A stretch of DNA of 64,000 nt from Rhodovulum sp. MB263 (GTDB lineage Bacteria > Pseudomonadota > Alphaproteobacteria > Rhodobacterales > Rhodobacteraceae): NCBI RefSeq assembly GCF_002073975.1, contig NZ_CP020384.1:1488001-1552000 (forward strand). Reading direction: 5' to 3'. The notes beneath the pieces are model-generated. The model was not told the DNA's origin. It saw nothing but the letters and a program-made list of their open reading frames with translations, and made no database searches. The position numbers and the translations under genes were made by a program. Positions 1 to 64,000 of this stretch are shown piece after piece (the first letter of the stretch is position 1; each line of letters starts with the position of its first letter).

Positions 1-1277
1 TCAGCCAGTGGCTGGCCCTGAGCGGGTTCGACACCGCCACCTATGCCCGGGCCGAGGATGCCCTCAAGGATATCGGCCCCGATTATCCCGGCGTCGTCGT
101 GACCGACATCAAGATGCCGGGCATGGACGGGATCACCTTCCTGAAACGGCTGATGAGCCAGGATTCGAGCCTTCCGGTGATCCTGATCACCGGCCATGGC
201 GATGTGCCGATGGCGGTCGAGGCGATGCGGATCGGCGCGTTCGACTTCATGGAGAAGCCGTTCAATCCCGACCGCATGACCGAGCTGGCCAAGCGCGCCA
301 GCCAGACCCGGCGGCTGGCGCTCGACAACCGGGCGCTGCGGCGCGAGCTGGGCGACGGCTCGGTGCTGGTCAGGAAGCTGATCGGGTCCTCGGCGGTGAT
401 GGAGCGGCTGCGCGAGGATATTCTCGATCTGGGCCAGGCCGACGGCCATGTCCTGATCGATGGAGAGACCGGGACCGGCAAGACCCTTGTCGCCCATGCG
501 CTGCATGCGGTGGGGCCGCGCGCCGGGCGCAAATTCGTTCAGATCGCCTGTGCCGCCTTTGCTCCCGAGGCGCTGTCCGCGCGGCTCTTCGGCCCGATCG
601 AGGATGGCTCGACCACGCTTCCCGCAGTCGAGGAGGCCCGGGGCGGGACGCTTTGCCTCGAGGATGTCGAGGCGCTCTCGCCCGCGTTGCAGGCGCGTCT
701 TCTGACCTTCATCAACGAGCAGGGCAGCCCCGCCGAGACCCGGATCATCGCGGTGTCGAACCTGCAGGAGCAGGACAAGACCGTCGAGGACGTGCTGCGG
801 CCCGATCTGTTCTACCGGCTGGCGGCGATGAGGATCACGCTGCCGCCGCTGCGCAATCGGGGCGAGGACATGCTGACGCTGTTCAACCGGCTCAGCGAGC
901 AGTTCTCCGAGGAATATGGCTGCGACGCGCCCGAGGTCACGGCACAGGAAGCGGCCCAGCTGATGCAGGCACCCTGGCCGGGCAATGTGCGTCAACTGAT
1001 CAACATCGCCGAACGCGCGGTGCTGCAGAACCGGCGCGGCTCGGGCACCATCGCAAGCCTGCTGATGGCCGATAACGAGGCCAGCCAGCCGGTGATGACC
1101 ACCGAAGGCAAACCGCTGAAAGAATATGTTGAGGCTTTCGAACGCATGCTGATCGACAATACGATGCGGCGTCACAAGGGCTCGATCGCGGCGGTCATGG
1201 AGGAATTGTGCCTGCCGCGGCGGACGCTGAACGAGAAGATGGCCAAATACGGTCTCAGCCGCGCCGACTATTTGTGA
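1..1277 (+). CDS. dctD: DctD-like NtrC-family response regulator, 5' truncated by window edge
   Basis: This is the 3' part of a two-component response regulator; its start lies upstream of the window and the reading frame is already open at base 3. A receiver domain comes first, with the phospho-acceptor Asp in VVVTDIKMPG and the conserved Lys in MEKPFN. It is followed by an AAA+ domain (Walker A GETGTGKT near base 465, Walker B-like GTLCLED near base 650) and a C-terminal Fis-type helix-turn-helix (near 1180-1260) ending LPRRTLNEKMAKYGLSR, which resembles DctD. The family regulates C4-dicarboxylate uptake in response to its partner kinase DctB. Where sigma-54 activators carry GAFTGA, this protein has LFGPIEDGSTTLP, so it probably does not work through sigma-54 in the usual way. 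The exact ligand system is inferred; the partner gene lies outside the window. Confidence 0.75.
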   Translation, partial: SQWLALSGFDTATYARAEDALKDIGPDYPGVVVTDIKMPGMDGITFLKRLMSQDSSLPVILITGHGDVPMAVEAMRIGAFDFMEKPFNPDRMTELAKRASQTRRLALDNRALRRELGDGSVLVRKLIGSSAVMERLREDILDLGQADGHVLIDGETGTGKTLVAHALHAVGPRAGRKFVQIACAAFAPEALSARLFGPIEDGSTTLPAVEEARGGTLCLEDVEALSPALQARLLTFINEQGSPAETRIIAVSNLQEQDKTVEDVLRPDLFYRLAAMRITLPPLRNRGEDMLTLFNRLSEQFSEEYGCDAPEVTAQEAAQLMQAPWPGNVRQLINIAERAVLQNRRGSGTIASLLMADNEASQPVMTTEGKPLKEYVEAFERMLIDNTMRRHKGSIAAVMEELCLPRRTLNEKMAKYGLSRADYL

Positions 1278-1689
1278 CCGCGGAGGGTGTGGAAAAAGGC
1301 ATTGTCTTTGACCGCTTCCACCCGCTAATGTCATCCTGCAGAGGGATGCGCCGCCCCGCGGCCGCTCTGCAGGATTTTGAGTTTCGCTGTTTTTTCGCGC
1401 GGCGTCGGGCGCCTGATGCCCGGTACCCGCAGGAAACAGACCGATAGGGCCGGTTCCGGCCCACCGCATTCCGGCGCGGAAATGACGCCGGGACAACCGA
1501 ATGGATGCCGCTTCCGCGGCATCGGAGACGAACCGCGATGGAGCGTGCACAGATGACGAGGCAGGGACGCAGACGGCTTGACGCCGCCGCCCGGGCCTCG
1601 CTTGCACGCCTTGACGCCCCAACAAGTCACCCATCAAGCCATTCTGCCCCGCCGGGGCCGAGCGACTTGCCGTGGTGCAAAGAGATCCA
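1278..1689 (+). promoter_or_regulatory. rne upstream region with hairpin and candidate promoter
   Basis: This 412-base gap separates the regulator stop from rne. It holds a candidate sigma-70 promoter (TTGTCT at 1302-1307, 18-base spacer, TAATGT at 1326-1331). A perfect 11-base inverted repeat follows (ATCCTGCAGAG at 1333-1343, CTCTGCAGGAT at 1365-1375), with T-rich stretches ending in TTTTTT near 1390-1397. The hairpin could end the upstream transcript or form part of a long structured rne leader; long leaders are known for rne because RNase E controls its own mRNA. No convincing gene is visible here. Confidence 0.35.
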
Positions 1690-4602
1690 ATGGCAAAGAA
1701 GATGCTCATCGACGCCACCCACGCGGAGGAAACCCGCGTGGTCGTGGTGGACGGAAACAAGGTTGACGAGTTCGATTTCGAGACCGTCAACAAACGCCAG
1801 CTTGCTGGCAATATCTACCTAGCAAAGGTCACGCGGGTCGAGCCGTCCTTGCAGGCGGCCTTCGTCGATTATGGCGGCAACCGCCATGGTTTCCTCGCCT
1901 TCTCGGAAATCCATCCCGACTATTACCAGATCCCGGTCGCCGACCGCGAGGCGCTTCTGGCCGAGGAGCGTGCCCTGGCCGAAGAGATGGAGGACGATGA
2001 GGGCGAAAGCGACAAGCCCAAGCGTCGCAGCCGCTCGCGCCGGAAGCCGCGCGCGGACAAGCCCGCTTCTGCCGCGCCGGAGACTGCGTCCGGGGAAGAC
2101 GGGGCCGGGGAAGACGGGACCGAGAGTGACGCCGGAGAGGCGGAGGACCGCGAACAGGATGCCGCGGCCGCCGCTGACGTTCCGGCCGCGGAAGACGAGA
2201 GCCGGCCGGCCGAAGCTGCTGCGGAAGCCGAGGCCGAGGATGCCGGCCCCGCCGGCGATTCCGAGGAGGATGAGGACGGGAAGGACAACGACCCGCCGCC
2301 CTCGGTCATGGCCATGGCCGCGCATAGCGACGATCCGGTCGAGAGCCGCGAGCCGAGCGGTGGCATTCCCGGCATGGATGTCGTCGACCTGGGCGATGAC
2401 GAGGACGGCGAGGAGCCGGTCGAGGCGGAGGACACCGCCGAGACCCGCAAGTCCTCCTCGCGCCGCCGCCGTCGCAGCCCGCGCAGGAAGACCGACGAGG
2501 CCGATGACGCCCCGGCGTCCGTCTCTGATGAGGCCGAGGAAGACGGCCCCGAAGAGGTCCACCATGACGACCAGATCGAGTCGGTCGCCGAGGAGGACGT
2601 GCATGAAGAGATCCGCCCGCGCAAACCGCGTGCGCGTCGTTACAAGATCCAGGAAGTGGTCAAGGTCCGGCAGATCATGCTGGTCCAGGTCGTCAAGGAA
2701 GAGCGCGGCAACAAGGGCGCGGCGCTCACCACCTATCTTTCGCTGGCCGGGCGCTACTGCGTGCTCATGCCCAATACGGCGCGCGGCGGCGGTATCAGCC
2801 GCAAGATCACCAATGCGGTCGACCGCAAGAAGCTGAAGGAAATCGCCTCCGAGCTCGACGTGCCGGAAGGCGCGGGCCTGATCATCCGGACCGCGGGCGC
2901 CAAGCGCACCAAGTCCGAGATCCGGCGCGACTACGAATATCTGCAACGGCTCTGGGAACAGATCCGCGAACTGACGCTGAAATCCGTCGCGCCCGCCCCG
3001 ATCTACGAGGAAGGCAATCTGATCAAGCGCTCGATCCGCGACCTCTACAGCCGCGAGATCGACGAGGTTCTGGTGGAAGGCGAGGGCGGTTACCGCCTGG
3101 CCAAGGACTTCATGAAGATGATCATGCCGTCCCATGCCAAGAACGTGAAGAATTACACCGATCCGATGCCGCTTTTCGCGCGCTATCAGGTCGAGAGCTA
3201 TCTCAGCTCGATGTTCAATCCGGTGGTGCAGTTGAAATCCGGCGGCTACCTGGTGATCGGCGTGACCGAGGCGCTGGTGGCGATCGACGTGAACTCTGGC
3301 CGGGCCACCAAGGAAGGCTCGATCGAGGAAACCGCGCTGAAGACCAACCTCGAAGCCGCCGAGGAGGTGGCGCGCCAGCTGCGTCTGCGCGACCTCGCGG
3401 GTCTGATCGTGATCGACTTCATCGACATGGAAGAGCGCAAGAACAACGCTGCCGTCGAGAAGCGCATCAAGGACAAGCTCAAGACCGACCGCGCCCGGAT
3501 CCAGGTCGGCCGGATCTCGGGCTTCGGTCTCCTGGAGATGTCGCGCCAGCGTCTGCGCCCGGGCATGATCGAGGCCACGACCCAGCCCTGTCCGCATTGC
3601 CACGGCACCGGGCTGATCCGCTCGGATGACAATCTGGCGCTGTCGATCCTGCGCCAGATCGAGGAAGAGGGGGTGCGCGGCCGCTCGCGCGAGGTGCTCT
3701 TGAAGGCGCCCATCGGCATCGTCAACTTCCTGATGAACCAGAAGCGCGAGCATGTGGCCCAGATCGAGGCCCGCTATGGCCTGTCCGTCCGGATCGAGGC
3801 CGATCCCTTCCTGATCTCGCCAGATTTCTCGATCGAGCGCTTCAAGACCGCCACCCGTGCGGTGCCCGAGGTCGTGACCCCGGTGGTCTCTCTCGACATG
3901 TCGGACATGCCCGACCCGGTCGAGGAGGAGGACGAGCACGAGGAAGAGACGCCGGTTGTCGCCGCGGCCCCCGTGCCCGCGCCCGAGGGCGAGGACAAGC
4001 CTGGCAAGAAGCGCCGTCGCCGCCGCCGGAAGAAGAAAACCCCGCAGGGCGGTGAGGATCAGGGCGTCGAGGCCGGTCAGGACGAGTCCGACGACGCGGA
4101 TAGCGATGGCGATACCGACGCGGAGGCGCCCGAGGCGGTGACGGCAGAGGCCGCCAACGAGGCCGCTTCTGCTGAAGAAAAGCCCGCGGAAGAGAAACCC
4201 CGGCGCTCGCGCCGCAGCCGGTCGCGCGGTCGCAAGACCGAGCGTCCCGAAGCCGGGGCCGAAGCTCGGGCCGAGGAGGCTGTCGCGCCGAAAGCCGAGG
4301 AACCTGCAGCGGTCGAAGCCCAGGTTCCTGCAGAGGCGGCGTCCCCGGTAGAGGCCCCCGTGGTCGAAGAAGCCGCTGTGGAAGAAGCCGAGGCCTCGCC
4401 CGAAACGGTCGAACTGCCCGAAGCCGAACTGGCCGCGGAGGCGCCGGTCGCCGAGGCTGCTGTCGAGGCCGAGGAAAAGGCGGCCCCCGAGGCGGAGCCC
4501 ACGCTGAGGCCTGAAACGCAGCCTGAACCGGAGCCCAAAACCGCCGAGGCGTCGAAAGACAGCGTGCCCAAGCGGCAGGGGTGGTGGTCGGTCGGCCGCT
4601 GA
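1690..4602 (+). CDS. rne: Ribonuclease E
   Basis: RNase E is the endonuclease that starts mRNA decay and processes stable RNAs, and it scaffolds the RNA degradosome. The protein is about 970 aa, starting MAKKMLIDATHAEE; an in-frame GTG lies 18 bases upstream at 1672. The N-terminal S1 domain is split by an acidic, Arg-rich insertion of more than 200 residues (about 95-315), a pattern known in alphaproteobacterial RNase E. The DNase I-like catalytic part contains VAIDVNSGRATK and LIVIDFIDM, which hold the two metal-binding Asp residues. The zinc-link CPHCHGTG comes next. The C-terminal third is disordered, with Arg-rich and Ala/Glu-rich tracts, and ends KRQGWWSVGR; a C-terminal GWW motif recruits PNPase in Caulobacter. 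The gene is apparently monocistronic. Confidence 0.97.
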   Translation: MAKKMLIDATHAEETRVVVVDGNKVDEFDFETVNKRQLAGNIYLAKVTRVEPSLQAAFVDYGGNRHGFLAFSEIHPDYYQIPVADREALLAEERALAEEMEDDEGESDKPKRRSRSRRKPRADKPASAAPETASGEDGAGEDGTESDAGEAEDREQDAAAAADVPAAEDESRPAEAAAEAEAEDAGPAGDSEEDEDGKDNDPPPSVMAMAAHSDDPVESREPSGGIPGMDVVDLGDDEDGEEPVEAEDTAETRKSSSRRRRRSPRRKTDEADDAPASVSDEAEEDGPEEVHHDDQIESVAEEDVHEEIRPRKPRARRYKIQEVVKVRQIMLVQVVKEERGNKGAALTTYLSLAGRYCVLMPNTARGGGISRKITNAVDRKKLKEIASELDVPEGAGLIIRTAGAKRTKSEIRRDYEYLQRLWEQIRELTLKSVAPAPIYEEGNLIKRSIRDLYSREIDEVLVEGEGGYRLAKDFMKMIMPSHAKNVKNYTDPMPLFARYQVESYLSSMFNPVVQLKSGGYLVIGVTEALVAIDVNSGRATKEGSIEETALKTNLEAAEEVARQLRLRDLAGLIVIDFIDMEERKNNAAVEKRIKDKLKTDRARIQVGRISGFGLLEMSRQRLRPGMIEATTQPCPHCHGTGLIRSDDNLALSILRQIEEEGVRGRSREVLLKAPIGIVNFLMNQKREHVAQIEARYGLSVRIEADPFLISPDFSIERFKTATRAVPEVVTPVVSLDMSDMPDPVEEEDEHEEETPVVAAAPVPAPEGEDKPGKKRRRRRRKKKTPQGGEDQGVEAGQDESDDADSDGDTDAEAPEAVTAEAANEAASAEEKPAEEKPRRSRRSRSRGRKTERPEAGAEARAEEAVAPKAEEPAAVEAQVPAEAASPVEAPVVEEAAVEEAEASPETVELPEAELAAEAPVAEAAVEAEEKAAPEAEPTLRPETQPEPEPKTAEASKDSVPKRQGWWSVGR

Positions 4603-4630
4603 GCCGCGACCTTTCCGGAGCTGATGATCG

Positions 4631-4660
4631 AGGCCCGGTTCCCGAAAGGGGGCCGGGCCT
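4631..4660. terminator. Bidirectional terminator between rne and tusA
   Basis: A perfect 8-base stem, AGGCCCGG (4631-4638) and CCGGGCCT (4653-4660), closes a 14-base loop. It is followed by ATCCTTT on the plus strand. It sits between the convergent rne and tusA genes and overlaps the tusA stop codon, so it can serve both. The T-run is weak, so termination strength is uncertain. Confidence 0.6.
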
Positions 4661-4886
4661 ATCCTTTCCGTATCAGATAGAGCGTTGCCGTGCCGGTCTC
4701 TTCGGTGCCGATCAGGTCGTGCCCGGCTTCGCGACAGAAATGCGGAATGTCGATCACCGCGACCGGGTCGTCGGCCCAGAGCCTCAGCAGATGGCCCGGG
4801 GCGAGCCCGTCCAGCGCCTTGCGCGCCCGCAGGACGGGCAGGGGGCATCTGAGCCCCCGCAGGTCGATCTCGATCTCGGCACCCAT
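4659..4886 (-). CDS. tusA: TusA family sulfurtransferase
   Basis: This is a small cytoplasmic sulfur-carrier protein of 75 aa. TusA-family proteins bind persulfide sulfur on a conserved Cys in a CPxP motif and pass it to partners in tRNA thiolation, molybdenum cofactor synthesis or dissimilatory sulfur oxidation. Here LRGLRCPLPVLRARKAL places the Cys at residue 14, and the length is normal for the family. It lies convergent with rne and divergent from ccdA. Several sulfur-related genes follow (ccdA, rhodanese, YeeE), which suggests a role in sulfur trafficking linked to thiosulfate uptake rather than only housekeeping tRNA thiolation. That role is inference from context. Confidence 0.9.
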   Translation of the reverse strand: MGAEIEIDLRGLRCPLPVLRARKALDGLAPGHLLRLWADDPVAVIDIPHFCREAGHDLIGTEETGTATLYLIRKG

Positions 4887-5002
4887 GCGACCGCGCTTAG
4901 GCCCGATGCGCCGACATGTCCACGGCTTTGTGAGAGGGCGGCCAGTGACGAATGGACCGGCTTCCGCTAGGACCGGACCAGAGGCCGACCGACGGAGGGG
5001 TG

Positions 5003-5755
5003 ATGTTCGGAATAGAGCTGATCGATGCGGGGTTGCTGCCTGCCATGCTGGTGGCGCTGGCGGCGGGCCTTCTGAGCTTTCTCAGCCCCTGCGTCCTGCC
5101 GATCGTGCCGCCCTATCTGGCCTATATGGGCGGGATTTCGATGGGCGAACTGACCGGAGCGGGCGGCGTGCGCAGACGGGCGACGGTGGCCGCGCTTTTC
5201 TTCGTGCTGGGGTTGTCGACGGTCTTTCTGCTGCTGGGCTTCACCGCGTCGGCCTTCGGGGCCTTCTTTCTGCAGAACCAGACCCTGTTTGCGCGGATAT
5301 CCGGGGCCGTGGTGGTCGTCTTCGGCCTGCATTTCCTGCATGTGATCCGGATCCCGCTGCTCGATCGCGAGGTCCGTGTCGATGCGGGCGACCGCGGCGG
5401 ATCGGCGCTCGGGGCCTATCTTCTTGGGCTGGCCTTCGCCTTCGGCTGGACCCCCTGTATCGGGCCGCAGCTCGGCGCGATCCTGTCGCTGGCGGCATCC
5501 GAGGCCAGCCTCTCGCGCGGGACGGTGCTGCTGGCGGTCTATGCCGCCGGGCTTGGCATTCCTTTCCTGCTGGCCGCGCTCTTCATCCAGCGGGCGATGG
5601 GGATCATGACCCGTCTCAAGCGGCATATGGCGCTGATCGAGAGGGCCATGGGGGTGCTGCTGCTCGCGGTCGGGCTTGCGCTTCTGACCGGTGCCTTCAG
5701 CAGTTTCAGCTACTGGCTGCTTGAGACATTTCCGGGTCTGGCGCGTCTCGGCTGA
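5003..5755 (+). CDS. ccdA: Cytochrome c biogenesis protein CcdA
   Basis: CcdA is an inner-membrane thiol:disulfide transporter of about 250 aa with six membrane segments. It passes electrons from cytoplasmic thioredoxin to periplasmic thiol proteins for cytochrome c maturation and, in sulfur oxidisers, for Sox proteins. The two signature cysteines are visible in FLSPCVLPIVPPYLAYMGG near the N-terminus and in GWTPCIGPQLG in the middle. The start at 5003 is preceded by GGAGGGG at 4994-5000; an upstream in-frame start at 4952 would add an implausible 17 residues. The gene is divergent from tusA and lies in a sulfur-related neighbourhood, so service to periplasmic sulfur enzymes is possible but not shown. 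Confidence 0.93.
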   Translation: MFGIELIDAGLLPAMLVALAAGLLSFLSPCVLPIVPPYLAYMGGISMGELTGAGGVRRRATVAALFFVLGLSTVFLLLGFTASAFGAFFLQNQTLFARISGAVVVVFGLHFLHVIRIPLLDREVRVDAGDRGGSALGAYLLGLAFAFGWTPCIGPQLGAILSLAASEASLSRGTVLLAVYAAGLGIPFLLAALFIQRAMGIMTRLKRHMALIERAMGVLLLAVGLALLTGAFSSFSYWLLETFPGLARLG

Positions 5756-6372
5756 GGGAGATTTATATATTTGCCAAATGGTTGCTCTGTGAAGCTCGCC
5801 TGGAATCTGCGCACGATGCCCAGCCTTGTATCCAGCGCGCGCAGGGCAGGCACTGGTCGGCAGATGGCGACGCGCTCCGGCGGGGGCGGAGATAAGCCGC
5901 AGCACTGTCGCGATCATTCCGCGCCGCAAGAAGGCCGGGCTCTGAAAAACCCGAGATGACGGGAGCGATCGTATGACACAACGCCCCGCACGCATAGCGT
6001 CAAGCCGTCGCGTCGATGTCTCGCGACGCGCGGCTTTGACCGTCAGTTCGCGGAATGGCCTGTTTCGCGTCACGAAAGCCGTGGGATGAGCCCGTCCGTC
6101 GAAAAGGGGGGGCACCGGACGGTTTTGCAGCAGCGTCGCGAAAGTCACGTCCCTGCTTTCTTCTCTCTTTATACTGGTTTTCTTTTATGCAAAACGGAAT
6201 GCCCCTGTCGTTCCGGAAAGCGCCCACAACCCGAAACGCGTGAATGCCAGAGGCGGGCGCACAACGAACAGGCGATCTTCACAATGAATCCTCTTGGGGT
6301 TAACGTGACATTGCGGCCTTGCGTCGCGCGGCGTGCGGCCACAGCTTGGGGCCGGAATCAAGAGGTGACACG
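5756..6372 (+). other. Intergenic region, no supported gene
   Basis: This 617-base gap lies between ccdA and the rhodanese gene. It contains an imperfect inverted repeat near 5999-6040 (GTCAAGCCG against CGGCTTTGAC) and lower-GC stretches near 5760-5780 and 6150-6200 that could hold the promoter of the downstream sulfur genes. The open frames here are short, lack good ribosome binding sites, and resemble nothing I recognise. Confidence 0.4.
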
Positions 6373-7329
6373 ATGACGAGACATGCCCCGAGCGCAGCCC
6401 TTGCCCTTGCCCTGCTGGCCGGACCGGCGCTTTCGGCACCGGGCTTCGGGCCCCTGATCGACCCTCAGGATCTGGCCGCATCGCTTGACGCCCCCGCACC
6501 GCTCGTTCTCGACATCCGCAGCGGTCCCGACGGCGCCGCGCCGGTCTTCGAGGCGGGACATGTTCCGGGCGCGCGCTCTGCGCCTTACGGACTGTTCCGT
6601 GGCCCGGCCGAGAACCCGGGGCAGCTGGTCTCGGAGGACCGGCTGACCGAGGTGCTGCGCAGCCTTGGCGTCACCCGCGACCGGCCGACGGTGATCGTGC
6701 ATCAGGGCCGCGATGCCTCGGATTTCGGTGCCGCCGCGCGGGTCTACTGGACGCTGAAATCGAGCGGGGTCAGCGCGCTTGCGATCCTGAATGGCGGCAT
6801 GGCGGGCTGGAGCGCGGCCAGGCTTCCGGTCGAGACCGGCCCGGCCCTTGGCCATGCGCCCAGCGATATCGAGGTCAGCTTCAGCCATGAATGGCTGGCC
6901 ACGACCGAGGATGTCGAGGCCATCGTCGCGGGCAAGGCCGAGGGGGCCCTGATCGACGCCCGGCCCGAAGCATTCTGGGCGGGCAATGCCAAGCATCCGG
7001 CCGCGTTCCGGCCCGGCACGCTGCCGCAATCGCGTCCGCTGCCCCATTCAAGCTGGTTCGAGGCCGACGCCCCCGCCCGGATCGCGCCCGAGGCGGCCGC
7101 CGGGCTGGCCGCCGCCAATGGCCTCGGCGCTGGCGATGCGCCGGTATCCTTCTGCAACACCGGCCATTGGGCCGCCACCAACTGGTTCGCCCTCAGCGAG
7201 CTGGCGGGGATCGAGGGGGTCAGGCTTTACCCTGAATCGATGGTCGGCTGGACCCGCTCGGGCCATGAGGCGGCGAATGTTCCCGGTCCGCTTCGCAATC
7301 TCTGGAACCGTGTGAGCGGACGCTACTGA
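6373..7329 (+). CDS. Exported double-rhodanese sulfurtransferase
   Basis: This 318-aa protein begins with a signal peptide (MTRHAPSAALALALLAGPALSA), so it should act in the periplasm. Two rhodanese-like domains follow. The N-terminal one (about 25-165) has VLDIRSG and the EAGHVPGA motif, but no Cys where the active site should be (IVHQGRDAS), as usual for a structural domain. The C-terminal one (about 170-318) has LIDARPEAFW and Cys261 in VSFCNTGHWA, the expected catalytic position. Rhodaneses transfer sulfane sulfur, for example from thiosulfate, to thiol acceptors. The start is preceded by AGAGGTGA. The next gene encodes a YeeE-type permease, so the pair probably handles thiosulfate-derived sulfur; the substrate is inference. 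Confidence 0.9.
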   Translation: MTRHAPSAALALALLAGPALSAPGFGPLIDPQDLAASLDAPAPLVLDIRSGPDGAAPVFEAGHVPGARSAPYGLFRGPAENPGQLVSEDRLTEVLRSLGVTRDRPTVIVHQGRDASDFGAAARVYWTLKSSGVSALAILNGGMAGWSAARLPVETGPALGHAPSDIEVSFSHEWLATTEDVEAIVAGKAEGALIDARPEAFWAGNAKHPAAFRPGTLPQSRPLPHSSWFEADAPARIAPEAAAGLAAANGLGAGDAPVSFCNTGHWAATNWFALSELAGIEGVRLYPESMVGWTRSGHEAANVPGPLRNLWNRVSGRY

Positions 7330-7360
7330 TTTCATTGACCCAAGTGAATTGACAAGCCCC

Positions 7361-8485
7361 ATGACATATCGCAGCCAGGCAATGCCCCTTTCCTCCCGTC
7401 TTCTCCCCCGTACCGCCGGTCTTGGCCTTCTTGCCCTTGCGGTGCTGGCCGTGGCCGCCATGGCCGGGCCGCGCTCGGGCGCGCTGCTGGCCATCGGGCT
7501 TGGCTTCGGCCTCGTGCTGGAAGGGCTGCGCTTCGGCTTCACCGGCCCCTGGCGGCGGATGATCCTGCAGCGCGACGCATCGGGACTGGTGGCGCAGATG
7601 GTTTGCCTTGCGCTGGTGGCGGCGGCAGCCTTTCCGATGCTGGCCAACCATCCGGGCGAGCTTCTGGGGGCCCATGCGCCGGTCGGCTTCGCCATGCTCG
7701 GCGGCGCCTTCGTCTTCGGCGCCTGCATGCAGATCGTGCTGGGCTGCGGCTCGGGCACGCTGGTCAATGCGGGCTCGGGCAATCTGGTCGCCGTGGTCGC
7801 CTTGCCCTTCTTCTGTCTCGGCAGCTTCTTCGGGGCCTATCATCTGCTCTGGTGGACCGGGCTTGGCGCGCTGCCGGTCGCTGTGCTGGCAGGCAGTGAC
7901 GGGCTGGCGCTGACACTGGTGCTGCTGGCCTCGGTCGCGGGGCTGGCGCTGGCGCTGGCCGATCCGGAAAAGCGCGCGATCCCGGGGCGCTACTGGGTGG
8001 CGGCGATCCTTCTGGCGGGGCTTGCGATCCTGCATCTGGCGGTGGCGGGGCAGCCCTGGGGCGTGGTCTACGGCCTCGGGCTCTGGGTCGCGAAGGGCGC
8101 GAGCGCGCTTGGCGCCGATCTCTCGGGCTCGGCCTTCTGGACCGCACCCGGCAATGTCGAGCGGGTCCGGGAGAGCGTGCTGACCGATGTGACCTCGCTG
8201 ACCGATCTGGGGCTGATCGCGGGCGCGGCGCTGGCCGCGTTCTGGCGCGACGGGCTTTCGGGGCGGATCGCCGATCACCCGGCCCGGGCCTGGGTCGCGG
8301 TGGTGATCGCGGGCTTTCTGCTGGGCTATTCCTCGCGGCTGGCCTTCGGCTGCAATATCGGAGCCTTCTTCTCGGGCATCTCGACCGGCAGCCTGCATGG
8401 CTGGGCCTGGTTCGCCGCCGCCTTCACCGGATCCTGGTACGGCATCAAGCTCCGGCCCTGGCTGGGGCTCGAGGGGCGGTCATGA
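7361..8485 (+). CDS. YeeE/YedE family (TsuA-like) sulfur-compound permease
   Basis: This 374-aa protein has many hydrophobic segments and matches the YeeE/YedE family, whose studied members import thiosulfate using conserved cysteines lining the path. Three such cysteines are visible: Cys122 and Cys129 in FGACMQIVLGCGSGT, and Cys331 in LAFGCNIGAFFSGISTGS near the C-terminus. The two motifs are the paired repeats expected of a TsuA-like protein. The gene lies 31 bases after an exported rhodanese and overlaps the next small gene by ATGA, which implies an operon. The start could also be the ATG at 7382. The substrate (thiosulfate or another small sulfur anion) is inferred from the family. Confidence 0.88.
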   Translation: MTYRSQAMPLSSRLLPRTAGLGLLALAVLAVAAMAGPRSGALLAIGLGFGLVLEGLRFGFTGPWRRMILQRDASGLVAQMVCLALVAAAAFPMLANHPGELLGAHAPVGFAMLGGAFVFGACMQIVLGCGSGTLVNAGSGNLVAVVALPFFCLGSFFGAYHLLWWTGLGALPVAVLAGSDGLALTLVLLASVAGLALALADPEKRAIPGRYWVAAILLAGLAILHLAVAGQPWGVVYGLGLWVAKGASALGADLSGSAFWTAPGNVERVRESVLTDVTSLTDLGLIAGAALAAFWRDGLSGRIADHPARAWVAVVIAGFLLGYSSRLAFGCNIGAFFSGISTGSLHGWAWFAAAFTGSWYGIKLRPWLGLEGRS

Positions 8486-8652
8486 CCCGGCGCCCGGTGG
8501 TTCTGAGCCTCCTGGCGGCGGTTGCGGGGTTTCTGGCCTTCGATCTCGCACGCTCGGCCCCGCTCGATCCCTATCTCTCGCCGCCGCTTTTCGCGCTGGG
8601 GTCTGGCCAGGCGGCGGGCGGTGCCCATTGCGCGGCCCTTCCCAGCCGCTGA
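8482..8652 (+). CDS. Small membrane or exported protein after the YeeE permease
   Basis: The frame encodes 56 aa (MTRRPVVLSLLAAVAGFLAFD...). A basic N-terminus and one hydrophobic segment (about residues 6-20) suggest a membrane anchor or signal sequence, followed by a Pro-rich tail with one Cys (residue 50) in GGAHCAALPSR. Its ATG overlaps the permease stop as ATGA, so translation is probably coupled, which is the best evidence that it is real. I do not recognise the family. It could be an accessory subunit of the sulfur permease, but that is only context. Confidence 0.5.
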   Translation: MTRRPVVLSLLAAVAGFLAFDLARSAPLDPYLSPPLFALGSGQAAGGAHCAALPSR

Positions 8653-8669
8653 ACGAGTCCGATGCCCCC

Positions 8670-8698
8670 TTGAACCGGCGCAGCACCCGGCCTATCTT
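8670..8698 (+). promoter_or_regulatory. Sigma-70 promoter of ssrA
   Basis: TTGAAC (8670-8675) and TATCTT (8693-8698) are separated by exactly 17 bases, a good housekeeping promoter layout. Transcription would begin near 8705, at the likely start of the tmRNA precursor. It also gives ssrA a transcript independent of the sulfur operon ending at 8652. Confidence 0.65.
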
Positions 8699-8704
8699 CA
8701 GCCT

Positions 8705-9036
8705 GTCTCGCAAGGGACTATGGCGATAAACGCGCCCGTAATAAGCGGATCGGACCCGGGGGCGGTACCCGGCGGCTCCACCAAATATCCCACATTGGCG
8801 GGATCATGGGGCCGAAACAGGATCGACGGACGTCTAAAGGGGTTAGCTTTTGCCCGGTGAGCTACCACCGTTATCGGTGCAAGCATGATAGTTGCCAATG
8901 ACAACCGTGCTCCGGTGGCGCTGGCTGCGTAAGCAGTCCGCAAAACCAAATCTTAAGCCCTTGCGTCTAGCAACGTAAGGCGGGGTTCGCAGGCACCTGG
9001 CAACAGAAGCCTGCACTTCCCCCCGTGCTTCCCCTT
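8705..9036 (+). ncRNA. ssrA: tmRNA, permuted two-piece alphaproteobacterial form
   Basis: tmRNA with SmpB rescues stalled ribosomes and adds a degradation tag. The tag frame is plain: the resume codon GCC at 8894 begins ANDNRAPVALAA, ending with TAA at 8930-8932. The gene is circularly permuted. The acceptor piece comes first and ends CGGCTCC-ACCA (8773-8783) after a T-arm-like GGGGGCGGTACCCGG. A spacer of about 24 bases (8784-8807) is presumably removed. The coding piece starts GGGGCCG at 8808-8814, which pairs with CGGCTCC over seven base pairs (one G-U) to form the acceptor stem. A hairpin (GCAGGC 8989-8994 with GCCTGC 9009-9014) and a T-run at 9035-9039 mark the 3' region. The mature ends are estimates. 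Confidence 0.92.
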
Positions 9037-9974
9037 TTTAGGTGGGTTCTCTGAGAGGTTTCGGTCCTTCCGTTCCTTTTTCAAACGCCGACCATCTTGT
9101 CCTCATCGCGCATCGTCAGGCGCGCTCGGTAGCACCTGAGCGCTGGTCGTCCTGCCCGATTGCTGATGGTCGTATTCGCCCGTCCCGGCAGACATCCCCG
9201 AAATGCTTCCCGAAACCCGGATGCCCCGTCGGCTCTGTCCCATAACCGGGCCTTGGCGACGGGAGGAGACGGCCGGCAGGAAAACCCTTCCAGCCCTCTG
9301 GCGTTGCCGGTCGCCGCGGCACCTGTTTCCCGGCCTTCCGAACATGATCTCGATCCGGGTGCGGCCTCTGTTGCGGCGCTTTTCCCATCCGATGGTTATG
9401 CCGCAGGACGTTCGATTTCGAGGGATTGTCATTTTTTCAATGGTTTGCGGAGCCGATTGGCACCGTCGGCGCGGTTGGCAAGCCGCCGATCCCTTCCAGA
9501 CAGACAGCCGGCACTGCAGAGCGGTCGCGCAACCCGGCCCGCCTGCAAGCGCGGAGGTCCATGGCGAATGGCATCACCTCTCGGGAAAACAGCGCCGGAA
9601 GACCGCGCCCTGCCGTTTCGGCTGCAGGCGCGCGTGAATTCAGGGCGTTCGCCTGCTCAGGCCGGTCGTGATCGCCTTCCGCTCGGCTGCCTGACCATTG
9701 GGGGCTCCGGCGAAGATATCCCTCTCGTTCCTGCGCTGCCATCGGGTCGGGAGGGGCGTCGGCCGCCCATCTGCGGACGGTGCATCGCGCCATCGCCAGC
9801 CCTTGCGATCTGTGAGGGCGTCCCGAGCGATAGGCGCCGGCCATCGCCCCCGGCCTGGTATCGCCCTTGAGAAGGCAGGGCTGAGGCCGCGCCATCCGTG
9901 CGTCGCCCCATTTCAATTCGGGCGCGCCACGCATGTCGACAAGGGAATTGCGCGCCGGTCGATGCGGCCAGAGG
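9037..9974. other. Gene-poor region downstream of ssrA
   Basis: About 940 bases lie between ssrA and the 3' end of dnaE2. Several open frames span parts of it on both strands, but none has a convincing start, ribosome binding site or recognisable product; they read as Arg/Pro/Ser-rich sequence typical of non-coding high-GC DNA. tmRNA genes are common integration sites for mobile elements, so this could be a decayed insertion, but I see no integrase remnant and no obvious duplicated ssrA 3' end. Confidence 0.4.
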
Positions 9975-12900
9975 CTAATGGAAATCCCGGCTGGGAAACA
10001 GCCGCTTGGCCTGCTCGCGAGGATGCCGGGCGGCAGTGGCAGGGCGCGGCGGGCGGGGGGCATCGTCGGCGCATGGCTGGGGGGCGGCGATGGTTCCGGC
10101 AAGCGGATGGTTGAGATCGGACAGGCGGCCGGAGAGGTCCTCGACCCGCTCTGCGATCAGGTGAACGACGAGGCCGTCGCGTTGCAGCCGTCCCGTCACC
10201 CGCAGCAGCCGCCCGCCCATCACCGCGCGCCGGAACCGCTCGAACACCTTCGGCCAGACCACCACATTGGCTACGCCGGTCTCGTCTTCCAGGGACAGGA
10301 AGATCACCCCCGAGGCGGTGCCGGGGCGCTGCCGGGTGATGACCAGGCCGCAGACGGAGGTGGGCCGCAAGGGCGCTTCGGCCAGCCGGTCATGGGGGGT
10401 GAGGCCGGACAGGGCAGGGCGCAGCAGCTCCATCGGATGGGCGCGGAGCGACAGGCGCAGCGAGACATAATCCTCGACCACCTGTTCGCCCAGATGCATG
10501 GCCGGCAGCGCCACGTCCGGTTCGTGGATCGCCTCGCCATCGATCGGATCGTCGAAGAGCGGCAGCGGTGCCTGTGCCCGGATCGCCCGGATCTGCCACA
10601 GCGCCTCGCGGCGGGAAAATCCGATCCCGGCAAAGGCGTCGGCCTCGGCCAGGCGTTCCAGCATGGCGGGCGCGACGCCCGCGCGACGCCAGACCGTCCC
10701 GGGGTCGCGATAGCCGTTGCCGCGGGCGGCGACGATCCAGTCGGCCTCGTCCCGCCGGACGCCCTTGATCTGACGAAACCCCAGCCGCAGCGCCAGCGCC
10801 CCGTCGGCGCGCCGCTCGAGGCTGTTGTCCCAGGTGCTGTGGTTGATGCACACCGGCCGGACCTCGACCCCATGCTCGCGGACATCGCGCACGATCTGGG
10901 CGGGGGCGTAGAACCCCATCGGCTGGGCATTCAGCAGTGCGCAGGCAAAGACCGCCGGGCGGTGGCATTTCAGCCAGGCCGAGACATAGACCAGCAGCGC
11001 GAAGGCCGCGGCATGGCTTTCGGGAAAGCCGTAATCGGCGAAGCCCTCGATCTGGCCGAAACAGCGTTCGGCCACCTCGGGGCCGTAGCCGTTGGCCAGC
11101 ATGCCCGCCACGAACTTGTCGCGGAACTGGCCGATGGTGCCCATGCGCCGGAACGAGGCGATGGAGCGGCGCAGCCGGTCCGCCTCCTCGGCGGTGAAGT
11201 CCGCGCCCACCACCGCGATCTGCATCGCCTGTTCCTGAAAGAGCGGCACGCCGAGGGTGCGACGGGTGACCTCTTCCAGCGCCGGGCCGAAGGCCTCGGG
11301 CGCCTCCAGCCCCTGGCGGCGGCGGATATAGGGCTGCACCATGCCGCCCTGGATCGGGCCGGGGCGGACGATGGCGACCTCGATGACCAGATCGTAGAAG
11401 GTGGCGGGCTTCATCCGCGGCAGGAAGTTCATCTGCGCCCGGCTTTCCACCTGGAACACCCCCACCGCATCGGCCCGCTGCAGCATCCGGTAGGTGGCCG
11501 CGTCCTCCTGGGGCACGGTGTTGAGGCTCAGGACCCGGTCCTCGTGGCGCTCGATCAGATCGAAGGCCTTGCGGATGCAGCTGAGCATCCCCAGCGCCAG
11601 GATATCGACCTTGAGAATGCCCAGCGTGTCGATGTCGTCCTTGTCCCATTCGATGACGGTGCGGTCCTCCATCGCCGCGTTCTCGATCGGGCAGAGCTCG
11701 TCCAGCCGCCCGCGGGTGATGACGAAGCCGCCGACATGCTGGGACAGATGCCGGGGAAAGCTGATGATCTCGCCGATCAGGTGCAGCGTCTGGGCCAGCC
11801 GCCGGTCGGCCGGATCGAGCCCCAGCTCGCGGATCCGGTCCGGATCGGGGCCCTTGCCCGAGATGCCCCAGACCTGGCCCGACAGGGCGGCGGTGACATC
11901 CTGCGACAGGCCCATGACCTTGCCCACCTCGCGGATCGCGGCGCGGGTGCGGAAATGGATCACCGTGGCGCAGAGCCCGGCCCGGTCGCGGCCGTATTTC
12001 GCATAGATATGCTGGATGACCTCCTCGCGGCGCTCATGCTCGAAATCGACGTCGATATCGGGCGGCTCGCCCCGGTATTTCGACAGGAAGCGTTCGAAGA
12101 CCATGGCGATCCGGTCGGGCGGGACATCGGTGATCCCGAGCGCCCAGCACAGGATCGAATTGGCCGCCGAGCCGCGCCCCTGGCACAGGATGCCGATCGA
12201 GCGGGCATGGGTGACGATGTCATGCACCGTCAGGAAGTAGGCGGCGAAGCCCAGCTCGCCCACCACCCGCAGCTCTTTCTCGGCCAGCGCCTGATAATGC
12301 TCGGGAATGCCCTCGGGACAGCGGCGGGCCAGACCTTCGCGCGCCAGCCGGTCCAGCCGTGCCTGCGGGGCCTCGTCCCCGGCGGCCTCGTCGGGATATT
12401 CATAGGCAAGCTCGTCGAGATCGAAGCAGCAGCGCGCCGCGATCTCGAGGCTGCGGCGGAGCGCGGCGGGATGGTCGCGGAACACACGCGCCATGTCGGC
12501 GGCGCCCTTCAGCCGGCGCTCGGCATTGGGCAGCGCCCGGGTGCCGATCCGGTCGATGGTGATCTTCTCGCGCAGGCAGGTCAGCACATCGGCCAGCCGC
12601 CGCCGGTTGGCGCGGTGCATCAGCACGTCGCCCACCGCCACCATCGGCGCGGCGGCCCGCAGCGCAAGCCGGGCGCAGGCCGCCAGATGGGCCTGGTCGG
12701 TCCCGTCATAGCGCGGTGCCGCGCCCAGGAAGACACGGCCGGGATGGCGGCGCTGCATCTCGCGGACCGGCTCGGCGCAGGTCTCGGGATCGGCCTGCGG
12801 CAGCGCGATCAGGATCAGGCCCTGCGCCGCCTCTGTCAGGTCCTGCCGGTCGAGATGGCAGCCGCCCTTTTCGGCCCGGCGCTTGCCCAGGGTCAGAAGA

Positions 12901-13340
12901 CGGCTCAGCCGCTGATAGGCGTCGCGGTCGGTGGGCAGCGCGATCCAGTCGACGGGGCTGTCGCGCAGCACCAGGCGACAGCCCACGATCAGCCGGGGCA
13001 GTGGCAGCGGCAGGGTAGGCGTTTCGGGGCGGGCGAGATCCTGCGGATCGCCGAGCGCCTGCCGCGAACAGGTGTCGATGCGGTGCTGCGAGCGGATGCG
13101 CACCGTCTCGATCTGCTCGCGCCGCATCTCCTTCAGCGCGGCATGGGCGCGCACGACGCCCGCCAGCGAGTTGCGGTCGGTGATCGCGATGGCGGCAAGC
13201 CCCAGCTCGGCGGCGCGCAGCACCAGTTCCTCGGGATGCGAGGCGCCGGTCAGGAAGGTGAAATTCGTCGTCACGCAGAGTTCGGCATAGCCCGCGGTGC
13301 CCGGGGCATTGGGCAGCGGGTCTCGGGGCTCTCCGCTCAT
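9975..13340 (-). CDS. dnaE2: Error-prone DNA polymerase DnaE2 (ImuC)
   Basis: This 1121-aa C-family polymerase performs translesion synthesis with ImuA and ImuB after DNA damage. The N-terminal PHP domain starts YAELCVTTNFTFLTGASHPEE. The polymerase palm holds PDIDVDFEHERREEV (around residues 425-440), with the catalytic Asp pair, and is preceded by the GRGSAANS motif. An OB-fold domain near the C-terminus (LVITRQRPGTASGVIFLSLEDETG) matches the family. The length fits DnaE2 and is shorter than the main replicative DnaE. The ATG at 13340 overlaps the imuB stop, so translation is coupled; longer upstream starts would run into imuB. Confidence 0.96.
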   Translation of the reverse strand: MSGEPRDPLPNAPGTAGYAELCVTTNFTFLTGASHPEELVLRAAELGLAAIAITDRNSLAGVVRAHAALKEMRREQIETVRIRSQHRIDTCSRQALGDPQDLARPETPTLPLPLPRLIVGCRLVLRDSPVDWIALPTDRDAYQRLSRLLTLGKRRAEKGGCHLDRQDLTEAAQGLILIALPQADPETCAEPVREMQRRHPGRVFLGAAPRYDGTDQAHLAACARLALRAAAPMVAVGDVLMHRANRRRLADVLTCLREKITIDRIGTRALPNAERRLKGAADMARVFRDHPAALRRSLEIAARCCFDLDELAYEYPDEAAGDEAPQARLDRLAREGLARRCPEGIPEHYQALAEKELRVVGELGFAAYFLTVHDIVTHARSIGILCQGRGSAANSILCWALGITDVPPDRIAMVFERFLSKYRGEPPDIDVDFEHERREEVIQHIYAKYGRDRAGLCATVIHFRTRAAIREVGKVMGLSQDVTAALSGQVWGISGKGPDPDRIRELGLDPADRRLAQTLHLIGEIISFPRHLSQHVGGFVITRGRLDELCPIENAAMEDRTVIEWDKDDIDTLGILKVDILALGMLSCIRKAFDLIERHEDRVLSLNTVPQEDAATYRMLQRADAVGVFQVESRAQMNFLPRMKPATFYDLVIEVAIVRPGPIQGGMVQPYIRRRQGLEAPEAFGPALEEVTRRTLGVPLFQEQAMQIAVVGADFTAEEADRLRRSIASFRRMGTIGQFRDKFVAGMLANGYGPEVAERCFGQIEGFADYGFPESHAAAFALLVYVSAWLKCHRPAVFACALLNAQPMGFYAPAQIVRDVREHGVEVRPVCINHSTWDNSLERRADGALALRLGFRQIKGVRRDEADWIVAARGNGYRDPGTVWRRAGVAPAMLERLAEADAFAGIGFSRREALWQIRAIRAQAPLPLFDDPIDGEAIHEPDVALPAMHLGEQVVEDYVSLRLSLRAHPMELLRPALSGLTPHDRLAEAPLRPTSVCGLVITRQRPGTASGVIFLSLEDETGVANVVVWPKVFERFRRAVMGGRLLRVTGRLQRDGLVVHLIAERVEDLSGRLSDLNHPLAGTIAAPQPCADDAPRPPRPATAARHPREQAKRLFPSRDFH

Positions 13341-14818
13341 GCGAATTCTCCCTGCACGAACCAGCCCGGCGCCTGCGGCGTATGGAACAGCCACAGCCGC
13401 CGCCCCTGCCGGGTCTCGACCCGCCAATAGTCGCGGACGCCCGAACGCCAGTTATCATCCTCCAGCCACCATTCCGGCGCGATGCGTTCGGGCCCGGTGG
13501 CACGCGCCGTGTTCAGCGCCATGCGCCGCCAGCGGAACCGCCCCGGCGGTTGCGGCCCGGTCCCGGCGATGGGCTCGGGCGGAAACAGCCGCAGCGTGCG
13601 CGGATGCGGGACGATCCAGGCCCCGCCCGGCTCGGACCAGGCGGCGGGTGCGATCAGGAAGCTGCGCTCGGGGATATGGCTGTCGGCGGGGAGGAAGCGG
13701 CGGATGTTCTCCAGCCCGATCCGGGTTCCGATCCGGGTGATCAGGTCATCCAGCCCATCCGTCCGGTCACCGCCGTGAAAACCGGTCTGGCAAGGCGGCA
13801 ACGGTTCCACCTGCACCGCTTCGAGCCGCAGCCGGTCGATGCCCCAGCCCGCCTCGACGCCCGCGACGCCGCGCTCGAACAGAGGCAAAATGCGCGCGGG
13901 TTCGCGCAGGGGGCGGGCCAGGCGCAGTTCGATCTGCCGGCTGTCCCCGTCGACGCGGTTCAGTGTCAGGCACAGCACGCGCGCGCCATGCTGCCGGTCT
14001 TTCAGCCGGGCGCAAAGCGCCTCGAGCAGCCGTCCGGTCCCGGCCATGACATCGCTGACCAGCCCGATCGGCTCCGGCAGGCTCAGGCGCAAGGCGTAAT
14101 GCGGCGGCTCGGCCTCGGGCGCGATCGCCTCGGGCTCGGCCCCAAGCGCCTGGTCCAGCCGCTTCAGCAGATCGGGGCCGAAGCGGCGGGCCAGCGGCGC
14201 GCGCGGCCGCGCCGCCAGGTCGGCCACCGTGCGCAGCCCCAGCCGCTCCAGCGCGGCGACGGTCTCCTCCTCCAGACGCAGCGCCCGGACCGGCAGATGG
14301 CCCAGGGCCTGCAGCGGGTCCGCGCCGGGCGCGGCCACGCCCTCGCCATGGCGGGCCAGGGCCCAGGCCGCGCCGCGGGTCGCGGCCAGTCCCAGCCGCG
14401 CGGCAATCCCGGCCCGGATCAGCCGGGCGCGGATGTCGGCGAGCATCTCGGCCTCGCCGCCGAAAAGATGCGCCGAGCCGGTGATGTCGAGGACCAGCCC
14501 ATCCTGGCCCTCGGTCCCCGCCCAGGGACAGTAGCGCGTGGCCCAGCGGCAGAGCGCGCGAAGAAACCGCGCATCGGCGGCCGGATCGGCCGGACGGCTG
14601 AGAAGATCGGGGCAGAGCGCACGGGCATCGGCCAGGGCCATGCCGCGATGCAGGCCACGGGAGTCGGCCGCGAGGTTCAGGCAATGGATCCGCTCGCTCC
14701 CGGCGCGGGTCACGCTCAGCGCGAAAGGGGCCTCAACCGGGCGCAGCCTCAGGGCCCGGTCGCTCGCCAGCCGGGGAAACCAGATCGAGACGATGCGTCT
14801 GTGCATCCCATCGAACAT
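13337..14818 (-). CDS. imuB: ImuB, Y-family polymerase-like mutasome protein
   Basis: ImuB is a catalytically inactive Y-family polymerase homologue that bridges ImuA, DnaE2 and the sliding clamp. The 493-aa frame begins MFDGMHRRIVSIWFPRLASDRALR, where the metal-binding acidic residues of true Pol IV (DMDAFFAAVE) are absent, as expected. LDITGSAHLFGGE and the finger region follow, with a long C-terminal extension (about 350-493) containing Trp-rich elements. The start is uncertain: ATG at 14818 has GGGGA upstream, while ATG at 14806 aligns best with family N-termini. Both lie inside the end of imuA. A LexA-type box sits 15 bases upstream of the 14818 start. Confidence 0.92.
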   Translation of the reverse strand: MFDGMHRRIVSIWFPRLASDRALRLRPVEAPFALSVTRAGSERIHCLNLAADSRGLHRGMALADARALCPDLLSRPADPAADARFLRALCRWATRYCPWAGTEGQDGLVLDITGSAHLFGGEAEMLADIRARLIRAGIAARLGLAATRGAAWALARHGEGVAAPGADPLQALGHLPVRALRLEEETVAALERLGLRTVADLAARPRAPLARRFGPDLLKRLDQALGAEPEAIAPEAEPPHYALRLSLPEPIGLVSDVMAGTGRLLEALCARLKDRQHGARVLCLTLNRVDGDSRQIELRLARPLREPARILPLFERGVAGVEAGWGIDRLRLEAVQVEPLPPCQTGFHGGDRTDGLDDLITRIGTRIGLENIRRFLPADSHIPERSFLIAPAAWSEPGGAWIVPHPRTLRLFPPEPIAGTGPQPPGRFRWRRMALNTARATGPERIAPEWWLEDDNWRSGVRDYWRVETRQGRRLWLFHTPQAPGWFVQGEFA

Positions 14819-15341
14819 GCCAGTCCCCAACTGTTCCCGATTTGTTCTTTATAAGGGACCAGCGCTGCAGAGTCGAGCCGGCCGGATCGAAGACCGCATC
14901 GAAAACGGGAGTGCAGTGCCAGCGGGTCTCGGCCGCGTTGCTGCCCGCGCCCCCGCTTTCGATGCGGTCGGCGATGATCGACAGCGCGGTGGCGTTGCCG
15001 TCCCGCGCCGCAAGCTGCAGCCGCCGCCCCGCTGTCAGCCCCAGGGCCTTGGTCAGCTCCGTCACCACCAGCGGCACCGCGCCCGAGCGCAGGGCCTCTT
15101 CGGTCACGGCCAGCGCCTCGGCCTGGTCGCGGGGCTCGGCCAGCAGGAGGCGTCCGGGGTCGATCATGGCGGCTACCCCGGCAGGGTTGATCCGCTCGGT
15201 CTGCCAGCTTTCGGCGACCCAGAGCAGCGGCCCTCCGATCCGGGCAGCCTGGGCCAGGGCGAAGAAGACCGCGCCCGGGCCGCAGACCTCATGGGCGCGA
15301 CCGCGGCGCAGCGACGGGAAGGGCATGGAACCGGTCTGCAT
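14733..15341 (-). CDS. imuA: ImuA-like SOS mutagenesis protein
   Basis: ImuA is a RecA/SulA-like partner in the ImuABC mutasome. The frame has the expected pieces: AHEVCGPGAVFFALAQAAR near the N-terminus, LLWVAESWQTE, the helical LVVTELTKALGLTAGRRLQLAARDG region, and the C-terminal WSLIKNKSGTVGDWHVRWD motif. It is about 202 aa from the ATG at 15341; a longer frame to 15431 exists, and neither start has a clear ribosome binding site. The N-terminal part is shorter than in many homologues, which usually have a FPxGLxxLD segment before HEV. Its 3' end overlaps imuB by about 85 bases, consistent with one operon. Confidence 0.82.
   Translation of the reverse strand: MQTGSMPFPSLRRGRAHEVCGPGAVFFALAQAARIGGPLLWVAESWQTERINPAGVAAMIDPGRLLLAEPRDQAEALAVTEEALRSGAVPLVVTELTKALGLTAGRRLQLAARDGNATALSIIADRIESGGAGSNAAETRWHCTPVFDAVFDPAGSTLQRWSLIKNKSGTVGDWHVRWDAQTHRLDLVSPAGERPGPEAAPG
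14833..14847. promoter_or_regulatory. LexA (SOS) box within the 3' end of imuA
   Basis: The sequence GTTCCCGATTTGTTC is a perfect match to the alphaproteobacterial LexA operator GTTC-N7-GTTC. It lies just upstream of the imuB start and inside the imuA reading frame, where it encodes part of a conserved KNKSGT stretch. It could drive an SOS-controlled internal promoter for imuB-dnaE2, or be a coincidence of coding. Confidence 0.6.
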
Positions 15342-15652
15342 GGCAGATGACAATATCGGGCAACATCCCGTGCCGGACAAGGCGATGCGATGCCAGGGCC
15401 CTGTATCGACCGGCAGGGCGGCGAAGGGCATCGGTCCCGGACGCGCTCAGGGCGCCGGACATCGGCCATGGGGACAAGGGGCATCTGCCGCATGCCGCGT
15501 TTTCCGAGGGCAATCGCCAGCGGGCCTGCCCGGCCCGTTGCTCCTGTGCCCGGACGCATGTCGCGTTGCTGTCGCCGGGGCGCAGCCTCCCCATGACGGT
15601 CGTGTCGGGCCTCTGGTTGCCAAGCTCTTGGAGAGGTTCTAATTGTTCGTCC
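15342..15652. other. Divergent intergenic region between imuA and the guanidine riboswitch
   Basis: This stretch should hold the promoters of imuA (minus) and of the SMR exporter gene (plus). A near-miss of the SOS operator, GTTC-N5-GTTC, lies at 15636-15648, but the spacing is two bases short of the LexA consensus. No gene is supported. Confidence 0.35.
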
Positions 15653-15694
15653 GAGGACGGCCTCACCATTCCGGTCATCATGCGGGACGGCCCG
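15653..15694 (+). ncRNA. Guanidine-II (mini-ykkC) riboswitch
   Basis: Two small hairpins each show the diagnostic ACGG tetraloop: GAGG-ACGG-CCTC at 15653-15664 and CGGG-ACGG-CCCG at 15683-15694, joined by an 18-base linker. The ribosome binding site GGAAGGAGA (15697-15705) starts two bases after the second hairpin. Guanidinium binding by this class joins the loops and frees the ribosome binding site. The next gene encodes an SMR transporter of the Gdx type, the classic target. Confidence 0.88.
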
Positions 15695-15711
15695 GTGGAA
15701 GGAGATCGCGC

Positions 15712-16032
15712 ATGGCCTGGATCTGTCTTTTTGCGGCCGGTATCCTGGAGATCGTCTGGGCATTCTCGATGAAGAAGTCCGCCGGTTTCACGCTTGTCAC
15801 CCCGACAATCATCACCCTCATCACGATGCTCGCCAGCTTCGGGCTGTTATCCGTGGCGATGAAGTCGCTTCCGCTCGGCACGGCCTACACGATCTGGACG
15901 GGGATCGGTGCCGTTGGCGCATTCGTCGTCGGGATCGTCGTTCTGGGAGAGGCGATCACGCCGGCCCGGATCATTGCGGCGCTTCTCATCATCAGCGGCA
16001 TCATCATGATGAAGCTGGCCAGCGCCGACTAG
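15712..16032 (+). CDS. gdx: SMR-family guanidinium exporter (Gdx/SugE type)
   Basis: This 106-aa protein has four membrane helices and the conserved Glu13 in MAWICLFAAGILEIVWAFSMK, the proton/substrate-coupling residue of small multidrug resistance transporters. The Gdx subgroup, formerly SugE, exports guanidinium in exchange for protons; a W-A-x-S-M-K-like N-terminal helix 1 and the GTAYTIWTGIGAVGA motif fit this group. It acts as a dual-topology dimer in the inner membrane. The guanidine-II riboswitch immediately upstream strongly supports guanidinium as substrate. The start follows a strong GGAAGGAGA site; an upstream in-frame extension would run through the riboswitch and is rejected. Confidence 0.93.
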   Translation: MAWICLFAAGILEIVWAFSMKKSAGFTLVTPTIITLITMLASFGLLSVAMKSLPLGTAYTIWTGIGAVGAFVVGIVVLGEAITPARIIAALLIISGIIMMKLASAD

Positions 16033-16947
16033 ACCGCCGCCGAAAGGAACGGCCTCCGGATGCCCAAAAGGTCGGGTCTTCCACGGTCGGGGCGGCAATC
16101 TGAGGCGTCCAGACAGGCCAGTCGCTGGGTCATGGACAGTCCTTGGTGGGAGGAGCTTTGACAATTGCCATGGATTGCGTTCTCGGCGCGTCGCGCCGCT
16201 ATCGGCCGGGCTGACAGCCGAGCATGGCGATCGGGGCGCAAGGATCATCTTCCGATCAAGATCGCGGCTCCGGCATCCGGGCGGAGGCGTGCATTCCCGG
16301 TCAGGGCGGCGGCCGTCGGGTCTTCCCGGACCTTGCCGGACCTGCCGGAGCAGAGCCCGGAAGGCGAAGATATTGCGACCGGCGACAGAGCCTGTGACCT
16401 GCGATGCGGTCCCTTAGGGCCGTCCTGCGGTGCGGGGGTGTCATGCTCCCGGGAGCGCTCCCCCCGATCGGCCGGGAAACGGCCCCGGAGGTGGCCCGGG
16501 CAAAGCCCCCCCGACCATGCCCGGGCAAATGCTCTGCCTGGCCCATATCCGTCCCGGGCAGAGCGTGCCTCGGGGGCGGGCGCGGTTCAGGTCGCCGAAT
16601 GCCAGCGCAATTCCCCCTCCCGTTCATCTCCCGGAGAGTGCAGGGGCGCGCGTGGAATCATGCCGAGATCCCCGGGCGCCACCGGCGATGTGGTGCACCT
16701 CTGCGCTCATCGTGAAAACGGTTGTCCGGCACCGGCGCGGTCCTGCGTATCCGCCTTGTCGGACATCCCGCGGAGAAGACGGCCCCGGCCGGTCGAAAGC
16801 GCCGGAGGCGCAAATGCAAAGCCTCTGTTGTGCAGCCGTCCTCCCGATCATGATCTCGCGTCCCGCCTTGTGGCCGGGAGGAAGGATGCGCAAGCGGGCC
16901 GTCCGGTTGGAAGCCCGGTCCAGACCCGGCAGATCACCCGATTGCGA
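16033..16947. other. Intergenic region without supported gene
   Basis: About 915 bases separate the gdx stop from the 3' end of the RACo-type gene. The region is G/C-rich with many CCCGGGC-type short repeats near 16440-16600, including CCCGGGCAAAG and CCCGGGCAAAT. Open frames on both strands lack credible starts or recognisable products. A TTGACA at 16158-16163 is not followed by a good -10 element. Confidence 0.4.
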
Positions 16948-18981
16948 TCAGCGCGAGCGACGTCTGCGCCGGCTTCCGCCGCCATCGGCATTGAAGACGA
17001 CATCTGGCAGATCCAGCCGGCGGGCGAGTTCCGGGAACGGATCCGAGGCATGGGGCAGGGCATTCGCGGCCACGAAATGCTCCTGGAACCTGGGCTCGGT
17101 CGCGGTCTCGACCTTTTCGATCCTGCGCACGATCTCTTCGATCCTGCGCCGTGCGGCGATCGAACAAAGCGCAATCCGCGCACCGGTCCCGGCGGCATTT
17201 CCCGCGGACCGAACCCGATCCAGGGGGACGTCGGGGACCATGCCCAGCACCATGGCGTGCAGCGGGCTGATATGGGCACCGAAGGCCCCGGCCAGAACCA
17301 CCCGCGCGACCCGGTCGACGCCGCGGCGGTCCATCAGCAGCCGCGCGCCAGCGTAAAGCGCTGCTTTCGCAAGCTGAATCGCCCGGATATCGGTTTGGGT
17401 CACGGCAATGACGGGCCCGCCGGCAGAGGAGCCGTCATGCAGCAGATAGGACTGGGTGCGGCCCTCGGGGCGGCAGCGCCCGGAACCGGTCTGGGCGGCC
17501 GAGCCGATCAGGCCCGACCTGTCGACAAGCCCTGCCAGCCGCATTTCGGCCACCGCCTCGATGATGCCGGAACCGCAGATGCCGGTGATGCCGGCCGGGC
17601 CGACGGTTTCGGCGAAATCCGGGGCGTCGGACCACAGCTCGCAACCGATCACCTTGAAGCGGGGCTCTTTCGTGGCGGGGTCGATCCGGATCCGTTCGAT
17701 GGCCCCGGGGGCAGCGCGTTGACCCGCGCTGATCTGTGCGCCCTCGAAGGCGGGGCCGGTCGGCGAGGAGCAGGCCAGCACGCCGTTCCGGTCGCCGAGC
17801 AGGATCTCGGCATTGGTGCCGACATCGACGATGAGGGTCAGCTCGTCCGCCTCTTCGGGGGCTTCGCTCAGCGCCACGGCGGCCGCATCCGCCCCGACAT
17901 GCCCCGCAATCAGAGGCAGCAGATAGGCGCGGGCCTCCGGATTGATCGCGCCGATCCCCAGATCGCGGGCCGCAAGCGACAGCGCGCCCGAGGTCGCCAG
18001 CGCAAAGGGCGCCTGTCCCAGCTCGACCGGATCGAGCCCCAGCGCAAGGTGGTGCATCACCGGATTGCCGACCAGGACCGTCTCGACGATTTGCCGGGAC
18101 GAAATTCCGGCTTCGATCACGATCTCGCCGGCAATCCGGTCGAGCCCGGACTGCAGGGCGGCCGTCATCTCGGCGGCCCCCCCGGGGCTCAGCATTGCAT
18201 GCGACACCCGGCTCATCAGGTCTTCGCCGAAGCGTATCTGCGGGTTCATCCGGCCCGAGGAGGCGAGGACGGTACCGGTCGAGAGATCGGTCAGATGCGC
18301 GGCGATGGTGGTCGACCCGATATCGATCGCCAGCCCGTAGAGCGGCCCTTCGAAGAAGCCGGGCCAGATGTCGAGAATTTCGAGCCCGTCCGGAGCGCGA
18401 TGCAGCGCGACGGTCACCTGCCAGTCGCCATGACGCAGTGTCGACTGAAGCCGGGCCAGAACCGACAACGGACAGCGTGCGGGGCCGATGTCCCATTGCG
18501 CGGCCAGGGCCGAATTCAGCCGTTCCAGATCACCACTGGGCGCTTGCAGGTCGGGCTTGGCCACCTCGACAAGGCACAGCCGCGTGGCCGGGTCCATCTC
18601 GATCGCGCGGAGCTCGGCCGCCTTGCGCACGACCTGGCGGTGGATCTGGCTTTCCGGAGGCACGTCGATCACGGCATCGGCGAGGATGCGCGCCTGACAG
18701 CCCAGGCGGCGGGTGGGGGGCAGGCCGCGTTTCTCGTCATAGCGCTGCTCGACGGCATTTTTCGGGGAGAGGGCCTGCTCGGTGACGGTTATCCCGTGCT
18801 TGGGGAAGGTGCCGGTCCCGAGCGCGATCTGGCATTTCGAGCAGATGCCGCGCCCGCCGCAGACGCTGTCGAGATCGACGCCGAGGCGTCGCGCGGCATC
18901 GATAACCGAGGTCCCGGAAGGTACCCGGCCACGCCGACCGGAGGGCGTGAAGACGACGAGGGGAGGATCATCACGGTTCAT
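16948..18981 (-). CDS. RACo-type corrinoid reactivation protein (2Fe-2S + ASKHA domains)
   Basis: This 677-aa protein has an N-terminal 2Fe-2S ferredoxin domain with cysteines in DSVCGGRGICSKCQ (residues about 40-55) and a later Cys in RRLGCQAR. A linker and a large actin-like ATPase (DUF4445/ASKHA) region follow, with GLAIDIGSTTIAAHL, IVDVGTNAEILLG and GICGSGIIEAVAEM. Proteins with this layout use ATP to reduce inactive cob(II)alamin of corrinoid methyl-transfer proteins. The tail is Arg-rich (GGGSRRRRRSR). It closes a cluster with a MetF-like reductase and a methyl-H4folate:corrinoid methyltransferase, which fits well. No corrinoid protein gene is visible in the window. The start at 18981 follows a GAGG; a longer start at 19017 would run through two palindromes. 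Confidence 0.88.
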   Translation of the reverse strand: MNRDDPPLVVFTPSGRRGRVPSGTSVIDAARRLGVDLDSVCGGRGICSKCQIALGTGTFPKHGITVTEQALSPKNAVEQRYDEKRGLPPTRRLGCQARILADAVIDVPPESQIHRQVVRKAAELRAIEMDPATRLCLVEVAKPDLQAPSGDLERLNSALAAQWDIGPARCPLSVLARLQSTLRHGDWQVTVALHRAPDGLEILDIWPGFFEGPLYGLAIDIGSTTIAAHLTDLSTGTVLASSGRMNPQIRFGEDLMSRVSHAMLSPGGAAEMTAALQSGLDRIAGEIVIEAGISSRQIVETVLVGNPVMHHLALGLDPVELGQAPFALATSGALSLAARDLGIGAINPEARAYLLPLIAGHVGADAAAVALSEAPEEADELTLIVDVGTNAEILLGDRNGVLACSSPTGPAFEGAQISAGQRAAPGAIERIRIDPATKEPRFKVIGCELWSDAPDFAETVGPAGITGICGSGIIEAVAEMRLAGLVDRSGLIGSAAQTGSGRCRPEGRTQSYLLHDGSSAGGPVIAVTQTDIRAIQLAKAALYAGARLLMDRRGVDRVARVVLAGAFGAHISPLHAMVLGMVPDVPLDRVRSAGNAAGTGARIALCSIAARRRIEEIVRRIEKVETATEPRFQEHFVAANALPHASDPFPELARRLDLPDVVFNADGGGSRRRRRSR

Positions 18982-18989
18982 GCGGGCCT

Positions 18990-19035
18990 CGATTTTTCGT
19001 CGAAAAATCGTTGCCATTCTTCGATGAAGAATGGC
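18990..19035 (-). promoter_or_regulatory. Two adjacent perfect palindromes inside the corrinoid cluster
   Basis: The short gap between the 76-aa gene and the RACo-type gene is almost completely made of two hairpin-forming palindromes: GCCATTCTTC-GAT-GAAGAATGGC (19013-19035, perfect 10-base arms) and CGATTTTTCG-T-CGAAAAATCG (18990-19010, perfect 10-base arms). They may set expression of the last gene by RNA processing or attenuation, or bind a regulator. No known riboswitch fold was recognised. Confidence 0.6.
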
Positions 19036-19266
19036 TTAGCAGATGACACGCAGACCATGGGGATTGCAGATGACGATGAGCTGCCCGCCGCATTCGACCA
19101 TGTGAAAGCCGCGCCTGCGGACTTCTGCCACGAAGCGTTCCATGCCGATCTCTCGTTCGACCCAGTGGCGCGACCGCCGGACCACGCCGCCCTTCGCCAC
19201 CGCCTGGGCCGAGAAGACCAGAGCGATCCAGCTGTCGGGCGGTGTGGGGCGCGAGACGAATTCCAT
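19036..19266 (-). CDS. Small protein of the corrinoid/C1 cluster, function unknown
   Basis: This 76-aa protein (MEFVSRPTPPDSWIALVFSAQ...) ends IVICNPHGLRVIC. It has two late Cys residues and a basic middle. It sits between the methyltransferase and the RACo-type gene on the same strand. I recall similar small neighbours in related genomes under unreliable names but do not recognise a fold. Its position suggests a role with the methyl-transfer system. The twin palindromes follow directly after its stop. Confidence 0.6.
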   Translation of the reverse strand: MEFVSRPTPPDSWIALVFSAQAVAKGGVVRRSRHWVEREIGMERFVAEVRRRGFHMVECGGQLIVICNPHGLRVIC

Positions 19267-19320
19267 GCCCGCAATTCTGACGGTTTCATGGTTAAGAACA
19301 TCTTACCGCAATCCGTTCGA

Positions 19321-20271
19321 TCAGCCGCGTCGCCGTCGCCGGCCGCTGCCCGCCGCCGCAACCGCATGTGATGCCTCGGCGAAGCTCGCTCCGGCCGCGA
19401 CACCGTCGAGCACCCGAGAGAAGCGGATCCACTCTCCTCCATTGGCGTCATGGTTCATCAGCAGGTTGGCGGCGCGGACCGCTTCCATCTCGACCGGACG
19501 GACCGGGTTCATGATCGCCGAGGTCATGCCGGCCCCGATCGCCATCGGCAGGAAGGCCGCGTTCACGCCATGGCGCTGGGGCAGTCCGAAGGAAATGTTC
19601 GACGCGCCGCAGGTGGTATTCACGCCCAGCTCCTCGCGCAGCCGCCGCACCAGCGCAAAGACCTGTCGCCCGGCGCTGGCCATCGCCCCTACCGGCATCA
19701 CCAGCGGATCGACCACGATATCGCAGGACGGGATGCCGAAATCGGCCGCGCGCTCGACGATCTTCTTTGCCACGGCAAAGCGGATATCCGGATCTTCGGA
19801 AATCCCGGTATCGTCATTCGAGATCGCGACCACCGGCACATTGTATTTGCGAACCAAGGGCAGCACCCGCTGGAGCCGCTCTTCCTCGCCGGTCACCGAA
19901 TTCAGCAGCGGCCGACCTTCAGCTGCGGCAAGCCCCGCTTCGAGCGCCGCGGGAACCGAAGAGTCGATACAGAGCGGCGCATCGACCAGACCCTGCACCA
20001 GATCGATCATCCGGCGCATCAGCGGCGGTTCGGTCTGGTTCGGATCGGGGTTCGAATTGTAGACGACGCCCGCATTCACATCGAGCACCATCGCCCCGCA
20101 GGCCACCTGCTCCAGGGCGTCCCTCTCGACGGTCGAGAAATCGCCGGCCTCCAGTTCGGCCGCCAGTTTCTTGCGGCCGGTCGGGTTGATGCGTTCGCCG
20201 ATCACGCAGAAGGGCTCGTCGAAGCCGATGGTGACGGTGCGGGTCTTCGACTCGAGAACGGTACGGGTCAT
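19321..20271 (-). CDS. Methyltetrahydrofolate:corrinoid methyltransferase family protein
   Basis: This 316-aa protein has a pterin-binding TIM-barrel signature: FCVIGERINPTGRKKLAAEL at the N-terminus, MVLDVNAGV, PLCIDSS and TTCGASNISFGLP, as in the methyl-H4folate methyltransferases (MtgA/AcsE/MetH pterin domain). These move a methyl group between a methylated corrinoid and tetrahydrofolate in the cytoplasm. The neighbours (MetF-like reductase, RACo) agree with demethylation of a methylated compound such as a betaine, with the methyl group entering the folate pool. The tail is Arg-rich. The start is the ATG at 20271, nine bases downstream of the metF-like stop; longer frames overlap that gene. 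Confidence 0.88.
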   Translation of the reverse strand: MTRTVLESKTRTVTIGFDEPFCVIGERINPTGRKKLAAELEAGDFSTVERDALEQVACGAMVLDVNAGVVYNSNPDPNQTEPPLMRRMIDLVQGLVDAPLCIDSSVPAALEAGLAAAEGRPLLNSVTGEEERLQRVLPLVRKYNVPVVAISNDDTGISEDPDIRFAVAKKIVERAADFGIPSCDIVVDPLVMPVGAMASAGRQVFALVRRLREELGVNTTCGASNISFGLPQRHGVNAAFLPMAIGAGMTSAIMNPVRPVEMEAVRAANLLMNHDANGGEWIRFSRVLDGVAAGASFAEASHAVAAAGSGRRRRRG

Positions 20272-20279
20272 GGCGCTCC

Positions 20280-21218
20280 TCAGTTGTCCTGGGCGGGGGC
20301 GAGGCCATGTGCGGCCAGCCACCGGGTGTTGGTCGCGATCCCGCCGAGCGGGAAGAAATGCACCCCGGCAATCGGGAAATCGGCCCGGCGCCGGGCGGTC
20401 CCGGCCAGATCGTCGAGAAAGCCATCGGGCGTGAAGGGCAGCACCAGCTTGCTGACATCGCGCGCCCGGCGCTGCAGCACGGCGAGCGACGGGCCGACGC
20501 CGCAGGCGATGGCATATCTGACCAGGGTCTGCAGCTTGGCCGGGCCCGCCACGCCGATATGGATCGGCAGATCGATGCCCCGGTCCCGGACCCGGTCGGC
20601 CCAGGCAATCACCGGGTCTGCCTCGAAGGCGAACTGGGTGACGATGGCCATCTCGGCATCGGTCCGCGCGGCGAAGGCCTGTTTCCAGCCGAGGGCCGCC
20701 ATCATGTTGCGCTCGGAGCCGTCGGGGTCGATGTCGCGGCTGCCCTCGGGATGACCGGCGACATGCAGTCGGACGAAGCCCGCGCGGTCGAAGAGCCCGG
20801 TCTCGAGCAACTGCATCGAGGAGTGGAAGTCCCCCTTCGGCGTCGGGATGCCGCCCGCCAGGATCAGCCCCTCGCGGACCCCGGCCTCGCCGGCATAGCG
20901 CGCGATCCAGTCGGCAAGCGTCGCGGTGTCGGGGATCGAGCGGGCCGCGAAATGCGGCATCGGCACGAAGCCTTCCTCGGTCAGTCGCCGGGCGGTCGCC
21001 ACCATGTCCCCGATCGGGGTGCCATCGAGATGGGCGACATAGACCCGGGTTCCGGCAGGCAGCAGCGTGCGGAAATTGGCAATCTTCGCGGCCGTCTTCG
21101 GCATCACCTCGATCGAATAGCCCCGGACGAATTCCGCCAGCTGCGCCGTTCGACCTGCCGTCTGGCCTGCCGACCCTCTGCCCGCCCTGTCGCATTTTCT
21201 GAAATTCAGCAGTGCCAT
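20280..21218 (-). CDS. Methylenetetrahydrofolate reductase (MetF family)
   Basis: This 312-aa MetF-type flavoprotein TIM barrel interconverts methylene- and methyl-tetrahydrofolate. Visible features are YSIEVMPKTAAKI at the N-terminus, MPHFAARSIPD, the GGIPTPKGDF segment, and IVTQFAFEADPVIAW, which matches the conserved TQ-hydrophobic motif of MetF. The start at 21218 follows GGGAGG. The cluster suggests it oxidises methyl-H4folate produced by the downstream corrinoid methyltransferase rather than serving methionine synthesis; that direction is inference. Confidence 0.88.
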   Translation of the reverse strand: MALLNFRKCDRAGRGSAGQTAGRTAQLAEFVRGYSIEVMPKTAAKIANFRTLLPAGTRVYVAHLDGTPIGDMVATARRLTEEGFVPMPHFAARSIPDTATLADWIARYAGEAGVREGLILAGGIPTPKGDFHSSMQLLETGLFDRAGFVRLHVAGHPEGSRDIDPDGSERNMMAALGWKQAFAARTDAEMAIVTQFAFEADPVIAWADRVRDRGIDLPIHIGVAGPAKLQTLVRYAIACGVGPSLAVLQRRARDVSKLVLPFTPDGFLDDLAGTARRRADFPIAGVHFFPLGGIATNTRWLAAHGLAPAQDN

Positions 21219-21238
21219 TGCGTCCTCCCGCAGACCGT

Positions 21239-21541
21239 TCACGCCCGTTGCCAGCCGCAATCGGCGATCAGTTTCCCAAGTCGTGCCGCGTCATATTCAG
21301 CCGCGATCCGCTCGGTCTCGGCCGTGGCCAGCATCTCCGGATCGCCCTCGCGCTCGACGGGCTTCGAGCGGTGCCATTCGGCGAGATAGGCCTCGCTGTC
21401 CTTCGCGCCCACCCGCATCGCGCAACGGTCGATGGCCTGCTCGAAGCGCTCTGGCAGCACCCGCTTGGCGGCGCGGCGGCCCCGTCCCACGATGACCTGC
21501 GCCGGTATGTCGCGCCAGTAGACGATGACGAGTTCAGGCAT
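21239..21541 (-). CDS. Small 'virulence factor' family protein at head of C1 cluster
   Basis: This 100-aa protein (MPELVIVYWRDIPAQVIVGRGRRAAK...) belongs to a small family labelled 'virulence factor' (PF13769-type) for historical reasons. In related marine alphaproteobacteria, proteins like this commonly precede MetF-like and corrinoid methyltransferase genes. It has no signal peptide and no membrane segment. Its start follows GGGAGGAAGAG. It is first in the minus-strand operon, 20 bases ahead of the MetF-like gene. Its biochemical role is unknown; membership in the methyl-transfer system is inferred from conserved context. Confidence 0.8.
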   Translation of the reverse strand: MPELVIVYWRDIPAQVIVGRGRRAAKRVLPERFEQAIDRCAMRVGAKDSEAYLAEWHRSKPVEREGDPEMLATAETERIAAEYDAARLGKLIADCGWQRA

Positions 21542-22107
21542 CCGATTCTCTTCCTCCCTTCCCAAGGTGTAATCCGACCCGGTTCCGGCGCGGAGGCGGA
21601 TTTCGACAGGATGAATGCGCGTTGCGACCTCGGCTTCGGTCGGTATCGCGCAGGACCGATCCCGGCGCCGGCGCAGAGGAGGCGCCGGGCCGACATTCCT
21701 GCCTCTGGGCGTCCTTTGGGCGGCGTCCCCTGCCATCCGGGCCTGGCTGCTCCCCCGGGTGCTGCCGAAACAGATCCCGGCGGAGACAGGCCCTGGCCGA
21801 AGCAGGCCCGGCAGGACAGAAAACCCGACCGAAAGGCTTATGGCCGAAAACGAGCCGCATGGTGCAGGCAGCGGGAAGAAAGGGCGCTCAGGCCGGGCCG
21901 CCTGCCGTTACGTCAATGCGAGAGGGGAGCCTAAATTTTAGAATTTTCTTCATTTTTCATGATAATTAGGCTTTTTCCGACCGATAAGAAAATCGTTTCA
22001 TGGTACAGAATTGCGAGTCGCCCGGGCGGAGTCCGTGACACGCTCGTTTCGCGAGCGCAATACAGGTCAGACACAGGTCCGGCACGGGGACCAGTTGGTA
22101 TGAGGAT
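21542..22107. other. Divergent intergenic region with AT-rich island
   Basis: This 566-base gap separates the C1 operon (minus) from the VPLPA-CTERM gene (plus). Most of it is ordinary high-GC sequence. About 70 bases near 21935-22005 are strikingly AT-rich and probably contain the promoter of the plus-strand gene. I saw no cobalamin or SAM riboswitch consensus on the minus strand ahead of 21541. Confidence 0.4.
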
Positions 22108-22683
22108 ATGGCGATGAAAGCGCATCTGGGACAGGTGATGACGATTGTGGCTGGGCTGACCGCTGCCATGGCACTCGGACAGGCCGGGGCGACGACGATG
22201 CCGCCGGGGACCTTGAAACTGGTTCCGTCGCCGGTCTTCGAGAGCCGCTCCTCTGCCGATGACGGGACCTCGACCGATGTGGCGATCTCGCTCGGTGTCA
22301 GTGTGTGCCGTCATGCCGCGGCCGGGGTGACCCCGGCCTGCGCGCTGATGTTTCCCGCTGCGATCGCCTCGGATCACGGCGCGCGCAACCTGCCGCGCCC
22401 CGAACTGCTTGCCGCGCTCGATGGCGATGACGGAGCTTCGACCCCGTTCTGGCCCGGCAATGGCGGGGGCCGCGCTGCCGGCGGCGGCGGCACCGGCGCG
22501 CTGCCCTGGGCGGCGCCCAGCACCGTCAGCGGCGGCAGCAACGGGCGTCAGGGGGGCGGCGATGATCCGGCCCGGCCGCCCGTAGACCCGGACGATCCTT
22601 TGCCGGTGCCGCTGATGCCGAGCGCGGCCTTCCTGCTTCTGGCCGTGGCCGGGTTCGGCTCTTTCGTGCGCCGCCGGTCCTGA
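22108..22683 (+). CDS. Exported protein with VPLPA-CTERM-like sorting signal
   Basis: This 191-aa protein has an N-terminal signal peptide (MAMKAHLGQVMTIVAGLTAAMALGQAGA). A short domain with two cysteines (VCRHAAAGVTPACALM) follows, then a Gly/Asp/Pro-rich spacer. The C-terminal tripartite signal is VPLMPSAAFLLLAVAGFGSFVRRRS: motif, hydrophobic helix, Arg cluster. This is a variant of the VPLPA-CTERM signal, recognised in Rhodobacteraceae by a dedicated exosortase linked to exopolysaccharide export. The function of the mature part is unknown. The start has a GAGGAT upstream. A small hairpin (CCGCCCT 22691-22697, AGGGCGG 22704-22710) follows the stop. Confidence 0.78.
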   Translation: MAMKAHLGQVMTIVAGLTAAMALGQAGATTMPPGTLKLVPSPVFESRSSADDGTSTDVAISLGVSVCRHAAAGVTPACALMFPAAIASDHGARNLPRPELLAALDGDDGASTPFWPGNGGGRAAGGGGTGALPWAAPSTVSGGSNGRQGGGDDPARPPVDPDDPLPVPLMPSAAFLLLAVAGFGSFVRRRS

Positions 22684-22786
22684 GACCGCGCCGCCCTCCG
22701 GGAAGGGCGGGCAGGCGCGATCTGTGGCATTGCACGAAGGTCTTCGGGCCGCTACCCTGCTGGCAACTCGATTGGAGGGCGATCCT

Positions 22787-23899
22787 ATGGCGCCCAGGCG
22801 TCCGAATGGTGCGGGCGCGTTTCCCAAGGCGGTAGAGACTCCCGCGCCAGTTCCGCCAGATCCTGCAGCGCTTTACGCCGCGCTGGATCTCGGAACGAAC
22901 AGTTGTCGTATGCTGATTGCCCAGCCCAAGGGCAGTCAGTTTCATGTCGTGGACAGCTTTTCGAAATCGGTCCAGCTTGGAACCGGCCTCGAAGGCTCGG
23001 GACGACTCAGCCGGGCCTCGATGGCACGCACGATCCAGGCGCTCAGGGTCTGCAAGAGCAAGCTCGAGACGCATGCGGTCGAACGGATGCGGCTGATCGC
23101 GACCGAGGCCTGTCGCCGCGCCGAGAATGCACGCGAATTCATCAAGATCGTGCGCCGCGAGACCGGCTTGCGGCTCGAGATCATCCAACCCGAGGAAGAG
23201 GCCCGGCTGGCAGTCGTGTCCTGCGCGCCGCTGGTCTCGACCAAGACCGAGCAGCTGCTGGTCGTCGATATCGGGGGCGGCTCGACCGAGCTTGTCTGGA
23301 TCGATCTCTCGATGGTGCCGCGGCCCGACCGGCCCCGGGCGATCATGCGGCTGCATGCGGGCTTTCACAGCGAGACCGGGCCGTTCCCGGCCGCGCGCGT
23401 GGTCGACTGGATCTCGGTGCCGCTGGGGGTCGCGACGCTGAAGGAGCAGTTCGACGATGTCGAGGACGATCACGCCCGTTTCGCGCTGATGAGCTGGTTC
23501 TTCGAGGAGAACCTGGCCGAGTTCTCGCCCTATTCGTCCCAGCAGGCCAAGGAGGGGTTCCAGATTATCGGCACCTCGGGCACGGTGACGACGGTGGCGG
23601 CGACGCATCTGGGGCTCCGGCGCTATGACCGGACCAAGGTCGACGGGCTTCGGATGACCTCGGGCCAGATCGACGAGGTGATCCGCAAGTATCTCGAGCT
23701 TGGCCCCGAGGGGCGGCGGGCCGATCCCCGTATCGGGCGCGACCGGCATGCGCTGATCATGTCGGGGGCGGCGATCCTGCAGGCCCTGATGCGGGTCTGG
23801 CCGACAGATCGGATGTCGGTCGCGGATCGCGGTCTGCGCGAGGGTCTGCTTTATGCGCAGATGAGCGCGGACGGGGTTCTGGAGGAGGGGCCCTTCTGA
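22787..23899 (+). CDS. Ppx/GppA family phosphatase
   Basis: This 370-aa ASKHA-fold enzyme is related to exopolyphosphatase and guanosine pentaphosphate phosphohydrolase. The phosphate loops are visible in YAALDLGTNSCRMLI near residue 34 and VVDIGGGSTELVW near residue 165, with GTSGTVTTVAATHLGL further on. The length is that of the short single-module form, lacking the C-terminal HD-like domains of E. coli Ppx. The start at 22787 follows GGAGGGC. It lies 93 bases ahead of rlmE, a gene pair commonly kept together in alphaproteobacteria. Polyphosphate or pppGpp as substrate cannot be decided from sequence alone. Confidence 0.9.
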   Translation: MAPRRPNGAGAFPKAVETPAPVPPDPAALYAALDLGTNSCRMLIAQPKGSQFHVVDSFSKSVQLGTGLEGSGRLSRASMARTIQALRVCKSKLETHAVERMRLIATEACRRAENAREFIKIVRRETGLRLEIIQPEEEARLAVVSCAPLVSTKTEQLLVVDIGGGSTELVWIDLSMVPRPDRPRAIMRLHAGFHSETGPFPAARVVDWISVPLGVATLKEQFDDVEDDHARFALMSWFFEENLAEFSPYSSQQAKEGFQIIGTSGTVTTVAATHLGLRRYDRTKVDGLRMTSGQIDEVIRKYLELGPEGRRADPRIGRDRHALIMSGAAILQALMRVWPTDRMSVADRGLREGLLYAQMSADGVLEEGPF

Positions 23900-23992
23900 T
23901 GCGCCCCCGCCGCTCTGCACTTGCCGCGGCGGCCCGACTGGGGCAGATGTCGCGTCTGGGTATTTTTGCCAAGAAGAAGAACGAAGGCCGGT

Positions 23993-24700
23993 ATGACGGA
24001 GAAGAAGGGATCGAGCGGGCGCGGACAGCGCGACCTCAAGGTCAAGGTCAAGACCGCGCGCGGGCGGCGGCTCTCGTCGACGCGCTGGCTCGAACGTCAG
24101 CTAAATGACCCTTATGTCAAGCGGGCCCGGGCCGAGGGCTATCGCGGGCGTGCGGCGTTCAAGATCATCGAACTCGATGACAAGTACCGGTTTCTGGTGC
24201 CGGGCGCACGGGTCGTCGATCTGGGCTGCGCGCCGGGCGGCTGGTGCCAGGTGGCGGTCAAGCGCGTGAATGCGCTGGGCGAGAAGTCGGGCAAGGCCAT
24301 CGGCACCGTGCTGGGGGTCGATCTGCAGGAGGTCGAGCCCATCGCCGGGGCCGAGCTGCATCAGCTGGATTTCCTGGCCGACGATGCCGACGAGCTGGTC
24401 AAGGGCTGGCTCGGGGGCCGGGCCGATGTGGTGATGAGCGACATGGCGGCGGCCTCTTCGGGGCACAAGCAGACCGACCATTTGCGGATCATCGCGCTCT
24501 GCGAGGCGGCGGCGGCGCTCGCGTTCGACGTATTGGATGAGGGCGGCACCTTCGTCGCCAAGGTTCTGGCGGGGGGCGCCGAGGGCGGGTTGCAGACCCT
24601 GCTGAAACAGCGCTTCGACAAGGTTGCCAATGTGAAGCCGCCCGCGAGCCGGTCGGACAGTTCCGAGAAATTCGTGGTCGCGACCGGGTTCCGGGGCTGA
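23993..24700 (+). CDS. rlmE: 23S rRNA (uridine-2'-O)-methyltransferase RlmE
   Basis: RlmE (RrmJ/FtsJ) methylates the 2'-O of U2552 in the ribosomal A-loop. The 235-aa protein has a basic N-terminal extension, then [16 protein letters not shown] (SAM-binding motif I). The K-D-K-E catalytic set is apparent: Lys in [10 protein letters not shown], Asp in [12 protein letters not shown], Lys in [10 protein letters not shown], and Glu in [10 protein letters not shown]. The ATG at 23993 is chosen for fit with the family; the frame remains open upstream. Confidence 0.94.
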
Positions 24701-24722
24701 TCCCCGGATCCCGGCATGGAGG

Positions 24723-25694
24723 TCACGGCAAGAGCACCGTTGCCCCGGTGGTGGCACGGGTCTCAAGCGCGCGATGAGCCTCGGCCGTCTCGGCCAGTGG
24801 CCAGGTTTGCCCGACCCGGGGCGTCAGCGCGCCCTCGGCCACTGCTGCGAAGAGGTCTGCCGCGCGGGCGCGGAGCTCGGCCGGATCGGCGATGAAATCG
24901 AACAGCACGGGCCGCGTGGCCGAGAGGCTGCCTTTGGCGAGATCCGACAGGCGGAAGCCGTCGGGCAGGCCCGAGGACTGGCCGAAGCTCACGAACATGC
25001 CGCGCGGTTTCAGGCAGGCGAGCGAGCCGCGCCAGGTGTCCTGACCGACGCTGTCATAGACCGCATCGACGCCAAGCCCGTCGGTCGCGGCCATCGCCGG
25101 GCCCACGAAATCGCCCGCGCGGTAGTCTATCACCTGAGCATAGCCATGGGCACGTGCGAGCGCGGTCTTTTCCGGCCCGCCCGCCGTGCCGATGGCGCGC
25201 ACGCCCTTGGCCGCCATCCATTGTCCGAGCAGAAGCCCCACGCCTCCCGCCGCGGCATGGATCAGCACGGTCTGGCCTTCGCGGACCGGAAAGCTCGAGG
25301 TCATCAGGTAATGCGCGGTCAGCCCCTTCAGCATGATCGAGGCCGCGATCTCGTCGGGGATTGCATCGGGCAGGGGCACCAGCCGGTCGGCGGGCAGAAC
25401 CCGCGCGGTCGCGCAGGCGCCGGTCGGCGTCGTATAGGCCACGCGCTGGCCGACCGAGAGCCCCTCGACGCCCGCGCCCAGCGCTTCGACGCGGCCCGCG
25501 GCCTCGCTGCCGGGGATCAGGATCTCGCCCGGCCAGGGATAGAGGCCAGAGCGGAAATAGGTGTCGATGAAATTCAGCCCGACCGCGCCGTGGCGCACCA
25601 GCACCTCACCGGGGCCGGGGGCGGGCGGGGTCCGGTCGACCCAGTCAAGCGCCGCGGGGCCGCCCGGCGCGCGGGCGATGATCGCCTTGTCCAT
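24723..25694 (-). CDS. qor: Zinc-free quinone oxidoreductase (MDR superfamily)
   Basis: This 323-aa NADPH:quinone reductase-like protein has an N-terminal GroES-like domain (GAVGLNFIDTYFRSGLYPWP) and a Rossmann domain (VLIHAAAGGVGLLLGQWMAAKG, the NADPH-binding AAGGVG motif). The zinc-binding cysteines of alcohol dehydrogenases are missing, which places it with Qor. It probably acts in the cytoplasm on quinones or enals. It starts only three bases after the stop of the AhpD-like gene, so the two are cotranscribed. Confidence 0.9.
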   Translation of the reverse strand: MDKAIIARAPGGPAALDWVDRTPPAPGPGEVLVRHGAVGLNFIDTYFRSGLYPWPGEILIPGSEAAGRVEALGAGVEGLSVGQRVAYTTPTGACATARVLPADRLVPLPDAIPDEIAASIMLKGLTAHYLMTSSFPVREGQTVLIHAAAGGVGLLLGQWMAAKGVRAIGTAGGPEKTALARAHGYAQVIDYRAGDFVGPAMAATDGLGVDAVYDSVGQDTWRGSLACLKPRGMFVSFGQSSGLPDGFRLSDLAKGSLSATRPVLFDFIADPAELRARAADLFAAVAEGALTPRVGQTWPLAETAEAHRALETRATTGATVLLP

Positions 25695-25697
25695 GGC

Positions 25698-26102
25698 TCA
25701 GACCTCGAATTCGGGATCGACCGGCACCTGCAGCGCGGTGACCAGCGCATTGGTCTGCGCGGCCAGCCCGATGACGGCCAGAAAATCCTGATACTGAGCC
25801 TCGGTCATGCCCTTGGCCCGCGCCCCGGCGGTATGGGAATGGGCGCAATAGGAACAGCCATTGGCGACTGAGACCGCCATGTAGAGAAGCTCTTTGGTCA
25901 GCGGGTCGAGCGCGCTTTCTCTCGCCATAACCGCCTTGACCTGTGCCCAGGTGGTTTCCAGCACCGCGGGCTGACCCGCCAGCGCGCGCCAGACATTGTT
26001 CACGAAATTGGTCTTGCGGGTGGCGCGGATGTCGTCGAACACCGCCTTGACGCGCGGGTCGGCCTCGGCCTCCGCGTCGCTCCAGATCTTCGCCGTGGCC
26101 AT
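25698..26102 (-). CDS. AhpD/carboxymuconolactone decarboxylase-family protein
   Basis: This 134-aa all-helical protein carries the CxxC-H motif of AhpD-like peroxidase-related proteins (NGCSYCAHSHTAGARAKG). Family members use the Cys pair for peroxide or alkylhydroperoxide reduction, or catalyse related reactions. It follows the cyclase-family gene by about 65 bases and precedes qor by three, suggesting a small operon for redox handling of an aromatic or quinone compound; this is inference. Confidence 0.85.
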   Translation of the reverse strand: MATAKIWSDAEAEADPRVKAVFDDIRATRKTNFVNNVWRALAGQPAVLETTWAQVKAVMARESALDPLTKELLYMAVSVANGCSYCAHSHTAGARAKGMTEAQYQDFLAVIGLAAQTNALVTALQVPVDPEFEV

Positions 26103-26168
26103 CGGGGCTCCTTGGATTGGGGAAGGGGCCGCTCCGGGGCAGGGGATCCGAAGCGGCGGGACATGGGG

Positions 26169-26990
26169 TCAGACCAGCGCGAAGATCCGCGCGGGCCCGC
26201 CGGTGCCGCCCTTGTGCCTGGGCGCGCCGATCACCAGCGTCGCGCCCGCGGCGGGCATCCGGTCGAGATTGGCGAGGCATTCGATGCCGAACCTCCCCGA
26301 GGGCAGCCAGGCGTAATGCGCCGCGAAATCGGTCGAGTTGCCCGGATCGAGCGAGAGCGTATCCGAGCCTATCGAGGCCGCGGCGGTGTCCTCGATCAGC
26401 ATCCGGGCGGCCTCTGCATGGAAGCCCGGATAGTGCTGAACGCCTTCCGGATCGGCATTGCGAAAGCCCGGGCCGCTGGCCTTTTCGCTCCAGCCCGAGA
26501 ACATCGCGACGCAGGCATGTTCGGGGATTTCGCCATGCGCCGCGATCCAGGCGCGGATGTCGTCGGGGGTGAGGGTGGTGTCGGCATCCTCGACGGCGCG
26601 GGCGGCGATGTCGATCACGCAAAGCGGCGCCACGAGGTTCTCGACCGCGATTTCGTTCACGGCCGCGCCATCGGCCGAGAAATGGAGCGGCGCATCGATA
26701 TGGGTGCCGGTATGTTCGTTCACGCGGTATTCGGCGAGGTTGAAGCCGTGTTCCGCGAAATTGAACTTCTGGTCCCAGAAGAACTGCTGTTCGCCGAAGA
26801 AGGTGGGGAAGTCGGCCGAAAGCTCATGGGGCATGTCGGTTACCTTCGCGTGGCCCTGTGCCAGCGCCCGGGGCGCTGAGGCGCTCAGTCCGGCCGCCGC
26901 CGCCAGACCGGCCCCCGCCGCCCCCGCGAAGAAGCCGCGCCGCGACAGCATGCGGTCCTTGAGTGCCGTCATCACGCAGGTGTCGCACAT
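26169..26990 (-). CDS. Tat-exported cyclase family protein (kynurenine formamidase-like)
   Basis: This 273-aa protein belongs to the metal-dependent cyclase/formamidase family. The signature HTGTHIDAPLHFS, which supplies metal ligands, is at about residues 93-105. The N-terminus has a twin-arginine signal, SRRGFFAGAAGAGLAAAAGL, unusual for kynurenine formamidases but known in this broad family, so it should be folded before export to the periplasm. The start is preceded by AGAGAGGTCCAGG. It heads an operon with an AhpD-like protein and a quinone oxidoreductase. The substrate is unknown. Confidence 0.85.
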   Translation of the reverse strand: MCDTCVMTALKDRMLSRRGFFAGAAGAGLAAAAGLSASAPRALAQGHAKVTDMPHELSADFPTFFGEQQFFWDQKFNFAEHGFNLAEYRVNEHTGTHIDAPLHFSADGAAVNEIAVENLVAPLCVIDIAARAVEDADTTLTPDDIRAWIAAHGEIPEHACVAMFSGWSEKASGPGFRNADPEGVQHYPGFHAEAARMLIEDTAAASIGSDTLSLDPGNSTDFAAHYAWLPSGRFGIECLANLDRMPAAGATLVIGAPRHKGGTGGPARIFALV

Positions 26991-27358
26991 CCTGGACCTC
27001 TCCCTGTGGCCGTCCCGCCGCTCGACGCAGGCAAGCTTAGAGAGCCCCGCGCAATCCTGTCAAACCCGGAACACCGGCCCGTTTTCGACCTTGCGCATCT
27101 GCGCGCCGCGCCCTTCTGGCCGGACAGGACGGCCCGGCATCGGCGGCGCCGTTACCGGAACGCTGCCGGGAAAGGCAATATCCTCAAAACATGGGTATTG
27201 TTGCGGATTTACGTCGCGGGGCAGGCCGATCACCGCATTCGACCGATGAAACGCGCGGAACCAATCGTATTATCGTATGTTAACCTGCTAGTGTGCTCAC
27301 GAGAAAGCGTGTGTCACGGGGAAACCCGAGTACGAGCGGGAAGGAGCGACTAACCTCG
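26991..27358. other. Divergent intergenic region
   Basis: This 368-base stretch lies between the cyclase operon (minus) and a small membrane-protein gene (plus). The end near 27245-27300 is AT-rich (CGTATTATCGTATGTTAACC) and probably contains the plus-strand promoter. No gene is supported. Confidence 0.35.
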
Positions 27359-27673
27359 ATGCCCATTGTTTTTATGCTTACTTCAATTATGGGAGGGGTT
27401 TTTTCTGCGACCGTCGTATCTCTGATAATGGAAACGGGCTGGGGGGCGATCCTTCTGTCCTACTGGCTTGGCGGAATGGTGTGGGGCGGGGCTGCGGTGT
27501 CCTGCATGGCGCTGCGCCCGGACAAGGACGATTCTGACGCTGAGGCCCCGGATTACGAGGTCGCGTCAGGCGAGGATGCCCGGCCGGGCGCCCGGGAACC
27601 GAGAGGGTGCACGGCCAGATCGCGCGCGTCCGACGACGTCGAGAAGTCCGATCGCTGCGACTTCTTCTTCTGA
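27359..27673 (+). CDS. Small membrane protein, function unknown
   Basis: This 104-aa protein has two hydrophobic segments (about residues 2-22 and 27-50; MPIVFMLTSIMGGVFSATVV, WGAILLSYWLGGMVWGG) followed by an acidic then basic soluble tail ending DRCDFFF. The ATG at 27359 has GGAG at 27342-27345, a rather long spacing. I do not recognise the family. It stands alone between the cyclase operon and the convergent ABC permease gene. Confidence 0.55.
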   Translation: MPIVFMLTSIMGGVFSATVVSLIMETGWGAILLSYWLGGMVWGGAAVSCMALRPDKDDSDAEAPDYEVASGEDARPGAREPRGCTARSRASDDVEKSDRCDFFF

Positions 27674-27732
27674 ACGCGCGCGAGGCTTTATTCCCCTAAC
27701 CAGGCCAGAATCCGGACAGCGCCGGGAGGGGA

Positions 27733-29216
<1,484 letters not shown>

Positions 29217-29220
<4 letters not shown>

Positions 29221-29906
29221 GGCAAGGCTCCTTCGCGGAGGTCATCGGTGAGGATCGCGCCCCCGGCCAGGCTCAGCTCGCGGTCGAGCCGCGCGCTCAG
29301 GCGGCGATCATGCGAGACCACGATCAGCGTCGCGCCCGCGCTTTCGGCCAGATCGAGCAGCAGCCCGGCGATGGCCGCGCCGCTTTCGGGATCGAGGCTG
29401 GCTGTGGGCTCGTCGGCGACGATGATGCCCGGCCGGCGCAGAAGGGCGCGGGCCACCGCCACGCGCTGCATCTCGCCGCGCGACATGGTCTCGACCGGCT
29501 GGCCGGGCCGGGCCAGGCCGACCTCGGCCAGAAGGGCGCGGGCGCGGGCCGTCATCGCCTGATCGGCGACCCGCGCGAGCCGCGCGGGCAGAAGCACGTT
29601 GTCGAGCGCCGAGAGCCCCGGGAACAGGTGGAACTCCTGCATGACGAGGCCCAGATTGGCGCCGCGCCAGCGGTCGCGCGCGCCTTCGGACAAGGCGGCG
29701 ATGTCGGTTCCGTCCCAGATCACTTGGCCGGCCCGGGGCAGGATCAGCCCGGCCAGCACATTGACCAGCGTCGACTTGCCCGAGCCCGAGGGGCCGGTCA
29801 CCGCGATGCGGCTGCCTGCGGGAATATCGAGCGCGGGGATGTCGAGCACCGGGGCGGCAAGCCCCGGATAGGCGACAGAGACGGCAGAGAGGCGAAGACC
29901 GGGCAT
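29217..29906 (-). CDS. LolD-like ABC transporter ATP-binding protein
   Basis: This 229-aa ATPase has Walker A GPSGSGKSTLVN, a degenerate signature MSRGEMQRVAVARAL (usual LSGGQ), Walker B GIIVADEPTASLD, and a switch His in VVSHDRRL. The subclass is LolD/MacB-like, which fits the following FtsX-type permease; the two genes overlap by four bases. It powers the permease at the inner membrane. The degenerate signature still keeps the Ser and Gly needed for ATP sandwiching. Confidence 0.92.
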
Positions 29907-29911
29907 CGCGC

Positions 29912-30397
29912 TCAGACCGTTCTGTAGCGCGCGTCGCGCAGGCGCAGCTGGCTGACGAAGCCGGTCTCGGGATCGACCCAGGAGCCGCGCTCGAGCAGTC
30001 CGGTGACCTCGATGGTCTGGTTCGGCTGCACGAAGGTCTGGCTGCGGTCGAGATAGACCACGACGATATTGTCGGGCCAGTCGGTATCGGTCGAACAGAA
30101 CGGGCAGAGCGCCATCGGGATCGCGGTCAGCACGAAGAAGTTCGATTCCGCCTTCAGGGGCGGGGCCATGAAACCCCGGATACGCACCTTCTCTCCGGTC
30201 AGCGCGATCACCTTGTCCGAGAAGGTGAGGCCGAGCGGGCTGAAGGCGCTGTAAAGCTCGTCGAAGCCGATCAGCGGGGTGCCAGCCGCGGCGGCGGGGC
30301 GGGCCGTCGTCGTCAGGAACAGGCCGGGCAGAAGCAGGCCGGGCGCGAGCGCAAGGCAGAGCCTGCGGGTCCGGTCGGGGGCGGCGGTATCGGTCAT
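29912..30397 (-). CDS. Exported protein with CxxC, DUF3299-like
   Basis: This 161-aa protein has an N-terminal signal or anchor (RLCLALAPGLLLPGLFLTTTARPAAAAG). The mature part contains GEKVRIRGFMAPPLKAESNFFVL, then PFCSTDTDWPDN preceded by LC, forming a CPFC motif, and a beta-rich end. The layout resembles DUF3299-type periplasmic proteins found next to FtsX-like ABC systems. It starts the short operon with the LolD-like ATPase and permease. The CPFC pair could bind metal or form a disulfide. Function is unknown. Confidence 0.7.
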   Translation of the reverse strand: MTDTAAPDRTRRLCLALAPGLLLPGLFLTTTARPAAAAGTPLIGFDELYSAFSPLGLTFSDKVIALTGEKVRIRGFMAPPLKAESNFFVLTAIPMALCPFCSTDTDWPDNIVVVYLDRSQTFVQPNQTIEVTGLLERGSWVDPETGFVSQLRLRDARYRTV

Positions 30398-30493
30398 GGC
30401 GGAATTCCGGGGCGCAGGGGAAGGGAACGGGGCGGAAGGGAATGGGGCCGGGCGGCGGGCGGTGCTCCGCCCGGGCCCGGCCCCGATGTCAGG

Positions 30494-32248
30494 TCACTTC
30501 CGGACGGCGCCCAGCGCGAAGGTCTCGGCCAGCACCTTGTAGACGTCCGACTGTTCCATGTAGCCCTTGAACGCCTCGGCGCCGGGACCGGTCGCCTGCA
30601 GCACGACGTCATCGACCGCATGCACCGCCGTATCGGCCGATCTCGGCAGGTTGCCGACCCTCAGCACCGCGCCGGGGATGTCCTTGTAGGCCTCGTTGGC
30701 GACATATTCGCCCTTCTCGTTCTTCACCGAAGGCTCGAACGGGCCGTCCATCTTGGGCCGCCAGGTCTCGTAGTAATCGGGGAAGTTGCTCGAGAAGATC
30801 GCCAGCCGCCGCGACACGTCGATCCGGTCGGGATAGCCGTCGCCATCGGCATCGGTGTAGGTCGGGAAGCCCGCGGCGTCATAGGTGCCGACCTTCTCGC
30901 GCATCTCGGTGCCGGGCTTGTCGTCGTCGATGGTGCCGATCACCGAGACGCCATGGGTATGGTCGCCGGTGACCACGATCAGCGTGTCGGGATGGGTCTC
31001 GGCAAAGGCGCGGGCGGCGGCGATGGCCTGATCGAACTCGATGGTGTCGATGACGGCGCGGTCCCAGTCCATCGGATGGGACATCTTGTCGATCGAGGCG
31101 CCCTCGACCATCAGGAAGAAGCCGTCCTCGTTTTTCGACAGCTGATCGAGCGCGGCTTCGGTCATCTCGACCAGGCCGGGCTGGTCGGGGAACTTGCCGA
31201 CGGTGCCCTGGTGCAGGAAGCTGCGGTCGAGCTTGGTATCCATGTTGCCGGTATGGAACAGCCCGAGGATCTTGCCGCTGTTGGTGTCGCGCGCGGCCTC
31301 GAGCCCGGCAGCATCGGTCGCGAGCGTGTAGCCCGCCTCGCGGAACAGTCCGACATAGTCGGTAGCGTCCTTGCGTTTCGAGCCGGGGATGTCGGATTTG
31401 AGGAAATAGGCCGAGCCGCCGCCCAGCATGACCTCGGGCTGGACGTCATGGAACATGCCGACGATATCGGCCTTGTCGCCGCGCTTGCGGGTATGGGCGA
31501 CGACGGCAGCGGGGGTCGCATCCTCGAGCTCGGAGGTGGTGACGACACCGATCGACTTGGCCGTCATGCGGCGGAGCGCCTCGGCGATGGTTTCGACCCT
31601 GGGGTCGTCCTGGGTCGGGGGCGTGCGGTCGGCATAGACGCCCAGCGCGTTCACCCGGGCCTTGTGGCCGGTCATGTAGGCCGACATCGTGTTGGCCGAG
31701 TCGGTCGCGACCGAATGGGTCGAGGAGGTGCCGATGAAGGCCATGTGGTCGAGATCGTCCATCGCCAGCCGGCCATCCGCCTTGCCCTCGGTCATGCCCT
31801 TCGACATGATCCGCGCCGCGGTCCGGTGCGCGACCGAAAGTCCGTCGCCGACGAAGAAGATGATGTTTTTGGCCTGCGGCGCCTCGGGCGTGGCATAGAC
31901 CTCCCAGGTGACGGTCCTGGTCTCGTCGCCGGCCCTGACCTCGACGGTGTAGCTGCCGGGCTCGGCCAGGGCCAGGTCGCGCAGGATCAGCGCCGAGCCC
32001 AGCACCGCGTCGTCCTCGCCCTTCTCCTCGGCCACGTATTCGGCGCTGGTGCCGAACGTTTCGGCATAGGGTCTGCCATTCACGGTAACGGCGATTTCCG
32101 CTTCGGGATGAACGGCATCGAGCTCGATCTTGAAGTCGAAGGGCGAGGAGACGAGGATCGTCGCCCGGTCGAGCGGATAAATCGCGGTGGCCTGCGCCGC
32201 CCCGGCGAGAAGGGTGGTGGCGGCGAGCGCGGATAGCAGAGTTCGCAT
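30494..32248 (-). CDS. phoA: Alkaline phosphatase (PhoA family), secreted
   Basis: This 584-aa protein starts with a signal peptide (MRTLLSALAATTLLAGAAQATA). A beta-sandwich-like N-terminal domain of about 100 residues comes next, then the alkaline phosphatase core: NIIFFVGDGLSVAHRTAARI (metal ligand Asp) and ATDSANTMSAYMTG with the nucleophilic Ser. FFLMVEGASIDKMSHPMDWD and VVTGDHTHGVS provide zinc ligands. A calcium-binding-like loop DADGDGYPDRID lies near residue 480. It cleaves phosphate esters in the periplasm or outside. The start has GAGGT upstream. It is encoded just upstream of the small DUF protein and His-rich ABC system on the same strand. Confidence 0.93.
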   Translation of the reverse strand: MRTLLSALAATTLLAGAAQATAIYPLDRATILVSSPFDFKIELDAVHPEAEIAVTVNGRPYAETFGTSAEYVAEEKGEDDAVLGSALILRDLALAEPGSYTVEVRAGDETRTVTWEVYATPEAPQAKNIIFFVGDGLSVAHRTAARIMSKGMTEGKADGRLAMDDLDHMAFIGTSSTHSVATDSANTMSAYMTGHKARVNALGVYADRTPPTQDDPRVETIAEALRRMTAKSIGVVTTSELEDATPAAVVAHTRKRGDKADIVGMFHDVQPEVMLGGGSAYFLKSDIPGSKRKDATDYVGLFREAGYTLATDAAGLEAARDTNSGKILGLFHTGNMDTKLDRSFLHQGTVGKFPDQPGLVEMTEAALDQLSKNEDGFFLMVEGASIDKMSHPMDWDRAVIDTIEFDQAIAAARAFAETHPDTLIVVTGDHTHGVSVIGTIDDDKPGTEMREKVGTYDAAGFPTYTDADGDGYPDRIDVSRRLAIFSSNFPDYYETWRPKMDGPFEPSVKNEKGEYVANEAYKDIPGAVLRVGNLPRSADTAVHAVDDVVLQATGPGAEAFKGYMEQSDVYKVLAETFALGAVRK

Positions 32249-32854
32249 GGATACCTCATTGGTCGAAAACGACAGGGGGAGTTCCCTGCGGGTTCCGCTA
32301 AAGGCTGCATGTATCGCGCGTGTGACAAGGCCAGCGACAAGGCCCGTGAAACCGCCCGTGAAAAGGCAGATGAAAAAGCGGCTGGTCGCGGGCCGTTTCT
32401 GCAGAGCGGCGAGGAGCGCGGCCAGGACTGTCTCGGCACGGTGCGCATGGGGCGCGCAGAGGCGGTCAGGGGGGGCAGCGGACAGGTGAGCGGCCTGCGG
32501 CGGGGGCCGACAACTCGGGCCGCGCCGGTTCGCTCGGGGCGCGGGCGATTTTCGTTGCCTCTCGCCAAGCTGATCGCGGCCCGACGCGCCCCTGCCTCGA
32601 TTGCTGCGGCAAGAGGACCGGTTGGCTTCGTTCATCAACCGCCGGCCAGGGCTCCGGTTGCGCGGGGCCTGCGGTTGTCAGGAGAGGTCCTGTCGCCGCG
32701 ATCCCGCTGCGGGGCGCCTGCCGCTTCGAAACGGCGTCGGGCGCCAAGGCACGGGCCATGCCTCTCGTGTCCTGTGCCGTTGTCCCGGAGCGTCTTGGGC
32801 CGGGGCTGATACCATGAGGCCGGACGGCGAAATGGCCGCCGTCCGGAAGACCTT
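32249..32854. other. Intergenic region upstream of alkaline phosphatase
   Basis: This 606-base gap between phoA (its promoter side) and the SRPBCC gene contains a short run of near-repeats reading GACAAGGCC/GTGAAAAGGCAGATG around 32320-32380, giving a spurious Lys/Glu-rich frame on the plus strand. I saw no convincing PHO box and no gene. Confidence 0.35.
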
Positions 32855-33292
32855 TCAGCCGAGCTGGCGTTTGAGCGCGGCCCAGCCCGCGGCGAAGACG
32901 CCCTCGGAAATCACCGGGCCGTATTTGCCGCGGTCTTCCGGCGCCTCGTCGAACTCCGCTTCCCAGAGGGCGAAGGTCTCGCCGGTCTCGGAGACCGGGA
33001 AAAGCGCGATCCGGGCGATGTAGTTCTCGACCGGGAAGGCCGGCTTGACGAAGCTGTAGCTGAGCGTGAAAGCGCTGTCGTCGAGCGACAGCAGCTTTTC
33101 GCGCACATGCCCGCCGCCGCCCGCCAGATGGAAGGAGCGGACGGCGCCGACGGTATCGGCGCGGAGCCCGTCCTCGATCTCGCTGCGCTCGATCGCCGGA
33201 TGCCAGCTGGGCAGCCCGTTGAAGTCGCGCAGGATCTCCCAGACCTTCTCGATGGGCGCGGGGATCACCGCGCTGGCATAGGCCCTGGCCAT
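32855..33292 (-). CDS. SRPBCC (START-like) family protein
   Basis: This 145-aa protein has the polyketide-cyclase/START fold signature: an N-terminal strand and helix ASAVIPAPIEKVWEILRDFNGLPSWHPAIE, and a C-terminal helix SEGVFAAGWAALKRQLG. Members bind hydrophobic ligands in a cavity. The start at 33292 follows GGGAGGATC. It is last in an operon with a PEP-hydrolase-type protein and a Tm-1-like protein, an arrangement I recall from related bacteria; the shared pathway is unknown. Confidence 0.88.
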   Translation of the reverse strand: MARAYASAVIPAPIEKVWEILRDFNGLPSWHPAIERSEIEDGLRADTVGAVRSFHLAGGGGHVREKLLSLDDSAFTLSYSFVKPAFPVENYIARIALFPVSETGETFALWEAEFDEAPEDRGKYGPVISEGVFAAGWAALKRQLG

Positions 33293-33306
33293 AAGATCCT
33301 CCCTTT

Positions 33307-34140
33307 TCAGCCTCGGGTGATGGTCTTGAACCGCCGCGTCTGGTCGATCAGCGCGGTTTCGGTCGGCAGCCGCTCCATGCTGGAGGCGCCGTAGAAGCCG
33401 TGGCAGTCGGGCGCGTTCGACAGCACATAGGTTGCGTCCTCGGGCATCGAGATCGGCCCGCCATGACACAGCACGATCACGTCCTTGCGCACGCTCAGCG
33501 CGGCCTCGGCAATGGACTGGACCTTGACGGCGCTGTCTTCCAGCGAGATCGCGGTATCGGCCCCGATGGCGCCGCCCGTGGTCAGGCCCATATGCGCCAC
33601 CACGATATCGGCGCCCGCCTCGGCCATGGCCTTGGCCTGATCGGTGTCGAAGACATAGGGCGTGGTCAGCATGTCCTTCGAGCGCGCCAGCGCCACCAGA
33701 TCGACCTCGAGCCCGTAGCCCATGCCGGTTTCCTCGAGGTTCTGGCGGAAGGTGCCGTCGATCAGCCCCACGGTCGGGAAGTTCTGGATGCCCGAGAAGC
33801 CGATGGCCTTCAACTGGTCGAGAAACGGGTCGAAGTTGCAGAACGGATCGGTGCCGTTCACACCGGCCAGAACCGGGGTGTTCCTGGCCACCGGCAGCAC
33901 CTCTCGGGCCATCTCGACGACGATCTCATTGGCATTGCCATAGGCCAGAAGCCCGGCCAGCGAGCCCCGGCCCGCCATCCGGTAGCGGCCCGAATTGTAG
34001 ATCACGATCAGGTCGATGCCGCCGGCTTCCTCGCATTTGGCCGAGAGGCCGGTGCCTGCGCCGCCGCCGATGATCGGGCGGCCCTCGGCGATCATGCCCC
34101 GAAATTTCTCCAGCAGATCCTTGCGTTCGAACCGGGCCAT
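33307..34140 (-). CDS. Phosphoenolpyruvate hydrolase-family TIM-barrel protein
   Basis: This 277-aa protein matches the PEP-mutase-like/'TIM-barrel signal transduction' family, which also occurs fused to Tm-1-like domains in plants and fungi. Typical segments are [35 protein letters not shown] and [12 protein letters not shown], with [15 protein letters not shown] near the middle. Its ATG overlaps the stop of the Tm-1-like gene (TGATG), so the two are translationally coupled and probably form one functional unit. The substrate is unknown. Confidence 0.88.
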
Positions 34141-35336
34141 CAGGCGATCTCCTTCCAGTGGATGTACAGCGCGTCCGAGAACGCCTCGTCATTGATATTG
34201 TGGGGTAGCCGGATCAGCCGCCGGTCCGGGGTCTGCTCGACCGTGGCCTCGAGGGCGTCGAACAGCGCGTTGCGGGCTTCGATCAGCTCGAAGGGCATGC
34301 CGGGCGCGTCCAGCATCGACAGGCCGCCCCCGGGCAGCAGGAAACGCACCGGCCCTTTGCAGGCATTCAGCCGGGTTCCGATCCATTCTCCCATCTGGCG
34401 GCATTCGTCGGGCGTGGTCCGCATCAGGGTGATCTGGGGATTGTGCTGATAGAAAAGCCGGTGGGCATAGCGCTCGGGCACTGTCGCGCGCGCGCCGAAA
34501 TTGACCATGTCGAGCGCACCGCAGGAGCCGACATAGGGAATTCCGGTGCGGGCGATAGCCCCCAGCCGGTCCTCGGTCGCGGCCAGGATGCCGCCGAAGA
34601 GCAGATCGCAGATCTCGGTCGTGGTGGTGTCGATGACCGACGAGATCATGCCGGAATCGACAAGCTTTTCCATCGCCTGACCGCCGGTGCCGGTGGCATG
34701 GAAGACGATGGGATCGACCTCGGCCTCGAGCCGCTCGGTCAGATGGGTGACGCAGGGCGTGGTGACGCCGAACATGGTCAGCCCGACTGCGGGACGGTCG
34801 TCGCCCGCTTCCTCGGGGGCGGCCTTTGCCATGCCCGCGATGGCGCGGGCTGCATTGCCGAGGATCACCCGCGAGATCCGGTTGAGGCCCGCGACATCGG
34901 TGACCGACGGCATCATGGTGATGTCGGAGGGGCCCACATAGGGCGCCACATTGCCCGAAGCCAGCGTCGAGACGATCAGCTTGGGCACGCCCACGGGCAG
35001 CGCGCGCATGCCGGGCGCGACCAGCGCGGTCCCGCCCGAGCCGCCAAGCGAGATCATCGCGCCGATATCGTCACGGGTCGCGACGAAGGCCTCGAAGGCC
35101 GCCGCCATCCCGGCCACGGCCGAGCCGCGGTCGCCCGTCAGCACCGCGCCCGTGCCCTCGGGGTGGCAGGCCGCCACCTCGGCCGGGGTTACATCGGCAG
35201 TGCTGCGATGGTCCGATGAGGTCGAGAGGTCGACCTTGACCACGCCGAGCCCCTGATCGGCCACAAGCCCTGCGACATGCGCGAGCTCGCGACCCTTGGT
35301 GTCGAAAGTTCCGACGACGAAGACCTTTTTCGTCAC
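34140..35336 (-). CDS. Tm-1-like ATP-binding protein (UPF0261)
   Basis: This 398-aa protein begins with a GTG at 35336 ([24 protein letters not shown]), preceded by GGGAGAACGAG. The Tm-1 family binds ATP at the N-terminal domain; the tomato member is a virus-resistance protein, while bacterial roles are unclear. Further features are [20 protein letters not shown] and a C-terminal domain with [13 protein letters not shown]. It is coupled to the TIM-barrel gene downstream, which mirrors the fused protein in eukaryotes. Confidence 0.9.
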
Positions 35337-35664
35337 CTCGTTCTCCCTTTTCGGCCGAAGAGCCTGCTTGCCTCCGGGTCCCAACCTTGCGGCTGATCAA
35401 AGGGTTAACACAGGGTTACGGTCGATCCAAGCGCCGCTGCGCGGCCGTCATCGGGGCGCTGACCGGGCATCGGTCATGGCCTCAGTCATGGCCTTGGGCA
35501 ATGGCCCCTGGCAGGGTTCTCGTCACGGATCAGGGCAGGCCGCCGGTTTCCCGGTAAAGGCGAATGACGAGGTCGGCCGAGCAGAGAGGCGCGCGCTCCG
35601 GACGGTCTGTCCGCGCGGGAGGCGGGGCCGGGGCACAGGGGGACGACCCCCGGGCTCCGGCGGC
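35337..35664. other. Intergenic region between dppF and the Tm-1 operon
   Basis: This 328-base gap precedes the Tm-1-like gene on the same strand as the ABC importer upstream. It likely holds the Tm-1 operon promoter, though readthrough from dppF is possible. It contains short repeats of the type TCGGTCATGGCCTCAGTCATGGCC. No gene is supported. Confidence 0.35.
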
Positions 35665-36624
35665 TCAGACGCCTTCGGGGAAGAAACAGGCGGCCGCATG
35701 GGGCGCGCCCGCAAGCTCGGGGCGGCTCTCGCGGCAGCGGGTCTCGGCCTTCCAGCAGCGCGGCGCGAAGGGGCAGCCATCGGGGATCGCCAGCGGCGAC
35801 GGCAGCTCGCCCTGCAGCTTGATCCGCTGCCGCTCGGGGTCGGGCTCGGTCGTGGGCGTGGCCGAGAGCAGCGCCTTGGTATAGGGGTGGCGCGGATTGG
35901 CGAAGACATCGTCCTTGGTGCCGAACTCGACCGGGCGGCCGAGATACATCACCATGACATCGTCGGCGACATGGCGCACCACCGAGAGGTCATGCGAGAT
36001 GAAGAGATAGGCCAGATCCATGCGTTCCTGCAGATCGAGCAGCAGGTTCAGCACCTGGCTCTGGATCGACAGATCGAGCGCCGAGACCGGCTCGTCCAGC
36101 ACCAGAAGCTTGGGTTCCAGCATCAGCGCGCGGGCGACCGCGATCCGTTGCCGCTGCCCGCCCGAGAACATGTGCGGAAAGCGGTCGTAATGCTCGGGGC
36201 GCAGCCCGACCAGCCGCATCATCTCGCGCGCCTTCTCGGCCCGCTCCTTCGCGCTCATGTCGGGGCGGTTGATCTTCAGGGGCTCTTCGAGGATCGTGCC
36301 GATCCGGTGGCGCAGATTGAGCGAGCCGTAGGGGTCCTGGAACACGATCTGCACGCTCGAGCGCAGGCTGCGCCAGTTCTCGGGCGTGGCCGGACGGCCG
36401 TCGAGGGTGAGGCTGCCCGAGGTCGGCTCCTCGATCAGCGTGATCAGCCGTGCCAGGGTGGACTTGCCGCAGCCCGACTCGCCCACGACCGCCAGCGTCT
36501 TGCCGGCCTCGATCGAGAAGCTCGCCTCGGACAGCGCGCGCACGAGGCCGGGCTTCGAGAACATCCCGCCGCCCACTTCGTAATGGCGGGCGAGGTGATC
36601 GGCGACAACGACAGGGGCGGTCAT
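35665..36624 (-). CDS. dppF: Dipeptide/oligopeptide ABC transporter ATPase (DppF-like)
   Basis: This 319-aa ATPase has Walker [14 protein letters not shown], signature [15 protein letters not shown], Walker B LLVLDEP, and the C-terminal oligopeptide-type cysteine cluster ([17 protein letters not shown]) that binds Fe-S or structural metal in DppD/DppF proteins. It is the second ATPase of the importer, overlapping the dppD stop by four bases and ending the operon. Confidence 0.94.
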
Positions 36625-37601
36625 CGGGCGGTCTCCTCGGTTGTGCTCGCGAGCGGATAATGACAGCGGGCCAGCCCGAGCCCGGGGGGCTGGACGGACG
36701 GCGCGGTACGGTGGCAGCGCTCGTCGGCAAAGCGGCAGCGCGGCGAGAACAGGCAGCCCTCGGGCCGGTCGAACTGGCCCGGCACGACGCCCGGGATCGT
36801 CGGCAGCCGGCGCTCGGTCGCGCGTTCGGGCAGGGCGGCCAGAAGCGCCGCGGTATAGGGGTGGTGCGGGGTTTCGAAAAGCGCGCGGACCGGCTGTTCC
36901 TCGACCTTCTGGCCGGCATATTGCACCTGCACCCGCTCGGCGGTCTCGGCGACGACGCCCATGTCATGGGTGATCAGGATCAGCGCCATGCCGGTCCGGC
37001 CCTGCAGGCCGCGCAGCAGATCGAGGATCTGGGCCTGGATCGTGACGTCGAGCGCGGTGGTGGGTTCGTCCGCGATCAGCAGGCGCGGCTCGCAGGCCAG
37101 CGCCATGGCGATCATCACCCGCTGGCTCATGCCGCCCGAAAGCTGGTGCGGGAAGGCGTTCAGCCGACGCTCGGGATCGGGGATGCCGACCATCTCCATC
37201 AGCTCGATGGCGCGGGCATGGCGGGCGCGGCGGTCGAGCTTGAGGTGCTGGCGCAGCGTCTCCTTGATCTGGAATCCGGCGGTGAAGCAGGGATTGAGCG
37301 AGGTCATCGGCTCCTGGAAGATCATCGAGATGTCGCGGCCGATCACCCGGCGCCGCTGGCGCGGCGTGAGGCTGCGCAGGTCGATGCCATCGAAGCTCAT
37401 CTCGTCGGCGGTGATGCGCGCGGTCCAGGGCAGAAGCCCCATCAGTGCCATCATCGAGACCGACTTGCCCGAGCCGCTTTCGCCGACGATGGCCAGGATC
37501 TCGCCCTTGTCGACGGTCACGTCGACCCCGTCGACGGCGCGGAACGGGCCGCCTGCGGTCGAGAATTCCACGGAAAGGTTACGGATGGACAGGAGCGCCA
37601 T
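36621..37601 (-). CDS. dppD: Dipeptide/oligopeptide ABC transporter ATPase (DppD-like)
   Basis: This 326-aa ATPase has Walker [15 protein letters not shown], signature [15 protein letters not shown], Walker [13 protein letters not shown], and the C-terminal [15 protein letters not shown] cluster. It pairs with DppF to power import through DppB/DppC at the cytoplasmic face. It starts four bases after dppC. Confidence 0.94.
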
Positions 37602-37605
37602 GAGA

Positions 37606-38514
37606 TCAGCTCCGCTTCAGTTTGGGGTCGAGCGCGTCGCGCAGCCCGTCGCCCATCAGGTTGATCGACAGCACCGTGATCAGGATCGCGAGGCCGGGGA
37701 AGGTCACGACCCACCAGGCGCGCAGGATGAATTCGCGGGCCTCGGCCAGCATCGTGCCCCATTCGGGTGTCGGCGGCTGCGCGCCCATGCCGAGAAAGCC
37801 CAAGGCCGCCACGTCGAGGATCGCGTTCGAGAAGCTCAGCGCCATCTGCACGATGATCGGTGCCAGGCAGTTTGGCAGCACGGTGATGAACATCAGCCGC
37901 CCCAGCCCCGCGCCCGCGACCTTGGCCGAGGTGACATAGTCGCGGGTCCGCTCGCTCATCACCGCGGCGCGGGTGAGGCGCACGTAATGGGGCTGCAGCA
38001 CCACGGCGATGGCGATCATCGCGTTCACAAGGGAGGGGCCGAGGATCGCCACCAGCACCAGCGCCAGCAGAAGCGAGGGGAAGGACAGGATGATGTCCAT
38101 CAGCCGCATGATGACGGTGTCGAGCCATTTCGGCGCGAAGCCTGCGATCAGGCCGATCAGGATGCCGGTCGAGGCGGCCAGCACCACCACGACGAGGCCG
38201 ACGAAGAAGGAATAGCGCGCCCCGTGCAGGAGCCGCGAGAGGATGTCGCGGCCCAGGGGATCGGTGCCGAGCGGAAAGCTCCAGCTGCCCTCGGCGGTCC
38301 AGAAGGGCGGCATCAGCGTATGCGCGCGGAACTGCTGGGTCGGGTCATGCGGAGCGATGATGTCGGCGCCGAGTGCCAGCAGAACGAAGAAGACGAAAAC
38401 GTAAAGTCCGATCACCGCGCCGCGGTTCTCGCGGAAATAGCGCCAGAATTCCTTGAGGCGGCCGGGACGTTGCGGGGCTGCTGCGCGGGGCGCATCGGCG
38501 GTCGTGTCGGCCAT
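37606..38514 (-). CDS. dppC: Dipeptide-type ABC transporter permease (DppC-like)
   Basis: This 302-aa inner-membrane permease has an N-terminal cytoplasmic tail and a membrane segment [21 protein letters not shown]. The [20 protein letters not shown] motif, typical of DppC/OppC, follows, with the EAA-type loop near [21 protein letters not shown]. It forms the translocation path with DppB. The gap to dppB is one base. Confidence 0.94.
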
Positions 38515-38515
38515 C

Positions 38516-39523
<1,008 letters not shown>

Positions 39524-39589
39524 TTTCTTGCGGCCGTGTCCGTGGACTGGGGGCGTGCTGGTGTCATGGCGGCGCCAAATGCCCCTAAC

Positions 39590-39612
39590 GGCGGGGCTTG
39601 TAAAGCCCCGCC
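39590..39612 (-). other. Stem-loop between dppA and dppB
   Basis: A perfect 10-base stem, GGCGGGGCTT (39590-39599) and AAGCCCCGCC (39603-39612), has a three-base loop and lies 14 bases after the binding-protein stop. No T-run follows on the minus strand. Such hairpins after binding-protein genes stabilise the upstream mRNA and lower permease expression, which fits here. Confidence 0.7.
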
Positions 39613-39625
39613 GCCCATTTTGTGA

Positions 39626-41221
39626 TCACTTGTCGAGGCTGACCTCGGTGAAGATGTGCAACCCGAGCGGGTGCACCTTGTAACCCTCGACCTCGTCGCG
39701 CATCGGCATGAACACCTTCGAATGCGCGATCGTGGCCCAGGGAGCCTGCTCCTTGAAGATGACCTGCGCCTCTTCGTAAAGCTTGGCACGTTCGGCCTGG
39801 GTCGGCTTGGTCTTGGCCTCCTGGATCAGCTTCTCGAAGGGCTCGTAGCACCATTGCGAGCGGTTCGCGCCGCCGACCCCGTCGCAGCTGAGCAGGGTGC
39901 CCAGGAAGTTGTCCGGGTCGCCATTGTCGCCGGTCCAGCCCAGCAGCACCGCGCCGTCGCGGTCCACCTCTTTCGAGCGGTCGAGATATTCGCCCCATTC
40001 GTAGGAGACGATCTCGGCCTTGACGCCGACCTTCTCGAAATCGGCCTGCATCATCTCGGCCATGCGCCGGGCATTGGGGTTGTAGGGCCGCTGCACCGGC
40101 ATCGCCCAGAGCTTCATCGACAGATCGCTGACGCCTTCCGCCTCCAGCATCGCCTTGGCGGCCTCGGGATCGTAGGGGTCGTCCTCGACCGCGTCGTTAT
40201 AGCTCCACATGGTCGGCGGGATCGGGTTCTTGGCGACCTCGCCCGCGCCCTGGAACACGACATCGATGATGGCCTGCTTGTCCATCGCCATGTTCAGCGC
40301 CTTGCGGACCTTCGGATTGTCGAAGGGCGGCTGCTGGGTGTTGAAGGCCAGGTAGCCGACATTCAGGCCTTCCTGCTCCTTCACGGTGATGCCGTCCTGG
40401 GACTTCATCTCGGCGATATCGGCCGGGTTCGGGAAGGGCATCACATGGCATTCGCCCGCCTTCAGCTTCTGGTAACGGACCGAGGCGTCGGGGGTGATCG
40501 CGAAGATCAGGTTGTCGAGCTTCGGCAGCCCCTCGCGGTAGAAGCCGTCATGCTTGCGATAGCGGATCACCGCATCCTTCTGATAGGCGACGAAGGCGAA
40601 GGGACCGGCGCCCAGCGGCTGCTGGTTCAGCAGGTCGGGTCGGCCCTGCTCGAGCAGCTGGTCGGCATATTCCGTGGACATGATCGAGGCGAAATCCATG
40701 GCCATGTTGGCGATGAAGGGGGCCTCGGGCCGGGTCAGGTGGAAGGCGACGGTCAGGTCGTCGACCTTCTCGATGCTGTCGATCAGTTCGGGCATCGACA
40801 TCGCGTTGAAATATTCGAAGGTGCCGCCCGAGGCGTTGTGGAACGGGTTCTCGGGGTCGAGCTGCCGCATGAAGCTGAAGATCACGTCATCGGCGGTCAT
40901 ATCGCGCGTGGGCGTGAAGAAATCCGTGGTCTGGAACTTGATGCCGGGCCGCAGATGGAAGGTATAGGTCTTGCCGTCCTCGGAGATGTCGTAGCTTTCG
41001 GCGAGCCCGGGAATCACTTCGGTGGTGCCGGTCTTGAACTCGACAAGGCGGGCATAGACGGCCTGTCCGGCGGCGTCGAAGGTCGTGCCCGAGGTATAGA
41101 GCGCGGGGTCGAACCCTTCGGGCGAGCCCTCCGAGCAATAGACCAGCGTCTGTTGCGCCGCGGCGGCCGAGGCCAGGCTCAGCGCCAGCGCGGAAGTGGT
41201 GAGAAACGTATGTAGGGTCAT
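39626..41221 (-). CDS. dppA: Dipeptide-type ABC transporter substrate-binding protein (DppA-like)
   Basis: This 531-aa periplasmic protein of solute-binding family 5 has a signal peptide (MTLHTFLTTSALALSLASAAAAQ). LVYCSEGSPEGFDPALYTSGTTFDA follows, closely resembling E. coli DppA, and the family core has VAFHLTRPEAPF and LGAGPFAFVAYQKDAVIRY. It captures dipeptides (in E. coli also heme) and delivers them to DppBCDF. The start at 41221 is preferred over an upstream in-frame codon that lacks a signal-peptide match. It is first in the operon, 232 bases downstream of mmdB. Confidence 0.93.
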   Translation of the reverse strand: MTLHTFLTTSALALSLASAAAAQQTLVYCSEGSPEGFDPALYTSGTTFDAAGQAVYARLVEFKTGTTEVIPGLAESYDISEDGKTYTFHLRPGIKFQTTDFFTPTRDMTADDVIFSFMRQLDPENPFHNASGGTFEYFNAMSMPELIDSIEKVDDLTVAFHLTRPEAPFIANMAMDFASIMSTEYADQLLEQGRPDLLNQQPLGAGPFAFVAYQKDAVIRYRKHDGFYREGLPKLDNLIFAITPDASVRYQKLKAGECHVMPFPNPADIAEMKSQDGITVKEQEGLNVGYLAFNTQQPPFDNPKVRKALNMAMDKQAIIDVVFQGAGEVAKNPIPPTMWSYNDAVEDDPYDPEAAKAMLEAEGVSDLSMKLWAMPVQRPYNPNARRMAEMMQADFEKVGVKAEIVSYEWGEYLDRSKEVDRDGAVLLGWTGDNGDPDNFLGTLLSCDGVGGANRSQWCYEPFEKLIQEAKTKPTQAERAKLYEEAQVIFKEQAPWATIAHSKVFMPMRDEVEGYKVHPLGLHIFTEVSLDK

Positions 41222-41452
41222 TTTGCACCTTTCATGGGATCCCGGCATCCTGTCCCATCGGTCATGCCGGTGATCTGTTTGTTGTCGAAGGCTTCGTAAC
41301 CAAAGCGACTTGCGGTCCGGGGGTCAACGTCGAGTTGACGCGCGGCCGGGCGACGCGGCGGCCGCGAGCGGGACGTTTTCCTTGGGGCAATGAGGCGAAA
41401 GGAGCTGCGCGGCGGCGGCGGTCCGCGCAGCCTGCGACAAGAGGTCCGGATT

Positions 41453-42601
41453 TCAACCCGCGTATTGGGCGATGAAATAGCCCGCGACCACCGCCGTGCC
41501 GATCACGCCCGCGACATTCGGTCCCATGGCGTGCATCAGCAGGTAATTGCCCGGATCGGCGCGCTGGCCCTCGATCTGGCTGACCCGCGCCGCCATCGGC
41601 ACCGCCGAGACCCCGGCCGAGCCGATCAGCGGGTTGATCTTGCTCCGGCTGACCAGGTTCATCGCCCTGGCCATCAGCACGCCCGCGGCGGTCGCGATGC
41701 CGAAGGCGATGACGCCGAGCCCGAGGATCATCAGCGTGTCGGCATTGAGAAAGCGCTCGCCGGTCATGGTGATCCCGACCGAGGTGCCCAAGAGGATCGT
41801 CACCACGTTGATCACCTCGTTCTGCGCCGCCTTGGCCAGCCGGTCGGTCACCAGGCTCTCGCGCAGGACGTTACCCAGCATCAGCATGCCGATCAGCGCC
41901 GAGGCGGCGGGGACCAGCAGGATCACGATCACCGTCACCAGCCCGGCGAAGATCAGCTTTTCCAGCCGCGAGACCGGGCGCAGAGACTGCATCCGGATCT
42001 TGCGCTCGGCCTCGGTGGTCAGCGCGCGCATGATCGGCGGCTGGATCAGCGGCACCAGCGCCATGTAGCTGTAGGCCGCGACCGCGATGGGGGCCAGCAG
42101 ATGCGGCGCCATCTTGTTGGCCAAAAAGATCGAGGTCGGCCCGTCGGCGCCGCCGATGATGCCGATGGCGCCCGCCTCCTGGGGCGAGAAGCCCAGAAGT
42201 GTCGCCCCGAGGAAGGTGGCGAAGACCCCGAATTGCGCAGCGCCCCCCAGAAGCAGGGTGCGCGGATTGGCGATCAGGGGCCCGAAATCGGTCAGCGCGC
42301 CCACGCCGAGGAAGATCAGGGGCGGGAACAGCTCCAGATCGACGCCGAGCGAGATGTAATGGAACAGCCCCCCCGCCAAGCCCTCGCCGGGCGGGTTCAC
42401 CAGCCCTTCGGTCGGCAGGTTGGCCAGCAGCGCGCCGAAGGCGATGGGCACCAGCAGAAGCGGTTCGAACTTGCGGTAGATGGCGAGGTAGAACAGCCCC
42501 GCCACGATCAGCCACATCACCGCCATCTGCCAGGTGACGTCGGGCAGGGCGGTCATGCCGATCAGGCTGTCGAGCCGGTCGCTCAGCGGATTGGGCAGCA
42601 T
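41453..42601 (-). CDS. mmdB: Na+-translocating decarboxylase beta subunit (MmdB/OadB family)
   Basis: This 382-aa integral membrane protein catalyses decarboxylation of carboxybiotin coupled to Na+ export. The signature [20 protein letters not shown] (around residues 148-168) contains the essential Asp, and [17 protein letters not shown] follows closely, as in OadB, MmdB and GcdB. It lies downstream of the biotin carrier with a 13-base gap. Na+ rather than H+ coupling is inferred from the family. Confidence 0.93.
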
Positions 42602-42614
42602 CGGGCGGACCTCC

Positions 42615-43013
42615 TCAGGACAGGACCAGCAGGACCTGCCCCTCGGTCACGGTCGCGCCGGGGGCCACGTTGATCGCCGAGACGGTCCCGGCCTGCGGCG
42701 CGCGGATGTCGGTATTCATCTTCATCGCCTCGAGCACCATCAGGGGCTCGCCCGCAACGACGCTCTGGCCCACCGCGACCGCGACGCTGACCGTGGTGCC
42801 GGCAAGCGGGCTCAGGACCGCGCCGGGCTGGGCAGGCGCCGCGACCGAGGGCGCCGCCGCCGCGACGGAGGGCGCCGCCGGGGCGGGGCGGGGCGGTGCG
42901 GACGCGCTGCGGGGGGCTGGTGCAGCTGTGGGGGCGGTCCCGGGCCCGGTCTCGATCTCTTCTACCGTCACCTCATAGGGGGTGCCGTCGACGGTGATCC
43001 GCAGGCGCTTCAT
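42615..43013 (-). CDS. mmdC: Biotin carrier subunit of Na+-pumping decarboxylase (MmdC)
   Basis: This 132-aa protein has an N-terminal strand region ([20 protein letters not shown]), an Ala/Pro-rich flexible linker (about residues 25-62), and a lipoyl/biotin domain with EAMKMNTDI, which places the biotinylated Lys at 98. The linker lets biotin swing between the carboxyltransferase (MmdA) and the membrane subunit (MmdB). Its start overlaps the end of mmdD as ATGA. Confidence 0.92.
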
Positions 43014-43405
43014 GGCTTCGGTCCTTCTGTGATCTCTGGCATCCGGGCGCCAAGCCGGGGCCGGGTCGGCCCCCAACCGGTGCGGACGCGATGGGCGGCG
43101 AAGGTCTCGATCCGGCCTTCGAGCGGCCAGCCGTCGACCAGATGGGCGGGCGCGGCGACATGTCTGACGCGGTAGCCCGGCCCGAGCGTTTCGGCCACCG
43201 CCGCCGCGATGGCCGCGATATGGTGGGGCGGCACGCCCGCGCTCTCGGCGAGAGGCCGGCTGTCGGGCGTTCCTGAGGCGGCGGTCTTCCGCACAGCCGC
43301 CCGCGTGAAGCCCCACCCGATCAGCGCGCAGGCGCCCCAGATCGAGGACAGGACCAGGATCACCACCGCAAAGCCGGTTCCGATCAGGGCAAGGTTTTCC
43401 AGCAT
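43010..43405 (-). CDS. mmdD: Small membrane subunit of Na+-pumping decarboxylase (MmdD/OadG-like)
   Basis: This 131-aa protein has one N-terminal membrane helix (LALIGTGFAVVILVLSSIWGACALIGW) and a soluble Pro-rich tail, like OadG/MmdD subunits that assemble the complex. It includes HHIAAIAAAVAETLG, typical of the tail. It sits between mmdA (eight-base gap) and mmdC (overlap). The sequence is weakly conserved in this family, so the call rests largely on topology and position. Confidence 0.85.
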   Translation of the reverse strand: MLENLALIGTGFAVVILVLSSIWGACALIGWGFTRAAVRKTAASGTPDSRPLAESAGVPPHHIAAIAAAVAETLGPGYRVRHVAAPAHLVDGWPLEGRIETFAAHRVRTGWGPTRPRLGARMPEITEGPKP

Positions 43406-43413
43406 GATCGGAC

Positions 43414-44967
43414 CTAAAGCGGGATGTTGCCGTGTTTCTTCGGCGGCCGCGTCTCGCGTTTCGACAACAGCCCGCGCAGCGTCAGCGCGATGGCGCTGCG
43501 GGTCTGGCGCGGCTGGACGATATCCGACACGAAGAGCCGCCCGGCCGAGAGATAGGGCGAGGCGAATTCGGCGCGATATTCGGCGGCAAGCTCCTGTGCG
43601 CGCGCGGCGCGGTCCTCGGCCGCGGCCAGGTCCTTGCGATAGAGGATGTTGACCGCGCCCTCGGCCCCCATCACCGCAATCTCGGCGCTGGGCCAGGCGA
43701 TCACCCTGTCGGCCCCCATATCCTGACTGCACATCGCCAGATAGGCGCCGCCATAGGCCTTGCGCATGATGACGGTGATCTTCGGCACCGTCGCCGAGGC
43801 ATAGGCAAAAAGCATCTTGGCGCCGTGCCGGATGATGCCGCGCCGCTCCTCGGCCACGCCCGGCAGAAAGCCCGGCACATCGACGAGCGTCACCAGCGGG
43901 ATGTTGAAGACGTTGCAAAGCCGCACGAAGCGCGCGCCCTTGTCCGAGGCGTCGATGTCGAGCGCGCCCGCCTTGACCATCGGCTGGTTGGCGACAAAGC
44001 CCGTCACCACGCCGCCGATCCGGCCGAAGCCCACCACCAGATTGGCGGCAAAACCTGCCATCACCTCGAGGAAATCGCCGCCATCGGCCAGCCGCGCGAT
44101 CACCCCGCGCACGTCATAGGCCGATTTCGGATCTTCTGGCAGCAGCGCGTCAAGCTCGGGGTCGTCCTCGATCGCCAGATCCGGCTCGATCCGGTGCGGC
44201 GGGTCCATCATGTTGTTCGAGGGCAGGAAGGACAAAAGCCGGTGGACGATGGCCACCGCATCGGCGTCGTCCTCGGCGATGAAATGGATATTGCCCGAGA
44301 CCGAGCCATGCGCCGCGGCCGAGCCGATCTCGTCCATCGTCGTGGTCTGTCCGGTGACGGCGCGGATTACCTCGGGGCCGCAGATGAACATCTGGGCGTG
44401 TTCCCGCGTCATGATCACGAAATCGGTCAGGGCGGGGCTGTAGGCCGCGCCGCCCGCGCAGGGCCCGGCAATGACCGAGATCTGCGGCACCACGCCCGAC
44501 AGCTGCACGTTGCGGTAGAAGACCTGGCCATAGGCCGAGAGCGCGCCGACACCCTCCTGGATCCGCGCGCCGCCGGAATCGTTGAAGCCCACGACCGGCA
44601 CGCCCGCCTTCAGCGCGTGGTCGAGCACGAAGCAGATCTTGCGCGAATGCATCTCGCCCAAGGTGCCGCCGACGACGCCGAAATCCTGGCTGAAGGCCGC
44701 GACTGGGCGGCCATCGACGAAGCCCGTGCCGGTGATGACGCCATCGGCCGGGATCGACTTCTTCTCCATCCCGAAATGGCGGGTCGCATGCTGGGCGTGC
44801 AACCCGGTTTCCTGGAAGGTTCCGGCCGAATAGAGCGCCTCGATCCGTTCGCGCGCGGTCATGCGGCCCTTGGCATGGCGGTCCGCGGCCTTGGCCGGGC
44901 CGCCACCCTCGAGCGCGGCCGCGCGCCGCTTGTCCAGTTCGTCCGCAAGGGATCGGGAAATCGCCAT
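43414..44967 (-). CDS. mmdA: Acyl-CoA carboxyltransferase subunit (MmdA, methylmalonyl-CoA decarboxylase alpha)
   Basis: This 517-aa crotonase-fold carboxyltransferase is homologous to the beta subunit of propionyl-CoA carboxylase. Two acyl-CoA/biotin oxyanion regions are seen: NDSGGARIQEGVGALSAYG with GPCAGGAAYSPALTDF, and VDVPGFLPGVAEERRGIIRHGAKMLFAYASATVPK with RKAYGGAYLAMCSQ. Alone it could be pccB, but no biotin carboxylase gene is adjacent; instead mmdD, mmdC and mmdB follow, the gene order known from methylmalonyl-CoA decarboxylases. It would move CO2 from (S)-methylmalonyl-CoA, or another malonyl/glutaconyl thioester, to biotin. The start has GGAAGGG upstream. Confidence 0.9.
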   Translation of the reverse strand: MAISRSLADELDKRRAAALEGGGPAKAADRHAKGRMTARERIEALYSAGTFQETGLHAQHATRHFGMEKKSIPADGVITGTGFVDGRPVAAFSQDFGVVGGTLGEMHSRKICFVLDHALKAGVPVVGFNDSGGARIQEGVGALSAYGQVFYRNVQLSGVVPQISVIAGPCAGGAAYSPALTDFVIMTREHAQMFICGPEVIRAVTGQTTTMDEIGSAAAHGSVSGNIHFIAEDDADAVAIVHRLLSFLPSNNMMDPPHRIEPDLAIEDDPELDALLPEDPKSAYDVRGVIARLADGGDFLEVMAGFAANLVVGFGRIGGVVTGFVANQPMVKAGALDIDASDKGARFVRLCNVFNIPLVTLVDVPGFLPGVAEERRGIIRHGAKMLFAYASATVPKITVIMRKAYGGAYLAMCSQDMGADRVIAWPSAEIAVMGAEGAVNILYRKDLAAAEDRAARAQELAAEYRAEFASPYLSAGRLFVSDIVQPRQTRSAIALTLRGLLSKRETRPPKKHGNIPL

Positions 44968-45257
44968 GGCACCCTTCCGCTTCTGGGGCGTGCCGAAGAA
45001 TGGCACGGCCTGTTGCAGGGCCGCTGCCCGGCCCTTTCGCCGGGTATACCGGAAGGTTTTTACACGCGCCACAGGCGAGCGGCCGGAAGGGCGGGGCTGG
45101 CGCCGATGCCGTGGCGTCCGCCGGTTTGCGCAGGTCACGCGCAAGGAGTGCCCGCTATTTGGGCAGGCGGCGCGATACCGGGCGGATGCTGCGGCCGGGG
45201 AGGACTGATTTCACCGCCGGAGTTGAAGAATGGCTTCGGGTTCCTAGGGTCTAGGGC

Positions 45258-47492
45258 ATGCAATCCGATATCACATCCCGACCGGGGCCGGGCCTTCCGC
45301 AGGACATCCTGCAACGGATCGCCCTTGGCACATTTGACGATCCCTTCGCGGTTCTGGGACCGCACCGAGTGGACGGTCGCCGTCATGTCACCGCCCTGAT
45401 GCCCGGGGCCGAAACGCTGGAGGCGCTCCTGGACGATGCGCCGGGTGCCGAGCCCGGTGCCAAGGATGGCGCCCATTCACTTGCGCCTGTGCCCGACTGT
45501 CCGGGGCTGTTTACCGGCCCGGTTCCCGGCGAGGGGGCCTACCGGCTGCGCGCCAAGGCCAAAGGCACGGTCTGGGAGATCGACGATCCCTACCGCTTCG
45601 GCCCGGTTCTGGGCGCGCTGGACGAGCATCTGATCGGGCGGGGCGAACATCGCCGGTTGTGGGAGGCGCTCGGTGCCCATGCGATCACCCATGAGGGCGT
45701 GGCTGGGACCCATTTCGCGGTCTGGGCGCCCAATGCCCGCCGGGTCTCGGTGGTGGGGCCCTTCAACATGTGGGACGGACGGCGCCATGTGATGCGGCGC
45801 CGGGGGGCGAGCTGTGTCTGGGAAATCTTCCTGCCGGGCATCGGCGAGAATGCCAGCTACAAGTACGAAATTCTGGGGCCGGACGGGACGCTGCAGCCGC
45901 TGAAGGCCGACCCTGTGGGCTTCGGCTCGGAACATCCGCCCGCCAATGCCTCGGTCGTGCATGATCTGCGCGGCTATGGCTGGTCGGACGGCGAGTGGAT
46001 GCAGGACCGAGCGGGCCGCAATGCCCGCAGCGCGCCGATCTCGATCTACGAGGTGCATCTTGCCTCCTGGAAGCGTCGCGCCGACGGGCGCGCGATCTCC
46101 TATGTAGAGGCCGCCGAGGAACTGGTCGATTACGTGGCCGCGATGGGGTTCACCCATATCGAGCTGATGCCGATCAGCGAATACCCGTTCGACGGGTCCT
46201 GGGGCTATCAGCCGGTCGGGCTTTATGCCCCGACCGTGCGCCATGGGCCGCCGCATGAATTCCGCGATCTGGTCGATGCGGCGCATCGCAAGGGGTTGGG
46301 CGTGATCCTCGACTGGGTCGGCGCGCATTTCCCGGCCGACGCGCATGGGCTGGGCAAGTTCGACGGCACCGCGCTTTACGAATATGCCGACCCGCGCGAG
46401 GGGTTCCACCAGGACTGGAACACGCTGATCTACAATTTCGGCCGCACCGAGGTCGCGAATTTCCTGACGGCCAACGCGCTCTACTGGCTGGAGGAATACC
46501 ATGTCGACGGGCTGAGGGCCGATGCCGTGGCCTCGATGCTCTATCGCGATTATTCGCGGAAAGAAGGCGAATGGGTGCCGAACAAGGATGGCGGACGCGA
46601 GAATTACGAGGCCATCGCTTTGTTGCAGCAGATGAACACGCTGAGCTATGGCGCCCATCCCGGCACCCTGACCGCGGCCGAGGAAAGCACCGCCTATCCC
46701 GGCGTGACCCGGCCGGTCGATCAGGGGGGGCTGGGCTTCGGCTACAAGTGGAACCTGGGCTGGATGCACGACACGCTGGGCTACATGGCCGAGGAGCCGG
46801 GGAACCGGCGCCATCACCACAACCGGATGACCTTCGGGCTGACCTATGCGTTTTCCGAGAATTTCATCCTGCCGATCAGCCATGACGAGGTGGTCTATGG
46901 CAAGGGCTCGATGCTGACCAAGATGCCCGGCGACCGCGCGGCGCAATTCGCCAATCTGCGCGCCTTCTACGGGTTCATGTGGGCCCAGCCGGGCAAGAAG
47001 CTTCTGTTCATGGGGCAGGAGTTCGCCCAGGAGGCCGAATGGGCCTATGCCGGCAGCCTCGACTGGGCGGCGCTGGACGATCCCTCCCATGCCGGGATGC
47101 AGCGTCTGGTGCGCGATCTGAACACGCTTTACCGCGGCACGCCCGCGCTTCATGCGCTGGATTTCAGCCCCGAGGGCTTTCAGTGGATCGAGGCCGATGA
47201 TGCTTCGCGTTCGGTCTATGCCTGGCTCCGCCGCGGCGGGCCTGACGATCCGAACGCGGTCGCGATCTGCAACTTCTCGCCGGTCGAGCAACCGGCCTAC
47301 CGGCTGGGCCTTCCGGCCGCCGGGCGCTGGCGCGAGGCGCTGAACACCGATGCCCCGCTTTATGGCGGGCAGGGGCGCGGCAATATGGGCGGGGTGACGG
47401 CCGAGCCACGACCGAGCCATAGCCAGGCGGCCTCGGCCGCGATCTGCCTGCCGCCGCTCTCGACCGTGATCCTGGTTCAGGAGGACGGCTGA
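45258..47492 (+). CDS. glgB: 1,4-alpha-glucan branching enzyme GlgB
   Basis: This 744-aa GH13 enzyme makes alpha-1,6 branches in glycogen. An extra N-terminal carbohydrate-binding-like region ([14 protein letters not shown]) precedes the CBM48 domain ([25 protein letters not shown]). The catalytic barrel contains Asp422 (nucleophile, [11 protein letters not shown]), Glu475 (TAAEEST) and Asp543 ([10 protein letters not shown]). The length is typical of the long GlgB form. The start lacks a strong ribosome binding site. It is divergent from mmdA. The usual glgC/glgA partners are not next; a second GH13-like gene overlaps its stop. Confidence 0.96.
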
Positions 47493-49933
47493 TGCGCGAC
47501 GAGGGCGAGCCCGGAACCGGCCGGACCTTCGGCCCCGCGCAGGGAAAGGACAGAGACATGCCCCTGAGGGACCGGATCGAATTCGACGAGGCCGCCGCGC
47601 GGGCCGAGGCCCAAGCCGCGCGCGAGGCGCTGACCACCGCCGAGACCGCTTTCCAGGCGCAAAGCCGGATCGCGCGCAGGCTTGGCGGCCGGGTCGAGGA
47701 GGGGCGGGCCGTGTTCGGCTTCTGGACGCCCGAGATCCTCGATGCGCGGGTGCCGTCGGGCGATGTCTTCCTCGAGGTTCTGGCGCCGCTCGAACCGATG
47801 GATCTGACCCGCGCGCATCAGGAGATCCGCTTCGAACGGGCCTGGGTGCCGGTGATCGTCGAAGAGGCGCATTGCTTCACCGCCGTCACCGGCATGCGGG
47901 CGGGCAGCCGCGAGCGCTTGGGCGATTTCTATGCGCTGGCCTGGCGCGATCCCGAGGGCGGCTGGCACCGCATTCTCGACCCGCTGGCGATGTCGCTGCC
48001 CTTCGGCGTGATGGCCCCGGCCGAGCTGTACGATGTCGAGGCAATGCTGGCGGCGCGGGGCGACGCGGCCTATTTCGAGGCCTTCAGGGGCGAGGCGCCG
48101 CACAAGTTCGGCCCTCCCGCGAACATCCTTCAGGTTCATGTGCCGACGGCGACGGCGGGGGGCACGCTGGCCAGCCTCACCCGCCATTACCACCGGCTGG
48201 CCGAGCGCGTCGCGCGCGAGTTGCCGCTGGAACCTGCGGACAAGCTGTTCCTCGGCTATGATGCGGTGCAGCTTCTGCCGGTGGAGCCTACGACGGTGCA
48301 TGAGGCGGGGCCGGATTTCTGGCAGGAGGTCGATGGCGACGAAGAGGGCGTGACGGTCTCGCTTTTGCGTCCCGACACCACCAACTGGGGCTATGACATC
48401 GTCATTTCGGGCATGGGCACGGTCAATCCGGTGCTGCTGGAAACCGGGCGCCCCGACGAGCTGGTCGATTTCGCGGCCGAGCTGCACAACTTTCCCGGCA
48501 ACCCGAAAAAGCTGATCCTCGATGTGGTCTTCGGCCATGCCGACAATCAGGGGCTCGCCGCGCTCAACAGCCATTTCTTCGCCGGGCCGAACATGTATGG
48601 CCAGAATCTCGATTATCAGAACCCGGCGGTGCGGGCGATCCTCCTGGAGATGCAGCGGCGCAAGGTGAATTTCGGTGCCGACGGGGTCCGGGTCGATGGC
48701 GCGCAGGATTTCAAGTGGTGGGATGCCAGTACCCAGACGCTGCGCCATGATGACGACTATCTGCAATCCATGGCCGACCTGGTGCAGGAGGCGGCGGGCA
48801 CACGCTACCGGCCCTGGTTCATCTTCGAGGATGGCCGGCCCTGGCCCGAGGAGGACTGGGAGCTGTCCTCGGATTACCGCGCGGTGATCGAGGCGCAGAC
48901 CGATGATGACGTGTTCCAGTGGGGGCCCCTGACCTTCGCCCATAACACGCCCTTTCTCTATACCTTCTGGCTGTCGAAATTCTGGCGCATCCGCGAGATC
49001 GTCGAGCTTGGCGCGACCTGGATCTCGGGCACCTCGAACCATGACACCCTGCGGCGCGGCACCCAGGTCAGCCCCAAGCTGAACGTCAATACAAGGCTGG
49101 GCCGGACCCGGATGGAGATCCTCGACAAGGCCTATGACAATCCGGCGAACCATGTGCTGACCTATGTCGCGCTGCCCGGCGTGCCGATGGATTTCCTCAA
49201 TGCCATGGCGCGGGCCTCCTGGGGCTTCATCCGCAACCAGGACGACCGTTACGGCGTCAAGGTCGTGGCCGAAGAGGCGATCAGCCTGAAATGGCAGGTC
49301 GACGAATACAGCTATTCGGTGCCCGCCAATTTCCGCCGCCTCAAGGAGATGGGCTTCGAGACCCGCAGCGACCTCGTGCGCTTCTTCGAATTCCTGCCCG
49401 GGCTGGTCGAGGTCACCGAATACGATCTCGACGAGATCGCGCGGCTGCTGAACAAGGCCGAGCCGCCGCTGGCCGGCCCCGAGGTCTATACGGTGGCCGC
49501 GCTCAAGCACATGGCGCGGGCCTGGATGGATGACATGCACGAATATTGCAACGTCTCGACCTCGCTGCCGACGCTCGATGCCGATCAGGCCGCCTTCTGC
49601 CTGTCCCTGCGCGGGTTTCGCCGCAAGCGGCCCTGGCTTGCCGCGAATTACGCAGGCTGCGACAGCTTCGACTATCTGCGCCCGATCGCGGGACGCACGC
49701 TGTTCACCGCGCTCCGGCACGGCCCCGATGGCGAGCAGATCTACGCGGTCATGCATATGGAGGGCAAGCCGACCGGAGAGATCGACCCGCTGAGCCTGCC
49801 GGTGCCGGGGATCGGTGGCGGCGGCTGGGAGGTCGCGCTGCGCACGCCCTCGATCGGTCCGGATTATCACGGCGGGCCGATCACGCTGACCGACTCGATG
49901 GCGCTGGTCTTCTCGCGGCAGATGCCGGTCTAG
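47492..49933 (+). CDS. GH13-like enzyme resembling glucosylglycerol hydrolase (GghA)
   Basis: This 813-aa protein has GH13-like barrel motifs: LILDVVFGHADNQG, NFGADGVRVDGAQDFKWWD with a likely nucleophile Asp402, and SGTSNHDTLRRG. An acidic region DGRPWPEEDWELSSDY may provide the acid/base. The overall layout and WELSSDYR-type motif resemble the glucosylglycerol hydrolase GghA of cyanobacteria, which breaks down the osmolyte glucosylglycerol when salt falls. I rate that assignment as moderate; another alpha-glucoside phosphorylase or hydrolase is possible. Its ATG overlaps the glgB stop (TGATG) behind a good CAGGAGG site, so it is coupled to glycogen metabolism. A start at 47558 is an alternative. 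Confidence 0.65.
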   Translation: MRDEGEPGTGRTFGPAQGKDRDMPLRDRIEFDEAAARAEAQAAREALTTAETAFQAQSRIARRLGGRVEEGRAVFGFWTPEILDARVPSGDVFLEVLAPLEPMDLTRAHQEIRFERAWVPVIVEEAHCFTAVTGMRAGSRERLGDFYALAWRDPEGGWHRILDPLAMSLPFGVMAPAELYDVEAMLAARGDAAYFEAFRGEAPHKFGPPANILQVHVPTATAGGTLASLTRHYHRLAERVARELPLEPADKLFLGYDAVQLLPVEPTTVHEAGPDFWQEVDGDEEGVTVSLLRPDTTNWGYDIVISGMGTVNPVLLETGRPDELVDFAAELHNFPGNPKKLILDVVFGHADNQGLAALNSHFFAGPNMYGQNLDYQNPAVRAILLEMQRRKVNFGADGVRVDGAQDFKWWDASTQTLRHDDDYLQSMADLVQEAAGTRYRPWFIFEDGRPWPEEDWELSSDYRAVIEAQTDDDVFQWGPLTFAHNTPFLYTFWLSKFWRIREIVELGATWISGTSNHDTLRRGTQVSPKLNVNTRLGRTRMEILDKAYDNPANHVLTYVALPGVPMDFLNAMARASWGFIRNQDDRYGVKVVAEEAISLKWQVDEYSYSVPANFRRLKEMGFETRSDLVRFFEFLPGLVEVTEYDLDEIARLLNKAEPPLAGPEVYTVAALKHMARAWMDDMHEYCNVSTSLPTLDADQAAFCLSLRGFRRKRPWLAANYAGCDSFDYLRPIAGRTLFTALRHGPDGEQIYAVMHMEGKPTGEIDPLSLPVPGIGGGGWEVALRTPSIGPDYHGGPITLTDSMALVFSRQMPV

Positions 49934-50165
49934 CGGGGCCTGTCCGGAATTCCGTCCGCCGGTCCGTAAGGGGCAGGGGATGGCAAAGCGGACCGGGGCG
50001 CGCTGGCGAATGCCATGCGAAAGCAACCCGATCCCATGGATTTCCGGGTCTTGGTCGCGAGGCAATGCCAGGCAATCCTGACCCCATTGCCACTCATTTC
50101 CGCCTAAACCGGACCTTCGACGCGCCCCGCGCGCGTGCCTGCTATGCGGACAAAGCAGATGGGGT

Positions 50166-50238
50166 GGATGGCTCCCGCCCCCGGCGTCGCAATGCGCCAT
50201 AGTGCAGATGTCATTGTCTGCTGCGAGAGGAGCCATCC
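50166..50238 (+). promoter_or_regulatory. Inverted repeat that can mask the IS110 transposase ribosome binding site
   Basis: GGATGGCTCC (50166-50175) and GGAGCCATCC (50229-50238) are perfect 10-base complements. The right arm includes part of the AGAGGAG ribosome binding site and ends two bases before the transposase ATG. In a readthrough transcript the hairpin would hide the start site. It could also be a subterminal repeat of the element or part of a bridge RNA. Confidence 0.6.
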
Positions 50239-50240
50239 GC

Positions 50241-51260
50241 ATGAAGGTTACAACAGTCGGCTTCGACCTGGCCAAGAACATCTTTCATGTCCACGGAGTT
50301 ACCGCGATCGGAGAGGTTGCCTTCAACCGACCTTTGCGCCGGGCGCAGGTGCTGGCGTTCTTCGGACGACTGTCGCCCTGCCTCATCGGCATCGAAGCCT
50401 GCGCATCGAGCCACCACCGGGGCCGCGAGCTTGCGAAGCTCGGCCATACTGTCCGGCTGATGCCGCCGATGTATGTCAAACCCTGCGTGAAACGGGGCAA
50501 GTCCGACGCTGTCGATGCAGAAGCCATTTGCAAAGCCGTGACACGGCCGACGATGCGTTTCGTCGAGATCAAATCCGAGGACCAGCAGGCGCTCTTGTCT
50601 CTGCACCGCGCACGCGACTTCGTGGTTCGACAGCGCACCCAGTTGATCAACATGCTCCGGAGCCTGGCCGCGGAGTTCGGCATCGCCATCGCCCGGGGCG
50701 TCGCGCGGGCCATCGATTTTGCGAAAGGGATCATCGAGGGCAAGCAGCCGGGGTTGCCCGAGCTCGCCCGGGACGTCCTGCGGGTCCTCAGCCGACAGCT
50801 GGTCGATCTGCACAATCGCCTCGGCTGGTACGAGATCACGATGCGTATTCAGGCCCGCCTCAGCCGCCAGGCGCAACTCCTGCAGACCATTCCCGGCGTC
50901 GGGCCCGTCACGGCCTCGGCCGTGGCCGCTACGATCGGGTCGGGCCGCCAATTCCGGAGCGGTCGAGAGTTTGCGGCGTGGCTTGGCCTGACACCGCGCA
51001 ATCATTCCAGCGGCGGTAAGGAGCGGTTGGGAAAGATCACCAAGATGGGTGACCGATACCTGCGCCAGCTTATCGTCGTCGGAATGACATCGCGCGTGCG
51101 ACAGGTCGCCAATCATCCGGAACGCGCCGATCCATGGCTGACGAAGCTGTTGCAAAGAAAGCCAGTCCGGCTCGCGACCGTGGCCATGGCAAACAAGACG
51201 GCACGGATCATGTGGGCCGTTCTGACCAGGGACGCGCCCTGCAAACCACACGCGGCGTAG
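50241..51260 (+). CDS. IS110 family transposase
   Basis: This 339-aa DEDD transposase has a RuvC-like N-terminal domain with Asp9 (TVGFDLAKN), Glu52 (IGIEACASSH), Asp89 and Asp92 (KRGKSDAVDAEAI). A helical region follows, then the C-terminal Tnp_20-type domain: LQTIPGVGPVTASAVAATIGSG and REFAAWLGLTPRNHSSGGKERLG, which holds the conserved Ser. The gene appears intact. IS110-type elements move without long terminal inverted repeats, guided by a bridge RNA from their non-coding ends. Codon use and local GC are somewhat lower than in neighbouring genes, fitting recent arrival. Confidence 0.95.
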   Translation: MKVTTVGFDLAKNIFHVHGVTAIGEVAFNRPLRRAQVLAFFGRLSPCLIGIEACASSHHRGRELAKLGHTVRLMPPMYVKPCVKRGKSDAVDAEAICKAVTRPTMRFVEIKSEDQQALLSLHRARDFVVRQRTQLINMLRSLAAEFGIAIARGVARAIDFAKGIIEGKQPGLPELARDVLRVLSRQLVDLHNRLGWYEITMRIQARLSRQAQLLQTIPGVGPVTASAVAATIGSGRQFRSGREFAAWLGLTPRNHSSGGKERLGKITKMGDRYLRQLIVVGMTSRVRQVANHPERADPWLTKLLQRKPVRLATVAMANKTARIMWAVLTRDAPCKPHAA

Positions 51261-51511
51261 CCAGCTAAGTGCTCGAGAGATAGCAAGACCGACGATGTGA
51301 TGGTGTACCCTTCAGCCGCAACGATCAGGACGCTCCGCCGAATGTCCCGGGCGAAATTGCCCGCAAAGCAGATAGGAACCTGATCTGCGGATCCCATCAG
51401 GGCCAGCGGTGCCAACCGCGCAAACAGGCCGGACACAAGACCGCTTCTGAAAAGGTACACGTAGTCTCATTTACATCTTGCTAGGCGGGAGCCAGCCACA
51501 CAGGACGGTCG
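51261..51511. other. IS110 right non-coding end and junction
   Basis: This 251-base stretch follows the transposase. It probably contains the right end of the element; in the IS1111 subgroup this side carries the bridge RNA. No match to the 10-base repeat upstream of the transposase was found here, so the right boundary is not defined. Confidence 0.35.
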
Positions 51512-51958
51512 TCAGATAAGAGACTTCTCGAAATAGACGCGATTGAAGCCGTCTTCGGATCTGCGCGCCACCTCGGAGTATCCGAGTCTTGGGTAGATCG
51601 ACAGATTCTCCTCCATATTCTCGTTCGTGTAGAGATGGACGGCGCGCTTTCCGCTGGTCCTTGCCTCGTTCTCACAGAAAGCAACAAGCGCCTTACCAAT
51701 CCCACGGCCTGCCGAGGCTGGCAACACGGCAACGTTCTCCAGAAGAACATGCTCGCCCTCGGCGTAAAATACGATGAAGCCTTGAAAATCGCCTTCGTCG
51801 GTTGTGGATACATAAACCTGACCGGCCCCGATCTGACCCGCAAAGTCAGCGTTCATGGGCGCGGGTTTGCGTCCGATCAGGGGCACATAGCGGGCATATG
51901 CCAGTTCGGCGCATTCCCTGATCTTCGGTTCATCGTCGGCTACGGCCTGCCGGACCAT
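51512..51958 (-). CDS. GNAT family N-acetyltransferase
   Basis: This 148-aa acetyltransferase has the acetyl-CoA-binding motif A in LENVAVLPASAGRGIGKALVAFCE and motif B near RAVHLYTNENMEENLSIYPRLGYSEV. The start at 51958 follows AAAGGAAAG. It lies between an IS110 element and the lipase-like gene, in DNA with lower GC than the rest of the window, which suggests horizontal acquisition. About 215 bases upstream of it (51959-52175) hold no recognised gene. The substrate cannot be predicted. Confidence 0.88.
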   Translation of the reverse strand: MVRQAVADDEPKIRECAELAYARYVPLIGRKPAPMNADFAGQIGAGQVYVSTTDEGDFQGFIVFYAEGEHVLLENVAVLPASAGRGIGKALVAFCENEARTSGKRAVHLYTNENMEENLSIYPRLGYSEVARRSEDGFNRVYFEKSLI

Positions 51959-52175
51959 GGGCGTTTCTTTCCTTTGAAATGACCGCATACTCCGCCGACA
52001 ACTCCACCGTTGCAATATCCGCAAAGGCTCTCTGCCGATCTTCGCTGCATGGGGCACGAACGACAGCTTCTCCTTGGCAAATGCGATCCGGGTCGGCGAC
52101 CTGACCGGAAAGCCGGCTTTGCCTGACACCTGAAAGGCGCATTCCGATGCGTGCCCCGAACCGTGCCTGCCGCGC

Positions 52176-53276
52176 TCAGCTGCCCGAAAGATAGACCTCG
52201 ACCTGGCGGACGGGACGGCCATCCGACCATTGCCCCATGTCGAAGTCCAGCTGATCGGCCCGGGCGCCGTCACGGATCACCCGGTCGAGCGCCGACCAGA
52301 GATAGCGCCAGTCGAGATTGTCCTCGGCGCCGACGCCGTCGAGCAGCAGAAGCGAGAGCAGCGGCCGGAAGAAGCTGGTATCGTCGGTCGCCTGCTCGTG
52401 ATTGGCGAAATGGCCGGGGCAGCCATGGGTGTCGGTCTGCGACAGATACATCCGCTTGCGGTCGGTGGCGATGGCGCCGAAGGGGGCGTCCCATTCGGAT
52501 TTCGGCACGATCCAGTCGGCATCGCCATGCAGGATGGCCACCGGCATGGTCAGCGCCTTGCCGGTGACGGCGAGGGAAACATCGTCCTGGAGGCTGTCGA
52601 GCGCCTGCCCGATCTGGCCCGGGGCGGAGGCGGCCGCGCTGCTGGGAACCGGGTCGGCGGTCAAGACCTGCAGCGGCATGAGATTGTCGGGCAGACCGTC
52701 CTTGGTGACATACCAGGGCCAGCTCAGCGCGAAGAGCCCGCCCAGCGAATGGCCATAGACATAGGTATCGACCGCGACATCGGGACCGAAGCCGACCCGG
52801 ACATAGGCATCGGAGACGCTGGCCAGCGCGTTCCGCATCCATGTCTCCTGAGAGGGGCGCAGCCCGTCGCCGAAGACCTCGTCGAGCAACTCGGCCACGG
52901 TCATCACCCCGCGCGGCGGGAAGCTGCAGAACCCGGTCTGGAAATTCGGAAAGAACACCGTATAGCCCTGACGGACGAGATGCTCGAGATGGGCGCGGTA
53001 GATCTGCGAGGCACCAAGCACGAAGCCGTGCAGGAAGATCACGGCCTTCGGGCGGCCGTTCGCCCCGATCCAGGGCGTCTCGGGGCGGTAGACCTCGATA
53101 TAGCTGCCCTTCTGGCATTTCCCGAACCGCTCGATGGTGAAGTCGGGCGAGCTATAGACGGCGCTGTAATCCGGGCGTGGCGGCGCCTTGGGGCGCAAGG
53201 GGCCGACCAGCCGGCAGAGCGCGGCCTGAACAAGATAGCCGAAGGTGGTGCGCAGATCGCTCAGAAGCATCGACAC
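52176..53276 (-). CDS. Alpha/beta hydrolase, lipase/dienelactone-hydrolase-like
   Basis: This 366-aa alpha/beta hydrolase has the oxyanion segment AVIFLHGFVLGASQIYRAHLEHL, nucleophile elbow YGHSLGGLFAL (Ser), a likely acid near LHGDADWIVP, and a catalytic His candidate in HGCPGHFANH. A hydrophobic N-terminal part could anchor it, but no clear signal peptide is seen. It is downstream of the acetone carboxylase operon on the same strand, about 180 bases away. Its substrate is unknown. Confidence 0.85.
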   Translation of the reverse strand: MSMLLSDLRTTFGYLVQAALCRLVGPLRPKAPPRPDYSAVYSSPDFTIERFGKCQKGSYIEVYRPETPWIGANGRPKAVIFLHGFVLGASQIYRAHLEHLVRQGYTVFFPNFQTGFCSFPPRGVMTVAELLDEVFGDGLRPSQETWMRNALASVSDAYVRVGFGPDVAVDTYVYGHSLGGLFALSWPWYVTKDGLPDNLMPLQVLTADPVPSSAAASAPGQIGQALDSLQDDVSLAVTGKALTMPVAILHGDADWIVPKSEWDAPFGAIATDRKRMYLSQTDTHGCPGHFANHEQATDDTSFFRPLLSLLLLDGVGAEDNLDWRYLWSALDRVIRDGARADQLDFDMGQWSDGRPVRQVEVYLSGS

Positions 53277-53455
53277 GGGCCCGGGCCTCTCCTTGTTGGA
53301 ACGGGACCATGAAAGGCCGGGACAGGCGATGGGTCAAGCGGTTTGCTCAACCTTTCCGCGATCTCTCTGTCGCCTTCCGGGCAAGCTTCGGCGCGAAAGA
53401 CATGCGGCCCCCTTTGCAAAGGGGGCCGCGGCAGGGCCGGTCGGGATGCACCGGG

Positions 53456-53956
53456 TCAGGCGCGTTCGGGCACCTCGAGGCCGAGCCAGTCGCGATAGAA
53501 GGTGTCGATATCGGGTTCGAAATCATGGATCACCGGATACCAGGGCGTCGGCGCCTCGACATCGAGCAGATCGCCCGAGAGCGGGCAGAAATATTCGCGG
53601 ATCACCTGCCAGTCGGTCGAGGGGGCCATCAGCTTGGGATAGATCTTCTCCATCGCCTCGGGCGTGTCGCGGACCCGGACCCTGGCATGCAGCTTCCAGT
53701 TCTCGGTCCAGTCGCAGAAATCATGCCCGGCCCAGCTCCGGATCACCCATTTCCTGTCCTCGGCGCGCTGGACGATGAAGAGCTTCGGCCCCAGCGGCAG
53801 GATGATCCGGTCGTCCCAGGGCACCTGGTCCTGCAGGATCTTCAGATAGATCTCGAACCGCTCGCGGTCCTTGGGCATGGACAGCATCTGATGCAGCGTG
53901 TCCTGGTCGATGGTGCCGTCCACGAGATCGCGGATCTTGGCTTCGGTATAGGCCAT
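53456..53956 (-). CDS. acxC: Acetone carboxylase gamma subunit
   Basis: This 166-aa subunit of acetone carboxylase closely follows the alpha subunit gene (55 bases). It has the characteristic DWTENWKLHARVRVRDTPEAMEKIYP and YFCPLSGDLLDVEAPTPWYPVIHDFEPDIDTFYRDWLG, the latter with a Cys within a small metal-binding-type fold. The heterohexamer (alpha2-beta2-gamma2) converts acetone, bicarbonate and ATP to acetoacetate in the cytoplasm. The length matches known AcxC. Confidence 0.94.
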   Translation of the reverse strand: MAYTEAKIRDLVDGTIDQDTLHQMLSMPKDRERFEIYLKILQDQVPWDDRIILPLGPKLFIVQRAEDRKWVIRSWAGHDFCDWTENWKLHARVRVRDTPEAMEKIYPKLMAPSTDWQVIREYFCPLSGDLLDVEAPTPWYPVIHDFEPDIDTFYRDWLGLEVPERA

Positions 53957-54011
53957 GTCTGTTCCTCCCTTTCTGAAACGGGCGCCGGGATCGCCCGGCG
54001 CCCGGGTTGGG

Positions 54012-56321
54012 TCATTCCTCGACCAGCTGGACGATGTTCACATCGGGCAGTTCCGACAGGTCCATCGAATAGTCCTTGCCGTAGGACGGGATCGGCAGGT
54101 CGGCCTCCTTCAGTTGCCAGCTGTCCGGAAGATCCCAGAACGCCCGGAAATCGCGCTCGAATTTCGGACCGAGCTTGAACGAGGCGGCAAACATCTGCTG
54201 GACCTGGGTGCCCGCATCCTTGGCGAGGATCTTCTCGCGCTCGGCTTTCATCCATTCGCCGGTGGGCACAGACTGGGCCAGCCGCTCCTGCCGGATCTCG
54301 GCGCGGCGGGCTTCGGTCGCGGCCAGATCGGCCACCACCTGACCGCGCGCGTCCTCGCTGAGCACGACGCCATAGACGTCACTGGCGAAGCGGGCGAGCA
54401 GATAGCCGCCGTTGACATCGGCCGCGACCGCCTCGGGCTTGCGGTCGAGCGGGTCGCCGAAGCCCGGGCCACCACGCATGTAGTTGAGGTAGAGGTCGTA
54501 ATCGGCGAACATCTCCTCGGTGGTGATGGCCTGCTTGTCGCGCTTGATCCGGGCGCCTTCCAGCATGCTGTCCCAGACCGGGTTCTCGGGGTCGGTATCG
54601 CCGCCCCAGGGGATCGGCTCGCCCTTGGCGATCTTCTCCTTCAGCCCGGTGTCATGCGCGGCGAAGCGGTAGCCCGAGGCCGCCGGATAGCCGCCCATCA
54701 GCCCCCAGTCCGAGCTGATATGGCCGTTGCCCATGAAGAACATCGTCCAGTCCTTGGCGTTCCAGACCATGCGCAGGCTCTCGAAGCCGCAGCCGCCGCG
54801 ATACTTGCCCGCGCCGCCCGAGGAGGCCTTGATCTGGCGGCCGAGATAGACCAGCGGCTCGGCCAGTTCCCAGATCTCCATGTCGCCCATGTCGCCTTCG
54901 GGGTTCCAGATCGCCGCCGCATGGCTGATGCCGTCGCGCACCGCCGTGGCGCCGACCCCGTTGGCCGCGCATTCGAACGAGTTCACGGCATGGATCTCGT
55001 CATACTGGTTGAAGCCGCCGCCCTGCAGCCAGTTCGAGGTATTGGCGTTGCCCGCATTGACCTCTTCGAGATAGCCGCGCCCGAAATAGCTGCGCGACAG
55101 CCCGCGCCAGAGCGCCGTCCAGGACGAGACCAGGAAGTGCCAGCTATAGGCGAAGGCCACGCGCCGGTCGTCCGGGTTCATCCAGGTGCCCTTGGGCAGG
55201 CGGAACTCGGTGCCATAGGCGGCGCCGTCATTGATCATCTCGCTCGGGATCAGGCTCTGGGTCATCATCACCCAGATGCCCGAGGTGAAGCTGACCGAAT
55301 GGGCATTGTAGGTGTGCCAGCCCCATCGGCTCGAGCCTTCGAAATCGAGCCGCCAGGTTCCGTCCTTGCGGATCGTCATCTCGGAGGGCGTGTGCATGAT
55401 CGTGTCGACCTTGGCGAAGTCGGACGGCACCCGCACATCCTCGTGGCTGTAGGGCACGTCGACGAAGCCCACCTGGCGATAGGTGCCCGGAATGGTCATC
55501 GCCTTGATCCGGTTCTGAAGGCCCAGCCGGCCGTGCTCGATCGCCTCGTAGGCGAATTGCCAATAGGCATCGATCCCCTCGTCGGCGATCACCTCCTCGA
55601 CCAGCTTGCGGATCATGTGGCAGCCCGCGACCCGGGTGCGTTCGTCGAGCATCCAGTAGCGCGTGGTGCGCACCGCGCGCTGGCTTTCATGCAGCCAGTC
55701 GCGGAACAGCGTGTCGTTCTCGCCGATCTTGCGGCAGGTCACCGAATAGCCGTCGCCGAAGCGCTGGACCTGGCCCGTGGTCATCGAGCCCGGACCGACG
55801 GCGCCGGTATCGATCACATGGGTCACGCCGCCGACCCAGCCGATCAGCTCGCCCTCGTGGAAGATCGGCACGATGGTGTGGATGTCGCAGGGGTGGACGT
55901 TGCCGATCAGGCTGTCATTGTTGCAGAAGATGTCCCGGTCCTTGACGCCGGGATTGGACTCCCATCCGTTCTCGATCATGTATTTGATCGCGGCGCCCAT
56001 GGTGCCGACATGGATGATGATGCCGGTCGAGGTCAGGATGCAGTCACCGGCCGCGTTATAGAGGCTGAAGCACAGCTCGCCCTCCTGCTCGACGATGGGC
56101 GAGGCAGCGATCTTCTTGGCGGTCTCGCGGGCATCCACGACGCCGGCCCTGAGCCGCGAGAACAGTTTGTTATACTTGATCGGATGCTCGTCCCGCAGCT
56201 CCATGTGGCGCAGCCCGGCATAATGGCCGCTGCTCTTGGTGGCCTCCATGATCTTGTCGCGGTGCTGCTTGAGGGTCTCGCCGCCGCGGACGATGCCCTT
56301 GATATCGCTTTGAATGTTCAT
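54012..56321 (-). CDS. acxB: Acetone carboxylase alpha subunit (hydantoinase B/oxoprolinase family)
   Basis: This 769-aa large subunit matches AcxB in length. It begins MNIQSDIKGIVRGGETLKQHRDKIMEATKSSGHY and contains the HyuB-type core (DRDIFCNNDSLIGNVHPCDIHTIVPIFHEG) where Mn-binding and substrate carboxylation are thought to occur. The C-terminal FGDPLDRKPEAVAADVNGGYLL is also typical. The start follows GGGAGGAAACC, 22 bases after acxA. Confidence 0.95.
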   Translation of the reverse strand: MNIQSDIKGIVRGGETLKQHRDKIMEATKSSGHYAGLRHMELRDEHPIKYNKLFSRLRAGVVDARETAKKIAASPIVEQEGELCFSLYNAAGDCILTSTGIIIHVGTMGAAIKYMIENGWESNPGVKDRDIFCNNDSLIGNVHPCDIHTIVPIFHEGELIGWVGGVTHVIDTGAVGPGSMTTGQVQRFGDGYSVTCRKIGENDTLFRDWLHESQRAVRTTRYWMLDERTRVAGCHMIRKLVEEVIADEGIDAYWQFAYEAIEHGRLGLQNRIKAMTIPGTYRQVGFVDVPYSHEDVRVPSDFAKVDTIMHTPSEMTIRKDGTWRLDFEGSSRWGWHTYNAHSVSFTSGIWVMMTQSLIPSEMINDGAAYGTEFRLPKGTWMNPDDRRVAFAYSWHFLVSSWTALWRGLSRSYFGRGYLEEVNAGNANTSNWLQGGGFNQYDEIHAVNSFECAANGVGATAVRDGISHAAAIWNPEGDMGDMEIWELAEPLVYLGRQIKASSGGAGKYRGGCGFESLRMVWNAKDWTMFFMGNGHISSDWGLMGGYPAASGYRFAAHDTGLKEKIAKGEPIPWGGDTDPENPVWDSMLEGARIKRDKQAITTEEMFADYDLYLNYMRGGPGFGDPLDRKPEAVAADVNGGYLLARFASDVYGVVLSEDARGQVVADLAATEARRAEIRQERLAQSVPTGEWMKAEREKILAKDAGTQVQQMFAASFKLGPKFERDFRAFWDLPDSWQLKEADLPIPSYGKDYSMDLSELPDVNIVQLVEE

Positions 56322-56343
56322 GTGGTTTCCTCCCTTTCGCGCG

Positions 56344-58497
56344 TCACAGTTCCTTGAGGTGGAACAGGCGGTGTTCGTCGAGCCAGGTCTCGAACCCGTC
56401 CGGCACGACGAAGGTCGTGGCGTCGGATTCGATGATCGCGGGGCCGACGATCTGGTTGCCGGGCAGAAGCGCTTCCATCTGGTAGAGCTGGGCCTCGACC
56501 CAGCGGCCCTTGCGGTAGAACTGCCGCGAGCCGGTGCGCGCCTCGCGCGGCGGGGTGGCCTCCTGCAGCTCTTCCTCGGGGATCTTCGGTTTCGGGATCG
56601 GGACGGTGCCGCGCATGATCGCGCCGGTCACCGAATAGCCCAGCTCGGGCGAGCGGGCCGAGGCGGCATAGACCCGGCCATAGGTGTCGTTGAAGGTGTC
56701 GACCAGCTGGTCCCAGTCTTCGGCATCGCGGGCCGCGGCGATCGGGCTTTCGATTTCCAGATCGTTGAGCTGGCCGCGATACTGCATCCGGAAGCCGGGT
56801 TGCAGCGTGACCTTGTCGGCGGCATAGCCGTTGCGCTCGAATTCCTCCAGAACGCGTTCGGTCAGCTCGTCCCAGGCGGCCTGCAGCACCTTGGCCTGGG
56901 AGGCCTTGTCGGCCTCATGGGCCTCGGTGTCGATATTGATGTCGAGCGACTTGTCATAGCGGTACTCGAAATCGGCCGCAGCACAACCGAAGGCCGAGAA
57001 GCCCGCAGCCCAGGCTGGCACGATCACGTCCTCGAAGCCAAGCCCCTCGGTATAGCCATAGGTGTGGACCGGCCCCGCGCCGCCATAGCTGAAGCAGGTG
57101 AAGCTGCCCGGGCTGTAGCCCTTGCCCGAGATCATCGCGCGCATGTAGTCGCGGAGTTCCGCATCGAGCAACTCGATCACCCCGGCCGCGGCATCCTCGA
57201 CCGACAGCCCCAGCGGATCGGCAAGCTGCACCTTGACCGCGTCCCAGGCGCGTTGCCGGTCGAGCTTGACCTGGCCGCCGAGGAAGTTGTCGGGGTTCAG
57301 ATAGCCCAGCACGACATGGCAATCCGAGATCGAGACCGTGTCTATGCCGCTTTCGGCCCAGCAGACGCCGACCCGGTAGCCCGCGCTGTCGGGGCCGAGC
57401 TTGATCGCCTTGGTATAGGGGTCGAGCCGCACGAAGCTGCCCGCACCCGCGCCGACCGAGTCCATCGCCACCAGCGGCAGCGACAGTACCAGCCGCGCCA
57501 TGTCGGGATCGTTGCGGATCGTCAGCTCGCTTTGCGTGATCAGCGCCACGTCGAAGGAGGTGCCGCCGATATCGGAACAGGCGATGTTCTTGTAGCCCAG
57601 CTTCTCGCCCAGATACTTGGCGCCGATCACGCCGCCGATCGGACCCGAGACGATGGTGCGCGCCAGTTCCTTGGCCTTCCAGGAGATGGTGCCGCCATGG
57701 GTGGCCATCACCCGGAAGTCGAAGCGCGAGCCGTGCTCCTTGAAGGCGCCCGAGATGCCGTGCAGCGTCTGGCGCGAGGGTTCGGCGGCATAGGCCTCGA
57801 GCACGGTGGTATTGGTGCGGTGGGTCTCCTTGCGGACCGGGTAATAATCGGTCGAGGCGAAGACCGGGATCGTCTTGCCGCTGGCCTTGACCTCTTCCTC
57901 GACGATGTCGCGCACCCGGCGCTCATGGGTCGGGTTCTTGTAGGAATGCAGAAGCGAGATCACGATGCCTTCGACATCCTCGGCGATCAGCTCGCGCGCG
58001 GCGGTCCGGGCCGTGTCCTCGTTCAGCGGGATCACCACCGTGCCCATCATGTCGATCCGCTCGGCCACGCCCCGGGTCAGGTCGCGCGGCACCAGCGGAT
58101 CGTCGTAGTAGTGCGTGTTGATATGGATGCGGTCCTCGTAGGCGAAGCCCAGATAGGCCTGGATCGCGCGGCCCATGCGGTGGAAATCCTCCATCCCGGC
58201 ATTCACGATCAGCCCGACCCGAAGCCCCTTGCGCTGCACCACCCGGTTCAGCATCGCGGTGCCGGAATAGACCCCGGTCTGGATGTTGCGCAGCGCGTCC
58301 TCGAGCGTGAGGCCCCAGTGCTCGAGCCCCTCCCGGCTCGATTCCAGAAGGCCCTGGGCCTCGTTCGCGGGCGTGGTCTGCGCCTTGCCGACGACGAAGT
58401 CGCCCTCGGCATCGACGAAGAAGGTGTCGGTCATGGTGCCCCCGGCGTCGATGCCGAGCACCTGCACCGACCGCGCGTTGCGTCCGGTCTGTGTCAT
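56344..58497 (-). CDS. acxA: Acetone carboxylase beta subunit (hydantoinase A/oxoprolinase family)
   Basis: This 717-aa subunit has an ASKHA-like nucleotide-binding fold: VLGIDAGGTMTDTFFVDAEGDFVV at the N-terminus and ACSDIGGTSFDVALI in the middle, with FSYGGAGPVHTYGY towards the C-terminus. It is thought to phosphorylate acetone and bicarbonate using ATP. The length equals Xanthobacter AcxA, and gene order acxR-acxA-acxB-acxC is the same. It starts behind GGGAGGAAACACGC. An array of CTGTCCGG/CCGGACAG octamers lies upstream and probably controls it. Confidence 0.95.
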   Translation of the reverse strand: MTQTGRNARSVQVLGIDAGGTMTDTFFVDAEGDFVVGKAQTTPANEAQGLLESSREGLEHWGLTLEDALRNIQTGVYSGTAMLNRVVQRKGLRVGLIVNAGMEDFHRMGRAIQAYLGFAYEDRIHINTHYYDDPLVPRDLTRGVAERIDMMGTVVIPLNEDTARTAARELIAEDVEGIVISLLHSYKNPTHERRVRDIVEEEVKASGKTIPVFASTDYYPVRKETHRTNTTVLEAYAAEPSRQTLHGISGAFKEHGSRFDFRVMATHGGTISWKAKELARTIVSGPIGGVIGAKYLGEKLGYKNIACSDIGGTSFDVALITQSELTIRNDPDMARLVLSLPLVAMDSVGAGAGSFVRLDPYTKAIKLGPDSAGYRVGVCWAESGIDTVSISDCHVVLGYLNPDNFLGGQVKLDRQRAWDAVKVQLADPLGLSVEDAAAGVIELLDAELRDYMRAMISGKGYSPGSFTCFSYGGAGPVHTYGYTEGLGFEDVIVPAWAAGFSAFGCAAADFEYRYDKSLDINIDTEAHEADKASQAKVLQAAWDELTERVLEEFERNGYAADKVTLQPGFRMQYRGQLNDLEIESPIAAARDAEDWDQLVDTFNDTYGRVYAASARSPELGYSVTGAIMRGTVPIPKPKIPEEELQEATPPREARTGSRQFYRKGRWVEAQLYQMEALLPGNQIVGPAIIESDATTFVVPDGFETWLDEHRLFHLKEL

Positions 58498-58572
58498 GCG
58501 TGTTTCCTCCCGTTTCAGCGCCGTCTCGAGGCGCCGTGCCGACAGAGTAGCGGGCCGGGCCGCGCGGCCGTG

Positions 58573-58749
58573 CTGTCCGGGCGGGCCGGGCGCTGTCCGG
58601 ACAGCCGGGAGGCCGCCCTGGCGTGGCGTTACAGGGAGGCGGGCGCCAGATCGTCCGATGCGGGACGGGCTGTCCGGAAGCGAGGACAGGCTGCTGCCGG
58701 ACAGGATCTGTCCGACTGTCCGGACAGGTGTCGGACAGGGGCCGGACAG
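58573..58749. repeat. Array of eight CTGTCCGG/CCGGACAG octamers upstream of acxA
   Basis: Exact octamers occur at 58573, 58593, 58597, 58670, 58697, 58716, 58720 and 58742. Pairs at 58593-58604 and 58716-58727 form perfect CTGTCCGGACAG palindromes; the first extends to GCTGTCCGGACAGC (58592-58605). Near-copies TGTCGGACAG (58729-58738) and CTGTCCGA add to the array. The region lies between acxR and acxA, 76-252 bases ahead of acxA, as expected for upstream activator sites, probably bound by AcxR. No good -24/-12 promoter was found. Confidence 0.8.
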
Positions 58750-58804
58750 TATCCGGACGGGGCTGCGGGGCTCTGGATGCGGATGATTCGGCGCTTGCCG
58801 GCGC

Positions 58805-60643
58805 TCAGTCCTCGGGCCGGGCGAGGCCGTAGGCGGCGATCTTGGTATAAAGCGTCGAGCGCGCGATGCCGAGACGGCGGGCGGTGGCCGACATGTTGCC
58901 GTCGCTTGCCGCCATCGCCTGGAGGATGCGGCTGCGCTCGTCCGTTTCGGTGGCGCGGGTCGGGGTGGCGGGCAGGGCGTCCGGGGCGCGGATCTTGTCG
59001 GGCAGGTCCGGGACGTCGATCACGCCGCGGTCGCAGAACAGCACCAGGGCCTGCATGTCGTTTCGAAGCTCGCGCGCATTGCCCGGCCAGGGATAGGCCA
59101 TCAGCGCCTGCTGTGCGGCTCGGTTCAGCGCCGGGGCCGGGCGCCCGGCTTCGGCTGCGGCCTTGGCCAGGAAGTGCCGGGCCAGAAGCGGAATGTCGGC
59201 GGCCCTGTCGCGCAGCGGCGGCAGCCGGAACTGGATCGTCGAGATGCGGTGGAAAAGGTCGCGCCGGAACCTGTTCTCGGCGACGTCGCGGGGCAGGTCG
59301 CGATGAGTCAGCGCGACGACCCGAAACTCCGAGCGTTCCGGCCCGTCGGCGTTGCGCGCCCCGGGCAGCCCGTCTTCCAGCACCCTTAGCAGGAAGGGCT
59401 GCACGTCGCCCGGCATCTCGCCGATCTCGTCGAGACAGAGCGTGCCGCCATGGGCCGCGGCCACCGCGCCGCTGCCGTGACCCTCGGTCTCGAACAGCAC
59501 GCTCGCGGCGCTGTCGGCGCGCAGCGCGCCGCAATTGACCGGCACATACTGGCCGTGGCGCTGGGACGAGGCGTCATGGAGCGCGCGGGCCAGCAATTCC
59601 TTGCCGGTGCCGGTCTCGCCGCTGATCAGAATCGGGACGTTCGATCCGGCCACGCAGCGCGCATGCTCGAGCAGCTTCAGTATTGCCGGGTCGGTACCCA
59701 GAAATGCGTCGAACGGGTCGCCGCTGGGGCTTTCGAGAGGGCGGCGACGGCCGCGATAGGCGGTCAGCACCATCCCGATCGGCAGGCCGTCGCGCCGCAG
59801 GATCTCGCTATCCATGCCCGAGAAACGGTCGGACATCTCGCCTGCCCAGTCCTCTTCGCCGCGCTCGCCGATGGCGCCGCCCCGGATCGCCTGGTTGGAC
59901 CAGACCGCGCGGGTGTCGTGCAGCACCGCGCCGCGCCGGTCGATCAGGATCATATGGGTATTCTGCCAGCGGGCGCGACGGTCCATGAATTGCTGGTAGA
60001 GCGCCTCGCGCTCTTCGCCGATCAGTCGCGCCAGCGCCTGGGTGATCTCGTCCCCGACCGCCATCGCCAGCGCCATGCTCTGGGGCTGGAACACGTCGGT
60101 CGGCCCCGAGATGTCGACGATGCCGCGCAGCGTCCCGTCGACCGGGTCGAGGACCGGCACGGCGGCGCAGCTCCAGCGCTGGATCTCCTCGCAGAAATGC
60201 TGGATGCCATGGACCAGGGCCGGTCGGCCCGAGGCCGCGGCGGTGCCGATGCCATTGGTGCCGATGCTGGTCTCCTGCCAGTCGCCGCCGATCTGCAGCC
60301 GGTTCTCGCGGCCGGTGTCGATCGCGCCCGGATCGCCCTCGGTCTCGGTGATGATGCAGTCGGGCGAGGTCAGGATCATCATCAACCCGGTCTCTTTCAG
60401 CATCGCCCGCGCGCGCAGAAGGGCCGGCCGTGCCAGCCGTCGCAGCTCGGCGGTTTCCTTGCGCTTGCGCAGCAGAATCTCGTCGGGGACCTGAGGTGCC
60501 GACAGCCTGTCGGGAAGCACCCCGCAATCCCGCGAGCGCAGCCAGGAGGCCGCGAGATCGGGATCGAGATCCCCCGGCAAAAGACCGGTCTCCAGAAAGC
60601 GGGCCCAGTCCGCCTTCCGGACGAAACGTCCGCGTGCGACCAT
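58805..60643 (-). CDS. acxR: AcoR-type transcriptional activator of acetone carboxylation
   Basis: This 612-aa regulator has an N-terminal GAF-type sensory region (about 70-220, with GDWQETSIGTNGIGTAAASG, typical of AcoR/AcxR), an AAA+ domain (Walker A SGETGTGKELLA, Walker B GGTLCLDEIGEM, sensor RRDLFHRIS) and a Fis-type helix-turn-helix end (MSATARRLGIARSTLYTKIAAYGL). AcoR-type proteins sense the substrate and turn on the operon. The GAFTGA loop needed to contact sigma-54 is missing: the segment reads LFETEGHGSGAVAAAHGGTL. The start at 60643 follows GGGAGGAG. It lies upstream of acxABC, as in Xanthobacter. Confidence 0.92.
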   Translation of the reverse strand: MVARGRFVRKADWARFLETGLLPGDLDPDLAASWLRSRDCGVLPDRLSAPQVPDEILLRKRKETAELRRLARPALLRARAMLKETGLMMILTSPDCIITETEGDPGAIDTGRENRLQIGGDWQETSIGTNGIGTAAASGRPALVHGIQHFCEEIQRWSCAAVPVLDPVDGTLRGIVDISGPTDVFQPQSMALAMAVGDEITQALARLIGEEREALYQQFMDRRARWQNTHMILIDRRGAVLHDTRAVWSNQAIRGGAIGERGEEDWAGEMSDRFSGMDSEILRRDGLPIGMVLTAYRGRRRPLESPSGDPFDAFLGTDPAILKLLEHARCVAGSNVPILISGETGTGKELLARALHDASSQRHGQYVPVNCGALRADSAASVLFETEGHGSGAVAAAHGGTLCLDEIGEMPGDVQPFLLRVLEDGLPGARNADGPERSEFRVVALTHRDLPRDVAENRFRRDLFHRISTIQFRLPPLRDRAADIPLLARHFLAKAAAEAGRPAPALNRAAQQALMAYPWPGNARELRNDMQALVLFCDRGVIDVPDLPDKIRAPDALPATPTRATETDERSRILQAMAASDGNMSATARRLGIARSTLYTKIAAYGLARPED

Positions 60644-61046
60644 ATCTCCTCCCAAGGGCCGTGCCCGGCCCCGAATACGTCGTCACGATATTGCGGTGCA
60701 GTCTATCTGCTGAGACCGGGTCTGGAAAGGCAGCCTTGCGCAGCACAAGATCGGCAGAGTGCCGCCGGTTTCCGGGCCGGGCGAAAGCGCCTGTTTGCGG
60801 CAGGATAGCCGGTGTTAGCTTCGGAGGGCGACTCGTGTTGCGCATAGCGCGGGTCGTGGCGGGATCCGTCCGGGCATTCCTGGCCGGAAGCCGTCTGAAT
60901 ACCCTCTGCCGGACCATCCCCCGGCGTCGAAGGCCTCCGGCACGAACCCCGCCGGAGGCCTTCTTCGATCTTGCGGCCCCGATCGATCTTGCGGCCCGGG
61001 TCGCGTCCCGGCCCTTGCGGGCCGCCTCTGCGAGCGGGATAGGGGC
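60644..61046. other. Intergenic region between ilvH and acxR
   Basis: This 403-base gap should carry the acxR promoter and the end of the ilv transcript. A strong 13-base hairpin, GAAGGCCTCCGGC (60929-60941) and GCCGGAGGCCTTC (60951-60963), has a nine-base loop and is a candidate transcription end for ilvH, though T-runs are poor. A second G/C-rich hairpin near 61000-61025 (GGCCCGGGTC... region) is weaker. No gene is supported. Confidence 0.45.
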
Positions 61047-61607
61047 TCAGATGCCGCGGGCCAGGGCCGCGACGCCGGTGCGCGCCATCTCGGTCAGGCC
61101 GAGCGGTCGCATCAGCTCGCCGAAGGCGTCGATCTTCTGCGGCGTGCCGGTGATCTCGAAGACGAAGCTCTCGAGCGTCGAATCGACCACGTTGGCGCGG
61201 AAGATATCGGCAAGCCGCAGCGCCTCGACCCGCTTCTCGCCGGTGCTGGCGACCTTGAACAGTGCCAGTTCGCGTTCGACCGACGGGCCCTCGACAGTCA
61301 GGTCATGGACCTCGTACACCGGGACGATCCGGCCGAGCTGGGCCTTGATCTGCTCGATTACCGCGGGCGTGCCGGTGGTGACGATGGTGATCCGGCTCTT
61401 GTGCCCGGCATGGTCGACCTCGGCCACGGTAAGGCTGTCTATATTGTAGCCGCGCCCCGAGAACAGCCCGATGACGCGGGCAAGAACGCCTGCCTCGTTG
61501 TCGACGGTCACCGCCAGGGTGTGCCGCTCGCTGACTTCGGCATTGGGGTCGCGCAGGTCATAGGCGGAGTGTTTCGAGGTGCCTTGCTGAATGTTCAGTT
61601 GTGCCAT
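61047..61607 (-). CDS. ilvH: Acetolactate synthase small (regulatory) subunit
   Basis: This 186-aa regulatory subunit has an N-terminal ACT domain (HTLAVTVDNEAGVLARVIGLFSGRGYNIDSLTVAEVD) that binds valine for feedback inhibition, and a C-terminal ferredoxin-like domain ending EMARTGVAALARGI. The start at 61607 (MAQLNIQQGTSKHSAYDLRDP) gives the usual alphaproteobacterial N-terminal extension. It follows ilvI on the same strand, with about 430 bases between, larger than usual. Confidence 0.95.
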   Translation of the reverse strand: MAQLNIQQGTSKHSAYDLRDPNAEVSERHTLAVTVDNEAGVLARVIGLFSGRGYNIDSLTVAEVDHAGHKSRITIVTTGTPAVIEQIKAQLGRIVPVYEVHDLTVEGPSVERELALFKVASTGEKRVEALRLADIFRANVVDSTLESFVFEITGTPQKIDAFGELMRPLGLTEMARTGVAALARGI

Positions 61608-62032
61608 GTCCGTACTTCTTGTTCCCAGTTCCGCCTTGCATGTCGTCCGGAGGGCGCCGCGGCCCTCCGGGTCGTTTTCATCCGGGCGCGCGGTTCGCGG
61701 TTGACGCCAGGCCCGAAGGCGTCGGCGGCACGACAGATTTCCGCCGGTTCCCGCCGTCCGGCAGCAATGCCTGGACAGGGCCAGTGCCCGCCGTCGCATC
61801 CGCCTATCCCCGATCTGCCGGGCAGGGGCGGTTCAGAGCCGCGCCCGGCCCTCCGGATGCTCTGCGTATCCTCGCGGTCCCGGATCCCGCGCAGACGTCC
61901 CGCGCCGGCCGGTTGATGCCGGCCGAGCGGCAGATACGCATTGCCGCCGGGGGTGTCGGGGCCGGGCGCCCCCGCGCTTTCCCGCCGACCCCCGGCCGTG
62001 AGGGCTGCGAACCGGAATTCCTTCCGCATCAT
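61595..62032 (-). CDS. Possible small gene between ilvI and ilvH (doubtful)
   Basis: A 145-codon frame starts ATGATG behind a good GAGGAGCG site immediately after ilvI and ends by overlapping the ilvH start by 13 bases. The product is Gly/Arg/Pro-rich (MMRKEFRFAALTAGGRRESAG...) with no recognised domain and could easily be a chance frame in high-GC DNA. Its placement within the operon and its ribosome binding site are the only arguments for it. The 432 bases (61608-62039) hold nothing else I can support. Confidence 0.22.
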   Translation of the reverse strand: MMRKEFRFAALTAGGRRESAGAPGPDTPGGNAYLPLGRHQPAGAGRLRGIRDREDTQSIRRAGRGSEPPLPGRSGIGGCDGGHWPCPGIAAGRREPAEICRAADAFGPGVNREPRARMKTTRRAAAPSGRHARRNWEQEVRTWHN

Positions 62033-62039
62033 CGCTCCT

Positions 62040-63788
62040 CTAGACCAGCGCCGCGCCTTCCTTGAAGGCCTCGGCATCGGCGGCCAGCAGCATGTCGTTA
62101 TGCGCCCGCCCCGAGGGGATCATCGGGAAGCAGTTCTCGTGCTTCTCGACCAGGCAGTCGAAGATCACCGGCCCGTCATAGGCCAGCATCTCGGCGATGG
62201 CATCGTCCAGATCGGCCGGGTCCGAACAGCGCAGGCCCTTGGCGCCGAAGGCCTCTGCCAGCTTGACGAAATCGGGCAGGGCCTCGGACCAGCTGTGCGA
62301 ATAGCGCCCGCCATGCAGCAGCGTCTGCCACTGCCGGACCATGCCCAGCCGCTCGTTGTTGAGGATGAACTGCTTGACCGGCAGGCGGTACTGAATCGCG
62401 GTGCCCATCTCCTGCATGTTCATCAGCCAGGACCCTTCGCCCGCGACGTTGACGACCAGCGCATCGGGATGCGCGACCTGCACGCCCACCGAGGCCGGCA
62501 GGCCGTAGCCCATGGTTCCGAGCCCGCCCGAGGTCATCCAGTGCTTCGGAGCCTCGAAGCCGAGGAATTGCGCGGCCCACATCTGGTGCTGGCCGACCTC
62601 GGTGCAGATGAAGCGGTCCTTGCGGTCCCTGGTCAGCGCCTCGAGCCGTTGCAGCGCATATTGCGGCTTGATGATCTTGTCGGAGTTCTCGTAGCGCAGG
62701 CAGTTGACGGCCTTCCATTCGGCGATCTGCTCCCACCAGGGCTTCAGCGCCTCCTTGTTGACCTTGCGCCCGCGCGATTTCCAGATCCTGAGCAGATCCT
62801 CCAGCACATGGGCCACGTCGCCGATGATCGGCAGCTCGACATGGATCGTCTTGTTGATCGACGAGGGATCGATGTCGATATGGGCCTTGAGCGAGCCCGG
62901 GCTGAAATCGGCCACCCGGCCGGTGATGCGGTCGTCGAAGCGCGCCCCGATGCAGATCATCAGGTCGCAGTCATGCATGGCCAGATTGGCCTCGTAGAGA
63001 CCGTGCATGCCCAGCATGCCCAGCCACTTGTCGCCCGAGGCCGGATAGGCGCCCAGCCCCATCAGGGTCGAGGTGATCGGAAAGCCCGTGGCTTCGACCA
63101 GCTCGCGCAGAAGCTGGGTGGCGGCCTCGCCCGAATTGACGACCCCGCCGCCGGTATAGAAGATCGGCCGCTCGGCGGTCTCCATCGCCTCGACGAGACG
63201 GGTGATCGTCTCGCGGTCGCCCTTGACGCGCGGGTGGTAGTGGCCCTGGCCCGCCTTGACCGGGCCGACATAGGTGCCCTCGGCGAACTGGACGTCCTTG
63301 GGGATGTCGATCAGCACCGGGCCGGGGCGGCCCGAGGTCGCGACATGAAAGCCCTGATGGATGGTCTGGGCCAGCTGGTCGGGATCCTTCACCAGCCAGT
63401 TATGCTTGGTGCAGGGGCGGGTGATGCCGACGGTATCGGCCTCCTGGAAGGCATCGTTGCCAACGAGGAAGGTCGGAACCTGGCCCGACAGCACGACCAG
63501 CGGGATCGAGTCCATCAGCGCGTCCGTGATGCCGGTGACGGCATTGGTCGCGCCGGGGCCCGAGGTGACGAGCACGACGCCCGGCTTGCCGGTCGAGCGG
63601 GCATAGCCCTCGGCGGCGTGAACCGCGCCCTGTTCGTGGCGCACCAGGATATGCTCGATATCGTTCTGCTGGAACAGCTCGTCATAGATCGGAAGCACGG
63701 CCCCGCCAGGATAGCCGAAAATTACATCGACCCCCTGGTCCTTGAGCGCCTGAACCACCATTTTCGCGCCGGTCATGGGCTGTGTCAT
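62040..63788 (-). CDS. ilvI: Acetolactate synthase large (catalytic) subunit
   Basis: This 582-aa ThDP enzyme makes acetolactate or acetohydroxybutyrate in branched-chain amino acid synthesis. It has the catalytic Glu region IEHILVRHEQGAVHAAEGYAR, the FAD/dimer middle domain, and the ThDP-Mg motif NVAGEGSWLMNMQEMGTAIQYRLPVKQFILNN, where the usual GDG is GEG. The start is ATGACACAGCCC at 63788, preceded by GGAGAACGAAAAG. It is controlled by a leader-peptide attenuator directly upstream. Confidence 0.96.
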   Translation of the reverse strand: MTQPMTGAKMVVQALKDQGVDVIFGYPGGAVLPIYDELFQQNDIEHILVRHEQGAVHAAEGYARSTGKPGVVLVTSGPGATNAVTGITDALMDSIPLVVLSGQVPTFLVGNDAFQEADTVGITRPCTKHNWLVKDPDQLAQTIHQGFHVATSGRPGPVLIDIPKDVQFAEGTYVGPVKAGQGHYHPRVKGDRETITRLVEAMETAERPIFYTGGGVVNSGEAATQLLRELVEATGFPITSTLMGLGAYPASGDKWLGMLGMHGLYEANLAMHDCDLMICIGARFDDRITGRVADFSPGSLKAHIDIDPSSINKTIHVELPIIGDVAHVLEDLLRIWKSRGRKVNKEALKPWWEQIAEWKAVNCLRYENSDKIIKPQYALQRLEALTRDRKDRFICTEVGQHQMWAAQFLGFEAPKHWMTSGGLGTMGYGLPASVGVQVAHPDALVVNVAGEGSWLMNMQEMGTAIQYRLPVKQFILNNERLGMVRQWQTLLHGGRYSHSWSEALPDFVKLAEAFGAKGLRCSDPADLDDAIAEMLAYDGPVIFDCLVEKHENCFPMIPSGRAHNDMLLAADAEAFKEGAALV

Positions 63789-63826
63789 CTTTTCGTTCTC
63801 CGTGCTGTCCGCCTGCTTCCGCGCAT

Positions 63827-63852
63827 AAAAAAGCCCCCGTTGTTGCGGGGGC
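63827..63852 (-). terminator. ilv attenuator terminator with overlapping antiterminator
   Basis: On the minus strand GCCCCCG (63852-63846) pairs with CGGGGGC (63839-63833), followed by TTTTTT (63832-63827): a textbook intrinsic terminator upstream of ilvI. A competing perfect 10-base stem, GGCGCATGGG (63895-63886) with CCCATGCGCC (63859-63850), overlaps the terminator's first arm by three bases and its first arm lies in the last codons of the leader peptide. Confidence 0.85.
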
Positions 63853-63878
63853 GCATGGGGATGACCCTGGGTCCGCCG

Positions 63879-63926
63879 TTACCGGCCCATGCGCCTGTCT
63901 TCCGTCACTACGAGTACGAGCATCAT
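63879..63926 (-). CDS. ilv leader peptide
   Basis: A 15-codon frame encodes MMLVLVVTEDRRMGR, with five consecutive Leu/Val codons near the start. An AAAGGAG site lies about 10 bases upstream. Slow translation of the Leu/Val codons when branched-chain aminoacyl-tRNA is scarce would let the antiterminator form and allow transcription into ilvI. A ribosome reaching the stop would cover the antiterminator arm and allow termination. Confidence 0.85.
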   Translation of the reverse strand: MMLVLVVTEDRRMGR

Positions 63927-63961
63927 TGCCGCGGGGCTCCTTTGGCGTTGCGTGCGCGGGC

Positions 63962-63990
63962 ACATTAGGTGGCTGCCCGGAGGGGGTCAA
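63962..63990 (-). promoter_or_regulatory. Sigma-70 promoter of the ilvI leader
   Basis: Read on the minus strand, TTGACC (63990-63985) and TAATGT (63967-63962) are separated by exactly 17 bases. Transcription would start near 63955, about 29 bases ahead of the leader peptide start. The spacing and hexamers are close to consensus. Confidence 0.75.
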
Positions 63991-64000
63991 CTGCAAAAAG

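Follow-up and report, generated by a model that had tools for sequence, protein, structure and literature searches.

The closest described relatives of the locus analysed here are the acxRABC clusters of Xanthobacter autotrophicus Py2 and Cupriavidus metallidurans CH34, which hold a homologous regulator and the same operon (PMC2864759; PMC2244623). In both X. autotrophicus and C. metallidurans, the GAFTGA motif and a sigma-54 promoter have been reported for acx (PMC2864759), and AcxR has been described as an activator of the operon (PMC2864759; PMC2244623). Other regulators of this family lack the motif. NtrC of R. capsulatus and Caulobacter has no GAFTGA and acts at sigma-70 promoters, and sigma-70 promoters are likewise regulated by VpsR (PMC10274813, where the name is misprinted as VspR). 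The Vibrio cholerae VpsR is a GAFTGA-less bacterial enhancer-binding protein (bEBP; structures 7v2b and others) whose AAA+ domain is related by sequence to that of AcxR, while its sensory input and operator differ.

The regulator of the Rhodovulum acx operon resembles these NtrC proteins in that the L1 loop of the AAA+ domain is deleted while the remaining bEBP architecture is retained, with a sigma-70-type promoter predicted here. NtrC, on the other hand, is a response regulator that is phosphorylated. AcxR carries a GAF domain and has another operator, and the dyad search points to one local target for it. By analogy, GAFTGA-less NtrC offers a precedent for AcxR acting on sigma-70 polymerase. 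Although regulators of this kind are already known, the conversion of an acetone carboxylase operon was described in no paper found; the literature search, whose coverage did not extend to Sluis 2002 (X. autotrophicus and R. capsulatus acx), returned no paper naming both acetone carboxylase and GAFTGA.

The acx locus and its regulator

The window, the whole stretch of 64,000 nucleotides analysed from Rhodovulum sp. MB263, includes an acx operon in which the minus-strand genes acxR and acxA are separated by a 307-bp gap that contains an array of repeated half-sites. The genes and associated features are:

58805 to 60655, minus strand: acxR, 616 amino acids, with GAF, AAA+ (Sigma54_activat) and Fis-type HTH domains (Pfam, PDB relatives)
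59456 to 59500, minus strand: codons for the stretch near AcxR residues 386-400 that lacks the GAFTGA loop L1 (AcxR alignment; FleQ by phmmer)
58502 to 58511, minus strand: acxA ribosome-binding site, GGGAGGAAAC
56344 to 58497, minus strand: acxA, acetone carboxylase beta subunit, hydantoinase A family (Pfam/NCBIfam)
54012 to 56321, minus strand: acxB, acetone carboxylase alpha subunit, hydantoinase B family (domain search)
53456 to 53956, minus strand: acxC, probable gamma subunit, 166 amino acids (position and length; annotated gamma subunits occupy this place in relatives)

The acxA gene is 84-97% identical to those at acx loci of Rhodobacterales. Directly upstream of acxR, on the same strand, are acetolactate synthase genes (61047-63788), with the small subunit at 61047 (Pfam) and an ilvI/ilvB-like large subunit at 62040. 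Orthologues of AcxR in three other Rhodovulum are 87-90% identical, the nearest named relatives being Rhodovulum visakhapatnamense and R. kholense (87%), and AcxR of the window type occurs in 4 of 16 genomes of the genus. The genus holds two acx modules, since plasmid pRGUI01 of Rhodovulum sp. P5 carries a Cereibacter-type module rather than the window's chromosomal type.

AcxR has the features of a bEBP of the NtrC/AcoR type, namely an AAA+ domain (PF00158, E 7e-37) with Walker A (GETGTGKE) and Walker B (LCLDE), and a Fis-type HTH (HTH_8, PF02954, E 1.5e-11). The L1 gap was seen again in the comparison with FleQ. Among the acx locus of the window and those gathered from 26 other genomes and plasmids, GAFTGA was found in none of the 17 AcxR proteins encoded beside acxA in the Rhodobacterales group (the window and 16 relatives, one of them on a Martelella plasmid), whereas it is present in all eight from outside the Rhodobacterales (Ancylobacter, Methylorubrum, Acidibrevibacterium, families f33 and f42, and Cupriavidus). 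The tree is consistent with the loop having been lost once (support 89/83) and does not need two independent losses. In Rhodovulum AcxR, Walker A, Walker B and the arginine-finger region are intact, while several other GAFTGA-less AcxR have also lost Walker B. The Rhodobacterales records annotate these GAFTGA-less proteins as sigma-54 regulators.

Architecture and conservation of the half-site array

A preliminary description of this DNA had reported eight exact octamers (CTGTCCGG/CCGGACAG), including two perfect CTGTCCGGACAG palindromes, between 58573 and 58749, and all of them are present. The two palindromes, each scored on both strands, account for four of the eight. The density was said to exceed chance, and this holds: at the genome-wide rate 0.018 octamers would be expected per 177 bp (Poisson P ~1e-19 for eight, or ~1e-14 with each palindrome counted once), and the whole window has 17 octamers against 4.0 expected, a number reached in none of 100 shuffles. 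The octamer itself is not enriched genome-wide, as its 419 occurrences in 4.16 Mb match the 420 of the reversed control pattern, which also rules it out as a dispersed repeat; it is the local cluster that stands out, at a density that the genome as a whole does not share. The 12-bp palindrome CTGTCCGGACAG has four copies in the genome, two of them in the array. The few other TGTCCGGACA palindromes of the genome lie at positions 1401309, 1786586, 472687 and 1787376, two of them 790 bp apart.

Alignment of the acxR-acxA gap across four Rhodovulum species (the window and three relatives) distinguishes two kept parts, a distal block and a proximal pair. With F for TGTCCG and R for CGGACA, the elements of the array are:

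58742 to 58749, minus strand: the outermost of the octamers, CTGTCCGG, with 11 bp between it and the next half-site downstream
58697 to 58738, minus strand: distal block CTGTCCGACACCTGTCCGGACAGTCGGACAGATCCTGTCCGG, half-sites F-11-F-4-R-8-R-11-F, spacing identical in four Rhodovulum
58716 to 58727 and 58593 to 58604: the two CTGTCCGGACAG palindromes
58709 to 58726, minus strand: 18-bp dyad TGTCCG-N6-CGGACA, the element that comes closest to TGTCCG-N5-CGGACA, the AcxR dyad in other species
58670 to 58677, minus strand: isolated octamer CCGGACAG, between the distal and proximal blocks
58574 to 58603, minus strand: proximal pair TGTCCG-N18-CGGACA, at predicted positions -63.5 and -39.5, including most of the palindrome at 58593-58604

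What the species have in common is TGTCCG half-sites at set spacings, rather than the octamer or the 12-bp palindrome, and two further half-sites of the array (58709 and 58732) lie outside the octamers. In the other three Rhodovulum, the full-length palindrome is found in the distal block only. Its proximal copy is incomplete there, appearing as separate half-sites, so the palindrome is probably not the conserved operator unit. The isolated octamer has no exact counterpart in these three relatives, two of which (G210 and kholense) have a CGGACA half-site nearby. The spacing of the proximal pair is N16-18 in the four Rhodovulum, where TA(C/G)TCT and the ribosome-binding site follow the pair closely; the window's pair corresponds to TGTCCG-N17-CGGACA, the operator form in other Rhodobacterales, seen with N17 in 14 further loci. 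The distances from distal to proximal part are 100, 89, 67 and 66 bp. From its spacing, cooperative binding at the array is plausible. The four distances differ from one another by about whole 11-bp turns, but a test with random lengths gave p = 0.12 at 10.5 bp, and the p = 0.02 obtained with a freely chosen period is suggestive only.

Half-sites occur upstream of acxA in four Rhodovulum and 14 other loci, and the array is kept in the acx promoters of three close relatives, whose lacking it would have spoken against the proposed role. The 18-bp dyad matches at 12 of 12 positions, as none of 200 shuffles did, and TGTCCG-N5/6-CGGACA (17-18 bp) has a single copy in the 4.16-Mb genome, within the acxR-acxA gap. 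Dyads of related form precede acxA in other Rhodobacterales, Ancylobacter and Cupriavidus; in the GAFTGA-bearing Cupriavidus CH34 the dyad (TGTCCGGATTCCGGACA), of the same TGTCCG-N5-CGGACA type, is far upstream, as is that of Ancylobacter. Of the loci with GAFTGA, those of Methylorubrum and Acidibrevibacterium showed no clear dyad ahead of acxA, and neither did Paraburkholderia; the dyads there in f33 and C. pinatubonensis score no better than shuffles. These cases weigh against the proposed operator role.

Beside one AcxR paralogue a related dyad is present: genome G138 (C22:24718-26481 and downstream) encodes a second AcxR-like GAFTGA-less protein followed by a zinc-dependent alcohol dehydrogenase-like gene, with TGTCCGAAAATCGGACA between the two and TATCCT 44 bp further on. 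This pair perhaps controls 2-propanol oxidation. In another genome (G875), acxABC keeps operator and hexamer without an adjacent AcxR, and the best AcxR of that genome, which shares 46% identity with AcxR of Rhodobacter CZR27, is on another contig. Because the dyad is unique beside acxR in the window's genome, related dyads lie at other acxA genes and at the paralogue, and the operator is kept in a genome where AcxR is encoded elsewhere, AcxR is by far the best candidate ligand. The array would then be a regulatory operator cluster of acxABC, likely bound by AcxR, as this co-occurrence suggests.

Predicted promoter elements upstream of acxA

Candidate -24/-12 elements were sought upstream of acxA with a simple scoring of our own for TGGCACG-N4-TTGC (maximum 29), compared with shuffles. 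The best score in the window is 20/29 (p 0.72), and in the 17 GAFTGA-less loci no score exceeds 22/29 (p >= 0.11), whereas all eight GAFTGA loci reach 26-28/29 (p <= 0.005). Loop loss and promoter type correlate perfectly, with 17 against 8 loci, counts that are not independent because the loop was probably lost in a single event.

When the 14 clade loci that are not of the Rhodovulum type were aligned without gaps, anchored on the promoter-proximal CGGAC, two strongly conserved islands preceded the purine-rich ribosome-binding site. The first is the operator, GCGTCCGCAGCATGTCCG...CGAAAATCGGACA, with invariant TGTCCG at -23 and CGGAC at 0. The second, exactly 22 bp past the operator in 14 of 14 loci, is a [CT]ANNNT hexamer with invariant A (position 2) and T (position 6). 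As in TANNNT, these two positions carry the sequence signature of a -10 element. With the hexamer taken as -12 to -7, which in the window would put the acxA transcription start near 58537 (minus strand), the two half-sites of the 14 loci have their centres at -60.5 and -37.5, and the matching pair of Rhodovulum is at -62.5/-63.5 and -39.5/-40.5. For comparison, a class II activated sigma-70 promoter has its activator site near -41, with the -10 hexamer a fixed distance away. The corresponding element of the window is:

58544 to 58549, minus strand: predicted -10 hexamer, which reads TACTCT here and TAGTCT in two relatives; it matches [CT]ANNNT and follows the proximal half-site by 24 bp

In the four Rhodovulum, the operator and TA(C/G)TCT are 24-25 bp apart, compared with 22 bp in the other 14 loci, a difference that speaks against the sigma-70 reading. 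A simple scan for the sigma-70 consensus found no promoter, and TACTCT would be a weak -10. Both points also count against that reading, although a negative scan is what a weak promoter dependent on an activator would give. Given the negative scan, conservation does not prove the hexamer to be a -10 element, and its assignment here is a prediction from sequence. No terminator was found between acxR and acxA.

Putative mechanism and alternatives

It is likely that AcxR, bound to the array of TGTCCG half-sites, activates acxABC through sigma-70 RNA polymerase, with the distal block adding to activation. AcxR, with its GAF, AAA+ and Fis HTH domains, has lost the L1 loop, the part that contacts sigma-54. 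The proximal half-sites, at about -60 and -40, would stand in for a -35 element upstream of the weak -10 TACTCT. Additional AcxR probably binds at enhancer-like sites in the distal block, which lies another 66-100 bp upstream, and would add to activation through cooperative binding or looping, and acetone sensed through the GAF domain would lead to induction. The Rhodovulum promoter differs in this from the Py2 and CH34 systems, in which AcxR has GAFTGA, a -24/-12 element is present and the CH34 dyad is far upstream, whereas in the window both motif and element are missing and half-sites lie at the promoter.

AcxR might instead be mainly a repressor, or act in both ways, with the proximal half-sites over the -35 region blocking polymerase until acetone is sensed. 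The half-site at about -40 does overlap the expected place of a -35 element, and GAFTGA-less regulators of the TyrR type can repress. This is nonetheless unlikely: with no recognisable -35, the unaided promoter would be weak, and at other acx loci the role reported for AcxR is that of an activator (PMC2864759; PMC2244623).

A classical sigma-54 enhancer, in which array-bound AcxR drives sigma-54 polymerase at an unrecognised -24/-12 element as in Xanthobacter and Cupriavidus, seems quite improbable. GAFTGA and a sigma-54 promoter are reported at those other acx loci (PMC2864759), AcxR is a bEBP homologue whose ATPase motifs are intact in Rhodovulum, and the genome has one copy of rpoN. Against this, the motif is absent from all 17 AcxR of the clade, the best -24/-12 match is no better than shuffles, and conservation sits on the -10-like hexamer instead. 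As AcxR is without the GAFTGA loop and the gap without -24/-12, the sigma-54 mechanism does not fit. Of the preliminary proposal that the octamers are upstream activator sites, the part that is supported is an operator cluster of acxABC; a reading as classical sigma-54 sites is not supported.

It is very unlikely that another transcription factor, such as PpsR/CrtJ, occupies the array. The PpsR/CrtJ consensus is TGT-N12-ACA, which the 18-bp dyad TGTCCGGACAGTCGGACA happens to fit; however, the dyad is single in the genome, unlike the site of a global regulator, its spacer is N5 rather than N6 in relatives, the betaproteobacterium Cupriavidus included, and it tracks AcxR even to the paralogue beside another gene. 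That the inverted half-sites are RNA hairpins (for processing or attenuation between acxR and acxA) or an intergenic repeat is scarcely credible, for although the gap folds as RNA better than shuffles (z = -2.8), repeated complementary half-sites would be expected to fold in this way, nothing resembling a terminator was found, the octamer is not dispersed in the genome, spacing is kept relative to the promoter-like hexamer, and some half-sites are direct repeats.

If AcxR does act on sigma-70 polymerase, the operon may represent a natural switch from sigma-54 to sigma-70 control, in which one L1 loss was accompanied by disappearance of -24/-12 and placement of the operator at -35 while regulator and half-site were kept. 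In Rhodovulum, the housekeeping polymerase would in addition be driven from a distal, looped array by an AcxR whose ATPase core is intact. This reading is possible, and we advance it tentatively. The 17 switched and 8 unswitched loci form a clear before-and-after set that illustrates a possible joint conversion of a sigma-54 activator and its promoter to sigma-70 control, and the acx locus offers a testable operator code for AcxR. On plasmid pMM593 of Martelella mediterranea (Hyphomicrobiales), a GAFTGA-less acxR of the Rhodobacterales type is accompanied by its promoter, which suggests that the switched module has moved horizontally.
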